DNA of 64,000 nt, taken from the NCBI GenBank assembly GCA_015680905.1, contig CM027377.1, positions 23,584,501 through 23,648,500 on the forward strand, in the 5' to 3' direction. The notes beneath the pieces were generated by a model that made no database searches, was not told where the DNA came from, and saw only the letters and a list, made by a program, of their open reading frames with translations. Source of the stretch: Coptis chinensis (lineage: Eukaryota > Streptophyta > Magnoliopsida > Ranunculales > Ranunculaceae). The translations under genes were made by a program, and so were the position numbers. This document shows, piece after piece, positions 1 through 64,000 of the stretch; position 1 is the stretch's first letter, and each line of letters starts with the position of its first letter.

Positions 1-1111
1 AGAAGCTCAACTGAGCGACATAAAGCTTTGAATTCATGTCCACGAGATGGTTGCAAGGAGAATCCAAGGTCAAGTGCAGCCGATGGATCACTTCAGAAGT
101 GGTTCCATGAAGGGCTTGCAGGTAATGATACTAACTGTTTATTGTATCTTTTATATTAGCTTCATTTAGCCTGAACCTTTTTATACAGCAAAAGTTAGTA
201 ATTTCAGAAAATTTTCCTTGACTATATTAAAGTTGGAGGGTAAAACTTTTTCATATCTCAGGTCGATGGTCTGAGTTGACTCCTGAACCTTAGTTGGAAT
301 AATAAACTACATATATGTTGAGCAATTTAAGGTTTATTGCCCATTAGATAATACGATTTCTCATAAATGGAAAATAACTTTTAATACTCTAGTTTGGTTG
401 TACAGTTGCTTAGATTATGCAGTTCAAGGATGCGAGTATACTCTTGCCCGTTTCTATTCTTATTGAATTTAAAGAAATTGACGTTAATGGTTTAATTGTG
501 TGTGTGTGTTGTGTCTGATGCTCACAATCAAATAAATATTTGATCTTTTTCTTGCTTCTGTGATATGTGTTTTGGATGCCAAGTTGGGCTAGAGAATCAT
601 AAAGGAACCTCACTACACTATATTAGTGTTTACAATCTATTAAGTGGTTGTTTCTTTTTCGCAGGGCCAATATTAAGTTCTGGTATGTGTGCCTTTGAAG
701 TGTTCGGTTTGATGTCTCATCCTCTGCCAATCCCGGTGCTATTGTACCGCAACACCAATTTGTCAATGTTTACGCAAAAATGCTTCAGAATCTGTTTATC
801 TAAGCAAAAGGAATAGAAGGATTCTTAACCGTCTCCCTGTCCCACTTGCCGAGTCTCACCTTAACAGTACTGAAAAACATGCGAGGATGTCTTCTCAAAA
901 TGGTGCATTCCATAACAAAATTGTTTCTTCAATGGTTGTTTCTGTGTTGGTTGATCCTAGAGAAGGTGGTGACAGAGAAGTTGATGGAGGGATCTCACCA
1001 AAGTCATTGTCGCGGATTTTTGTTGTTGTGCTTATAGATAGTGTCAAGTATGTCATTTACTCATGCATGCTCCCTTTCAAAGGATCCACCTCACAATTGG
1101 TGACGACGTGA
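1..1111 (+). pseudogene. Decayed two-exon fragment of an unidentified plant gene, truncated by the window edge
   Basis: Bases 1-121 form an open exon-like stretch (begins RSSTERHKALNSCPRDGC, ends QKWFHEGLAG) with a GT donor at 122. A second stretch after the acceptor at 661-664 continues in that frame (LSSGMCAFEVF). It then needs a one-base shift near 708 to read [19 protein letters not shown] and another shift near 798 to read a final open segment ending at 1111 ([18 protein letters not shown], stop TGA). Three frames over 450 bases, with protein-like sequence in each, point to a pseudogene. I do not recognise the family. The 5' part lies outside the window. Confidence 0.45.
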
Positions 1112-2389
1112 GGACAAAAAAAGAGGCACTGCAAGCTACTGATATGTTTAACTAATAGAAGCATCCATTTGTATTAATTTAATAATTTCTGAATCTTTCA
1201 TTTTTCTCTCCCCTTTCTTCCCCAAACAGGACGTGTTTTCTGTTTTCCTCCTTTTGTAATACCTTCTTGCTTTGAATGCATCTTATGTTTTCTTAGTTTA
1301 CTCTGCGTATTATATTCATCTACGAAGTCCTATATCATCATCTACATAGTAGCTTGGTTCTTGATTAATTTACATGTATCACTTCTTCATAACGAAAACA
1401 GATGTGCTTTTGTAAGCCTCGTGTCTGATGGTAAATTATAACTCCTATGTTGAGTAGAAACTTCATAGAAACAAAAATTGAAATGGTTTGAGTTATATCC
1501 CTGGAAAATGCGTTCAGCTCAAGCTCATAAGGTTCGATATAACAACAAAATTTCGCAAGAAATAGTCAACGTTATAGTCATAAACTATGTCAGGAGTTAT
1601 AGTTTATACATTAGGCCTGCATGTCAGAGTTTGTTATAGTGTTAGTGTAAGTTTGGTATGCATGTCAGAGTTTTGTTATGTCAGGAGTGTGTTTTGTCAG
1701 GAGTCAGAATTATAAGATGGGATGCTCTAGCTAGATGAACTTGCCAGAGAACCCATCAAGTTAAATTTGAATTGTCTATCCTGCTCATTCTAGAATTTTG
1801 ATGTGCAACTCCCTGAGCTTTAAGGAACTGCATAAACTTCTATTACTAAGCAATGTATAGCTGCAATGTACGACTTCTCAAAAGTTAGAAAAAAAGAGCA
1901 GTACTTGCTTGCTATTCCAACACTTCCCACTAGCACAAAAGCCTAATTTACTTGCCCCCTCTTTAGTACACACATCTGATCCCAAAAGCCTACTTCTCAT
2001 CAAATTTAAAAATTCCACAAAGCTAGATTCTTCTAACATAGTCATATTGTTTGGAAGCTAAGGAACATCACAAGATGCCTTGTTAGGGCATAGGCTTCTT
2101 TTTGGCATGCTGGCCTCTGTGTAAAAGCAGACTGCAATGAACTTTGTTTCTCAATTCACATTGTTTCCTTGTACTAGAAATATGAAAGAAAAAAAATACT
2201 AGGCAAATAAAAAGAGACAAATTTGATAAAAGTATAATCAATTACTTTTACATGAACATATCCTACATTCTTCAATTCAAGCACATCCATGCCTGCTTAA
2301 ATGGCTTACCAAAAAAAGGACTTCATATTCACTACAATATTATAAGAAACACGCACTCGCTAATGAGTAATAACATTAGATACATCAAC
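1112..2389. other. Spacer without recognisable genes
   Basis: AT-rich DNA. Near 1615-1700 a short phrase (GCATGTCAGAGTTTGTTAT and a near copy about 50 bases on) is repeated directly. No open frame with protein-like content was seen on either strand. Confidence 0.4.
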
Positions 2390-2539
2390 TTTTACAACTG
2401 GTAGTGCTCCAGGGCTTGGAATTAATGGACGACAACTGAACACCACCAGTTTTGTCCCACGAAATATGAGCACCGCACCAATACTTCAAATACCAATTGA
2501 GACCGGGCCTTAATTTCAACCGAGGTGGTGCCCTTGATC
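2390..2539 (-). pseudogene. Alpha-N-acetylglucosaminidase (NAGLU) exon fragment
   Basis: Read on the minus strand from an AG acceptor just above 2539, the sequence gives RIKGTTSVEIKA, then after a frame change GLNWYLKYWCGAHISWDKTG and VQLSSI, and after a second change IPSPGALPVV. This order and wording match the plant lysosomal/vacuolar-type alpha-N-acetylglucosaminidase N-terminal region, where the enzyme removes terminal N-acetylglucosamine. Only one exon's worth remains, with at least two frameshifts, so it is a non-functional relic. No other NAGLU exon was found nearby. Confidence 0.6.
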
Positions 2540-3525
2540 CTGCTGGAAGTTGTAAAATCAGAAAATGCTATTAAACACCTCACCAAGAACAAACAAAAAA
2601 ACTGAAGTATCAATAGCCTATGACCAATAAGGAAGCAACAGTTCGAATGCTACCCACGGCGTTTGCAACTTGACAGGAAGAGCACAAGCCAGTAGACCAC
2701 TTCGAGCGTCCAAACACTTTCATGTCTAACTGAAAAAAATGAAATGAATGAGTTCCAAATTAGAAAAGGCGTTCGCAATGAGCAAGAACCCTTAATATCT
2801 AGCAAAAACTACAAACTCAAATTCGGGCAAATATAAGGGGGAAAAAATGAAGAAGAGTTGATCAGAATTAGGATATAATGGTTTAGCTACGAGTTAAATA
2901 ATTTTTCCCAACAGGTAAAGAACAAAATCAAAAGAAAGGGAGATGAAGGAACTTTTGGTTGAAAGTTGAGGCAAATGAGCGAACTGCATATTCCTAGATA
3001 GTTCAAAGAACACGGCTGTAGGGTAAGCAAAGGGAATGATAAAAAGTTAACCATATACATTCTATTTGAACTTATTGATTATTCATAAACATATAAAGGA
3101 AATGAATCCCTGTTTTTTTATGAACAGTGAAGTGACAAAAATCTGGAACAATATCATTAGGAACTAAAGATAAAACACGAATAACTTGAATCAGTAGCAC
3201 ATAATTATTTGTATACATTCAAGGATTGCTAAATATTGATAGGCACTTAAGTCGATCTGATCATACATATAGGACACGTAAGTAAGATTTCAATGATTGC
3301 TACATACGAGATAGGATAGTTCCATGTCGAGATGACCAATACACTCCTAGTGGTTCGCATTACACAATTCTGGCGATACAGCTTAACCACCCAATTCAAA
3401 CTAGAATCATAAAAAAAAAAAATAGTACAAACTAATTCACTCAAAATGATGTCAAAAGAAATCAAACCTAGGCGAAAAAAAGTCTCGAACTTAGGCTTAG
3501 AAAGTGTTTTACTTAGGCTTAAAAG
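2540..3525. other. Spacer without recognisable genes
   Basis: A/T-rich sequence with short homopolymers. The open frame 3247-3537 on the minus strand shows no family features and looks like intron-type sequence. Confidence 0.35.
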
Positions 3526-3572
3526 TCTCGTGGACATGAATTTAGAGCTTTCTATCGCTCAGTTGAGCTTCT
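3526..3572 (-). repeat. Inverted partial copy of the window's first 47 bases
   Basis: The reverse complement of this stretch matches bases 1-47 with four mismatches by eye (both start AGAAGCTCAACTGAGCGA and end TCATGTCCACGAGA). The match stops inward of base 47 and probably continues beyond the left edge. It marks an inverted duplication about 3.5 kb across that also includes the NAGLU relic between the arms. Confidence 0.6.
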
Positions 3573-3938
3573 GTACATGTGAGGATGTCTCTCTGCTTGG
3601 CTTCCACCATTAGAAACTGATAATGCTGTGGCCAAGTAGTAGAAAAATGGGGCTAAGATTTTAGAGGTGAGTAGTGGGTTTAACATCAACAAGACTATTT
3701 CTTTTCATCAAATCGTGTTCATTGTTGAGGAGAATAGCAAGAAGAGGGGGGTTAGGTCAGTAGAGAATGAGGTAGTGAGGAAGAAGAAAGAGGCGTGGGT
3801 TTTGCTTCCAAAATCTAATTTGTGTAAGAAATGACGATTATACCCCCACTTGTTTTTGATTTGGGCAAAATCATTTTAACTGTTAGATCAGGATGAAATC
3901 GGAGGGACTAGGAAAAGTGTGAGATTAGAGTGGCAAGA

Positions 3939-4989
3939 TTAGAGTGGCACTCTAGACAAACCGATAATAACTACTATATAATATATAATACAGTGACTGC
4001 ACTTTTGCTCAAAGCTGTCTACGTATCCAAATCTTTCAAGATTGGAATCATGCAAGTCTTTGTAGTTCTTATTAGTCACATAGTCAAAGTCAAAATTTAT
4101 CAGTGACAATATATATATTTGCATAATACCACGTCAAATCTTTATTAGATAATTACAAACATGTTTATACAAGTTTCGACAACATCCTATTATTGGATTT
4201 GTCCACAAAGTTCAATATGTCAAAAGTCCAAAAAGTCAACATTCAAAAAGTCAACGGTCAACAGTCAAATTCAACAGTCAAAGTCGACAGTCAACAGCCA
4301 ACAGTCCTAGTTGCGGTCAATAGATCATTTTCATGGTTAACAAACTCACGGTCATAGCCATGGTTCATAGTTAAGGTCATGGCTCATGGTCATAGCCATA
4401 GTTCATGGTTAAGGTCATAGTTCAAGGACCAGGCCCAACTAACCAAAACCAAAGACTAAAACCCAAAAGATAACTAAAGATGAAAGCCCAAAAGTTTATA
4501 GCTTAAAACAAACTCAAGCCCGGCCACAAGTTTCTATTTCGGCCCAAGCCCAACTCAAACACAACTTAAGCCCACAAGTTCTATTTAAAAAAACAACTCA
4601 AGCCCACAAGTTTTTAAAAATAACTCAAGCCCACAAATTCTAATTAGGCCCAAGCCCAACTGAAACAAAACTTTAGTTCTGGAGCACCGGATTGTGGTCT
4701 CCTTCTTCACCCTTAACATCTCGCACCACCACCGAAATCAATCACCACCACTCTCACTCCCCACCACACCAAAATAATTCGGTTTTGATCCCCCTAAAAA
4801 ACCCAACTCATTGCCACCTTCAAAACCCAATTCCATCACTTTCAAAAAAATTGACCTCAACCCAATTAACACCCGTAGGAGCTTCAACAACACCTATTCA
4901 AACCACCAAACACCATCGAAACAATTCGGTTTTGTTCACCAACAAAAACCCCACCCTATATATGATACAATAAAAACTCGATTCCCTCG
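3939..4989 (-). repeat. Giant-LTR retroelement remnant, part 1 (split by a younger insertion)
   Basis: Minus-strand sequence of 3939-4124 clearly resembles plus-strand 39570-39720 inside the solo LTR at 37471-41852; both carry GATTTGGATACGTAG and a run of TATATTATATATTA. The rest (4125-4989) contains short imperfect tandem motifs, with GTCAACAGTCAA-like units around 4230-4310 and ATGGTCATAGCC-like units around 4340-4430. It is cut at 4994 by the Athila-like insertion and resumes after 15119. A low-complexity open frame at 4692-5038 is not considered a gene. Confidence 0.45.
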
Positions 4990-4994
4990 TTTAC
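4990..4994 (+). repeat. Target-site duplication TTTAC, left copy
   Basis: TTTAC immediately precedes the LTR at 4995 and is repeated exactly at 15115-15119 after the other LTR. Confidence 0.85.
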
Positions 4995-6477
4995 TGATAA
5001 AACATAAAAAGAAAATTTTCCTACGAAATGAACGATGAAACTCAAAACGTAAGTAAACTAAAACTTATTACGAGTCTATATTTATCAAGTTTTCTACTCT
5101 CAATTCTATCGAAATAGCGTGGAGTAACAAATTCGTTCCACTCCTAGTTCTTTAGCATGGAATGGTTTCATAGTTAACTAATCGGTTTTAAGTCTAATGA
5201 GAGTTTTACGAGGGGGAATTATATTACGATGCAACTACCCACAAGATACAAACTATAATTGATTCAACTACGGAAATACTACGTTGATTCTATAATAAGG
5301 AATTAGGGGGGATTGATTCCACCTTAACTCAACTTAACTCACTAACGACGAATCGTCGTAATCCAAATTGAACTGCTACCTTGAGAACAATTGGTTCTTC
5401 CTAATCCCTAATTACACATGACATTTCTACCAATTCATAACTAGCATGTGAACGATTAAACCCATTCTCATGGCGAATTAATCGTTTCTAGAGTGGAATA
5501 GAAATTACGACGACTCTATGATAATCGGAATCAAGCTTTCATCAAGGCTTCTCAACCCCCTCTAATGGAGGTTTAGCCGAGAATCATTCCGCAATCATTT
5601 CCATATGAATCTAAACAAAACATAATATCAAGATTTGAAATTTACTAATCTAAATTAAACAATAATTAAAATCTAATTAACAACTAAGGAATGGTAACCA
5701 ACAATAATTAAAACTAGATCTAATAGATTGAAATAACAAAAATCGAAATGACAAGAAGAATAACTATTTTATTTATTTAATGAATGATATTCAATAATTC
5801 AAGAAATTAATCTAAAACAAGAAATGAAATTCTAAAACTAAGTTCTAAAACTCATTAGTGGAGGCTAACTAATCTCCTTCTAATCTAGGTCTAACTATCT
5901 ACCATTAACAAAGAGCTAAGCTTTTGTTTTTATACTTTCAGATCCAAAAATCGTGCATGGGCTTGGAGCCATGTTTTGGGCCAGAGAATCAGGCCCAAAA
6001 CCCAATTTCTTTAGTCCAAAATGGGCTCTTCAGCTGCAGTTGGCTTCGACAGATGTTTCGTCCACTTCTGCTCCTCTGATTGGGTCAAGGATTGGACCAT
6101 TGGAAAGCTCTTTCCGAGTCGGTCGTTTTGACATAAGGTAGGCCCAATTCCGAGGTCTGAGTCTAAAGATATGATCTTCGGAAGTTCTGCTGACTTTGTG
6201 TGCTGTTTCTGCCCGCGTTGACTTTGACTTTTCAGCTTTGACCAGGCTTTAGAAAGGCTTTGTCTTCTTGAATCTTGGCCTTTAATCATAGAACTCCTTA
6301 GCAACCAACCATTGCTCCTTTATCTCGCTAAAGTGGCACATTTCTGCACATAATGGACTTTGAAGCCTGAAATGCATAAAAATACGTAATCAGTATTAAC
6401 TCTTACTTATTATTCACATAATTGGTCTAAAAGTATGATTATTAAGGGGTTAAAACTACAGTTTTGGGCTCTTATCA
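4995..6477 (-). repeat. LTR of the Athila-like element (3' LTR in element orientation)
   Basis: Direct near-copy of 13643-15114, 1483 bases, beginning TGATAAAACATAAAAAG and ending GGGCTCTTATCA on the plus strand. Open frames inside it (5953-6141, 6011-6304) are shared, with changes, by the other LTR and are not regarded as genes. Confidence 0.9.
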
Positions 6478-6489
6478 ACCACCCCCAAA
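6478..6489 (-). other. Polypurine tract of the Athila-like element
   Basis: On the minus strand TTTGGGGGTGGT directly abuts the LTR start TGATAAGAGCCC, the expected place for the plus-strand primer of reverse transcription. Confidence 0.7.
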
Positions 6490-9400
6490 CAGCATTTTGC
6501 TTGTCCTAAAGCAAATATGAGAAATTAGCATAAGTGACAAAAAATGGAGTTCTATCTACTCTCATTTCGCTGAGTGCGATTGCATTGACCATATCCAACA
6601 AGGCCTTAAACCACTAGGAATTCCCTAGTGGACGAGTTATAGACTCGTGAGAGTTTTCCAGTGAAGGTACTCACAAACTTCATCTATACTATAACGACTA
6701 AGAAAGAAAACTATTGTTTCCTTATTCATGCTCCAAATTATCTATACATCTCACTAGCTATGAACAAGAATAACCAAGTCAAAAACCTAAGCTAATATAT
6801 GCATAATAATCAATCATCTACAATAAACATATATACAATGAGTAATACTATGAAATGCAATAGCAGGTCCATTTTTGAAACTCGGAATAGCGTCCTTAAG
6901 TAGGTTCTCACAATAATAGTCAAGATACAACACTCTGATTTTTCCACTCAAGTTTATTTACTCTAGTGCTTGGTGGGCACACTTTACCTTACAATCTCAA
7001 TGACACACAAGGAAACCCGAGTCGATCAAACACATCTGCCACTTACTATCACACTAACCTATTCCTAATTGAGCTAGAGGTCTTTATTAGGTGTTTCGGG
7101 GATTAGGAGATAGTTTAAGAAGGAAGGAAATGGATATTCAAAAAGGACAAGTCTGAGATAATAGAGTCTTCATATTATGTAACTAGAGAAAACCTTGTTA
7201 TTTATTTTTGCTTCTACACTTTGTTTCCATCCTTAGCCATATATATATTTTTTTTCTTTGGCTTTTGACTCATTTTATTCTATTTTTTGGAGTTTTTATT
7301 TTATTTCTATTTTTATTTTTCTTTTCTTTGGATGGAAACTTCTTTTCTTTATTTTCTGAAGCAACTAACTAATTTTTGTTTACACAGGTTTTTCTCTTCT
7401 TCTTTCTTCCTCATTCTATTCTCAGACTTATTCTAAATTGGGTAGGTTGATTTTTTTTTTTTTTTTTTTTTTTTGTTTTTGTAACAGGGTAAATGATTTG
7501 TGGTTTATGAAAGGCTAAAGAAAGGCTCAGAGGGGCGACTAGCGGAAAATAATTCATAGGTTTGAATTTCTGGCTATATTGATCCAAAGAGGGCCTAAAT
7601 TCTTGCTTAGGATATGGTTTACTGATCAAGCAAGTGGACGTGTGATTTCTCTATCCGGATTTTACTTCTCCCTTGTGTCATTTCTCAAATGTTTCACTCT
7701 TATAAGGCTTTAGGCTATATTCTCACGGGATTTGTAGAATAAGTACTCTAGCCTAGATTTTAGAAACTTATTGCTAACAATCATAGATACTCATGTAATA
7801 TATTTATAGATAGATGCAAAGATTATTACCTACATATTAACCTAAGTTTCCAAAAATTATTCTAATGCAAAAGCTACGTGAGACTTCTAGATTGTTAAGA
7901 GCATAGAGAAAGAAAACAATACCAATATTCCTAAGTGTATAACATAACTTATTTATTTATATTTTTGAATTTTTGAAATTTTAACTAGAAAACAAGTGCA
8001 TATTATACATATCTATATCCTAACAGATGCCTTAATTACACGTGTTTCTATGCCCACCCCCAAACAAGAAGCATGCTTTGTCCTCAAAGCATTTAAATAA
8101 AGAGGGTAGAAAAATACCATGGAAACACGTGAAATTCTGGAACATCTGCAAAACAAGGTTAAAACATACTAATATAAAAACTGACGCAACTCTATAAGAG
8201 TTCCACCCATTATGGGATTAACAGAATTAAATTGCTTGGGACATAAGCAGACACTAAATGGAATTAAAAACTTACCTTATCTCCCGGACATGCATATTAT
8301 CTACCCAATAGCACCATGGGTATTGTATTTCAGCGGGCATGACAAGTCCAAGAACAAATATTAACAAGAACCATAAGCGGTTCCCAGCCTACGTGTGTGA
8401 TCACCTCGCGAGACCAAGCACCATAAATAGTGCTTTGGAGCAAATCTTCGAAAGACTGTTCCGGTATTATTGTAGGAGATGTCATCTCGAAACTACGCTC
8501 TGGAACAGCTGCAGTGACCCGGGAACAACCCGCAGAAAACTGGAAATTTTCTGGTCTACGAAAGTCAGGGCGCAGGCGCGCTCCACTTGGGCGCAGGTGC
8601 GCCTCATGGTTTGTTTGTTTGTTTTTTTTTTGACAAACAGTGTTTTGGCGTGAGGCGCGCTCAACTTAGGCACAGGTGCGCTCAGTGCTAAATTTCAGAA
8701 AAATGTGTAGGGCGCAGGTGCGCTCTACTTGGGGTGTCGGTACACTCCGAGGTGCTGATGGTTGAAAATTGAGACGAACAACGGGAAACGTGGGAGTGAA
8801 AGGTGAGTGATGGACGTTAGGTGTAGTGTGGGTTGTGAGTGTAGAATGAATGAAGTTTATATAGGTTTTAAGTTGCTAAAACGAATCGGGAAGTTGCCAA
8901 AAAGCTTTTCAGGCAATTTCCGAAAATACTAAAATTTCGAACCCGAAAACGGAAACAACTCATATTCTTGATTCTAAAACAACCCTAATATCTTTTAGGT
9001 TGAATTTAGGATAGAACCTACCTATTTTATCAAGATTTCATCCTACCATGATATTTATTCATAGATATGCCTATTCGGCAATATTCTCATCCTGACTCCG
9101 AAATAACTTCTAAAAAAAAGGAGGTCATATAAAAATCATGCTGGACTACATAATACCACCCCCAAACAATTTGGAAAAGTGGGATCAACATTAAACAACC
9201 ACACACAATGAAAATAACCATATTATATTAATATTGTCATTCAAACAACATTTCACTACAAAAGTCAAAATTAACTACAGAATTTAACAATGTAACATCC
9301 TATCTACTAAATATAATAAAAAACAACATCAAAACAACAAACAAGAAGAAATCTAGCTACTCTTCAAGGGAGCGAGGTGGGGGTAAGAATAGGAATTTGA

Positions 9401-9856
9401 GTGATCAAGAATGGAAAAACCAACACCCCACCCCCAAACAAATTTTTGAAAACAGGTTTGTAAAAATTTGTTTTAAAACGTGGGTCTTTTAAAGTCGGAT
9501 TCCCGAGACTTGCTAGATTACTATTTTTATAGCTTTAAACTTTTTTACTTTTTATGAATTAGGTTTAATATAAAGGAAAACAATAAGCGATAAAGACATA
9601 ATTCACACCATAGAGAAACATGACTCAAAACCAAGAAAACATGCAAGAGTGGAAAACGTGAATTATGTGAAACGTGGACTTAGGATCCGGTACTTACAAC
9701 CACACACTCCATAGGGAGGGCCCGGTTACCTGAATGGTGCATTCACCAATATATGGAAATGAAAAGAAATGCACCAAACACAAAAATTGAGTCGTTTATA
9801 GTCAGATACTCGAGACTTTATCTAAACATATGTATGAATATGCAGTTTATCATATA
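6490..9856 (-). other. Internal non-coding stretch of the Athila-like element
   Basis: About 3.4 kb between the polypurine tract and the last open frame. It contains poly-T runs (7449-7473) and a GC-richer patch at 8560-8760 with a repeated phrase GGCGCAGGTGCGCTC and variants. No reverse transcriptase or integrase signature was found in any frame. This is where pol would have to lie in an autonomous relative. Confidence 0.55.
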
Positions 9857-10742
9857 TCAACAACCGAAATAGTTGTGAAAATTCAATAAATAAATATCAC
9901 AGAAAACATATCCAAACACAATCAAGCACCAAGATTTCCTACGACGCAGCCTAGTGGAATGAAAGCGAAGTCGGATAGACCTATAACATAACCGGGCATG
10001 CACCTTATGTTTCATCTTTGAACGAGAGGGTGTCCTAGTGAATAAGTGTGGAAAAGTGAATGGTTGTGGAAGATATGGTGGATTGGGATAAGTTTTAGAG
10101 GGAAAACATGGAAAAAATGAGGATGTAGGTTTAGTACAAAACTCATTCATGTTGTAGTTAGGGACTGTCTCAAGTCTGAAAATGAAGGTGTCAAGTGGTT
10201 TATCCTTGGGAAGTATTTGTTTACTAGGTGGATTTAAAAAATCATGAAGCACAGGAGAAACTAAAGGATCGAGTGCAAACTCGAGGTTTCTTTGAAAAGG
10301 TGGAGGGTGGGGAATATTGGTGATGGAAGGTGAATGATTCTCAGCTAGAGCTCTCAAGTCCATATCATCAGAAATCTTGATATATGCAAGACATTCCTCA
10401 ATAGGTGGGTCAAAAGGATCACTGGGATAGAGATTGAAAAATTCATCTTCCGTCATAGCATCAAGGGATGAATGGTTGTTGGCAAGGGGACTCATGAAGT
10501 GGTAAAGAAGCGGTGCAAAAGTTTGCGAGGAATTCTTCTTCGATTTTGTCTACTACCAGGGAGTCATTGTTAAAGTCAGAATTTCCGAAGGAAAGGAATT
10601 TGTTAATCTGTTTCTCCGGAAACATGTTTTTGAAGTAATCTTGAGCTAAGCTCTCGATCATGCTAACCTCTCTATTTGTAGATGAATCGGATATCTTGGT
10701 CCTCGTTTTGAAAACATTTACCTCAACGAGAAAGATGGCCAA
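9857..10742 (-). CDS. Two overlapping frames downstream of the retroelement protease
   Basis: Frame 10461-10742 reads through MAIFLVEVNVFKTRTKISDS into an acidic segment ending ESPCQQPFIP. Frame 9857-10495 (212 aa) begins MSPLANNHSSLDAMTEDEFF and is rich in Pro, Asp and Glu, then becomes basic. They follow the retropepsin in the position where pol would begin, but neither shows the YXDD motif of reverse transcriptase or an integrase zinc finger. They may be the linker between protease and a lost pol, or element-specific proteins. Function unknown. Confidence 0.4.
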
Positions 10743-10744
10743 AA

Positions 10745-11228
10745 GGACAAGGACATCGAACCATTGGGCAGTTTATGAGCCGTTGGCGGTAGCCAAGAAG
10801 GGACGCCCTAAAATGATAGGTACAGAGTCGTTAGTGACTTATGTGTTGAGGATAACGAAGTCGGCTGGGTAGTAAAAATTTTGGACTTTAACCAGCACGT
10901 TTTCAACCACACCCTTAGGATACTTAATAGATCGATCAGCTAATTGCAATGTCATTTTAGTAGGTTGCATCTCCTCTAGACCTATTTGTTTATACAAATA
11001 AAATGGGAGTAAGTTAACACTAGCCCCCAGGTCTAGTAGCGCGGTCGTTGTGTGAGAATCTCCTAAGGTGCATTGTACAGTAGGACAACCAGGGTCCTTG
11101 TACTTAACAATTCCATTATTTTCGGATAAAGTTGGGAACTATTCAGTTAGAAAGGCGTCTTTAGGTATGTTGGTATTACGCCTAGTAGTGCACAACTCCT
11201 TAAGAAACTTAGCGTGGTTAGGTAGCTT
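10745..11228 (-). pseudogene. Retropepsin (aspartic protease) domain of the Athila-like element
   Basis: Minus-strand translation contains CTLGDSHTTTALLDLGASVN followed by LLPFYLYKQIGL, and about 80 residues later PIILGRPFLATA. This is the plant Ty3 retropepsin pattern with the DLGAS variant of the usual D[ST]G active site, plus the hydrophobic-hydrophobic-G-R element. At least one in-frame stop separates it from the preceding gag frame and another interrupts it before VTNDSVP. In an active element it would cleave the gag-pol polyprotein. Confidence 0.65.
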
Positions 11229-11229
11229 T

Positions 11230-13133
11230 TTATAGCCGAAAAGAAAGGTTTATCGTTAGATTTTTGAAAACGTTCCTAATCTCCTCAAAGTTAGTATCCC
11301 TGGTTAGCATGGCTAATTTATGAGGGAACGGTGGTTTCGCTCTATATTTAGCGTATGGTTCGATTTGATGTGTAACCTTGACTTTCTGTTTCTTAGGTTG
11401 TGGTTTAACTGGTACCTCTACAGTGGTAGGTTCTTCAGTTTCTATTTTGGTATCTAGTTCGATATCCGGTGTAGGGAGTACTGATGGGGTAACTATAGGT
11501 ATAGTTACTTTGTTATCAACCACTCTTCCAGAACGGAGAGTGGTGATGGCATTTAGCTCACCTACGGTTGTAGTTTCCGTACTAGTATTACCGTTTACCT
11601 CAAAAGCTGTGTTTGCTGTTCTAGGGTTGGGTATCGCTTGGCCTGGAAACACGCCTTTTGGTTGGGCTTTCTCTTGGGCTAACTGTTGGTTTAAATTATT
11701 AACGGATTATAAAATGTGTTGGTTAGATTGAGCCATGGTTTGGAAAAGTTGTTGGCTCACTTGTATGAAGGTGTCAAGACGATCCGGTTGTGTGGGTGTA
11801 GTAGTCACGGGTGGTGTGATTGGAACTATCTCGCGTTGATTATTTATGGGCGGATTGTGATAGTTATTATTTACCGGAACGATACCTCTAATAACATTAT
11901 AATTATTATAACTACATTGACCTTGTGCTTGACCTTGTCGAGGTTGCGCTTGGTTGTTATAATTATTATAATTACCCTGATCTTGTCCTTGTTGTGGTGG
12001 AGCTTGGTTATAACTGTGCGTTGGCCTAACATATTGATTATTGTACCCTGTAGGTGTGACTTGTTGGTTATTTCTCCAACCGAAGTTAGGATTTTGTCTC
12101 CAAGGGGCGTTAGGTTCACTATTAATGGAACAAGAATGTTCATAGGCTATAGGACAGTGGGAGTCGGGATGCTTAGGACTCCAACAGAAACTACATGGAT
12201 TTGAATTTACATTCATGACGGGGATAGACTTTTGTTGTATAGAAATGGCCTCTACCTTTTTAGTGAGGGATTCAATTAGAGTTTTAAGCTCAGGATCTGA
12301 TTTAACCTCAAACATACTGGTAGCCTTAACTGTTGAAGAAGAACTAGTGGAGAGGGAGTAATCGTCACTACCCCCAATTATTATTACTCTTAGTCTGATC
12401 TTCCAAAAATTTATATGCCTCTGATGCTCCTTTACTTAGGAAACTACCCCCATTCATTATGTCTAGGACTTCTTTATGGTGGTGTAGAAGTCCTTTGAAA
12501 AAGGCACGGACTAACGTGTCTTTTGCTAAGTGATGGTGTGGACACTCTATAAGGAGATCGGTGAAAGCGATTCCAAGCCTCACGAAAATAATTCATGAGG
12601 ATTACGGCGAAAGAAGTGAATCTTGGAAAGCATTTCATCCGTCTTTAGGGGTGGGTAAAAATGTTCCATAAACAATTTGAACAAGTTTGGCCCACGAGTC
12701 CACGAGAATTAGCGCTTGGGCAGTTAACCAAGACGCCTTATCAACTAAGGTGAAAGGGAATACCCTCAATTTAATTTGTTCCGCACCAACCGTAGGATGG
12801 TGGAATGTTGTAAGGACTTGTTCAATCCTACACGACGTAGCCGATAAGGTTTTCATGGTCTAAACCATGAAAAACGGGTAACAAATTAAATATATTTGGG
12901 GGGATGAGGAAATCCCCCACTGGGTCTGCTAGAACGATGCAAGATTTAGGGCTATCGCTCAAGGCTTTATAAAAGTTAGAGAGAGGAGTCTCTCTTTCTT
13001 CAGCCATAATATCAGGTGGTGTGTGTGAAATAGTAGCTAGAGGTGTAGTGGGTGGGAAACTAGATAGACTTGTTTGTTGACGTTGCCGTGTAATTACGTT
13101 AGTTGTTTTTCTTCGACCAGACCTTAATCTCAT
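11230..13133 (-). pseudogene. gag of the Athila-like element, frameshifted
   Basis: Starts at 13133 (MRLRSGRRKTTNVITRQRQQ) and continues through several frames. A capsid-like part reads EQIKLRVFPFTLVDKASWLT and LVQIVYGTFLP, the usual gag wording. A segment 11707-12315 holds one zinc knuckle CSFCWSPKHPDSHC (CX2CX4HX4C) followed by a long Asn/Gln/Tyr-rich repeat region. A tail 11230-11652 ends just before the protease. Frame changes near 12840 and 12600 and a stop at 11707 break it. Gag would form the particle that packages the element's RNA. Confidence 0.8.
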
Positions 13134-13627
13134 GCAAGACTAAGTTTAAACACGACAACCCTCCAAACAATCTTGATATACTAGTATAAACCTCTAACAG
13201 GAGTTGCGAGGTGTGGAAGAAAGGAATACCTGATTGCGTCCTTGCTTCGCTTATGAATAGCGTCTTGTTTCTGGCGTGTTGAGTGTATATAACTAGTTAG
13301 AACACTGAAAAACTTGAAAAATCAAAGTTCAAATCAAACTTGTGGAAACGGAAAATTCATTTCGATACGGGTAAGCTCACTTTGGCGGGGTAGGGTTTCG
13401 GTGTCGGTTTAAGTTTACGGTGTTTTTGGTGGTCGCTTCGGCTTCCAATAACTTGAGCGAGTGCGCTCCTTTTGAAGCTGGGAAGTGCTCCGCGGCAAAT
13501 TTTTCTCGGAAGTTTTCAATGCTGAAACGGACAACCACAATATGAATCAAACAAGGGTGGGTGGGTTTAATGGGACTTAAAAATGACTAATTATACTATG
13601 AAAACAATGCTAAAGTGAAACTAAGAT

Positions 13628-13640
13628 GGCAGCGGCGCCA
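13628..13640 (-). other. Primer-binding site of the Athila-like element
   Basis: Minus strand TGGCGCCGCTGCC lies two bases inside the LTR. It resembles the TGGCGCCGTTGCC primer-binding site known from Athila/Tat elements (usually assigned to tRNA-Asp), with one difference. Confidence 0.75.
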
Positions 13641-13642
13641 TT

Positions 13643-15114
13643 TGATAAAACATAAAAAGATAATTTTCCTACGAAATGAACGATGAAACTCAAAACGTAA
13701 GTAAACTAAAACTTATTACGAGTCTATATTTATCAAGTTTTCTACTCTCAATTCTATCAAAATAGAGTGGAGTAACAAATTCGTTCTACTCCTAGTTCTC
13801 TAGCATAGAATGGTTTCATAGTTAACTAATCGGTCTTAAGTCTAATGAGAGTTTTACGAGGGGGAATTATACTACGATGCAACTACCCACAAGATACAAA
13901 CTATAATTGATTCAACTACGGAAATACTACGTTGATTCTATAATAAGGAATTAGGGGGGATTGATTCCACCTTAACTCAACTTAACGACGAATCGTCGTA
14001 ATCCGAATTGAACTGCTACGCAGAACAATTGGTTCTTCCTAATCCCTAATTACACATGACATTTCTACCAATTCATAACTAGCATGTGAATGATTAAACC
14101 CATTCTCATGGCGAATTAATCGTTTCTAGAGTGGAATAGAAATTACGACGACTCTACGATAATCGGAATCAAGCTTTCATCAAGACTTCTCAACCCTCTA
14201 ATGGAGGTTTAGCGAGAATCATTCATAATCATTTCCATATGAATCTAAACTAAACATAATATTAAGATTCGAAATTTACTAATCTAAATTAAACAATAAT
14301 TAAAATCTAATTAACAACTAAGAAATGGTAACCAACAATAATTAAAACTAGATCTAATAGATTGAAATAACAAAAATCGAAATGACAAGAATAATAACTA
14401 TTTTATTTATCTAATGAATGATATTCAATGATTCAAGAAATTAATCTAAAACAAGAAATGAAATTCTAAAACTAAGTTCTAAAACTCATTAGTGGAGGCT
14501 AACTAATCTCCTTCTAATCTAGGTCTAACTATCTACCATTAACAAAGAGCTAAGCTTTTGTTTTTATACTTTCAAATCCAAAAATCGTGCATGGGCTTGG
14601 AGCCATGTTTTGGGCCAGAGAATCAGGCCCAAAACCCAATTTCTTTAGTCCAAAATGGGCTCTTCAGCTGTAGTTGGCTTTGACAGATGTTTTGTCCACT
14701 TATGCTCCTCTGATTGGGTCAAGGATTAGACCGTTGGAAAGCTCTTTCCGAGCCGGTCGTTTTGACATAAGGTAGGCCCAATTCCGAGGTCTGAGTCCAA
14801 AAATATGGTCTTGGAAGTTTCTGGCGACTTTGTGTCTTTGTTTACGCCCGCGTTGACTTTGACTTTTCAGCTTTGACCGGGCTTTAGAAAGGCTTTGTCT
14901 TCTTGAATCTTGGCCTTTAATCACAGAACTCCTTAGCAACCAACCATTGCTCCTTTATCTCGCTAAAGTGGCACATTTCTGCACATAATGGACTTTGAAG
15001 CCTGAAATGCATAAAAACACGTAATCAGTATATTAACTCTTACTTATTATTCACATAATTGGTCTAAAAGTATGATTATTAAGGGGTTAAAACTACAGTT
15101 TTGAGCTCTTATCA
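13643..15114 (-). repeat. LTR of the Athila-like element (5' LTR in element orientation)
   Basis: Direct near-copy (1472 bases) of 4995-6477 with the same TGATAA...TTATCA ends. Followed by the TSD copy TTTAC at 15115-15119. Confidence 0.9.
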
Positions 15115-15119
15115 TTTAC

Positions 15120-15880
15120 CCAAAATCGAGTTTGACTTCGTCAACAGCCCTCTTAGAGCTTCAACAATACCAAACTCATAACACTTAACATATCCAACTC
15201 AACCAACAACCAATCGAAATCATTCAACAATCAACCTATAGATAATCCAAACATTTCAACAGCTCACACAAATCAATACATATACAGTTAACTATTTTTA
15301 ACAATTACAATTAGACAGGATGATATTCGACAGGCTAATCGACATCCACAGTAGATAAACAATAATCAAAATCAATTAATATTTGACTGGATCGACAGTA
15401 TGTATTCCAATTTTGGCAAACATGTAGAATAAGCACAGAACAAGCAGAAAAATTTATGAGCAGTGACAGAAGTTCGTAAAATTTTTAAATATTTAAAAAG
15501 ACTATTAGTAACGAAAAATCTATGAGTTCAATGAAAAGATAAAAATATATACTTACTTATTATACGCTCTATCAGTATCTCCAGCAAGAAGCCTCCCTTT
15601 TCCTCTCTCAGTAAAACTCTCTTTTTCCTGTGTAAAACTCTCTCTCTGTATTAAAACTCTATGTGTAAACTATTCTACATGTTTTCCCTTTTTTGAAAAC
15701 CCTCGAAAATAGGGAATGGGGTTTATCCTCTTTACCCTATTTCTTTCTAATCTTTATCCTTTTTATTTTTATTTATTTTTATTTTTATTTTTTTTATTTT
15801 TATTTTTATTTTATTGTACTAGTAAATATATATATAAAAAATATAATGAACACCAACAATAAAACAACATTATAGCAACG
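15120..15880 (-). repeat. Giant-LTR retroelement remnant, part 2 (continuation of 3939-4989)
   Basis: Resumes exactly after the TTTAC duplication. On the minus strand 15600-15550 (GAGAGAGTTTTAC, GAGTTTTACTGAGAGAG, then GAGGCTTCTTGCTGG) resembles 37725-37770 of the solo LTR, which I take as the LTR promoter/leader zone. Order and orientation agree with 3939-4989 being the downstream part of the same LTR. The A/T microsatellite at 15755-15815 creates a spurious open frame. Confidence 0.45.
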
Positions 15881-16068
15881 CACATCATTTTGATTAAATC
15901 CGTTAATAATTATTATATCAATATAATCTATGAAACTACTAGTTCTATGATAAAGAAAAAATCGGAATGCATTTCATACATACTCCACAAGAGTCACAAA
16001 TATCTTTGTACACATTACAGATACAAACAACTCAAAACAAACCAAGAAAAATATAGACTTGATTCATT

Positions 16069-16093
16069 CCCTCCCCCCCCCCCCTCCCCCCCT
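16069..16093 (-). other. Long G-rich purine run, possible polypurine tract
   Basis: On the minus strand this is a run of G interrupted only by A, preceded by AAATAAA. It lies about 140 bases inside the neighbouring LTR (16233-19523), on the same strand as that element, so it may be the polypurine tract of an element whose internal region was deleted. It also has G-quadruplex potential. Confidence 0.35.
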
Positions 16094-16215
16094 TTATTTT
16101 ATTTGTAAAAATAAAACGACTAGCGCAAATAGTTTTGGAAATAAAATTTCCTAAACACTACACATAAACCACGATCCGAGGATCACTTAGACTCACCTAA
16201 GTCTAAGCTAACCAA

Positions 16216-16229
16216 GCACTCTGATACCA
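16216..16229 (-). other. Primer-binding site for initiator Met tRNA
   Basis: Minus strand TGGTATCAGAGTGC, three bases inside the LTR end at 16233. It matches the common plant retrotransposon PBS TGGTATCAGAGC complementary to initiator tRNA-Met. Confidence 0.75.
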
Positions 16230-16232
16230 AAC

Positions 16233-19200
16233 TGTCACACTCCAAATTTCGACAAAATCGGAAAAATAATTTTTGTTACCGACTCTTCGATTTTCGAGGT
16301 GTGAAAACACAACCAATTAAATATCCAAAAACCTATCATCCGTTTAATTATTCCAATAATTTGAAACCAATACAAATTTTAAAATCAACAAAAGTCATCT
16401 TCATTACAAAAATTTACAAATATGATTAAACAACTCCTCAATTATAATTACAACAAAAACAACTTTTATCTTGACTCTATTACACCATATTACAATGAAA
16501 ACCAATCAACCCAATCTTTCTTGAAACGTTAATGCCAGCCACATGCAACAATAAGCCTTCTTTAATACTAGTCCTCTCAAGACTTATCGACTATGTTCAT
16601 TTTATGAACACACCCGATAAGCAAACATGCAAATCGGGTCAGCATTATAAACAATGCTGGTAAGAGAAGCCCTAAAATACAAATCATATTTATACATATA
16701 TGTACATAATCAATAAAGCAGTTAGTTCCTCTACCGAGACGTCTTAACATCCAACTAATATTACAACACCCATACGTACAATAATTTAAGACAGGTAGTT
16801 CCTCTACTGAGGTGCTTTAGCTTCTAATCCAATAATGTCAAGGCAGTTAGTTCCTAGCTCCATCGAGGCGCCTTTCCACTACATCTAATTAATAAAAATA
16901 ATAATAGTTAAGACTTGCTTTATACTTACGCTAGCGTATGCCGTATCACAAAGTGGGTCATACCTGCATAAATAATTAATTCAACCCACCCTTATGCAAG
17001 ACCATTGTGAGTACACATAAATTACAATAAAACAAAAATACATCATATACACAATTACAACCATTCCATCAAACCAATAAGAACAACTCTACGACAAATT
17101 TCACAACCATAGTCAATCATTTATAATTGTCAATAACTTACACTTTAACATATTATAATAATTATTGTTTAAAGTTTCTTCAAGTGTCCCTAGAATCACG
17201 CCGTCTCTACGTTTTACCTAGTTTTTCTGGCTACCACAATCGCTATCTAACGCTGAACATGCACATCTGCATGCCTCCCCTCACATAATGGACCACTCCG
17301 TACGTAATTACCCTAAGCGGGATGTCGCATACCAGATAATCCCCACATGAACGCCATTATGTGAGTAATGCCACTATTCGACATCAAATATCGCGCGTCT
17401 CGTTTTGAATTTGCGAACGAGACAATCAAGCCACTATTCGACTACGATTGCCCTACACAAGGGTCAATCAACATCTCATATGCACTACACAAGGGACAAT
17501 CATATCACATACGCCCTACACAAGGGTCAATCACATGAGTTGTGGTAGCTAGGTTCTAGGATTTTCGTTATGTAATTTATTCAGATATCATACATTTGTA
17601 TCTCATAACCATTTCACTCTATCACATGCCAAATAAATTATTGCACTAAGCCACAATATTTGAAAATATCACAATACATCTCATAACAATTTTCATTCTT
17701 TCACGTGCCAATTAAATTATCGCACGACACCACAACATTTAAAAATATCACAATACATCTCATAACAAATTTCATTTTTTCACGTGCCAAATAAATAATT
17801 GCACTAAACCACAATATATAGAAATATCACAATACATTTTATTTTCATTCTTTCACATGCCAAATAAAATATATTGTAATAAACTACAATCCCTTTGGAA
17901 ATATCTACAAATACTATAATACATCATGGTAGCATCTCACAGATATAATAATAGAGCGTTTACATTTATTTTTAAAAAATATCGCATTGAATAGATATCA
18001 TAACATATCATATCGTTTAATAGAACAATAATTACAACATACCACATAATGTCACAATTGCTCAAAACATACTACATAACATTTTTATAGCATTTTAGGA
18101 ATGTCATGCCACCCCGAAATCATACGTACACTTTGATTCACATTACAATGATTTCTAGTTAATCCATCCAAACACCATTTAAATATCAAACACGTGTTAA
18201 CAATAAATAAATTTCCCATTACAACATTTCCAATTTGTTACGTATATCACATTCTAACAAAATCTATAAGTAATTATACTCATACGAAACCAACACTTAA
18301 TACATATATTGTAATTCATCCAAAAATCTTTAATTTATTCATATCACTATTCAAACGAAACAACCACAAAAAATTGTATGTTATAACTCCTAATATATAC
18401 AACTTAAAAATAACGACTAATCACTAGGCATGCATTTTTTTTTTTCTTTTTATCTCTTTTTCATTATACAACGTTAGTAAGTACTATGAACTAATTAAAT
18501 TCATGCAAATATATATAAAACGATATTGATATCTATCATTTCATAACTACTATACATGCACTAATATTTTACATTCCAAGTACCAATTCATTTTATAAAT
18601 ATCAACCCGCTATATTCATATTCTATTTTAATTATTTGAATACCATGGAAAGACAACAACCAAAATAATTAGAATAATTATTTATAAGCGAGGTCTAATC
18701 ACTAATACAATTTTAATTTTTTGTTTATTTTACGTTATTCAACCTAAATAAGTACTTTGCAATATTAAATTTGATTCATGCAAATAAAATGTGAACCCTT
18801 ATTATTATAACAACCGTTTCAAGAATATTAATCATACACTAATATTTAACATTCCAAGATATGCAATATATATTTATTTGTTTTCTAATTAATTGAATGT
18901 AATATATAGGAATCAACAACCAAATAATTGAAAATGACTAATTAGTGAGGTCTACTAACCTTTTCTTCTAGCGAAAGAACAATAAGAAAAAGAATGCCAC
19001 TCCACGTAAGATTCAAGCAATAAAAATACCCCACATAGATCCAAGAAAACCCTTAGAAATACTAAGCAATGAAAAACTCTAAGCATAGAAATAATCCATT
19101 TCTTCATTCTTTCTTCTTCACATTCTTTTTTCTTATTCTTTTTAGTCTTATTTTGTTTTCTTTTTCTTTCTTTTAGATCTAAAACAACTCAAGACATTTC

Positions 19201-19523
19201 CATATTTATAAATTCTCTACCCATTTTCTCTTTCAAATAAAAACATTTTCCTCTCCACAAATTATAGACATTTTTTTTCTAATCAAAGTCTTTCCATATT
19301 TTCTCCCATATATTACGAAATTATTCTCTCCATGTTTTCTTATTAATAAAATCTCTACACATTATTTTAAAACTTAAAAACTTTCTTATTAAATCATTTT
19401 CAAACCAAACAAACTATTTTTCCATTTTTTTTTTCTAAATAGTTAACTTAAGACATAGTCAATAATACATTAAATTTTGCGAAATAATTAATTTTGGACA
19501 TTAATAAAAATAAAAGTGTTACA
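16233..19523 (-). repeat. 3.3-kb LTR of a second retroelement
   Basis: In element (minus) orientation it begins TGTAACAC at 19523 and ends GTGTGACA at 16233, an imperfect inverted terminal repeat typical of LTRs, and is followed by the PBS. No coding capacity. It contains its own short tandem families: GCAGTTAGTTCCTCT-type units at 16718-16875, CCCTACACAAGGGTCAATCA-type units at 17450-17535, and about 90-base units around 17590-17870. Its outer end cuts a glutamate-cysteine ligase exon fragment. No matching target duplication could be recognised at the other end. Confidence 0.65.
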
Positions 19524-19801
19524 GTGCAAGTCCTAAACATCGTGTCAAGGCCATGCGAATCAACTTTTGGCATGTAGTTTATGAAGTTATTAAATTTTTC
19601 CTTGGGCACCATAGGTATGTCGTGGGGTCCCTGTGTGGGCTGGAAACCTATTTCGTAAAAGCCAATCCCTATTTCTTTTGTAACAACATTAACTTGGTAT
19701 AGGTGTGAATTAACCTCTGAACATGTCTGGTGCAATGTCTCGAGGGGTGCGCCACTAAGCTCTAATTGACCACCACGCTCCAATGATATGCTTTGGTTTC
19801 C
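19524..19801 (-). pseudogene. Glutamate-cysteine ligase (GSH1-type) exon fragment
   Basis: Minus-strand translation runs [37 protein letters not shown], then [11 protein letters not shown], and ends [18 protein letters not shown]. This is the catalytic core of the plant plastid enzyme that joins glutamate and cysteine in the first step of glutathione synthesis. The left border (AG before 19801) looks like a splice acceptor, so the piece came from genomic DNA rather than cDNA. It is interrupted inside a codon at 19523 by the LTR. Substitutions such as [11 protein letters not shown] suggest decay. Confidence 0.7.
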
Positions 19802-19981
19802 CTTTATGCATACATATATATGGTTTGTATATAACTTAATCATCCGAGCCATGTACATTTTTTTCTTGTTGAGATTTGGTGTAAGTACAATATTTATCAG
19901 GATTGCATTTTTGTGTATGTACTATGAACATGACAATCATCAGCGGAGTAAACTAATTAGATGTCAGACGACGACGAATAA

Positions 19982-20450
19982 CATTTAATATTGTCAGCAG
20001 TACGACTTTTATATGAGTACGATGTTGTAATAGTTATCTGAAAATAAGATATTGTCAGAGATTGTCAACAATGTATTATGATATAAGAATATGACAATTT
20101 CATTTAATATTTTCAGCATTACAACTTTGAATACAATGAGAAATTGTCAGAGTCTCAGTGTATTATGATTAAATAGTTAGTGCATGTGTACGATGAACAA
20201 ATAGATCTTAATTAAACTGCATGGATTTCATAAGATGACGAATATCATTTAATATTGTTAGCATTATGATTTATTCAACGTGTACGATGCTATAATATCT
20301 TTGTCCGGAAAGTGTCAGAGATTGTCAATGTATCGTGATTAATTAGTCATTGCACGTGTACCATGAATAAGTAAATCATCAGTTAAATATACTAACTGGA
20401 TATTAGAAGACGACCAATGTGCATTTAATATTGTGAGCATTACAACTAGA
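19982..20450 (+). repeat. Degenerate repeat field
   Basis: The phrase CATTTAATATTGTCAGCA and variants recurs at about 19982, 20101, 20247 and 20422, each followed by related wording (GTCAGAGATTGTCAA, ACGATG). Spacing is irregular (119, 146, 175 bases), so this is an old, eroded tandem family rather than a fresh satellite. Confidence 0.5.
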
Positions 20451-21144
20451 TTGGTCAATATTTTTTAATTACTCATCGGTCACATTTATAAACTCGCAAC
20501 TAATTTTGTTGCATGTGCGACAATAATGATTGGTAGTGGAGTTTTTTCACCAGCATATCATATTTTCTCATCAAATAATCAATAAAACTTTTATTTTTTT
20601 CTTGTTCGTTAAGTAGAATATGGATAAAAATGTAAATAACTAACCTAGAACAAAATTTTCCTAAATGAAATCTCTAAAGATTGTGACACTACAAAAAACA
20701 TGTACTATGCCAAAAAAGTCAATAATCACCTTTTATTCCCATACTACACTCTCCTACAATAACGCCTCTCCACAGCCACCATTTCATCATCAAAACCCAA
20801 CAACACTCTACTCCATGAACTCAAAAGTCTCAAACTACTTCTCAATATAAATTAATCAAACTAGAGAGCACCACATAAATAAAATTCTAAAAAAATAGAA
20901 GATAGATTTGCTTAAGATTCTTTTTCCGTTTCAGTTCTCACATTAATAACGTACTTCACAATAATTTCCCTACCAAAAAAAAAGTAAATCCCCAAAAACC
21001 CAAGGTCATTTTAGTAACTATATTCCTATATATACGTATACCAGCCAGGGTTAATTCGGTACAAGAAAATATTAACAAAAACAGAAAGAAGAAGAAACGA
21101 GCGTAGTCCTCGCTGAAGCTCTCGTTTTCTCTCCCCACTCTCTC

Positions 21145-21160
21145 TTTATATATATATATT
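21145..21160 (+). promoter_or_regulatory. TATA element upstream of the RING gene
   Basis: TTTATATATATATATT about 85 bases before the start codon, preceded by a CT-rich stretch (CTCTCCCCACTCTCTC). An alternative TATA-like sequence, CTATATATACG, lies near 21027. Which one sets the start of transcription cannot be told by eye. Confidence 0.35.
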
Positions 21161-21241
21161 TTTCTCTCGTCTCATTTGCTCAAATCTTGTTTGTTTTGTT
21201 CATTGAAGAATTGTCTGTGGAGTTTTGTTTTGTTTGTTGTT

Positions 21242-22550
21242 ATGGGTTTTGAGTCTGGGAAGAAAGGTTCTGTGCATGTGTTTGCAAAAGATTATGGGAA
21301 GAAGAAAAGAGTAAGTTTCTTGTTTTTTGTTCAGTTTTGATTTGCTGACGTGTAAATTGTGTTAATGTTTTGTGTTTTTTTGTAGACGAATAATAGATTG
21401 GCGAAATTGAAGCAGTGTAAGCTTGATGCTAGACGTGAACAATGGCTTTCTCAAGGTTTGTGTTAATTTTATCATTTTTTTTTTGTTAATTGTTTCATTT
21501 TTATTATTGCATGCAAACTAGTTAGTGAGAGGGAGCTTAGAAACTTATTTTTTGTCCATGCAAAAGTTGATTTGGTTGTAATTAGCTGAAAAGAGTGGTC
21601 ATTTTATGTTGTTGTGGTTTGATTGAATTGATTTATTGTTGGATGCAGCGAAGAATAAGGAAAGTGTTGATGGAAATGTGTCGCCTCGGCATGTGATAAG
21701 TGAGGAAAACGGGCAGATGGAGAATTCGGAGATAGGGTCAAGAGGGGAGGAGAATGACGGGTCGAGTATTCATGAGAGTGATTTGGAGTCACTAGCGAAT
21801 TGTTCAGTGAGTACTGATTCGAGGAAAGATAGACCTAGGAGTAGTTGTGGAAGTAGTAGTGTTAGTAGCAGTATTGGTTGTTACTCGGGAAATTTTAGTG
21901 ACGAAGAGCAAGAAGAAGAGGAAGATGAGTGTGTGGATGATTGGGAAACTGTTGCGGATGCCTTGACTGCTGATGAAAAGCAGCATTCTAAGGATTCAGA
22001 ATCTTTATCTGAACAAGTAATTCATGTGGAGCCCCCAGAGCCCCCAGAAGCTCAACCCAAAGTTGCTAACAAGATGATTGGAGTTGATGTTTCAAAACCA
22101 GTTGACATTCCGAAATCAGAATGCAAGAACTTGACTCCTCAACCTGCCCCTGACAACCGAGCATGGAAGCGTGATGATGCTTTTCGGCCTCAGAGTCTTC
22201 CTAATCTTTCAAAGCAGTATAGCTTCACAAAGAATGCAGGTCGTCATTTGGTTCATGGATCTGACATATGCATCCGTAACAATGCAGTTTCTCTGCCTTC
22301 ATTGTGTCCCATATGCTATGAAGATCTGGATGTTACGGATTCAAGCTTTCGGCCCTGTATATGTGGATTCAAGCTCTGCCTCTTCTGTCATAATAGGATT
22401 TTTGAGGTGGGGGATGGTCGTTGTCCTGGTTGCAGGAGACCATATGATCCAATAGATCCTAATGGTGTTGTAATTGGAATAGAGCAATCATTTCAGTTGG
22501 CTCGCTCTTGTAGCATCAGTCAAAGGTCCCTAGGGAAAAGCTATCATTAG
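21242..22550 (+). CDS. RING-finger protein of the NOT4-type (C4C4), probable E3 ubiquitin ligase
   Basis: Three exons: 21242-21310, 21386-21455, 21649-22550, all with GT..AG borders, joining in frame to 346 codons plus stop. The start gives MGFESGKKGSVHVFAKDYG followed by a Lys-rich segment. Residues about 60-170 are Ser/Asp/Glu-rich, with a poly-acidic run (EEQEEEEDE) leading into DDWETVADAL. The RING is at about residues 266-311: CPICYEDLDV, then CICGFKLCLFC and CPGCRRPYDP. All eight metal-binding residues are Cys, as in the CNOT4/NOT4 RING, rather than the usual C3HC4. The protein is shorter than yeast or human NOT4 and I see no RRM, so it is a NOT4-like RING protein rather than a full NOT4. 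Substrate unknown. It is probably intact and expressed. Confidence 0.85.
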
Positions 22551-23440
22551 TCTTGAATGTACTTTTTAGTGTTTCTTGAGCGGTATGTTACAATTAGAAC
22601 TCTGTTTTTGTTGAGAAATGTGAATATAGAGATAGGGCTGGGAACTGAATTGCTGAGAAATGTTATCTTTTTCCCTGCGTTGGTGTAGAAGACTTATCTG
22701 GGCATGTAAATAGACAATAGAAAGTAAATACATCAAATCTATGAAAATATAGTTGATTTGTCTTCTTACCATATGCTTGTGTTTTTTTATTGATACATGT
22801 ATGACTGTCGAACTCTATGTGTTCTTTTTTGTGGCAATTATTTTCAGATTTACCATAGTAATTGATTCCTAGATAAATGATGTCTCCGACATTGGTGCTA
22901 TCACTTGCATTTCAAGCAGAAAATCTATAACTAAAGATGGAGTACATCAGATTGATTCATAGAAAGTGAGTTTCATCTTTTTTAATATGTACAAAGTTAT
23001 TCTGTATTCTTTTGTATAATCTTCATAAGCTTACAGCCCAATTGGTTCTGGTTATGAAGTGATAGTTTCCACTAATATGATTGGCAGACTCATTTGCCAT
23101 TTTCAGATCAGCAGCGTTAATTATGTGGTTTGCTACTCTTACTGTGCTTGAATGTGCTCTAGTAATCTTTTCAAAATTGATGTTTCGTTGTCAGGAGCTT
23201 AGTGCGGTTTTGGCTTGAAACACTACTGGGAAACCAAATCTACGTTGATCATTTTCTGGACTCATTGTTGCCGCATGTATAACTGGTAATATATTTTGTT
23301 TTATCCTTTCCCTTTTCACTGATCACTGTGATGACAAAAGGAAGTATCAGCACCATTATATTTTTGCTTGGTCTCATGTCTATAACTTACTGTTCTTGCT
23401 TTGTGAAACTTGTTGTTAGTAATGACAAGATATATTTGTA
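22551..23440 (+). other. 3' flank of the RING gene and spacer
   Basis: The first ~230 bases are likely 3' UTR. The rest is AT-rich with no supported gene on either strand. Confidence 0.35.
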
Positions 23441-24400
23441 AACATAGATCTCAGAATTGTTAAAGGGGTCTAGACTCTAGAAGCTTTACACAATTAAGAA
23501 AGGGGAACTGACGTACACGTTTTTATGTATGATACAGGAATCTGAAAACTTATATGAAACATTAATTGGATGGAATTTATATGAAGCTTATATTTAGAAA
23601 AAAATTGTACGCTACAGGAAAAAAGACTTGCCATTGTTACCTATTTGATTGTTTGGTTTAAACTATTTCTTCGTATAACTCCTAAGTTTCACTATCTTAT
23701 AACTTTATATGGATCTATGCTATTGCAAATCTCCGTTTCATAGTAATATCTGATCATTTTAAATATCTATTAGGTTTAGAGTCAATAAACGAATAGTTTG
23801 AGCAGAAGATTTACAATTAGGGAGAGACTTTTGGGTGTGTACCTGTTGTACTAGGATGCTAGCACAGTATCTGGGGAAGAAGGTTTTTATTGGGTTTAAA
23901 TGAGAGACTGAGAAAGGAGTTCCCTGAATGAAGCAAGAACTTTTCTTGCTTTTGTGGAAATAGTTATTGGTAATGTTGTAAACATTGATTTGGGAATCGT
24001 ATAAGGGGTCAAGAAGCATTACACAATAAAGAAAGGGGATTTGATGTATGAGTTTTATTTATGATACAGGAATCTGGGAACATTAATGACATGGAATTTA
24101 GAAAAGTCATATGCAATAAGAAAAAGGACTTGCCATTTTTGCCTATTTGATTGTTTGGTTGTAAACTATTGCTTCTTTTAAAATTTTAATATCTGTTTCA
24201 TAGTAATAATAGATCATTTTAGAGATTTATTAGGTTTGGATTTGAAGTTTGGATAGAAGGTTTACAATTGGGAAGAGACATTTGGTTGTGTTCCCGTTCT
24301 ATTAGGATGCTTATGCGGTATCTAGCGAAGAAGTTTGTAGCAAATTATAAAAGAACTTGGTTTATCTGAGAAAGGTTTTCCTGAATGACGCAAGGAGTTC
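23441..24400 (+). repeat. Two diverged direct copies of a ~540-base unit
   Basis: Wording near 23441 (GTAAACATAGATCTCAGAAT, AAGGGGTC, ACAATTAAGAAAGGGGA, ATGATACAGGAATCTG, AGGACTTGCC, CTATTTGATTGTTTGGTT) is repeated in the same order from about 23978, with substitutions and small gaps. No coding potential is evident; this is an old local duplication. Confidence 0.6.
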
Positions 24401-27253
24401 CCAATTATAAGTCTCCTAGAATTATGGTTATTAGTGGTTGTTCAAGACTTTATAAATGTTGTGACCACTGAGAGAAATTTTCTGGTCAGAACAAAAAAAA
24501 TGTGATGGAATAGGTTTGTCCGTCCTCTAAGCAGAGGGCAGAGGTGCCCAGCAGGTATTTCAGGGGAAAATTGCAACGTGTTCTGCCTTCTCACAAAAAT
24601 TTAGCGGATTTCATGCTGTCATTGGAATGTTAACTCCTCTATGTGTCCCTTTAATACAGTCCAGGTTATGGAAGTGTTACGACAAAAGAGAGAAAGAGTT
24701 CACATACCAATTCGAGTTTGAACATGGCACTTAGCAAGTGGTTGTGGAAGTATAGAATTGGAGGGCATCTTGTTGGAAGTCTCTATTGTTGAAGCAGAGT
24801 ATGGAGAGGGGACTTGGTTGGCTAGCATAGAAATGTATCTTGTTTGAAAATGATTTGGTAAGGCATCATGTTAATCTTCCTCAAGTGAAAGAAGGTTTGT
24901 TTGCAAAGCGAAGTTGGTAACGGCCAACAGTACAAGGTTTTCTCCTATAGTTGGTATGGCAACAGTCCCTTTTGCACAAGGCTTGAGTGTGTTTAGTAAT
25001 ATGCCAACTAATAAAAGAGGGACGCTTTGTCGCTATCCTATTTTGTAGTTCGAAGTGAAGCACTATTGATTATACTTGAAAACCAGTTCCAATAATTGGG
25101 AGGAAATCACTGTCACATTGTCAGGATTTCTAGAATGTAGAAGTACTTGGGCTTAGAACTGGTGGAAGGAGTGGTGTTTATAATTTGACACCTTGCTGCC
25201 CAAAACAGCGTACTGAGACAAATATGGATCACTTTCCGTACAAGTTGGTATTGACTTCTCCTCCACCTATAAGGTTGGTGACTTGCTGCCTGTTTCTGGC
25301 CAAAATTCAGACTGTTGGTACACAGTTAGAAAGCAACATATGGCATCTCATCCCTTTTGCCGACACATGTGCTCAACCGATGGAAGAATTCATCACCTTT
25401 TTCTCTAGTAAATTTTGTCGTTCGTAATAGCAACATATGTGATTTTGTGAGCTCAATTTGAAATGATCATCAAGAACAACTTTTTTTTATGTAAATGAAT
25501 GACAAAAAAATAAAATAAAATAAAAAATGCTCTAGAGTGGATGTGTTTTTCATCTGGGTTTCTCATAAGCCTTTTACCAATCCTTCACTTATGGGAAATA
25601 ACTTTTTGTGTGCTTGACTGTAGTATGATTTATCTGACTGGACCAGTTATCTCCTTGAAAGTAACAACAATGAAAGTAATTTAAATGTTTACTCAGTACA
25701 TCGAGCTAAAGGTTAATGATTGGCCTACTTTATCTTCAGTTGTGCCGTTATGACTATGAATCTAGTTCCCTTCTTCATCCATAATTAGCCTCTCGGTTTT
25801 TGGTATAGCATGAATACATATAATTATTCTCATGATTAAACCTTTGTTTCTCTGACACCGTTGCAACGTTAACAATACGGAACCACAAAAACTGTATTTA
25901 AGGACGCTCAGTTGCAAATAGTTCTGTTATCAGGAGTGACAGAATGGAATTACCGTGTTACTTTCTGTTAACTCAAGTTTATCTGTTGCTTTTCATTGGG
26001 AGGTGCTTTGAGAGTTGTTTAGGAAAGTGCTTTTGTTTCACTTGTTATTTGCTATTTGAAGAACAACTAAAACTTGAGTTGAAGATTCATAATGACTATA
26101 AGGTTATCTGTTGCTTTATCCTGTTATTGACGAATAATAAGGTGTGGCTTTGTTATTGGCAAAGGCTAAATGCCTTGGTTATTTAGTCGAAGAGGAATTG
26201 CAGATGGATGAGTGAGTTATTTTAAGAGATTGATATGTACTATTGTTATGAAATTCTAGTGTATTTTTATAGGTTATGACTTATGTGCTTAACAGTAGTT
26301 AGCTAGATTTTTGGTTTTACAAAGTGGATATCTGATAGGGTCAGTCAGAAGCATTTCGATAATTGTTTGTTCTTAATGGGTGGGAGAATTCAAGAGCTGG
26401 TGGACAGAAGAATGGAGAAAAGGAGGAATGAAGAAGAGACTGACCGTTGGAGGCAGAGTATAGTATGGACTTTGAAGCTCTTGATGGTGGAGAAGACGAG
26501 GACAAGTTAGACTTGGAACTCTCAGAGGATATTTGGTGAAGAGGATGATCTCTGATATGTTTGTTGGAGTTTGATTGCTTCTGCTGGTGAACAATAGAGG
26601 GGTCGCAACTTGGAACTGGGTTCTCATTGAATATGTCATTCTTAGGAATGTTGGTTTGCTTATTCTGTTCATTGTTTCTGCTGGTGCTGTGTCCTCGGCC
26701 TGTCATGTTGTCGTTTTCGTTCAAGTCTTTAGCTGCTTGCGAATTATCTAACTATTGATGGTCGATCTTTGGGTACATTAATAAGTTGTTTTTTCATTTA
26801 TAATAAAGGGGTAAGAAACAAGAGCGGAAGAAAATTGGTTCCAGTAATAATCAATTGGAAAATAACTACTTATGGATCGGATCTGAATGGTGGGAGCTGT
26901 TTAGTTTAGTCAGATTTTAAAGATCTTAGATTAGGCTTTGTGGTGATAATTATGCAGATATGTCACTCAACAGTATACATACCTTGTAGACTGACATGGC
27001 TTATTGATGGTGAACTGCGGATATGTGATCAGTTACACAGGGCTTGCAAGTTTAAAAGTCAGGTAAACAAACTTCTGTTTAGTGTTCCATCAGTGAAACT
27101 TGGAAAGCATATGCAAACAGCTATTCTCTTAGTTTTAATCAGTGAGCACCTCCACTTATTGCAGTTTCATCATAGAGTCAATAACACAATAAACATGTCG
27201 TGATGAATGTGTAAGCTTCACAGCGTTTTTTTATTAATAAGTGGCTGATGAGT
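24401..27253. other. Spacer, no supported gene
   Basis: Several open frames of 60-127 codons occur. The longest (26341-26724, -) encodes a Ser/Asn/His-rich protein with SSESSKSNLSSSSPPSRASK, no recognisable domain and an uncertain start. It could be an exon of an unknown gene but I cannot support it. Frames at 25185-25427 and 25944-26186 look like chance. Confidence 0.3.
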
Positions 27254-29303
27254 CTAGATTAAGCTAGGTAGGTTTCTTCCTTCCTTGTCCACGAGTGCTC
27301 TGATAGATGACCCTGCTTTATGCTGTTCAGGGAGTGTCGTCCACCACTTGACAAAGGTGGACTCCTCCAGGTATACATCCCTACCTATATCCCCTCGAGA
27401 AAGCCACTGTCCAAGTTTGTTTTCTAGTCTCAGCACCCTCTCCGCCACCTCCTCGAAGCTTCTTTTGTTATCACCATCTGCACAGAGCTCTTCAACTTCT
27501 GCCCAGAAGCAAGACTCTGAGCACGTGCCAGCTGCTGTGCCCCGCTCATACTCGAGCCATTTCTGAGTATACTTATATCGACCAGGTCTACCCTTCACCA
27601 TATAAGGTCCAGTGTCATCATTCTTGTTGTGTCGATAGTAGTTGGCGATATCTAACGGTTCAACAAGACGGCGGTACTTAGTTCCCAATTCCACACACTG
27701 TTTTCTAGCTTCAAAATCATCTGGTAAGTTATACTTCCATAGCATCTCGATGATCTCGTCCCACATCCCTGCTAGCTCTAGTCTCTTAACATTGGCATTG
27801 AAGTCATCGTGTTTCCTTTGGAACTTGAAGGCATCATAGTAGCCGATTTCAAGTACCTCGCATGTGGTTCGGTACCTTTCAAGCATACTAAGCCCTTCTT
27901 CAATCTTGCTGAAGTTTGATTCAATTTTCGCCTGGTTTTGAGCTTTTTGCTTCTGCAGCACGCCAGCTGCCTGTAGACAAATCCTTGCTCTGGTACTCTG
28001 GATTTGTAACACACAAATTAGCCTATAATTCGAGTACATTGTAGTGGATCTTAAGTAGAAGAGAACTTACCAGCCCGAGTTCATCTAATGCTATGTTCGT
28101 CAGTCTCTTTTCATCATTATCAACACTATTTGCAGTCACAGGAATCTGATCCAGATTATCCAAGTAGACTACAGTTTGCCTTTCCAAATTCCCTTGCATT
28201 GTAAATTCGTAAAGCAGATGCTCTTGTAGACTTTTGTAAGCAACATCTGTAATATCTTCTTCAGGGCTCAGTTGAAGACAGTGGAAGAACATTTGCAGAA
28301 CAGCATCTGGGTTTATCACTGTGACCATTTTGCCGCTTCCAGTACAGAAGATATAGGTTCCAAAAGGTGTGTAGGGACTAAGCTCAACAAATCTAATTAC
28401 TGACTCTAACAGTGGATTGGTTGATTCCATAGATAAACAGGCAGCATGACTTGTCACAGATGCTGCATTCCTCATTACAGAACCAAAGAAACCAGCTGAT
28501 TCCTGAGATCTTCCAACTATTTCTTGTCTATGGTAACATGATTTTGGATTGAAGAAACATAGAATCAGAGGAAACTCTCGTTCCATGGATGAAAGAGGTG
28601 CAAGTGAGACCCGAGGAACAATGTCGTACCTATTGACAAAATGTATGAAATGGTGAGACCAATGCTCTCGTCGGAGAGCATGGCCAAAAACCCGATCACC
28701 AATAAGGGGCGATCCAAAAGTCACACAAGAGGTGGTACACTGACTATTCTGGTTCTGTTTACAATGTTCTAGTAGCCAGATGGTTGCAAGGATAGCTATA
28801 GGACCACCAGATGAATGTCCTGTGAATACTATATGTTTGTTCTCTGCCATAGCTTTCCTTACCTAAGAATTGATAGAAATTAGACTTTGCCAGCAGTTGG
28901 CAGTAGTATATCATTCTATATGTTGATGTTATACAGCTAAATATATTACATGAACGTGGAAACAGTATATATATGGTACCTCTTGTTGTAGATTGGAATC
29001 GCTTAAATATATCTTAAATTGCCCAAGAAAAGAGTCATTTACGATAGCAGTATCACCTTTACCGACACTTCTGAGGGATGGAAAAAGAGTTTGATCAATT
29101 TTTGAAGCACCAAAAGGTTTTCGACTGACCCAGTCATCAGTAGACCATGAACCAGGAAATGCAAAGATAGCATGAGACGAGTTGTGTATTTTGTCAAGAA
29201 GAAAGTTGGGAGCAGCAGAGTTGTGAGCTTCCATGGCAAGGGAGCAAGCTTTGATTATAATAATGTCTTGCATCCCTACACTCTCTACAAAGCTTCTCTC
29301 CAT
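27254..29303 (-). CDS. EDS1: EDS1, lipase-like central regulator of plant immunity
   Basis: Three exons on the minus strand: 29303-28980, 28862-28071, 27997-27254, with GT..AG introns of 117 and 73 bases; 619 aa, normal EDS1 length. The N-terminal lipase-like domain carries FTGHSSGG (Ser about 125), VNRYDIVPR (Asp about 188) and a His at about 322 (LQEHLLYE), so the alpha/beta-hydrolase triad is kept. The C-terminal EP domain (from about residue 390) has the hallmark KYRRLVEPLDIANYYRHNK near 479-497 and ends KWWTTLPEQH. EDS1 pairs with PAD4 or SAG101 and passes signals from TIR-type NLR receptors to helper NLRs; EDS1 itself does not need lipase activity for this. No stop or frameshift was found, so it should be functional. 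PAD4 and SAG101 are less likely because of the full triad plus EP wording. Confidence 0.93.
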
Positions 29304-29407
29304 TTTTCTTCTCCTCGAGTTTCTTCAGAATTAGCAAAGTCTAGATACGAGTTGGATACATGAATGATGAATCAAGTGTCAGATTACAAGGACAAGGAAT
29401 GCCCATG

Positions 29408-29417
29408 TTATATATGA
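29408..29417 (-). promoter_or_regulatory. Candidate TATA box of EDS1
   Basis: TCATATATAA on the minus strand, about 105 bases before the EDS1 start codon. This is a plausible distance for a short plant 5' UTR. Confidence 0.4.
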
Positions 29418-29485
29418 TCTTTGCGACTTTGCCTACTCCAGGAGTCACTTCAATGGGGATTTATTGGTAAATTTTTGGATGCTTA

Positions 29486-29495
29486 TTGACTTGAC
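29486..29495 (+). promoter_or_regulatory. Adjacent W-box cores between EDS1 and the kinase pseudogene
   Basis: TTGACTTGAC: two consecutive TTGAC cores about 190 bases upstream of the EDS1 start. WRKY factors bind TTGAC-containing sites and EDS1 is known to be defence-inducible, so this is a reasonable regulatory candidate, but short motifs occur by chance. Confidence 0.3.
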
Positions 29496-29813
29496 TTTTG
29501 GCTTGAAAATTTCCTGGAAGTTGTATACTGACTGTATTCCAGATCGTGTACTCCTATAATAGTGTTTAGAGTTTAGCGATGGTTAATCTCTTTCTTCCCA
29601 TTTTGCCCAAATTTATTAATCAATACGCCCTGACCATACCACGAGAAGTATCACTGATAAGAAATTTCCAGGTCTTGAGTCTTGACTATATTGTGGCTTT
29701 TCCCTACCAAGAGAAATATGAGTGATAAGAAATTTCCAGGTAATGACTTTCCAGGTGACTTTTCTTCCAGACTATCCACATTTATGGCTGAAGAATACCC
29801 GAAGTTCATTTCA

Positions 29814-30614
29814 ATGCCTTCACCTCATTTTACAACATGGGCATTCTTGTTTTTGTTCAATACTTCAGTCTTCTTCTTCTTGTGTTTAGCTGATAATCCT
29901 AGAACATCAGAAGTTAATCTATACTGTGGAAAAGTTGGAGTGCTAACTAACACAACAAATTATATCAAACTTTGTTATACAAATAGAAGGTATAACTAGA
30001 TATGTTGGAAGTTGGGGTACTTTTGAGTCTGGTACTAATCCAACGTTATACGGTTTAACTCAATGTATGAATGACCTTTCACATACAGATTGTCTTCTTT
30101 GTTTTATGGAAGCTTGAACTAAGCTTCCTCGATGTCTACCTTCAGTTTCAGGTAGAATTCAACTTGATGGTTGTTTTCTTAGGTGGGATAATTATAATTT
30201 TTATGATGAAGCTATGGACAGTCAACTTGATAGAAGAGTGTAATTCAACAGATGTTGCAACAGAGGAGTCCTTGAAGTTGGAATTTACAGCTAGAACTAA
30301 ACAAGTGACTAGAAATGTTATGCACACTGCTGTTACGAATGGTGGGTTTGGTGTCACCGAGATGAAAAGAGGAGCTGTCAATCTCTATGCTTTGGCTCAA
30401 TGTTGGAAGACTGTTAATAGGACTGGGTGTCAAGTATGTTTGGAGAAGGCTGTGAGTGAGGTTAATCAGTGTTTGCCAGGGAGAGAGGGAAGGGCAGCGA
30501 ATACTGGGTGTTACTTAAGGTATTCGACAGAGAAGTTTTACAATGAGGGAGGAAAAAATGAGGACAAGGGAGGAACAAATGGGGACAAGGGAGGAAAAAA
30601 TGGGGACAAGGGAG
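29814..30614 (+). pseudogene. Cysteine-rich receptor-like kinase (CRK/DUF26): broken extracellular exon
   Basis: Begins MPSPHFTTWAFLFLFNTSVF, a signal peptide, then LYCGKVGVLTNTTNYI as the start of the first DUF26 domain. A stop at 29996-29998 and a frame change precede YVGSWGTFESGTNPTLYG and QCMNDLSHTDCLLCF. A TGA at 30115-30117 and a second frame change near 30238 precede the second DUF26 (YALAQCWKTVNRTGCQVCL, then CYLRYSTEKFYNEGG). The exon ends with three 7-residue repeats of the type GGKNGDK and a GT donor at 30615. Both Cys-X8-Cys-X2-Cys units are still visible. CRKs sit in the plasma membrane and act in stress and defence signalling. Lesions make this copy non-functional as a full receptor. 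Confidence 0.8.
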
Positions 30615-31007
30615 GTAAACAATCTATTTTTTTCTTGGCCTAGTTTCAGTTTCTGTTTGTATGAAATTAAGTACTTTGATTGTCATTAGTTCTGCAATTC
30701 CAGAATGTTAAATTATGTGAGTTGTCAAGGCTGTTCTGTCGATATAACGCTTCCAAACATTGATTTGTTGTAAGCAGATTGTCCAATTCACTTTTCTAAG
30801 CCGTTGGTTTTGTATATCTGATGAAGGGGAAATTATAGTTTTGCTGTGTTTTCCTCTCTCTGGTTTCCTATTTGGTTAAGGCTGTATTGTTTATCTTGGC
30901 CTACATTTTAGTGTTTAATTTTGTCAACGAGAAGGTGATCGAGTTGCTCTGCAATTAGACTTACAATAATAACATGCCACATTTGTTTCTATGGTTCATA
31001 TTTTCAG

Positions 31008-32056
31008 GGTTCTTTAGTGTACCGGTGATTATAGCAACTGTTGTAGCGGCGATCGCCTTTTCAATGCTGACTTTGTTTGGTGCTTGCTTGGCCTACAAAA
31101 GATTTACAAAGATGAAAAAAGGTACAACTTAAAATCAGTGATAGGATCAACTTGAATACGAACAATTTAATCTGTAATTATTTTGTGTTTTTTATTTAGC
31201 CATCTTATTGCATTTTCTAGAGCACGAAAGTCTTGGTCGGCTTCTTCCACTGTACGCAAGTCCAATTTGAATTTTAATTATAGCAAAATGGGCACAAGCA
31301 AACATATTGCAACAGTAATGATAAACATGACCATAGAAGTTTTATAAGCACAAACTTATATTAAGCGAATTTTCGTGCAAAGAAATTTAATTTCCTAACT
31401 TGATTTTCTGAGATGGGGTTTGGTGCAAGCCTGCAATGCAGCTAGCTTTATTGATGCAAGGTTTGATGTAAGATTTTTAATTTAGTTATAGCAGTGGGGA
31501 CGTCGGGTTGCTCAGTCTTACGGATAAACTTGCTTATCATGTGAAGTGATCACTCATGATGCTTAAGTTGTTGCACTTGTCACCAAAAAATAAAAAAAGT
31601 TGTTTTCAGAGTGCACTCTATAAGTGTAATATAACAGAAACATTTACTCTTTGTTCTAAAGTCTAATTCCTTCTGATTGAAATTGATGTTTATCTTATGT
31701 TATCTGAGCTGAAAATTTTGGAGTTTTACCAATAGGTGCAATGTCTAGCTTTGCTTTGTGTATGTAAAGAGGACTGCACTTAAGTTTGTGAGTTAGTAAA
31801 ATGCTCTGTCTTACTAAGTTGTGTAGGACCTCATTCAGTTAGTCCAGTAAATAATTTGATTAGAAGAAAACGCATGGAGAGGGAGACCGAAAGAGAATAA
31901 GCCATTAAGGAATTTTTTCCCCTTCTATATCAACAGCTCTGCAAACGAATTCATCCAAAAGAGTTGTGATTATAGTAGTTTCTACAGTAACTGCAGTGAT
32001 ACTAACAGCTGCCATCGCCATTTCTTATGGCTTATGCTGGAGGACAATTGATGGAG
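31008..32056 (+). other. Two successive transmembrane exons of the CRK pseudogene
   Basis: Exon A (31008-31121) encodes FFSVPVIIATVVAAIAFSML, then TLFGACLAYKRF. Exon B (31937-32056) encodes TNSSKRVVIIVVSTVTAVIL, then TAAIAISYGLCWR. Each has AG before and GT after, and both begin and end in phase 1, so either or both could be joined to the flanking exons without changing frame. A normal CRK has one such exon. They may be alternatives, or one may come from a second receptor gene by fusion. Confidence 0.55.
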
Positions 32057-32147
32057 GTCAGAATCTATACAGAATTACACACATCTTCTGTTCTATAAAG
32101 TATGTTGGTGCATTAACAGATCGATTACACGATTTCACCTTCATATG

Positions 32148-32311
32148 CTAGGCTACATGGACACGCCATATTTTGAAAAAAATCCGTGTCGGATACGTAT
32201 CCACGTGTCCGTGTCGGACACATATTGCATGTAATTTATCTCGAATTTTGATATTTTGCCGTGTCTGACAATTCGTATCCGTGTCTGATACGGCGTGTCA
32301 ATGTAACCTAG
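32148..32311. mobile_element. hAT-like MITE in a kinase intron
   Basis: 164 bases with 20-base terminal inverted repeats (CTAGGCTACATGGACACGCC on the left; two mismatches on the right) and an 8-bp target duplication TTCATATG at 32140-32147 and 32312-32319. The centre holds further inverted wording (GTGTCCGTGTCGGACAC). The 8-bp duplication suits the hAT superfamily. No coding capacity. Confidence 0.75.
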
Positions 32312-32615
32312 TTCATATGTAATGTTTTAGAGCTACGCCGTTAAAGGTGCATTAACTAGCTAGTGCTGGGCCTATGCAACAGTACGTAGGCACTCTTAGG
32401 CATAAGGCGCTAGGGTTGAGTCTAGAGTCTAGGTTGAGCCTAGGTGCGCATATGACTGCATACTTTTAATATCTGTATAAAAACTGAAGTTTCTTATCAA
32501 GAGCTTTATATATACTATAAACCAATATCACTTCTCTTCCAATTATTCTCAGCAAAAACGATTGGAGCAGACATATGATATATATTGGTATTTTGCTGCA
32601 TTTATAATGACGCAG

Positions 32616-34239
<1,624 letters not shown>

Positions 34240-34523
34240 TGCTTGAAGGATGAACGGTATTGTCTAGGGCAATTGTTTCCATCCTCAACAGTCGAGTCGC
34301 GTGTCAATAATGTGTTACGGGTTGTAGGATGTAGGATATTTGCGTCAGAGTAAGACATGGCGAAGTTTTGAGGATGCAAAAAGGGCAACAATGGCATGCA
34401 CTTTCTTTTCTCCCATCCATTCTAACCTGGCCTTCGCTAATCAAATGCCCAAGGTTGAAGGTCCGTCGGGCAAAGAAAGTCGATCACACTTTCCATTTTC
34501 ACAGGTACTTTTATTTTTATTTT

Positions 34524-34559
<36 letters not shown>

Positions 34560-34560
34560 T
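34524..34560 (+). repeat. TTA microsatellite
   Basis: Run of TTA triplets following TTTTTATTTA units. It is the source of the Ile- and Tyr-rich shadow frames here. Confidence 0.8.
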
Positions 34561-34619
34561 TCCCATAAGACCGCCTATTAGCATATATCAAAAAGATTAT
34601 ACCTATCAGTCTTGACTTG

Positions 34620-34915
34620 ATCAAAGCTAATTCGGACAGAGAAAGGAACTTAACTGTTACAACCCAACTGAAAATCAAACTTAGCCGATTCATATGAGCA
34701 CGGTGAATCAAGCTCCTAGGACAGTTAACTAACTTGGAGAATATGAAAGACTGCTTGAGGGTTACATATATCCTCCACAAGACTTGACAAATTACAAGAT
34801 ACTTCGGGAACACCGCCATTAAGCATGCGCACCACACTCTGACAATCTGAGCAAACCACAACACTATCAATCTCCAATAGCAACACTTTGTCCAATCCAA
34901 ACAGATACAAACCAA
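34620..34915 (-). pseudogene. Possible RNase H-like (RVT_3) fragment of a LINE-type element
   Basis: Minus-strand translation contains LEIDSVVVCSDCQSVVRMLN, then LSSLVEDI and VFHILQV. This recalls the plant RNase H-like domain often found downstream of LINE reverse transcriptases (E.DCQ.VV..LN). It is short, lies in broken frames and has no reverse transcriptase next to it, so the call is tentative. Confidence 0.4.
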
Positions 34916-37465
34916 GTTACAATTTGTGCCTTTTTTGTGAAGTCAACTCAAAAGTTTGCATACACTCACGCTCTTAAGAATTTGAATTGACATTGGGTAC
35001 TTTCTTTTAAAGAAGTTGTGGGCTTGACATCCATGTTCCATGTGCTGAAGTATTGCAAATGGATTCAGTTTTTTGAACGGAATTGGTTCATTTCAGAGTA
35101 TCAGCTCTTGACTGCTTAGTTAGATACTTAGATGCCGAGATAGATACCCTGTGAGGTGGTGAGGCCTCGTGATGTGCGTGACTCTTTAGCACCCTTCCTT
35201 TTTTTGGGCACTGAGATCACTGACTTTTTTGATACTGGGCATGAGTACGTGAATGAGACTAGTCTAGTTGTATACTTGTATCACACAAGTGCGTCACCTA
35301 ATAGTTGCTCTGCGCAAGCCATTTCCAACCATATGGAATCATTAATTTTAAGGACCATTGCTTTGGTGACATCAAAACAAACTTGTTTATTTCTCTCATG
35401 CAAATCGATTATCAAATCAATTTTATGGTAGAGCCCATGAAAGCCCCCAAAAACGCACGGAGGTGACAAACGGTGGTGATTGTTGGAACCAGGAAAGTGA
35501 GAGATTTTGATAATGTGGCAGATTTTGATAATGTGGTGAGGTATGGAAGGTACATATCTGGTTTGTATTTGGGGTTGCCAACTTGCTGTAATGGTTTTTC
35601 ATGAAAAATGACAGGCCCCTTCTCATAACTGGGCTTATATGTGGCGAGGCCTGCCAAAATCATATCCTTAGCGAGGAAAACCCAAAAACAAAGACTACTG
35701 ATGCCAGCTTGATGCGTTGATCACCTGCTTGATGGGTGATTTATTCATTTTATTGTAGGTTCGATATAGTTTTGTGATGCATGATTATATCTTAAATTAT
35801 CACTTCTATTGATTGCCCCCTATCAGTCTATCGCCATCAGTTTTTTTGCAAGAAAGCGCGCTAAACCCGGCCTACAAGAAATGTGATGTTCCATGACTTC
35901 CATCATATACTTACATATGATCAACTGATCGAAGAAACATGCATGCAAGAATATTTCGTTTTTACTAATTAACATGCATGTTCAACAATCTCCATCACAG
36001 TCGATTACTATAATGTCGATCACATAAACCAATTATTGGTCCAAACTCCAAACTGTACCACTTGCCTGAGACTTTGATATATCATCACCATTTTATGTAG
36101 AAATTAAAGGAGTAGTATTATTGATTTTGTTAATTAATTAATCAGAAAACGGAATATTCATAATATTTAGATGTAGGCATGTAGCTATTTTCTTCAATTT
36201 AAAACACTTCGAAAACACCTAATTCGACTTCAAATCGTTGAAGGCGACACATAGTGACAGATTGTCTTAAGGTAGTGTGTTGTTGACTTGTTTCAGTATT
36301 TTGTGACGTTTTCTTGGACTGTTGATACTACGAGACTACAACCGCGTACATGCCATGGTCGGAAGTCTGGCCAACTGGAAGATTCTTGCGTGCGTGGCTA
36401 GCTGGATTGAGTGGATTCTTGATGATAAGACCACCTTGCGCGCCTTAGTTATCTTCTACTCTTATACAGGTTAGCCACGTGCATGGTCCCTCTTTTGCTC
36501 CAAGTCAAATAACCTTTGCTTGTATCACTCGAAGAAGCATATCAAAAAGATACGATCGTTATATTGTTTAAGTTGCTTGCTTGAAAATTAATCTACTTCA
36601 TTTGAAAACGTATCGTATTATTATAAATCTTTAAACTTTTAAAAGCAATTAATGCACCATAAGTGTTCACTTCAATTATACCTTGGGGGCATTATACAAA
36701 TTAACTGAACTCTAGCTTTTTCTCCATACGTTGAAAATTGAAATGGTTGAATAATTGTATTAAAACCTTTGTTGGATACTAAAAGTACAATCAGAACTAA
36801 CTAACTAAGAGCATGTTTGTTTATTGGAAGTTTAAGAGCTTAGTGCCGAAAGTTTGGCGTTTTAGGACTACGATAACACATTAACTTTTCTTGTTAACAG
36901 TCTGCTGTCTGCGTATATTTCACAAGCATAGTGAGCATGACGAGGGAAGCTTCTTGGTTACATCTCCCTGACCTTGAACTGACACCTGGTCATGTTATAA
37001 AAGAACAACAAAATACAAACACAACCGTCCTTCTCTATGATCTGCAGTAGCAGTTCTCCAACTCGTGGCTTTTATCAATTGCCAAGGGAATCCAAAGTAG
37101 TATGTTATGGACTAGGGACCTACATATTATTTGCCTATTTTCCCCGAAGTAACTAAATATTTAAACTAATTTAACAAGTTGAGAGTGCAGTGCCTGTCAC
37201 GCTATATTAAAAACAAATGCGGCATATAGTTCAAAGTTACAAACCAAATGTTCTCTTTTAATTCCTCACTTGAATATTTCAAAATTACTATTTAAGTTGT
37301 AGAAAATTTAGCAGTAGTGTGTGTTCGTGTGCCCATGTTAGCAACTTGCCGTCCTTTCCTGACACTCTACGATCATAATGGTCCATGGATGAGTAAATAG
37401 TGGTGGTTTTTTTGTTCGACATCCATATATCGTGTGTCGATCAGTCGATGTTTCACTTGTTGAAG
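34916..37465. other. Spacer without supported genes
   Basis: About 2.5 kb of AT-rich DNA. Short open frames near 35156-35663 occur on both strands without domain signatures. A direct repeat TTTGATAATGTGG occurs twice at 35508-35538. Confidence 0.35.
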
Positions 37466-38939
37466 TCTAGTATAACACTCCGTTTATTTTCTTTGCTTTC
37501 ACTATTTATTAGGGTTTAAAAAAAATATAATAATATTAAAAAAAAAGAAAATTATAAAAATAAAATAAAATAAGATAAAAACGTGGGAGAGTTAAAGAGG
37601 TTTGGTTACAACCGAACTCTCCCTTTTTGTTGGTTTTTTTCTCGTTCTTGTAAAAAAAAAAAAAAAAAGACACAGAAAGAGATGTACAAGAGAGGAGTGT
37701 TTACTGGGGGAGAGTGTTTGAGTGGAGAGAGAAAGAGTTTTACTCAAAGAAGAAATGGAGGTTTCTTGATGTGGGATTTGCTGGCAACAGAAACGTATCA
37801 CGAGTAAGTAGTCTAATTAAGCCTTATTTTCTCTCCAAATTTATTGAATGATTATCATAGTAATTATCTTAAATATGTACTTGTTTTATTTATTGGAACA
37901 TTAGGAACAAAACATATTAATTTGATAAATGTCATATACGTTATATGGTGATATTGTGTGACTGATTCAAAGGTTTTTATCAAGGCCAATAAATTCATAG
38001 TTATATTACCTTGAGTCCAGTGTAGTGTTTTTGGGTATAGATTATATGTTGTCTGACATAAATCGACTTTACATAAGTGCAAAATATGTGGCTGACAAAT
38101 CGACTTTATATGGGTGCTTTTGTGCAAAATTATAGATTCTATCAAAATAGTTATTAAAATATGAGTATAAGTTTCGAAAATGTACAAAATATAATACTGC
38201 TCAATCTATTCATTTTTGGTATATGCGAGATTAACTGGGTGTGTTGTGTGGACATTGGTGGTCTTCATGACAATCATAACTCTTTGAATTGTTTAATATA
38301 TATATAGTGAACTTAATTTGCTTTTCAAAGTAAAAGATCGGTTATAGCTCTGTATGACTTAATTTGATTTGAAGTGTCTTATATAAATGAGAAATCTTGT
38401 TTTTGTGTTACTAACCTTTTGCATGACTTTGGTTGCTTTGAAATGACTTATATGTATGAGAAGTACGGGTGGGTTTTGCTAAGGAATGTTAATTTGATTA
38501 TAGCTACTGACGCCAAGGTTTTCTAGTGATATATGTGTCTTCATGTAAATATAATTATGGAAGTGGGTAAACAGTTTAGTGATTGAATTGAAGTATATGT
38601 CAGAGTTTGGTTTATTTTCATTAAGGTTCGGTTATAGCTATTGTAATATACATGACCATTGCTTATGCTCAAGCCTAGTTTTCCTGACTTTGAGCTAATC
38701 TTGTGCGTTGCTCGAGTTTTATTTTGGAACTTGTTAAAACATGAAAAACCACGTTCCTAGTTTGAGTATACTTTCTAGAACAAGAAGTCTTTCTTCATTT
38801 TATCGTGAGTGTGAAAAGTTATGCCGTCGATAAGTTACACCGTCAGAAATGTGTCTTCTGAAAATCAGGATCTGTGTATGTGTTGGAATCGAGTTTTCAC
38901 ATAGTTAAAGTCAGATTCAAACTCTTGTCAAAACATGAA

Positions 38940-39400
38940 AAAATAAGTTTTATGTGTCTGCTTTCCAACCCAATTGGCCTCGTTGCATTCCGAGGTCTGT
39001 GGTGGTAGATATAATGTTTGGAAGTTTGGTTGACAGAAAACAGTGTGTCAGAAATCAGTTTCTGTGCACTGTGTTCAAATCCAGTTTTAAAATAGTTAGG
39101 TGAGAGTTAGATTTTTATAAAACATAAAAGAGTAATATTTGGAAGTCTTCTTTCTATTCCAATTGGCCTCATCGCATTCTGAGGCCGGTGGAATTAATTA
39201 TGACGTCTGGAAGTTTGATTGGCAGAAAACAGTACGTCAGAAATCAGTTTCTGTGCATTGTGTTCTAACCTAGTTTTCGTACACTTAAAATGAGATTGAG
39301 TATTTTTGTAAAACATAAAAAAATAAGTTCTGTGTGTTATCTTTTCAAAGCAAAAAGCCTCGATGTATTTGGATACCTGTGGAAAGAGTTGTGTCATTCG
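38940..39400 (+). repeat. Three ~195-base tandem units in the solo LTR
   Basis: The wording CCAATTGGCCTCGTTGCATT followed by CCGAGGTCTGTGG, GGAAGTTTGGTTG and CAGAAATCAGTTTCTGTGCA recurs near 38970, 39160 and, more diverged, 39350. Confidence 0.6.
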
Positions 39401-40129
39401 GAAGATAGTTCGTCAGAATTCTAGTTTGCTGAAAAATTAGGATTTTTACCATTTTCAACTTAAGTTTTCTTCTAGATAGGTTGAGGTTGGGACTTCGAGT
39501 TCTACATGAAAAAGTATGTCTACATACCCTAGTTTCTAAATATTAAGTTACATGTCATTTGGATGAATGTAGGAAAAACTATAGTATTGACTATGTGGCT
39601 GATAAGAACTACGAAGGCTTGATTCCAATCTTAAAAGATTTGGATACGTAGGCAACTTTGAACAAAAGTGCAGCCACTACACTATATTATATATTATATA
39701 TTAGTTATTAGTTATTGTGATAATTAACTATATGTGTATAATGTTAGTACTTAATTGTGTACGTGATTGTGGTGGTTTAAAATGTATTCACGAGACATTT
39801 AACTAATATATTTGTATTGATTGAACTTTTTTATATCTATGATTTATAAAATTGATAATGAGGTGAGTTGATTAGTTATTATGTTTGGAATCTTTAGTAA
39901 TGAATTATTGTTTGAGACAATGTTTGTTTTGTAATAAAAATATTATAATAACTGAGAACTCTTGAGTGTTAAAATTCGGTGTAAAAATGTCCGGTGAAAA
40001 TTTAATATGTCGCCCACATCTTTAGATCTCTCCACGCCTCTGTGATAAAAAGAAATGTTTATGACTAATGATGTCATGTGAAAAGCCGCCTTAAAGAGGA
40101 ACTAAGGCATTCGCCTTGCGGGTTGGCTG

Positions 40130-40355
40130 TATTCCTTGAATGTACAGGAATGTAGGTATGGATATTCCTTGAATATGGCGGGAATGACCCATGAATGACC
40201 TGTTAGTATTATGATGGGTATTCCTTGAATGTGGCGGGAATGACCCAAGGTATTCATTGAATGTGCCATGAATGACTTGTAAGTATTATGATGTGTATTC
40301 CTTAAATGTGGCGGGAATGACCCAAGGTATTCATTGAATGTGCCATGAATGACCT
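40130..40355 (+). repeat. Tandem units in the solo LTR
   Basis: ATTCCTTGAATGTGGCGGGA followed by ATGACCCAAGGTATTCATTG repeats about three times with changes. Each unit alternates GCGGGAATGACC and GCCATGAATGACC. Confidence 0.65.
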
Positions 40356-42059
40356 AATATTTTGTTATGCCCAAAGAGGCTTTGTGATTATGTATATGGA
40401 AAGCCTAGAGATGGCTGTGACTCACAAGTTACGAGTTTACAAGATGAAAATATATTTCATGGAAGCGATATTCCCGCTTGGGACATATGTCTTGTAGTGG
40501 TACTCGGTGTGAGTGAGGCACACGGATATGTGTAATTTGGCAAATATGTGTAGTGTAAATCGTGGAGTAGGAACTAAAAGTTGGGCTGTGTCTTTGAATA
40601 AATGAGTCAACAAGATAATTAATAAGCAAAGTAAAAATATTGATGGAGTTATTGCATATGATGTATATGCTTTCTTATGAGAAACGTATACGTGGTTTGT
40701 ATGAGTTGATACTTACAAGGGATGAATGTACTCCTTGGCTGTGATATTTCCCCGTTCTCATAAGTAGACGAGTGATTTTTAAGTAAAAGTATATGAATTG
40801 TGTGATGTTATGGATGTGAAGTGTGACTGTGAATAATATTAATAAATGATGGTGATTTCTATGTGATTGCGAAATGACTATAACTTGATATCTTCTTACG
40901 AAAATATTAATGACTTGTGATAGTCTGAGATCTATGGTTATGCACGCAGAAACTTTATGACGTAATGATGTCATATGAATGACTATCCTTGATATAGGTA
41001 TTATGATAAGTTGTATTCCCCGAATATGCGGGACGAACCAGGTTATATCAATTAGACTTAAATGTCTTAAATGAGGTTTGGTTATGAATGGAAATTTAAC
41101 TTGCTGAGATAAATCATTTTATTGTGATGTCTAACTCTATTTTACAGGAAGGTAGGATCTATTAATCTTTTCTGCAAAGACGTAAATATCCTACTCTAAG
41201 ACGACGTGTTGGCTTAAAGGTAAGGTATACCAAACTCATATTTAATTAGGTTATCATATGTGCATTTAATAAATGGAATGTAAGTGGTATTGTATTGTGA
41301 GTTATTTTTGGAAAGTGGGAATGATCAGTACTGTTATATGAGATTCTTGGAAATTGTATATTGGGGGTGAAATCTTACTTGGGAAGAAACTACATGCCGT
41401 TTTGAAAAACGGAACTATATTGTCTTCCAAGTTGAAATGGTTGGTAATGTTATGTTTATTAATTTGAAAGATTATTATATATTTTGTTGTTAGTTTACTC
41501 ATACCAGTAAATTCAATTTGCTGACCCATGTTTGCTTTGTTTTGCAACGTGGGTGTGTTCTTAGGAACATAGATGGTGGAGTGCAGTAGATGAAGACACG
41601 TGATTTGGATTTGCTCTTGGAGTCTTCTGGTTTAAAGTTTTTCGAAAGTGTACGGTTTTGAATTGAAACAGATGTAATAGAGTTAGTTAGTAAAAAATTT
41701 ATTTGTAAATGAAGCGTTGTTCTTTCCGTTTTAATTTGATCTCAGATTTTAATATCGTGGTTGATAATATGTTAGTGGGTTTTGTTTCACCCCGGGTTTC
41801 CAGATGATTGAATATCAGTTTTAATTTTTCTAGAAATTTGGGGTGTGACATCTAGCAAGCATGAAGAACTCTTATCTGTTCTGTATGCGACCAGTACAAG
41901 AAAAGAAATTGGTCCAGACCAATCCCGGGCCAAAATTATTTAACTTTTTTTTTTTTTTTTTCGAAAACACTCACAAACCCAATTTTCATATGAAAATAAC
42001 TCTTGAGGATAAATAGTCAAGATTTGAAATTAATATATTATGATTTTATTCTTTCTGTC

Positions 42060-42510
42060 GTTTTGGTATGAACAATATATAAACAATTATTGTTCATACC
42101 TCCTCATATATGAACCGTGTTTGTTTATATACCAAATAAGTGAACATACCTTATACATTATGTTGAGGTATATCGTTCATACATATTTGAGGTATGAACA
42201 GAGATTGTTCATAACTTATGTTAAGATATGAACATTAATTGTTTATATCCCAAATATGTACATACTCTAATAGGCGTTCTTACTGATCATACATTATGTT
42301 ATGGTATGACAGTGATTGTTCATACTCCAGTATGTGTTTTTTTACTGATCATACATTATGTCGAGGTATGAACAATTATTGTTCATAGCTCATGTTGAGG
42401 TCTGACTATTGATGGGTATGATCGATCAATATTCATACTCCAATAAGTGTTCTCACTAATCATACATTATGTTGAGGTATGAACACGATTTATTTATTCA
42501 TACTACATAT
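42060..42510 (+). repeat. Imperfect palindrome-rich tandem repeat field
   Basis: The phrase CATACATTATGTTGAGGTAT and variants recurs near 42145, 42290, 42350 and 42460, each followed by an inverted pair such as GAACAATTATTGTTCATA. Each unit can fold on itself. Spacing is about 60-145 bases. No coding potential. Confidence 0.6.
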
Positions 42511-42664
42511 TCTGAGTCATTTTGGTTGGACCGGGCCGTTTTTTTTATATTTTGTATCAGGAGTATACTTGTCATAAAATCTATCCGGTTTGTGTGAGTG
42601 ATTATAAAAAAAAATGTGGATTTGAAAGTGATTTTTTCTTCCTTTTTGTGGAGTTATTCTCTAA

Positions 42665-43078
42665 GGCTGGGTGCAATGGCTCCCCATTCCTTCAAAAGTG
42701 GAGGGAGTGGCGGTGGTTTTTGCCCTTCATCTCTATTTAACTCTCCATATATAGAGAGTAATATGGAGGAATAGAGAGTGCATTCCATGCCACTTGAAAT
42801 GGAGTGGTTTGTAAAAACCCAAACGGCGCCACTTGAAGTGGCGTGGAATGCATTTTTCAATTTCATACCGCGCCATTTGAAGTGGCGTGGTTTGTAAAAT
42901 CCCAAATGGCGCCACTTGAAGTGGCGTGGAATGTTTTTTTTTTTTTTTTAAAAATTCCGCGCTGGTCAAAGTGGCGTAGAATGGTCCGAACCATTGGACA
43001 CCAAAATTGACTCGTCATCCTCAAAACACTATTTTTTTTGGAATGGAGATAGAGGGTGATGCACCATTGGACTCAGCC
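42665..43078. mobile_element. Tourist-like (PIF/Harbinger) MITE with palindromic subrepeats
   Basis: 414 bases between direct TAA duplications (42662-42664 and 43079-43081). Imperfect terminal inverted repeats: GGCTGGGTGCAATGG on the left and the reverse complement of CCATTGGACTCAGCC on the right. The interior repeats a near-palindrome CGCCACTTGAAGTGGCG and variants four or more times (42785-42980). The TAA duplication suits PIF/Harbinger. The minus-strand open frames across it are by-products of the repeats. Confidence 0.7.
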
Positions 43079-43292
43079 TAAGCGACCAGTATGCCATCAC
43101 TATATTGCAATTAACGGGGAGAATTAGCAAGTTGAAATATCAATTTTATGCATGATTCTATCTGCCCAAGATTTCAACCATTCAACCAATGCAATTTGTA
43201 TGATATTTTATGCTCCATACACTAAATTATCAGGCAATATCGGCAAATTGAATCAACTTAATTTGTGGCTAGTGCGTAGGTTCTACTTTAAA

Positions 43293-43313
43293 CTAGTAAA
43301 CCGCTTAAGCGGT
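43293..43313 (-). other. Candidate Helitron 3' end, minus strand
   Basis: On the minus strand a perfect 14-base palindrome ACCGCTTAAGCGGT is followed by TTA and CTAG, then T. A hairpin followed shortly by CTAG is the Helitron 3' signature. No partner 5' end was found, so this may be a relic or chance. Confidence 0.35.
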
Positions 43314-44222
43314 GAGGAACGACGAACGAGTGAAGTTTAAAGAAATATTGGAGAGGAGAGAGATTACGTACATTAGAAAGATCGGGGAGAGTTTGAGGAA
43401 ATCAGGAGACAGATCCTTGAGAGTTCGAGGAAACCAGGATTTAGACAGGACATTTGAGGGGTGACAAACAAGTGATTTTTTCTCCCCCAGTGCAAGGACA
43501 CTCTGCTCATTCGATAATTCTTTTCCTTGCGATGAAAACTATTGAAATCATCTCTTGAGAACTTTAATGCAGCTATCTTTGGGGGCATTGAACATCTAGG
43601 AGTTTTCAGCAGATCCTTTCTTTTAGTAAAGCTATCATTTCAATAACCGTTCAATTCCCTATTAAAAGTTCAAAACTACGTTTACAAACTCAATTATTAT
43701 CAAGACAAAATTTCAACACCAAACTAGTAGTAATTCTGGAATACCATATTTACCGCTGGGATTATTATCTCCCGAAAAAAACAAACAATTTAATTTGGAA
43801 CAAAAAACTGCACCGTTTCAGGTTGGACAATTGGAGATAAATTGACGGTTAAGTTAATTAGCAAATATTCAAATCCAACAACTAAAAGTCTAAAACAACA
43901 GTGGATGATTCAAGTCTTGTCTAGAAGTATATAATTGACGTCGATGGCCTGCGCCCTTCATTGTTCAAACTTCAAAGTTCAGACTTCAGACTGGCATAAA
44001 TTGGGCTTCTTCGAAAAATGTATATGCTAGCACATTTCATATTTCCCATACTTAAGGACAAAGATTCGTCGGGACTAACATGGCAAATAAAGTTCTCTCA
44101 CGCGTTATCGAACCATTGATTATTTGATTTCTCGTCAAGATTTACTTACAGAAGTTTTGCACATCTATATCTATTTATCTATATATATATATATATATAT
44201 CAAAGACCATTAATACTGAGTA

Positions 44223-44443
44223 GTTGAGAATGCTCCAGTGACCCACGTCATCCCCCCTTTTTTCTCTCAAAATGACACATCAGATTTTATCTAAAAAAAT
44301 GAATTCTACGCCTTTTTTTGGCGATTTCAATTGTTGAGAATGCTCCCAGTGACCCACGTCAGCCCCCCTTTTTTCTCTCAAAATGACACATCAGATTTTA
44401 TCTAAAAAAATGAATTCTACGCCTTTTTTTGGCGATTTCAATT
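44223..44443 (+). repeat. 110-base tandem duplication
   Basis: GTTGAGAATGCTCC...GGCGATTTCAATT occurs twice in a row (44223-44332, 44333-44443) with only a few differences, just inside the proposed Helitron 5' end. Confidence 0.85.
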
Positions 44444-44697
44444 GTTAGCCCAAAATATATAAAAACCCAAAATAGATAAGTAGATAAAAACCTCTTTCTT
44501 AAATCTTATCTCCATTCTTAAATCTTATCTCCTCTCTTCAAACTTCTCTCTTATTCTTCTCCCCGCAGTAATTAGATGTGTATCAGAAAAGAGTTTAGAT
44601 TCTTACCAACCCAATCCGGTTCCACCAAACCCTTCGAATCAGACCCAGCAGGTGAGATTATTTTTTTATTTAGTTTTCAAATGCATGTTGACCCCAG

Positions 44698-44898
44698 GAC
44701 GATGAGGTGGATGAATCGACAACTCTTCCAGGTTTGACAATATGCTCATCGAGTTTTTATTACCTTTTGGTCTTCTCTCTTTTATTTGTTAGCGGTAAGA
44801 TCTGATACTTGATAAACTTTTGGCGCAGTTCAAATGGCTTTAATATTTTCGCACACGCAAAAATATCCAGATGAACCGCCTCTTTTGAATCTTAAAAG
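44698..44898 (+). pseudogene. Two captured exons of an RWD-domain protein (RWDD1/GIR2-like)
   Basis: Exon 44698-44731 (DDEVDESTTLP) and exon 44829-44898 (VQMALIFSHTQKYPDEPPLL, then NLK) have AG/GT borders and join in frame. The second is the YPDEPP signature of RWD domains. An upstream open stretch ending at a donor (44651) gives DSYQPNPVPPNPSNQTQQ and would also splice in frame. RWDD1/GIR2-type proteins bind DRG GTPases or GCN1. Only the domain's N-terminal part is here. Confidence 0.6.
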
Positions 44899-45241
44899 GT
44901 GGGTATTGTCTTCCTTTTGGATGTCACCATGCAAATATTTTATCAAGCTGGTTCATTGCCCACTTTTCTTTTTAATCTTGAAGATAGTTGCTATATGGGA
45001 TTCTACCCTCGGTTGATTAAGAAAACTACATGTTGCTTTCCCACCTCTTTCACTTGGTTTACAACAAGGTTAATAAATTTGTTTTATTGGAAGTGGTTGC
45101 GTTTATGATTCAATTTGTTTACTTAGTTTTCAATTTTAGAGATAAGCTGAAAATTATGCACTTGACCTTTCGCGACAAAGCATTCTCATGCGGTCACCAA
45201 CTCCTATTTTGTCTGTCTTATTGATGGAATACAATTTTCAG

Positions 45242-45385
45242 GTATTATGCACGGTATTTGGGATTTTTGATGTTTGCGGTTGGTGTTAATTCAAGTGAAA
45301 AAGATTTCATTGAAGCATTCAACCGACCAGGAGTTATTCTTGCTGGATATGTTGGGCAGGATTGTTGTCCTAAAATTTATATGAT
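45242..45385 (+). pseudogene. Captured exon fragment of a BASS-type sodium/metabolite transporter
   Basis: After a TTTTCAG acceptor the sequence reads YYARYLGFLMFAVGVNSSEK, then DFIEAFNRPGVILAGYVGQ. This matches the early membrane segments of plant plastid bile acid:sodium symporter family proteins (BASS). It loses similarity after GQ and stops at 45390, running directly into PPR-like sequence. Confidence 0.5.
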
Positions 45386-45930
45386 GTAGTGACTTTTGGT
45401 GTATCTGAATGCAGATTTACTCCAAGCTATGCCACTATGAGAGGCTTCTCTCCAATCACTATGCCTGTGAAACAAGCCGTCTACATCTGTGGGCATGTTG
45501 GAAGGAAAATGTCTAGCTATACCTATGATGCTGTGTCGCAGTTACCATCTAAATCTCACAGATTCTCTGTTGTAGTGACTTTTGGTGTATCTGAATGCAG
45601 ATTTACTCCAAGCTATGCCACTATGAGAGGCTTCTCTCCAATCACTATGCCTGTGAAACAAGCCGTCTACATCTGTGGGCATGTTGGAAGGAAAATGTCT
45701 AGCTATACCTATGATGCCGTGGTCGCAGGTTACCATCTAAATCTCACAAATTCTCTCGTCGCATGCGGGGAATGATGCTATTAGAATTTTCCGTGAAATG
45801 ATGGAGCCACGAGTTCATGCCAAACGTGATAACTTCTGAGAATGGCAATGCATTCATGGTACGTTTGCCAAATCCATGTTGAAGATGGGAGCAATAGAAG
45901 TACTCTTTGGAAATGCAGGGGAAATAAGGA
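45386..45930 (+). pseudogene. PPR (PLS-class) gene fragment with a 186-base tandem duplication
   Basis: Two copies of a 186-base unit (from 45386 and from 45572) keep one open frame of 128 codons (45389-45775) with TMRGFSPITMPVKQ and CGHVGR. In another frame the sequence continues with DAIRIFREMMEPRVHAK, then CIHGTFAKSMLKMG, wording typical of plant PLS-class pentatricopeptide repeat proteins, which edit or process organelle RNA. Too degenerate to be functional. Confidence 0.5.
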
Positions 45931-46203
45931 ACAAATTCTGAATTTGAACATTTGAAAAGAGGAGAGAGAGGACCAAATATTGAAGTAGAAGCTAGCCATG
46001 TTCCGTGTATCTTTGGATGGGGTTTCAAAATTTTCTACTTTAGATCGGTGGACACCGTGATAAAGAAATGACAAAACATTGAAATGGTGGCTATGAGAAT
46101 CGATAATTGGATCTACTTTCACTTTTTTTTTTTACTAAATTGGTTTGGTCATTACTGCGGATGTTAGTAAGAGAGAGAAAGTGAAGTAAATAATTCGGTG
46201 ACT

Positions 46204-46870
46204 TTAGGTGATGACAAGAGGCGGAGTACGGTGATCGGACTTCGATTCGATGTCAAGCTTTGTATTAGATATCACCGCATGAGATGAGGTAGTTGTATGC
46301 AAGCCCATCTCTTTTAAAGCGAGTTCTCCTCGATTTCTTGTGGTGGCAATTTGCTTTGTCGGTGAGACCGGCTTTAATATATAAATTGGCCATTGTAGCA
46401 TATGTGCTCCGGTCCATTGAGATATGAGATTGACTCTCCATTTCTACAAGAACTTTCTCCATTTCATCAATATTAGATCTCGCCCCATAAGAATTGATGC
46501 ATATTATCAGAATCGAAGTTATGCGGGGCGACACCATTTTCCTTCATTTCATTTAACAGGGCCGGGGACCTTTTTATACTCACCGGTGTTTGTGTAGAGA
46601 CACATGAGGTCATTGTAGTAGAGAGGAGTTGAAGCAAAACCATTTTCTTTCATTTTCTGCAGATGGGACACGGATTTATCGGTTAGGCTGCTCGACATAA
46701 CAATTCAAGAGGCGCCATAAGTTTTATCAATTTTGTCTTCGCCGCTCAAACTATTGAAAGTAGCTCGTGAGAATCCAAACCTCGAACTCTTCCAATCAGA
46801 TCTAAGCTGCAGAGCACGTTCCCTCGATGAAAATGTGCACTCAACTTTCTTTTCCATCCATTCGAAACCC
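46204..46870 (-). pseudogene. P-class PPR gene fragment (At4g21705-like)
   Basis: On the minus strand, across several frames: LTDKSVSHLQKMKENGFAST, then PLYYNDLMCLYTNTGEYKKV, then CINSYGARSNIDEMEKVLVE, MDRSTYATMANLYIKAGLTD, and finally RDGLAYNYLIS. This order matches mitochondrial P-class PPR proteins of the At4g21705 group. Several frame changes and stops. It lies opposite in orientation to the other fragments in the same element. Confidence 0.65.
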
Positions 46871-47287
46871 GAGGAACAATGTAACCATGCGAAAAGGTCA
46901 TGTTAAAAGTAACTTAAAATATATCAAATGAATAATTAAACAAGAAAACAATAGTATAGCTACTAACATGAGTGCAGCGTTCTAACTTATCTCACACTCT
47001 CGTATGGATGACTCTCTCTTTTTCTGACCATAGACTAACAGTCTTGAGCACTTTTATCAATTTTTTTGTCGGCACCTTACATGGGACCACAGAAAAAAAA
47101 CTTTGCTTTTGGGGTTTCACCCAAAGAGCTAGCTACTTATTTCCTTTTCGTGCCAACAACAAAGCGGAATCTTGTGAAAGACTCTCGAGAGACTTGTTTT
47201 TACCCATTAACACACATATAACATTGCGCATCTGAAGACTTGGAATGTCTTTCCCTTACCCGACTTGCCTCATGTTGATGCTAGACC

Positions 47288-47470
47288 CATAGTTCGTGAT
47301 TCCGAACGAAACTCCGGAATTCCGCCCGAAATTTTGGTTTTTCAAAAAAACAGAATTCCGAATATAGAGTCGAAATATCCGAAATTCCGAATATAACAAG
47401 AGTCGAAATTTAATGAATTTCGGTTTTTGAATTTGTCGGAATTTCAAAAATTCCGAAATTCCGAACTATG
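47288..47470. mobile_element. hAT-like MITE with 8-bp target duplication
   Basis: 183 bases bounded by CATAGTTCG... and ...CGAACTATG. Perfect 8-bp duplication GCTAGACC at 47280-47287 and 47471-47478. The interior is full of short TTCGGAATT-type repeats. Inserted into the gene-fragment Helitron. Confidence 0.75.
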
Positions 47471-47776
47471 GCTAGACCTATTGGTAATTGGAGAGGGTGT
47501 TTCGGCAATTGAATTTGACCAAAGCAGAAGAAGCATGTATGTGACCATACTCTCCCTCCATGTTGCAGGACATGAATGAATACTTAAATAATATATATAA
47601 GTGATGTACGAACCAACTGGAATAGCATAGACCCTCGAAAGATGCGTACTTTTAGTCACTCTTTTGTTGGCTTCCAAAACTAAAATGATATGTTGATAAT
47701 GAAGTCCGGATAATGATAGGCTGCTTCATCTCATTTTGATTATTACCGTGGGGGAGGAGATTTTTGTCATGCTTTC

Positions 47777-47966
47777 TAAGAATGAGCTCCTTTTATTTTG
47801 CGGTGTCCTTTGTGAAGATGAAAAACAAGCGGTTCTTTGTGAAGAGTCAATTGCAACACGACTTGCGGACCTATGTACGACAAGAACCCTTGTCCATGGT
47901 GCTCTTATTGTGTCAACCATCCTTAGTAGTCCGGACTTAAAGAGCACGTGGCTGAAGGAAGTCAAG
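47777..47966 (+). pseudogene. Captured fragment of aspartate aminotransferase
   Basis: Reads SKNELLLFCGVLCEDEKQAV, then in an alternate frame VKSQLQ, then back to VHGALIVSTILSSPDLKSTW and LKEVK, ending at a GTAACC donor. This is the C-terminal half of a plant (mitochondrial-type) aspartate aminotransferase just before MADRI. Two compensating frameshifts near 47840-47895 break the invariant PMYSNPP segment. The enzyme interconverts aspartate and 2-oxoglutarate with oxaloacetate and glutamate; this piece cannot. Confidence 0.6.
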
Positions 47967-49202
47967 GTAACCCCTAAGTTCTAAGCGGTTCACAATATTA
48001 TCTTAAATTCTTAATTGTTAACTATGATATTTTTTCTCAAGTGCAGTGAACATAAGCTGTTCTATTCACCTTTTAAGGATTAAATTTGGAATTTGGTCTA
48101 ACGTGTCCCTTGACAATGAGCTCATAGATGTTTTGATATTTGGAAATATAAATTGCTTTTGTCATGTTACTACCTACTTGATATCAAATTGCGGGTTAAG
48201 TTCTTAATTCGACATTCAAAATAAAAACAATCTTTTCTCTACAGCAAAATGTGACATTAAAGGATTTAAATCCATGTGTTGAAATTCACTATGGTATCCC
48301 ATCCATTTGCATCAATTCTTGCTTTTGATCATTTTCAAATGACTCTTGGCTATTGGGACCTTTGTAAGTTTTTTTTTTTTAAATATTGTGTGTATGAAAT
48401 GTTTTACTTATTAGGCTATTACTAACTATTATTAAGTTAAGTATGCATATCCATAAAATATATGATATATCCGTCATCTTCTTTCTCGTGGTGCATTGAG
48501 TCGACTCTCTTGCATCCATGACCCTATTTGCACCGTCGGTTCTTGTTTATACGTTTAAATTTTAAACTTGGATATTACATGTTTGTTCATTTGATGCTTT
48601 TGCTTCTTTACATTTCTTAGTTTCAATATGTTACAAGATTTCATGGTTTTATGTAATGATAGATGATGCAAAAGGATCGATATCATGTTGGAAGGCGATA
48701 GTCGCGATTACTAGAAAGAGGTAGCACAAAATGCGAAATAGTTTCTTGCGAGTCTTCTTAATTAGTTATTATTTTCCTGCATATCTTTAAGCCTCTTCGT
48801 TGTTGAATTGATCATAGTCTCATTGAAAATGTGGATCCATCCACCGTGAATCGCGCGGTATAAAGATTTGTTCGATCGATAAACATTGGATTTGTATTAT
48901 AATTTCGGATTCTCGAATCGCCGATTGCCATAATCGGGTAAACATTCTAAAGGTAGAATCATGGATTTGTAAGGAAACCGGTTCAATTATTTATGTTTGT
49001 CCACTTTAAACTATATTATTTTCAAGCTGGCTTTGGACATAGACATGGCCGACTCATATTGTTTGCAAGATAAGGAACAAATTCTTTTGATACCTTAACC
49101 TTAGGTTCATCAAAGCTGCTTTGCTCCCCTTAGAGAGGGTGTTTTACAAAGTTTTTGTGTAGCTCTAACAAGAAAAATTATCGTAAAAGAAAATTGAAAG
49201 TA

Positions 49203-49427
49203 AGGATGGTATATGTCACAGATTGCTCTAAGGCATTTGTTATCTCACTTCATATTACGTGTACGACATCATTTTTTGCCTTTGATTTTAGGTCAAGCTT
49301 AACTCTTCTCTTATGGGTTTGTTTGGCCTTTCACTTTGCATTGGTTGTAAGAGCTAGACCCTATACCAAAGTTTCTGATGTGAGGAAGTATGGTGCTGTG
49401 GGCAATTGTAAAATAGACTGCAGCAAG
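49203..49427 (+). pseudogene. First-exon fragment of a polygalacturonase (GH28)
   Basis: A hydrophobic signal-like stretch (SSLTLLLWVCLAFHFALVV) is followed by VSDVRKYGAVGNCKIDCSK and a GT donor at 49428. VxxYGAVGDGxxD is the start of the plant pectin-degrading GH28 polygalacturonase fold; here GNCKIDCSK is a decayed form. No further GH28 exon follows. Confidence 0.45.
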
Positions 49428-50010
49428 GTTAGTAGTTTTTTACTCTATTTCTTTTACTTTTTCGTTTCATTGAGTGCTGGAAGCCTAGAACCCAGGTAGG
49501 CACTCACCCCTGTTTGGGTAAGGCCCAAGATTTTTGCCCTACAAGTTAGGGGAAATACTATAAGACCTTCAAGGATTATACCTACAAAATCGCATTTTAT
49601 GTGTTCTGTGTTATATATTAGGCCTTTGTAAACTGATTATGCTATATACTACTCATGGTGGGTATGTTTACGTATATAGCCAACTAGGTTTTGCAGCTTA
49701 CTACTACAAGGCTTGGTTAATATTGATGAAGGGACTATTACTCTCATAGGTATCATTGCATAGTGGTTGGTAATATTTTATTTTGATCCATGATTATTGT
49801 AAATAGTAATTATAGAATACCGTGTTGAACAGTGTAATGGTTTTGTCAATTATTAATCCTGATGAGGCTGTTGCTTATCTCTTTAAAAAAAAATAGAAAA
49901 ACATAAACTCTTCAAACAAAGTATGCAATTAATCATTAGCTATCAATATACATATATTATTTATTCAAGTGGACTTTAGGCTTTTGAGTCATTAGCTATT
50001 TATGTAGTAA

Positions 50011-50040
50011 GTCCGGCCATAGGCCGGGCCAAATGGCTAG
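50011..50040 (+). other. Helitron 3' terminus: hairpin plus CTAG
   Basis: GTCCGGCC, loop ATA, GGCCGGGC forms an 8-bp stem (one G-T pair), then AAATGG and CTAG. This is the diagnostic Helitron 3' structure. Confidence 0.8.
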
Positions 50041-50273
50041 TATCTATATAAAAGCTCGCTATTTTCCAAACCGTGCATTCTCATTCACTCCTAAAAAATA
50101 GGCAACTCTATATATTAGTTTGACCTCCCTAGATTTGCTATTTTCTCCTTCTTTTATTCTTTATTTATTTGGTTCTCCTAATCTCTTTTAAAACGAATCC
50201 TAATAAAATAAAAGTCCTAAAAACTACTAAACCAAATTCTTAAAATACTAAACGAGGATGAAAAGATCAAAGT

Positions 50274-51320
50274 TTGCCAGAAGAGATCACCATCCGTTGT
50301 CTGCTATGTTCTTTCACTACTTTTGCTTCATTATATCAAGGCAAACAGGTTCATGCATATGCTCTTAAGATGGGTCTGGACGTTGATGTCCCTGTATGCA
50401 ACACTCTCATTACCATGTACACAAACTGTTTGGATCTCTCTGCTGCATTCAATATCTTTGACGAGATGACTAGTAATCTGGATTCAGTTTCTTGGAATGC
50501 AATTCTAACAGCATGTCTGCGTCACAACCAGCCCAATGACACTTGCTAATTCCTAAAACTAATGCATACTTCTGAATATAAGATTGATCATATAACACTG
50601 GCAATGGATTAAAAGCGGATTTGATGCAGACACTTCGGTTAGCGGATGCTCACAAATATTTTGAATTAATGACTCATCCTGACGTCATCTCTTGGAGTAC
50701 TTTGATTGTGGGGTATGCGCAGTTCGGCTATGGGGAGGAAGCTCTCAAACTTTTTGAAACAATGAGAAGTGCAGGTATCAAGCCAAACAATGTCACCTTT
50801 GTTGGGGTTCTCTCGCGCTGACCATGTTGGATTGGTAGAGGAAGGGTGCAATTACTACAAAATCATGGAGTCCGACTATGGGATTAGACCTACAAGGGAA
50901 CACTTGTTGTTGTGTGGTTGACATGCTTGCCCATCTTTGGGAGTCCGAAGGAAGCCGAGAACTTATCGGTCAAATGTTATTTGATCGACATTGTGGTGTT
51001 TAAAACTCGCTTAAAGCATGTCGAAACCGTGGGGATGTAGAGGTTGCAAAGCGTCAGCAGATAGTGTATGGAAGCTGGATCCGTCGATTCAGCATCTCAT
51101 GTGTTACTCGGCAACATCCTTGCATCGACGGGTAATTGGGGTGAGGTCGCCAGAGTAAGGAGATTAATGCTGGCAGAGGTGTTAGGAAGGTTCCCGCCAA
51201 AGCCGGATAGATGTTAAGAATCGAGTCAATGTATTTTCAAGACAAGACGTAGAAAACATACAAATATGGACCGGATATATTCAAGATCTTGGAAGGTTTA
51301 TATTTGGAGATGGAAGCTAA
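50274..51320 (+). pseudogene. PLS-class PPR gene fragment (At3g53360-like)
   Basis: Open 50274-50549: GKQVHAYALKMGLDVDVPVC, then DSVSWNAILTACLRHNQP. After stops and a deletion, 50621-50821 reads HPDVISWSTLIVGYAQFGYG and EEALKLFETMRSAGIKPNNV. It continues out of frame with HVGLVEEGCNYYKIMES, GIRPTREH, then GNWGEVARVRRLM and ILEGLYLEMEANC from the E/E+ region. It matches a mitochondrial PLS-class PPR protein of the At3g53360 type. Many stops; not functional. Confidence 0.7.
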
Positions 51321-51856
51321 TTGTAGTCTTGAGGAAAAAGTTGCCTCGGCTAAAAGCACTTCACAAATAGAACCAACAACCCGATACTACCTTATTTAAA
51401 TATATCAATACCGGGATCTCATATTTGCCTATTTACATGAAGTCCGCCTATGTCTTGCTCCATTGAAAGTGGGTGGACTCTGCCAGAGAAGAGAGTTGAG
51501 AAATTAACAAAACAAGCTGTAAAGAATGTGTGGGAGACAGATAGAGATGAATGTCTCAAGGGTCCCATGGCTCCTCAGACAGTGTTTCGACTTCAGGGTT
51601 AGTAGGAGCCCTGGAGTACTAAAAATTTGAGAACATATCTAATCGGTAAAGTTTGGTCTAAATTAAAGCCATCCCATCGAACCGGCTTATACTGAAAAGA
51701 GCACAAAATACACATCCAAATTAATAATAAAATGTGAATGCCACGACTTTGTTGGTTCAGCTTTTCCACGTACAAAGTGGAGTTGTTCTGTACAATGGGA
51801 AAGCAGAAATCCCACCAATTAACATGAAAGATCAAGCACTCCCACAAAACACATAC

Positions 51857-52104
51857 CTTGGCAAGGCCGGTTGGCTCTCATCTTTTTGATGTTCCCACGA
51901 CTTACACTCTTGAGAAATGTCGAGGAAGCCAACTTTGGTATGGCATCATTGGAAGAAACAAATAGAGCTATCTGCATACATGTAAAAACATTGTCCGACT
52001 ATTGGACAAATCAAACGACAAGTGCATAAAAAGATAAAAAGAAAGCATCAAAGGCGGGATATGGAGAATCTCACGGTTTTGTACTCAGCAATGTTCCCTG
52101 AGGC
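51857..52104 (-). pseudogene. Two exon-like pieces of an unidentified gene
   Basis: On the minus strand a small exon 52104-52075 (ASGNIAEYKT, donor GTGAGA) would splice in frame to 51971-51857 (IALFVSSNDAIPKLASSTFL, then KSVSRGNIKKMRANRP; acceptor TGCAG, donor GTATGT). Clean borders and protein-like content suggest captured host exons. I do not recognise the gene. Confidence 0.35.
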
Positions 52105-52649
52105 CTAGATCTCAACATACAAGGCCATAACCTCAATTTCACACAACAAGGCTCATAAGGTTTTAACCTTGATTCAAAATCATAGAGTACCCCCAATGAA
52201 TTTTTTATGCACCAAAAGGACCTTAACAGAAAATCTAAATCAATGTCCCTTTCATTTAAGGAAGCTTATATGCTCCAAAAAAATTGATAATTTCTAATCT
52301 TGAAGACGAGCTGATAAATTTAAAGGAATGATGTCAACCGGACCACCCAAATTATATGGGATGTTGATGTAACTGAGAACCCATGACCCCATACCTCAAT
52401 AAGACTTAAAAGGTAATCATGGTGATAAGTTAAACTAACATTTCAAAATGCAGAGTAGCAAATTACAGGTATTTGGTTATAGTCAATTGTCACATCTATT
52501 TAACCAAAACGTAGAGTGGTTGCACATCATATCTGTCACAAGGTATTGTAGAATCTACAGACCAATTGGATCTTCACGTGACTAGATGAATAAAAACACG
52601 CAAGACCAACATTAAGAGTTTTTAGAAAGTTGAGTTTGATATAAGAAGT

Positions 52650-52839
52650 TGAGTTTTTGGTTTAGTAGGTTTTAGGAATTCAAAATCTAACTCAGCTGCT
52701 AGGTTTGACAGTTTTAAGAAATAAGAAGTGGAGTTTTTGGTTTATTAGGTTTTAGGAATTTTGTTTTATTAGGATTCGTAGAGTTTTAAGAAATAAGAAG
52801 TTAAGTTTGTACGTGTGTTTTGGAACCTGTAATAATTGA
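52650..52839 (-). repeat. Inverted, diverged copy of the Helitron 5' region
   Basis: The reverse complement contains ACGAATCCTAATAAAACAAA, TCCTAAAACCTAATAAACCA and TTCCAAAACACACGTAC, in the order and spacing found at 50043-50255 (CGAATCCTAATAAAATAAAA, TCCTAAAAACTACTAAACCA, TTCCAAACCGTGC). The outer end would be A|TCAATTATTACAGG at 52839. A 100-base internal duplication (GAGTTTTTGGTTTAGTAGG units) is also present. Confidence 0.45.
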
Positions 52840-53261
52840 TATAAACATGCAATGTCATATAGTCGTTACTGATTGATTCAATTGAATACTATTCTATTAT
52901 TTGGACATGCGTAACTAATTAGCTCTAATCAAATAGGAGGGAAGGAGCTATTTTGATGAACCCCAAAGGGTGAATTTGGCATGTGAGTGAACCTTGCTTC
53001 AAGATATTGATGATGCAAAGGTAATGGAGGTTATCCTTGAACTTAATGTATGTATTGTGGAATTTGAGAACGGAAAAAAAGTGTTGAATTTATGCACATT
53101 ATACATTTCCTATGAACTATATTTGGACTTTTTCGCATAAAAAAACATAGATAACTGGACTTGTTATGCTGAAAGATCTGCTTTGTTCTGCTTCTGCCTA
53201 CCAGCAAACTATTGTGTGATGTTCATACTAATTATCTTAACATTAAGATACTGAAAACGTG

Positions 53262-53471
53262 TTAGTATGAATAGCGGCATAGGTTGATTTGTCCTACATC
53301 CATCAGTTGATATTTGTTCCTTTTGACCCACCTTTCAAAAGGAACATCAAAGCGTGCTTGAACCAGTGGTAGAGCATCAAAAAATAGAGCAAAACCTAGA
53401 GTAGCAAGAAGGACAAGAATAAAATCAAAGGAAAAAATAGGTATTGTTTCAATCTTAATACCTATATTCAC
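53262..53471 (-). other. Unidentified open frame with one hydrophobic segment
   Basis: FILVLLATLGFALFFDAL forms a possible membrane helix followed by VQARFDVPFERWVKRNKYQL. A CCCCACAG acceptor precedes the frame on the minus strand. It could be another captured exon; I cannot assign it. Confidence 0.25.
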
Positions 53472-54466
53472 TCTGTGGGGAAAGGTATGCAGTGGTAAGG
53501 TATTTCAAGCACAAACCTTCTCTATGTTAAGCTACTATTCTATTTGACTCTACACCTCCACTTTTTCAAGTGGACTTTTCTCTGTGGTTGTGAAGTTGTC
53601 ATGGTACACAATACCTCATGATATCAGTTCATATACCTTCTCCTCTTTTTGTTGAGTTATGTTATACACTAGCACAAATATTGCGGCAGAAAAACACTAA
53701 TTGATTGATTTTGCAGGCACTTATCTAGTTTTAAGCAAATCAGAATGTAAACTTAATCGATCTAATCGAATGAGTTATTTAGCGGACAAAAGGAAAAGGT
53801 CTCTTGGTATTGAGTGTATGCAAAATCAGGAAAGAAATGAATTAATTAAAACAATTTCCAAGCAAAAAAAGTGACCTGAAGAAGAAGAGGAAAAAATCCG
53901 TTGTTGCTGAGTTTAATGAGTCTATATCAGTAGACGAAGATTATTATTCACAAATGAGGAGTAGTGAATCAGATGGTGATGAAGAAGACATATCAAATGA
54001 AACTGAACATAAAAGTAATATTTTCAATATATTTTAATTTTTTATTATGATAAAAATTCCTAAACAAATTTATATGTTTGTGTTTAACACAGGAAATTGT
54101 CATGAAGCCTGGAATTTTGGAGAGCTAAAGTTTATGTGTTCGTTTTGTGGAGCAATACTTTGGTATGAAGAAAGGGTTGGTAGAACAAAGCAGACCAAGA
54201 AACCAAAGTTTGGAATATGCTGCCTACATGGAAAAGTTCAGCTTCCTCTTTTAGCTGATGCACCTCCATTCCTAAACCAGCTACTAGATTTTGAAGGTGG
54301 TTCAATGTCTACAAATTATAGAGAAAACATGAGGGCGTATAACATGATGTTTGCTTTCACATCAACTGGGGGAGTGGTCGATAAAAAAATAAACAATGGT
54401 AGGGGACCATATGTTTTTAAGATCAGCGGACAAAATCATCACAAAATTGGTTCCTTGCTACCAATT

Positions 54467-54765
54467 CCAGGTACACTTCCTAAATTTGGGCAGTTATACA
54501 TATATGATACAGCTAATGAAGTACAATACCCTCTTCAAAATATTTTAAAATATTAGATTCTTAGATATTAGGATATTAGATTTTTTCCGTAAATATGATT
54601 TTCTTCAATGAAAAATTGAGCAAATAATTAATCATTTGAATTTTCGTAATAATTCTATTTTTACATGTTCTTTATGAGTTAATTTGGTTTTTTCCCTTTG
54701 TGCCAGGCCAGACTCCTAAATTTGGGCAGTTATACATATATGATACAGGTAACGAAGTGCAAAAT
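54467..54765 (+). repeat. Duplicated segment within the Helitron N domain
   Basis: The wording for PKFGQLYIYDT followed by A/GNEVQ occurs at about 54478-54530 and again at 54715-54765, separated by a 180-base AT-rich stretch with splice-like ends. This may be a partial intron/exon duplication. Confidence 0.6.
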
Positions 54766-56275
54766 AGATTGAACTCTTTTAGTAAGAAGATTGAAAAGAA
54801 GAAACCGTTGGATCCAAACATTATAGCAGGACTCATTAGTATGTTAAATGAAAACAACAGAATAGCTGAGACTTACAGAATGGCGAGAGATCGTTTTGAA
54901 GAATCTGAAACCGCTGATGTTAGTATAAGACTCATTAGCACAAGAGGAACTGATGAAAGGCTCTACAACTTACCCACTTCTAATGAGGTAGCTGCTCTCA
55001 TTGTTGGTAATGGAAATGAATCTCAAGGTCACCGTGACATTATTGTTGACAAAAAAGGATACGGCCTAAAGAGAATTGATGAAAATTTTCCAAGTTTTAT
55101 GTCAATGCAATATCCTCTCTTATTTCCTGACGGAGCTGATGGATATGTGCCTGAAACCAAGTACAGAAATGGTAGTAAAGTGGGTAAAAGACAACATGTT
55201 GCCATGAGAAAGTACTATGCATTTAGAATGCAAATGAGAGGAAATGAAGGGCTAACAATACTCAAAAGTAAATGATTGAAGCTACAGTTTTGGGTAGATG
55301 CATACACTGCTGTTGAGGAGATGAGGGTTTCATGGGTTAGAAATAACCAACATACTATTCGTGCAGAATTGTACCAAGGTTTGGTTGATGTTGTTGTTTC
55401 TGGGGACACTAAACCTGCATCTGTTGGTAGGCGATTAGTTTTACCATCATCTTTTACAGGTAATTAAGTCTATTGAAATCCCCAAAATTCACTTACAAGT
55501 TTTAAAAATAAATTTATAATGACAAATGATTAGTTTTACTATTGTCTTTTACAGGTGGTCCAAGATATATGGTACAAAATTATCAGGATGCCATAACCAT
55601 TTCCAGATGGGCTGGAACTCCTGACATTTTCACCACATTTACTTGCAACCCCAAGTGGTCTGAAATTCAAATGGCATTGGACAAGGTTTCTAAGGGACTA
55701 AAACCGAAGATGCCCCGATATTGTTGCTTTGGGTATTTGAAATAAAACCGCACGAGTTAATGGTGATTTCTGTGGCGTAAACATTTTGGTAAAGCTTGGG
55801 CAGGTCAGTCTTTATAGTTAAATGTTTTCACATAAGTTTTAAATGTCAATGACCCTACTTTTGAAAAGTTAAACAATAAATATGTCCTAACTCAAACACA
55901 TTTAGTCAAGCTCCTACACTATCCTGACTTAGCATAGAAAACAACATAAATAACCATGGACTTAGCATTCATGTAGCGCCACACACACACACACCAACCA
56001 AACACAAAACAGTACAATGTTTTCTTTGTTTCTTTTTTACTTTTTACCTATTGCACATGTTCTTTGCAATGTTTGTTGCCATAATTTAGTAGATGTTATA
56101 GTTGATTTAGTATGTGTTTACCTGGTCACGGAATGGGATTGCCTTCTTTTTACCAAAATCAAATTCCTTAGGATTATAGTGAACAGTGGAATCAAATAAG
56201 GGAAAAAGAAAAATCTTCAACCTGAACAAATGAACAACATTTGTTAAATTCTTTTATATTCTCTGCTATAATTAC

Positions 56276-56384
56276 CTTAGCACACGCCTTTGCTAACCCA
56301 TCAAACGTGACATATTTATCTCCAGAGATATTGATTGCTTGCTTTCTCATTACCAAGAACCTGAATAAAGGCAGTGACCAAATC
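56276..56384 (-). pseudogene. Captured exon of a CSP41-like chloroplast RNA-binding protein, inside a Helitron intron
   Basis: Minus strand, acceptor TTACAG then DLVTAFIQVLGNEKASNQ, and after a frame change INISGDKYVTFDGLAKACAK with donor GTAATT. This corresponds to one exon of plant CSP41 (a short-chain-dehydrogenase-like chloroplast RNA-binding/endonuclease protein). It lies in the Rep-helicase intron 55805-56886, antisense to the transposon gene. Confidence 0.65.
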
Positions 56385-57925
56385 CTGTAACAATTAAATA
56401 AAAATAAAATAAGAAGTAGTTATAGCTGTAAATTTGAATTGTACATTATACTTGAGATAAAGATTTTAATCTTTTAACTTTAACATTGCCAAGTTAGTTA
56501 TTTGAACCCCGAATTGGATTTGGAATTGGACGACCGACTTTCAATCTTTCGGAACAATAAAATAATGTCCTGAAAGCATGTCTTCTACCATAGATTGCAT
56601 CTGAGCAGGACAACTGTGATTGTTAAGGGATATTTCCCTAACGTAAAGGCTCTTTAGTGTATCTATTGAAAACTGAAATATGAGAGTTGTCCATTTTGCC
56701 TAGGACTTACTTTGCAGTATCATACTCAAAATAGATGCTATACTAAAATCCATACTTTCCTATAGTTTCCAAAAAAAATGTTTTTTTGCATAATTTGGTA
56801 GTTAATGCCCTGTTTGATTTAATGATCTTTTCTTATACGAAAAGCTTACCTTATATTCTTTTATTGTCTTTTCTTTGTTTTTGCAGCAATATACACAATA
56901 GAGTTTCAGAAAAGAGGATTACCTCATGCTCATATATTGCTTTTCTTGGATAATGGTTCCAAGCCTAAGACACCTGCTCAGATAAATAAGTTAATATCAG
57001 CCGAGCTTCCTGACCCAGAAGATAAAGTTGCGTATGCAGCGTGATTATGATTTATGATACACGGACCCTGTGGAGATAAAAATCCAAGCTCACCATGTAT
57101 GTTGGAAAATAAATGTTCTAAACACTATCCGAAGGCTTTTAGCAGTGATACTACAATTGATCACAATGACTTCACCGTTTATATGAGAAGAAACAACGGT
57201 CGTAAAGTCACGGTTAAAGTGTTTGATAAGACTGAGGAACTGGACAATAGGTGGGTAATACCACATAATGTCGATTTGTGTGTTAAATTTCAAGCACACA
57301 TAAATGTTGAGCATTGTAATAAGACAAGGTCGATAAAGTATCTTTTCAAATATATTAACAAGGGCAAATATAGAGCCACTGCTTTTATTGTTGAGAATAT
57401 CGCAACAGATGTAGACACGGGGAAGCAAATCATTCGAGATGTGGACGAAGTTGGACGTTTTCTTGATTGTCGTTATCTTTCTGCTTCTGAAGCATGTTGG
57501 AGATTATTGAACTTTGAAATTCAATACAGAGACCTAAGCGTAGAGAGGTTGCCATTTCATCTTGAAGGAGAACAAATTGTCTACTACGGTGACAATGATT
57601 TACCAAAAGAAGTCATCAAACGCGAGAAAGCTTCAAAAACAAAATTTACAGAATGGTTTAAAGCCAATGCCATGTATCCATCTACTAGAGAACTTACTTA
57701 TATGGAATTCCCACTAAATGGGTTTGGCAAGTCAATGACAGAGTGTGGACTCCTAGACGGGGAAAAGGTAAAAGAAAGATCGGTCGTGTTTACTATGCTC
57801 ACCCTACATCAGGGGAGAGATTTTACTTACGGATGTTGCTTAATATTGTCAAAGGTCCTAGAAGTTTCGAAGAAATCAGAACAATCAATGGAACTATTTA
57901 TCCTACTTTCAAAGCAGCGTGTGAG

Positions 57926-59919
57926 GTAACTTATGAAATTTTGTTTTCGTATATCATTATAATTGTTGGATCTTGGGAAGTTAAACAACATAATCATGTC
58001 AACACATAGTTATTTCTAGATGAATATAATTTAAATGTCATTTTTACCATGCTATATTGTTGAATTACTGTTTACCAAAATATAATTTAACTGTTTACCA
58101 CACACACCCTTGGCAGACTCATTGTACTAATATAAGCTTTTACATCTTCTAAATACTCAAAAGGGAGACAACACAATTGCATCAGCTTTAGGTGGTTCGA
58201 CTTGAAAGCCACATTACCAGAGATGAACCCCATAGCTGGGTATTAATTGAGGAGTCTAAGCCACTGCACATTATCAAATGAATCTCCTAATGGAAGGAGT
58301 TCTATTGAAGTCTACGTTGACATTTTGAAGAGTCACCACATATAATTACGAAAATATAGATTACAGGCATAGAAGATGTATACAAGCTTTTTATGGTGTC
58401 AACTATTTACATAAACTTAGTATCTAGGCCTGAATTAATTAGAGTCTTCTGTCTTCACAATGAGAAATATATAAAAAGAATGTAAAAAAGAAAAAATAAA
58501 AGACTTACTGGAACATATGAAGGTTGCAACTTGGATGTAGTCAAATACCTCCTAAAGTAAGGAAAAGTGGAGGTGAAAGCCATTTCAGTCGGTACTCTCT
58601 AGGTTGCCTCCATTCCTGTCTCATGTAAACCATGGTCTTACAGGCTATTCAAAAGTACTAGAGAGAATGTTTTGCACATTACATACATAAAGTTCTTATT
58701 TCAATATAGAGAGAACAACATTCATATATAATGCAGAAATAATTGCATGTATAAGAAGTAGCAGGATTCTAAATCAATGACCGCCAGCGTGCATCTTGGG
58801 ATTCATGCACTCACAATGAACATGATATATGTAGAAGAAACCAAAGCAAGTATGGCCTGACGCATATGTGGAAGTAAGTTAGTAGTGTTCATCCATACCC
58901 CGGTTTGGAGCTGTTGATTGGCCCTGCTGACAAGATGAAGGCCTACCCCGGTCCCGTCTTTTGTAAGAAGATTTAGCAAGCTTTTTTGGATTATGTGTGT
59001 TTGCATTGGTGGGGGTGATGTCTGTGGGTTTCTAGAACTTACCCTACCTTTAACCCAAACCTCGAGGCAGGTTAAGGTTGAACCGAGAAAAGGCATCCAT
59101 CCGCTCATTAGGTCATCACTCATCACTAAGTATCCATTTGCTTCCTTTGGCGACAACACATTTCTTTTAGCGGTGGAGTCATGACAACAAAGTAAAATAA
59201 AGTAAAAGGAATAGATATGACAACAAAACATGGTAAATCATGTTTAGCTGAATTTAGTAATAGAAAACAAGATTTCTTGCAAGCAAAAAAAATTCAAGTA
59301 GAACGGGTCACAAATGTAAGTCTATTTATAGGCGGAAACTGACAAATGTGTGTATTAATGGGGAAAAAAAGGAAATAGTTTTTCATTACTTATTGCTTGA
59401 TTAGCAATAACCCGAGCACATGATGTCTTCCCTAAGGAAATAGTGTTTGATTACTTACTGCTTGATTAGCGATAACCCAAGCACATGATGTCTTCCCTGT
59501 CCCTACAAGTCACATTTCCAAGCTTAAGCTGCTTTAGACGCTAGATAACTAGAAGGAAAATTTTAAATATATATAGATTACTGTTAAAACATGAAGTTTA
59601 AATTAAACTGGCAGCAGTTATTGGAGGGAGTAGGGTAACGATTACAAAACATTTGCTAAGAGACTTTCGTGCCAAGATTTCGTCTCAAGATTGTGGATAG
59701 GTTGGTTGAGACGGTGGAAGCACTTTTGGAGGAGCATACTTAATCCGACAATAAAGAAAAGGGACTCTCCTAAAACTTTTACAAATAAACTTAGGAAACA
59801 CATACACACTTAGATTTGTTTTTTCCTATTGTCTATTTTGAAAAACTCCTGAAGTTAATATATGCTGAATTTTAATTTTAAACTATACATATTTAATTGT
59901 TCAATTAAATTTTACCGAG
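57926..59919 (+). other. 2-kb intron of the Helitron gene with exon debris
   Basis: Separates FKAACE from the segment continuing DDDKEWDDALKEASGW. Donor GTAACT, acceptor near CCGAG. Contains the duplicated AAA+ exon below and unassigned open frames (58803-59231 on the minus strand). Confidence 0.5.
59371..59505 (-). pseudogene. Duplicated AAA+ ATPase P-loop exon fragment inside a Helitron intron
   Basis: Minus strand, two copies 65 bases apart: the upstream-in-gene copy reads GTGKTSCAWVIANQA with donor GTAAGT after the Ala codon; the other reads GKTSCARVIANQA with a mutated donor ATAAGT. GTGKT is the Walker A end and the continuation suits plant AAA-type ATPases of the At4g04180 kind. Too short for function. 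Confidence 0.5.
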
Positions 59920-62513
59920 GCACTAGGTTTGCTTTCGATGATGACAAAGAGTGGGATGATGCACTAAAAGAAGCTAGCGGATGGTTATGTCCTAAAGCAT
60001 TCTTGAGAGAAATTTTGTGATAAATGTTGATGTGCGAGATATCATTTCCTGAAAAACTATGGGAAAAACATCACCAGGCACTAGGAGATGACATGTTATT
60101 TCAGTATAGAAGAATCAATGGAAATCAGACATTGATTTTATCAGAGGAGAAAATAAAGAACTACACTCTATGCGAGATTGAAAAAATCATGCTCAAAAGA
60201 GGTAAAACTTTGGCAAAGGTCAATGACTTCCCATTTCCAAATATGAAAGACCAGATGCCAACTGGTAATAGACTGATCGCAGGAGAACTTGACTATGATT
60301 GTCGTTCACTACGTGATGAATACGTTAGAATGCATGAAGTCCTTAATACTGAGCAGCATGAAGTATTCCAGTTAGTCACCCAAGCAGTATATTCACAGAA
60401 TGGAAGTGTATTTTTTGTTTACGGAAGTGGAGGAACCGGAAAAACGTATCTGTACAAAATTATCATCTCAAAGCTAAGATCTGAAGGTAAAATTGTTCTT
60501 GCAGTTGCCTCTTCTGGAATAGCATCACTACTCCTATCAGGTGGGTGAACAGCACATTCTAGGTTCAATATTGAAATTCCTACCAATGAAGAGTCGACAT
60601 GCAAAATCTCAAAACATGAAGAACTGGCGAAGCTAATACAAAAAGCAGATCTTATTTTATGGGATGAAGCTCCAATGACTCATAGGCACCGATTCGAAGC
60701 TGTCGACAAAACTTTAAAAGACATAATGGATGAAAATAACAAATATTTTGGCGGCAAAACATTTTTAATGGGTGGAGACTTCAGATAGATTTTGCTAGTT
60801 ATTCCAAGGGGTAAAAGAGGTGACATTGTTGACGCTTCAATAAACAGGTACCATTTTGAATATATCAAACAATCTTAATTTTATCAAATAATTCATTTAG
60901 TAACCTTGAACAATTTTTAATTTTGCCATGTTTAATTCCATTTGACAGATCTAAAATCTGGGGAGAATGTAAAGTTTTTCATCTGACTCAAAACATGAGA
61001 TTAAAAAGTGACAATGTTGATCCAGAAACAACTAGCTCTATAGAAGATTTCAGCAAATGGGTTCTAGATCTAGGAGACGGAAAGTTGCCAGCAATTTCTA
61101 TGGAGAACGATATCGAGCCAACATGGATACAGATTCCAGATGATCTTCTTATTCCTGAATCAGAAGACTCAATTAAAGATATTGTTTCAAATATTTATCC
61201 AGATTTTGCAAACAATCACGGTTATGTAAAGTACCTCAAGGAAAGAAGCATCTTGGCCCCCAAGAATGAAACAGTTGATGAAATCAACTCATACATTATT
61301 TCATCACTTCCAGGAGATTTACAGAATTACTTGAGTGCAGACACACTTTGTCCTATAGAAGGTTAGCATGTTAAAAAAAGTAGTTATATAAATAACTGTT
61401 TTTAACTTTTATTATCTTATTACTTCGTTGTTTTACAGGAAAGTCTGCTGAATAGGACGTTCTCTTTCCTACAAAATTTTTGAATACTCTCCAGTTTTCT
61501 GGATTACCAAACCATAACATTGAGCTGAAAGTTGGTGTTCCTATAATGTTAATGCGGAATTTGAATCAGTGTGCGGGGCTTTGCAATGGAACTAGGTTGA
61601 TTGTGACAAGGATGGGATCCAAAGTTATTGAAGCAAAAATTATAACGGGTAAGAAAATACGTGATCCAGTAAATATTTGGAACTTTACAATCATATAAGC
61701 AAATTCATAATTACAGGTACAAACATAGGTGAACCTGTCTATATTCCAAGAATTGTCCTATCTCCAACTGACACAAAGTGGCCGTTTGTCTTCAAGAGGA
61801 AACAATTCCCCATCAAAGTGTGTTATGCAATGACAGTAAACAAGAGTCAAGGACAAACTTTCAACCATGTTGGTGTTTATTTACCACGTCCAATTTTCAC
61901 ACATGGGCAGTTATATGTTGCTGTTTCGAGAACAACATCTAGACAGGGGCTAAAATTTCTAATAAAAAAGGAAGGTGATGAACCAAAAGGATATACACAA
62001 AACATTGTGTATAAAGAAGTTTTTCAAGCAATCTGAGGAAGGTACTGTATTTCAAACAAAAAATACTTTATGGTGTTTTTTAACTTTTTAATAACTTATC
62101 CTTACTATGCTTTTGGTCTTCTTTAATGCAGGAGAACCTTATAGGGGATATTAGGTAGTTGATTTACTCCAAGAAAGTTCATTACAACTTCTATGTTGCT
62201 TTAACTGGTGTAGCCTTTTTACTTGGTTTCTATATGAATTTTGAATCTACCATTATTATGAAGTTAACTATTTTGGTGTTTATATTCTTTGTATTTCCAT
62301 TTTTTTGTTTTCCCAGTGGTTTTTTTGGTCTGTTGGAGACAATGATATATTTAATTATCAATGTTTCTTAACCTAAACAAGAAACACAAAAGGATTGTCT
62401 TAGTTGCTTAATGACCAGGTCTTAGGTGATTCCACATTAGATATTGCAGTTGGAAGACTTGGAGGTGGTGGAGAAAAATCAGGGTTTGGAAGCTTGGTTG
62501 ATTGCTAACCTGT

Positions 62514-62632
62514 AGAAACAAGACAACTTAAAATAGAAAGAGATGCTAACATTTTAGGACTTGACATCCGAATAGAAACAAGACAGCTTAAAATAGAAAG
62601 AGATGCCAACATTTTAGGACTTGACATCCGAA
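62514..62632 (+). repeat. 60-base tandem duplication
   Basis: GAAACAAGACAACTTAAAAT followed by AGAAAGAGATGCTAACATTT and AGGACTTGACATCCGAAT occurs twice in succession with two or three differences. Confidence 0.85.
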
Positions 62633-62710
62633 TTCTGCTGTTGAAATGTTCAGTATCAAATTATTGACGACATGTGATTCATCCAAGAGTAGAAAATGTA
62701 ATTTACCGAC

Positions 62711-62805
62711 AGAGCAAAAGGAAGAAACTTCGTTTAAAGGACATCACAGAGCATGATAGCACCAAGGCCATATTTATGATAGTCCCAGTAAAGAGCAAAA
62801 AGCGC
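62711..62805 (+). other. Exon-like stretch, unidentified
   Basis: After CCGACAG the frame reads SKRKKLRLKDITEHDSTKAI, then FMIVPVKSKKR, with a GTTAG donor. Basic ends and a hydrophobic middle. It may be another captured exon; family unknown. Confidence 0.25.
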
Positions 62806-62921
62806 GGTTAGTTTTTCTTTGAACCAACAAGGTTTAATTAGTACATGGAGAAAGACCTTTAGGAAGAAAAAGCTAGAGGCTGAGAGGAAGCAAGAGAGGT
62901 TGTTATGCTATTGGCTCAAAG

Positions 62922-63640
62922 CTTACAACTGGCAGCAAGTATGAATACGACACAAATCACACCTGAATGTCCAACTTTATCAGACTCGGACACAAAATTA
63001 TAACCAACATAATCTCTAACTAAATCTTACAGTAAGACTATATTATTGTTAATGTTTTTTTTAGGACTCTATTACTATTAATGTTTATCTGTTCAACAGA
63101 ATCTCTAACTAAATCTTACAATTTTAATAGGACTCTATTACTGCTTACAACTGGCAGCAAGTATGAATACGACACAAATCACACCTGAATGTCCTACTTT
63201 ATCAGACTCGGACACAAAATTATAACCAACAGAATCTCTAACTAAATCTTACAGTAAGACTCTATTATTGTTAATGTTTTTTTTAGGACTATTACTATTA
63301 ATGTTTATCTGTTCAACAGAATCTCTAACTAAATCTTACAATTTTAATACGACTCTATTACTACTTATAACTGGCAGCAAGTATGAATACGGCATAAATC
63401 ACACCTGAATGTCCAACTTTATCAGACTCGGACACAAAATTATAACCAACAGAATCTCTAACTAAATCTTATAGTCAGACTCTATTATTGTTAATGTTTT
63501 TTTTTAGGACTCTATTACTATTAATGTTTATCTGTTCAACAAAATCTCTAACTAAATCTTTCAACTTTAATAGGACTCTATTACTGTTAATGTTGTTTTT
63601 TAGAACTCTATTACTATTAATGTTTATCTGTTTTTCTACT
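62922..63640 (+). repeat. Minisatellite: three ~221-base tandem units
   Basis: Units beginning CTTACAACTGGCAGCAAGTA start at 62922, 63144 and 63364, each continuing through CACACCTGAATGTCC and TAACTAAATCTTACA-type subrepeats and ending TAGGACTCTATTACT. The third is partial. Such arrays are common near Helitron 3' ends. Confidence 0.85.
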
Positions 63641-64000
63641 TAATCGGTTCAATAAATCAACTTAATACTAAACCTATATAAATCCATCACGATTATATAA
63701 CATAAAACACTAAAAAAAAAGGAGCCTACCCTACAAATTCAAAGGTAAATTCTGAACTATTCAAAAGTACCCTACAAATATTGTTTTGCCTTTTTTGTGT
63801 TTGCCATGACCCTAATTATTCTTGCGTCTTATCAGTCATATTTGATGTAAATCCTGCTCGATTGAATGCTTGAATTTCAAATAGTAGCAGTACTTACAAG
63901 TTTATTTAGCAACACTAAGTTCGTATATCTTATAATGATTGTTTATATTTTTCCAAAATTTGATTGTCTAAGCAATTAGTTACATTCTAGAATCAGTAAA
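63641..64000. other. Window end, nothing supported
   Basis: AT-rich sequence. No hairpin plus CTRR Helitron end and no gene could be recognised. Confidence 0.35.

Follow-up and report, generated by a model that had tools for sequence, protein, structure and literature searches.

Helitrons are mobilised by a Rep/helicase that peels one strand of the element from the 5' TC to the 3' hairpin and CTAG, and the strand is pasted between an A and a T with no target duplication. Some 10 nt ahead of their 3' end lies a short G+C-rich hairpin. Pack-TYPE TIR transposons, by comparison, have terminal inverted repeats and target-site duplications. Capture by Helitrons is treated as established in the parts of a 2026 review considered here (PMC13317346). 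In the sections consulted of the maize helA study, elements hold 0–12 captured fragments with a mean of 3; fragments are gained in steps and can be lost from the interior, and multiple termini occur (Dong et al. 2011, PMC3288121). Host gene fragments are also found inside the Helitron-type sequences of Lolium perenne, there from one gene, GIGANTEA, going by the title of the report (PMC2702305), and shuffled host coding DNA forms the cargo of Pack-TYPE TIR transposons in the portion of that account used here (PMC8903248).

The window, the whole stretch of 64,000 nt analysed here (C1:23584501-23648500), comes from a 935.6-Mb genome made up of 116 contigs, and its gene content points to a plant host. 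It contains a block that is almost certainly a non-autonomous Helitron, a single copy from a large family whose gene pieces were acquired over several rounds (Table 1). To the extent that the maize account was covered, the element resembles helA in its CTAG 3' end, in holding pieces from genes on different chromosomes, in the subsets common to siblings, in internal losses and in extra internal termini (PMC3288121). It differs in belonging to another plant and apparently to a different end family. Compared with the one gene named in the Lolium title, four donor places on three contigs are represented here. Capture of this kind is familiar from maize. The fragment count is within the range given there (0–12), so the earlier note's "uncommon, rich example" was overstated in number.

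Table 1 Features of the Helitron at 44200-50040, in window coordinates
Feature	Position	Strand	Details
Non-autonomous Helitron	44200..50040	+	5,841 bp, 5'-TC...CTAG-3', between A (44199) and T (50041)
5' terminal region common to family	44200..44565	+	Contains 111-bp tandem duplication, 44223-44446
BASS piece 1	44566..44693	+	Exon end and start of next intron; 123/125 aligned bases identical to L052 (C3)
RWD piece	44695..45037	+	Two exons, intron parts; 337/342 aligned bases identical to C5:96089963-96090339
BASS piece 2	45037..45359	+	Intron and exon; 307/320 aligned bases identical to L052 (C3)
Piece X	45360..45757	+	Tandem duplicate, 186-bp period; about 90% alike to C5:92340776
Second PPR, degenerate (possible)	45766..45936	+	PPR_2 E 0.0016 on L031 copy
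P-type PPR piece	46268..46913	-	Frame breaks; outer parts by eye
MITE-like insertion	47288..47470		183 bp, 9-bp inverted ends CATAGTTCG/CGAACTATG
Aspartate aminotransferase exon	47763..47966	+	Partly out of frame in the window
Polygalacturonase-like first exon and intron start	49290..49576	+	273/287 aligned bases identical to C4:50238517 (L055)
3' terminal region common to family	49877..50040	+	
3' hairpin	50013..50027	+	6-bp G+C stem, loop ATA, 9 nt before CTAG

Termini and insertion site

A search for other copies with the same ends, as proposed in the earlier note, returned at least 40 genome matches to the last 80 bases (49961-50040), the window counted, all of them 98–100% identical (40 scored of 643 candidates). 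Set against the window, 16 further plus-strand loci were 96–100% identical over the last 50 bases but only 16–48% over the 50 bases past CTAG; for 13 minus-strand loci, the comparison of the flanks behind the 3' end was made by eye. Homology among copies stops at CTAG/T, with T as the next base in all 30 of the fetched loci including the window's own (L003), and the exact 3' boundary is 50040. The short G+C-rich hairpin close to this end folded with z = -2.46 (equal or better fold in 2 of 200 shuffles). With up to 3 mismatches allowed, a scan of both strands finds the 30-base 3' end pattern just once in the window. The block had thus been given its correct right-hand limit, a hairpin plus CTAG, from the outset.

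The same search at the left end (query 44150-44340) gave at least 43 genome matches (40 scored of 1,218 candidates), and 28 of the 43 start at 44198-44201 (query 49-52); among the remainder, some extend left into a TA-rich stretch and others come from the window or its tandem copy. Exact 5' ends, the window included, read A followed by TCAAAGACC in 10 of 10 cases. Across the window stretch and 20 long loci (21 rows), there were 10 exact copies of TCAAAGACCATTAATA, each with A before it, and 11 rows had no exact 5' match; both family ends, in order, were found by exact match in 10 of the 21 rows. The start proposed earlier, TCTATATATA at 44178, was rejected, as copies begin at about 44200, and the true 5' end is 22 bp further in, at 44200. 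The element therefore opens with TC after an A and closes with the CTRR motif, here CTAG, before a T. Rfam gave 0 matches in the window at gathering scores.

The insertion event can be read in a sibling (L046), where a Helitron on the opposite strand splits a repeat copy that is unbroken in the window at 50060-50179. The repeat reads ...AAAAAA on one side of that Helitron and TAAGGC on the other, and the flank join ...AAAAAA/TAAGGCAACTC, set against the window's ...AAAAAATAGGCAACTC, gives an A^T site with no duplication. For the window element itself, the joined flanks had several matches over 50–56 nt at about 91% identity, half of that length being (TA)n (for example, C6:72000831-72000886), as is the left half of its own joined site, so that they are weak evidence for an empty site. 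A left-flank look-alike at C1:24006137-24009504 (L056) diverges ahead of the insertion point and gives no empty-site verdict either way.

On the right, the element adjoins another repeat 18 bp away, the flank entering a different repeat family at 50059/50060 (at least 45 matches, 40 scored of 145 candidates). TCTATATAAAAGCTCGC at 50043 was considered as a second Helitron start and is unsupported, copies of that repeat mostly aligning from 50059/50060; the joined-flank matches point to the TCTATATAAAAGCTCG stretch as part of this repeat or of one beside it. A PPR piece at 50262-51230 is outside the Helitron, within another repeat. At two places on C2, the Helitron 3' end and the same 19-base spacer stand 29 bases before the same right-flank repeat, which might reflect either another insertion into this TA-rich target or the copying of 3' end and repeat together.

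Captured pieces and their donors

As in gene-capturing Helitrons, the interior holds pieces from unlinked host genes with introns kept. The best donors of the traced pieces lie on C3 (BASS), C5 (RWD) and C4 (minus-strand PPR and polygalacturonase-like exon), the window being on C1, so that these pieces are not syntenic remains of neighbouring genes. The BASS-type transporter protein piece had 8 genome matches. In the window it scores under the family cut-off (Pfam SBF, E 0.0018), and the exons of its donor (L052, read over 5 kb) score 3.8e-33 with the same family; the pieces align to this donor across exon and intron alike.

The RWD piece sits inside the BASS intron and also scores under its family cut-off (Pfam RWD, E 0.0078), improving to 0.00034 with an upstream exon found only in the sibling L031. 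It had six genome matches: the window, two each at L031 (C9) and L042 (C4), and C5:96089963. The first three places are Helitron-borne and the C5 copy stands apart. The C5 match spans 343 bp, and the copy there has 35 bases more than the window's piece. We infer an intact donor gene at this place, where 421 bp were read, as well as at C4:50238517, read over 361 bp. Since introns are present in the pieces, DNA and not mRNA was copied.

The minus-strand PPR piece scores over its family cut-off (Pfam, 8.7e-06). Its segment 46352-46680 had its best match at C4:82308388-82308714, in a 429-aa open frame with 78% amino acid identity, and two further PPR frames (62%) lie within 7 kb; position, open frame and identity are what mark this place as the candidate donor. 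A second, degenerate PPR piece may be present within the block, and Pfam gave no match on its window copy. The aspartate aminotransferase piece matched 3hlm_A at 8.7e-05, and the better preserved copy in L050 matched solved enzymes at 2.1e-15. No donor was found for it among its 38 genome matches, many of which fall within the fetched siblings, or by an aminotransferase family search, whose 9 matches were all long frames, short exons being beyond its reach.

The exon at 49290-49576 may be from a polygalacturonase gene, a name that found no confirmation in Pfam or PDB searches. The exon itself is real and has C4:50238517 as its likely donor: of 12 genome matches, this one has an in-frame ATG directly ahead of the captured part and is unlike the element on both sides. 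Piece X, missed by the earlier note, adds one more captured piece. Its tandem duplication spans 45385-45756, and its 10 genome matches include two in the window and two in L031. It had no Pfam family over cut-off, its C5 relative had no Pfam family, and PDB matches were at chance level only.

The claim of exons from at least six genes thus stands for RWD, BASS, minus-strand PPR and aspartate aminotransferase, with the second PPR weak and the polygalacturonase name unconfirmed. Donor places were located for BASS, RWD, the minus-strand PPR and the polygalacturonase-like exon, and none for the aminotransferase exon. The pieces do occupy both strands, although the P-type PPR is the sole identified piece on the minus strand. 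Intact splice borders, described earlier for many fragments, are seen in the BASS and RWD pieces, and the polygalacturonase-like exon retains its donor site.

Siblings and the order of assembly

Of 20 long loci fetched, 10 were tabled for inner pieces and the other 10 had matches to the terminal regions alone. Among the tabled siblings, the aspartate aminotransferase exon region was present in 7, the minus-strand PPR segment in 6, the polygalacturonase-like exon in 3 and RWD in 2, and the BASS piece was complete in 1 and partial in 1. One of the ten (L049) has in common with the window only 49085-49293 and the 3' end. The window element holds all of these pieces. L031 on C9 has the same piece order from 5' to 3' end, at 92–98% identity per piece; it is without 46109-47992 (a 1,884-bp gap), has the rest and carries a duplication of its own. 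In several siblings, a further 5'-end-like stretch, degenerate in sequence, lies some 410–460 bp ahead of the 3' end. The MITE-like insertion, with an 8-bp duplication GCTAGACC on both flanks (ends and duplication read by eye), is missing from L035, L036, L040, L041, L046 and L050 and is a later change in the window element.

At three joints, both partners could be compared with their donors: a single extra base lies between BASS and RWD, one base is common to both partners at RWD–BASS, and BASS–X is blunt; one partner is identified at each remaining joint. Where the RWD piece stands in the window, 131 bp of BASS intron are missing. In L031, the BASS intron extends to base 2961 of the L052 donor. 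BASS resumes at donor base 2930, so that about 30 bp were lost on RWD insertion. L031 is also fuller by 452 bp at this place, with more BASS intron and the upstream RWD exon, and the BASS–RWD joint of the window is therefore a later deletion joint. The nesting of RWD within BASS implies that BASS was probably captured first.

Stepwise capture and loss, as in maize, fits these data, the siblings carrying different subsets. The lineage would have gained unrelated host-gene DNA, introns included, over several rounds, with template switching or filler-DNA end joining, in the course of replication or repair, as the most likely route. Host DNA may enter the interior of the lineage as filler at breaks in older captures, and not only by reading past the end, a tentative proposal to which we give slightly less than even weight. 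A Rep/helicase protein made elsewhere would move the element: none was seen by eye among frames of at least 180 aa in the 20 long loci, and none of the Helitron_like_N (Rep-type) domain matches in the genome (at least 157; 150 scored of 2,000 candidates) was tied to the ends of the window family. The captured pieces look like passenger pseudogenes.

Besides serial capture, recombination between an L031-like lineage (RWD/BASS) and an L035-like lineage (PPR/AAT) might have contributed part of the mosaic. The complementary subsets across siblings would suit such an origin, as would the second degenerate 5'-end-like stretches, which nested Helitrons could leave. We nevertheless regard it as less likely than not, because L035 matches the window straight through the supposed joint (45928-49576, MITE excepted) and the gap in L031 has the look of a simple deletion. 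It is very improbable that unrelated insertions and gene remains merely lie together here with a Helitron 3' end at their right edge. The MITE-like insertion within the element and the repeat next to it are what such an accumulation would contain, but exact matching finds a single family 5' end and a single 3' end in the stretch, and the recurrence of both ends and the inner order at L031 refutes it in substance. Capture by a TIR transposon of Pack-MULE or CACTA type, with CTAG at the edge by chance, can be practically dismissed, for although gene pieces are also borne by such elements in the part of the literature considered (PMC8903248) and the right-hand repeat carries inverted arms (50193/52736), the 8 inverted pairs of at least 30 nt all lie elsewhere than at 44200/50040, the TC and CTAG ends are not inverted by eye, and the insertion of L046 lacks the duplication that, like inverted ends, marks Pack-TYPE elements. 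Helitron exon capture, as first proposed for this block, is supported, and neither of the outcomes that the earlier note named as refuting it was obtained: same-end copies are plentiful, with homology ending where the element does, and the traced pieces have their donors on other contigs.

Nested capture outside maize

Helitron capture is a known route of exon shuffling, and the general picture is unchanged. The locus offers a compact, traceable case in which four donor places are located, siblings hold subsets of the pieces and one captured piece is nested in the intron of another. This nested capture is the most useful detail, as it opens the order and mechanism of capture to testing outside maize, with the siblings as a natural series in which template switching and end joining could be told apart.

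A second repeat family at the right-hand edge of the Helitron

The Helitron is followed at its right-hand end by a separate repeat family, for which a genome search returned 145 candidates. The repeat has inverted arms of 44 nt and carries a PPR gene piece distinct from the Helitron's own, which matched PPR_2 in two Pfam searches (8.2e-10 and 3.3e-13). It is possibly a second gene-carrying transposon, of a class other than Helitron.

Two places on contig C2 of the same assembly carry the Helitron 3' end followed by the window's spacer, and both lie 29 bases ahead of a copy of the right-hand repeat. Either the same target was reused or the pair was copied jointly.

Features by location
Feature	Location	Remark
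Right-hand repeat	window 50059-52780	begins 18 bp past Helitron end
Inverted arms	window 50193/52736	within right-hand repeat
PPR gene piece	window 50262-51230	within right-hand repeat
3' end and spacer	C2:71625540-71625726	
3' end and spacer	C2:71590576-71590762	
Direct repeats	window 4995-6484 and 13643-15121	8.6 kb apart
Tandem array	window 62922-63585	220-bp period, 3 copies, 95% matches
BASS piece	C7:94816898-94817685	~0.6 kb downstream of family 5' end
Open frame	L034, 5845-7080 (oriented)	5' of family 3' end

Other repeats in the window

The direct repeats (~1.5 kb, 96-98% alike) look like the LTR pair of a young LTR retrotransposon. A tandem array was also observed.

Possible cargo and termini of the Helitron's relatives

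The BASS piece on contig C7 probably marks a further Helitron with BASS cargo. At locus L034, the open frame encodes 412 aa and, judged by eye, looks like an F-box protein; it may lie inside the Helitron there.

Six siblings sharing the family 3' end (L032, L036, L040, L041, L046 and L050) contain a degenerate second 5'-end-like stretch, reading GACCATGAATACTGAGTAGTTGAG and variants, located internally ~410-460 bp upstream of the 3' end. This arrangement resembles the maize multiple-termini Helitrons of PMC3288121.
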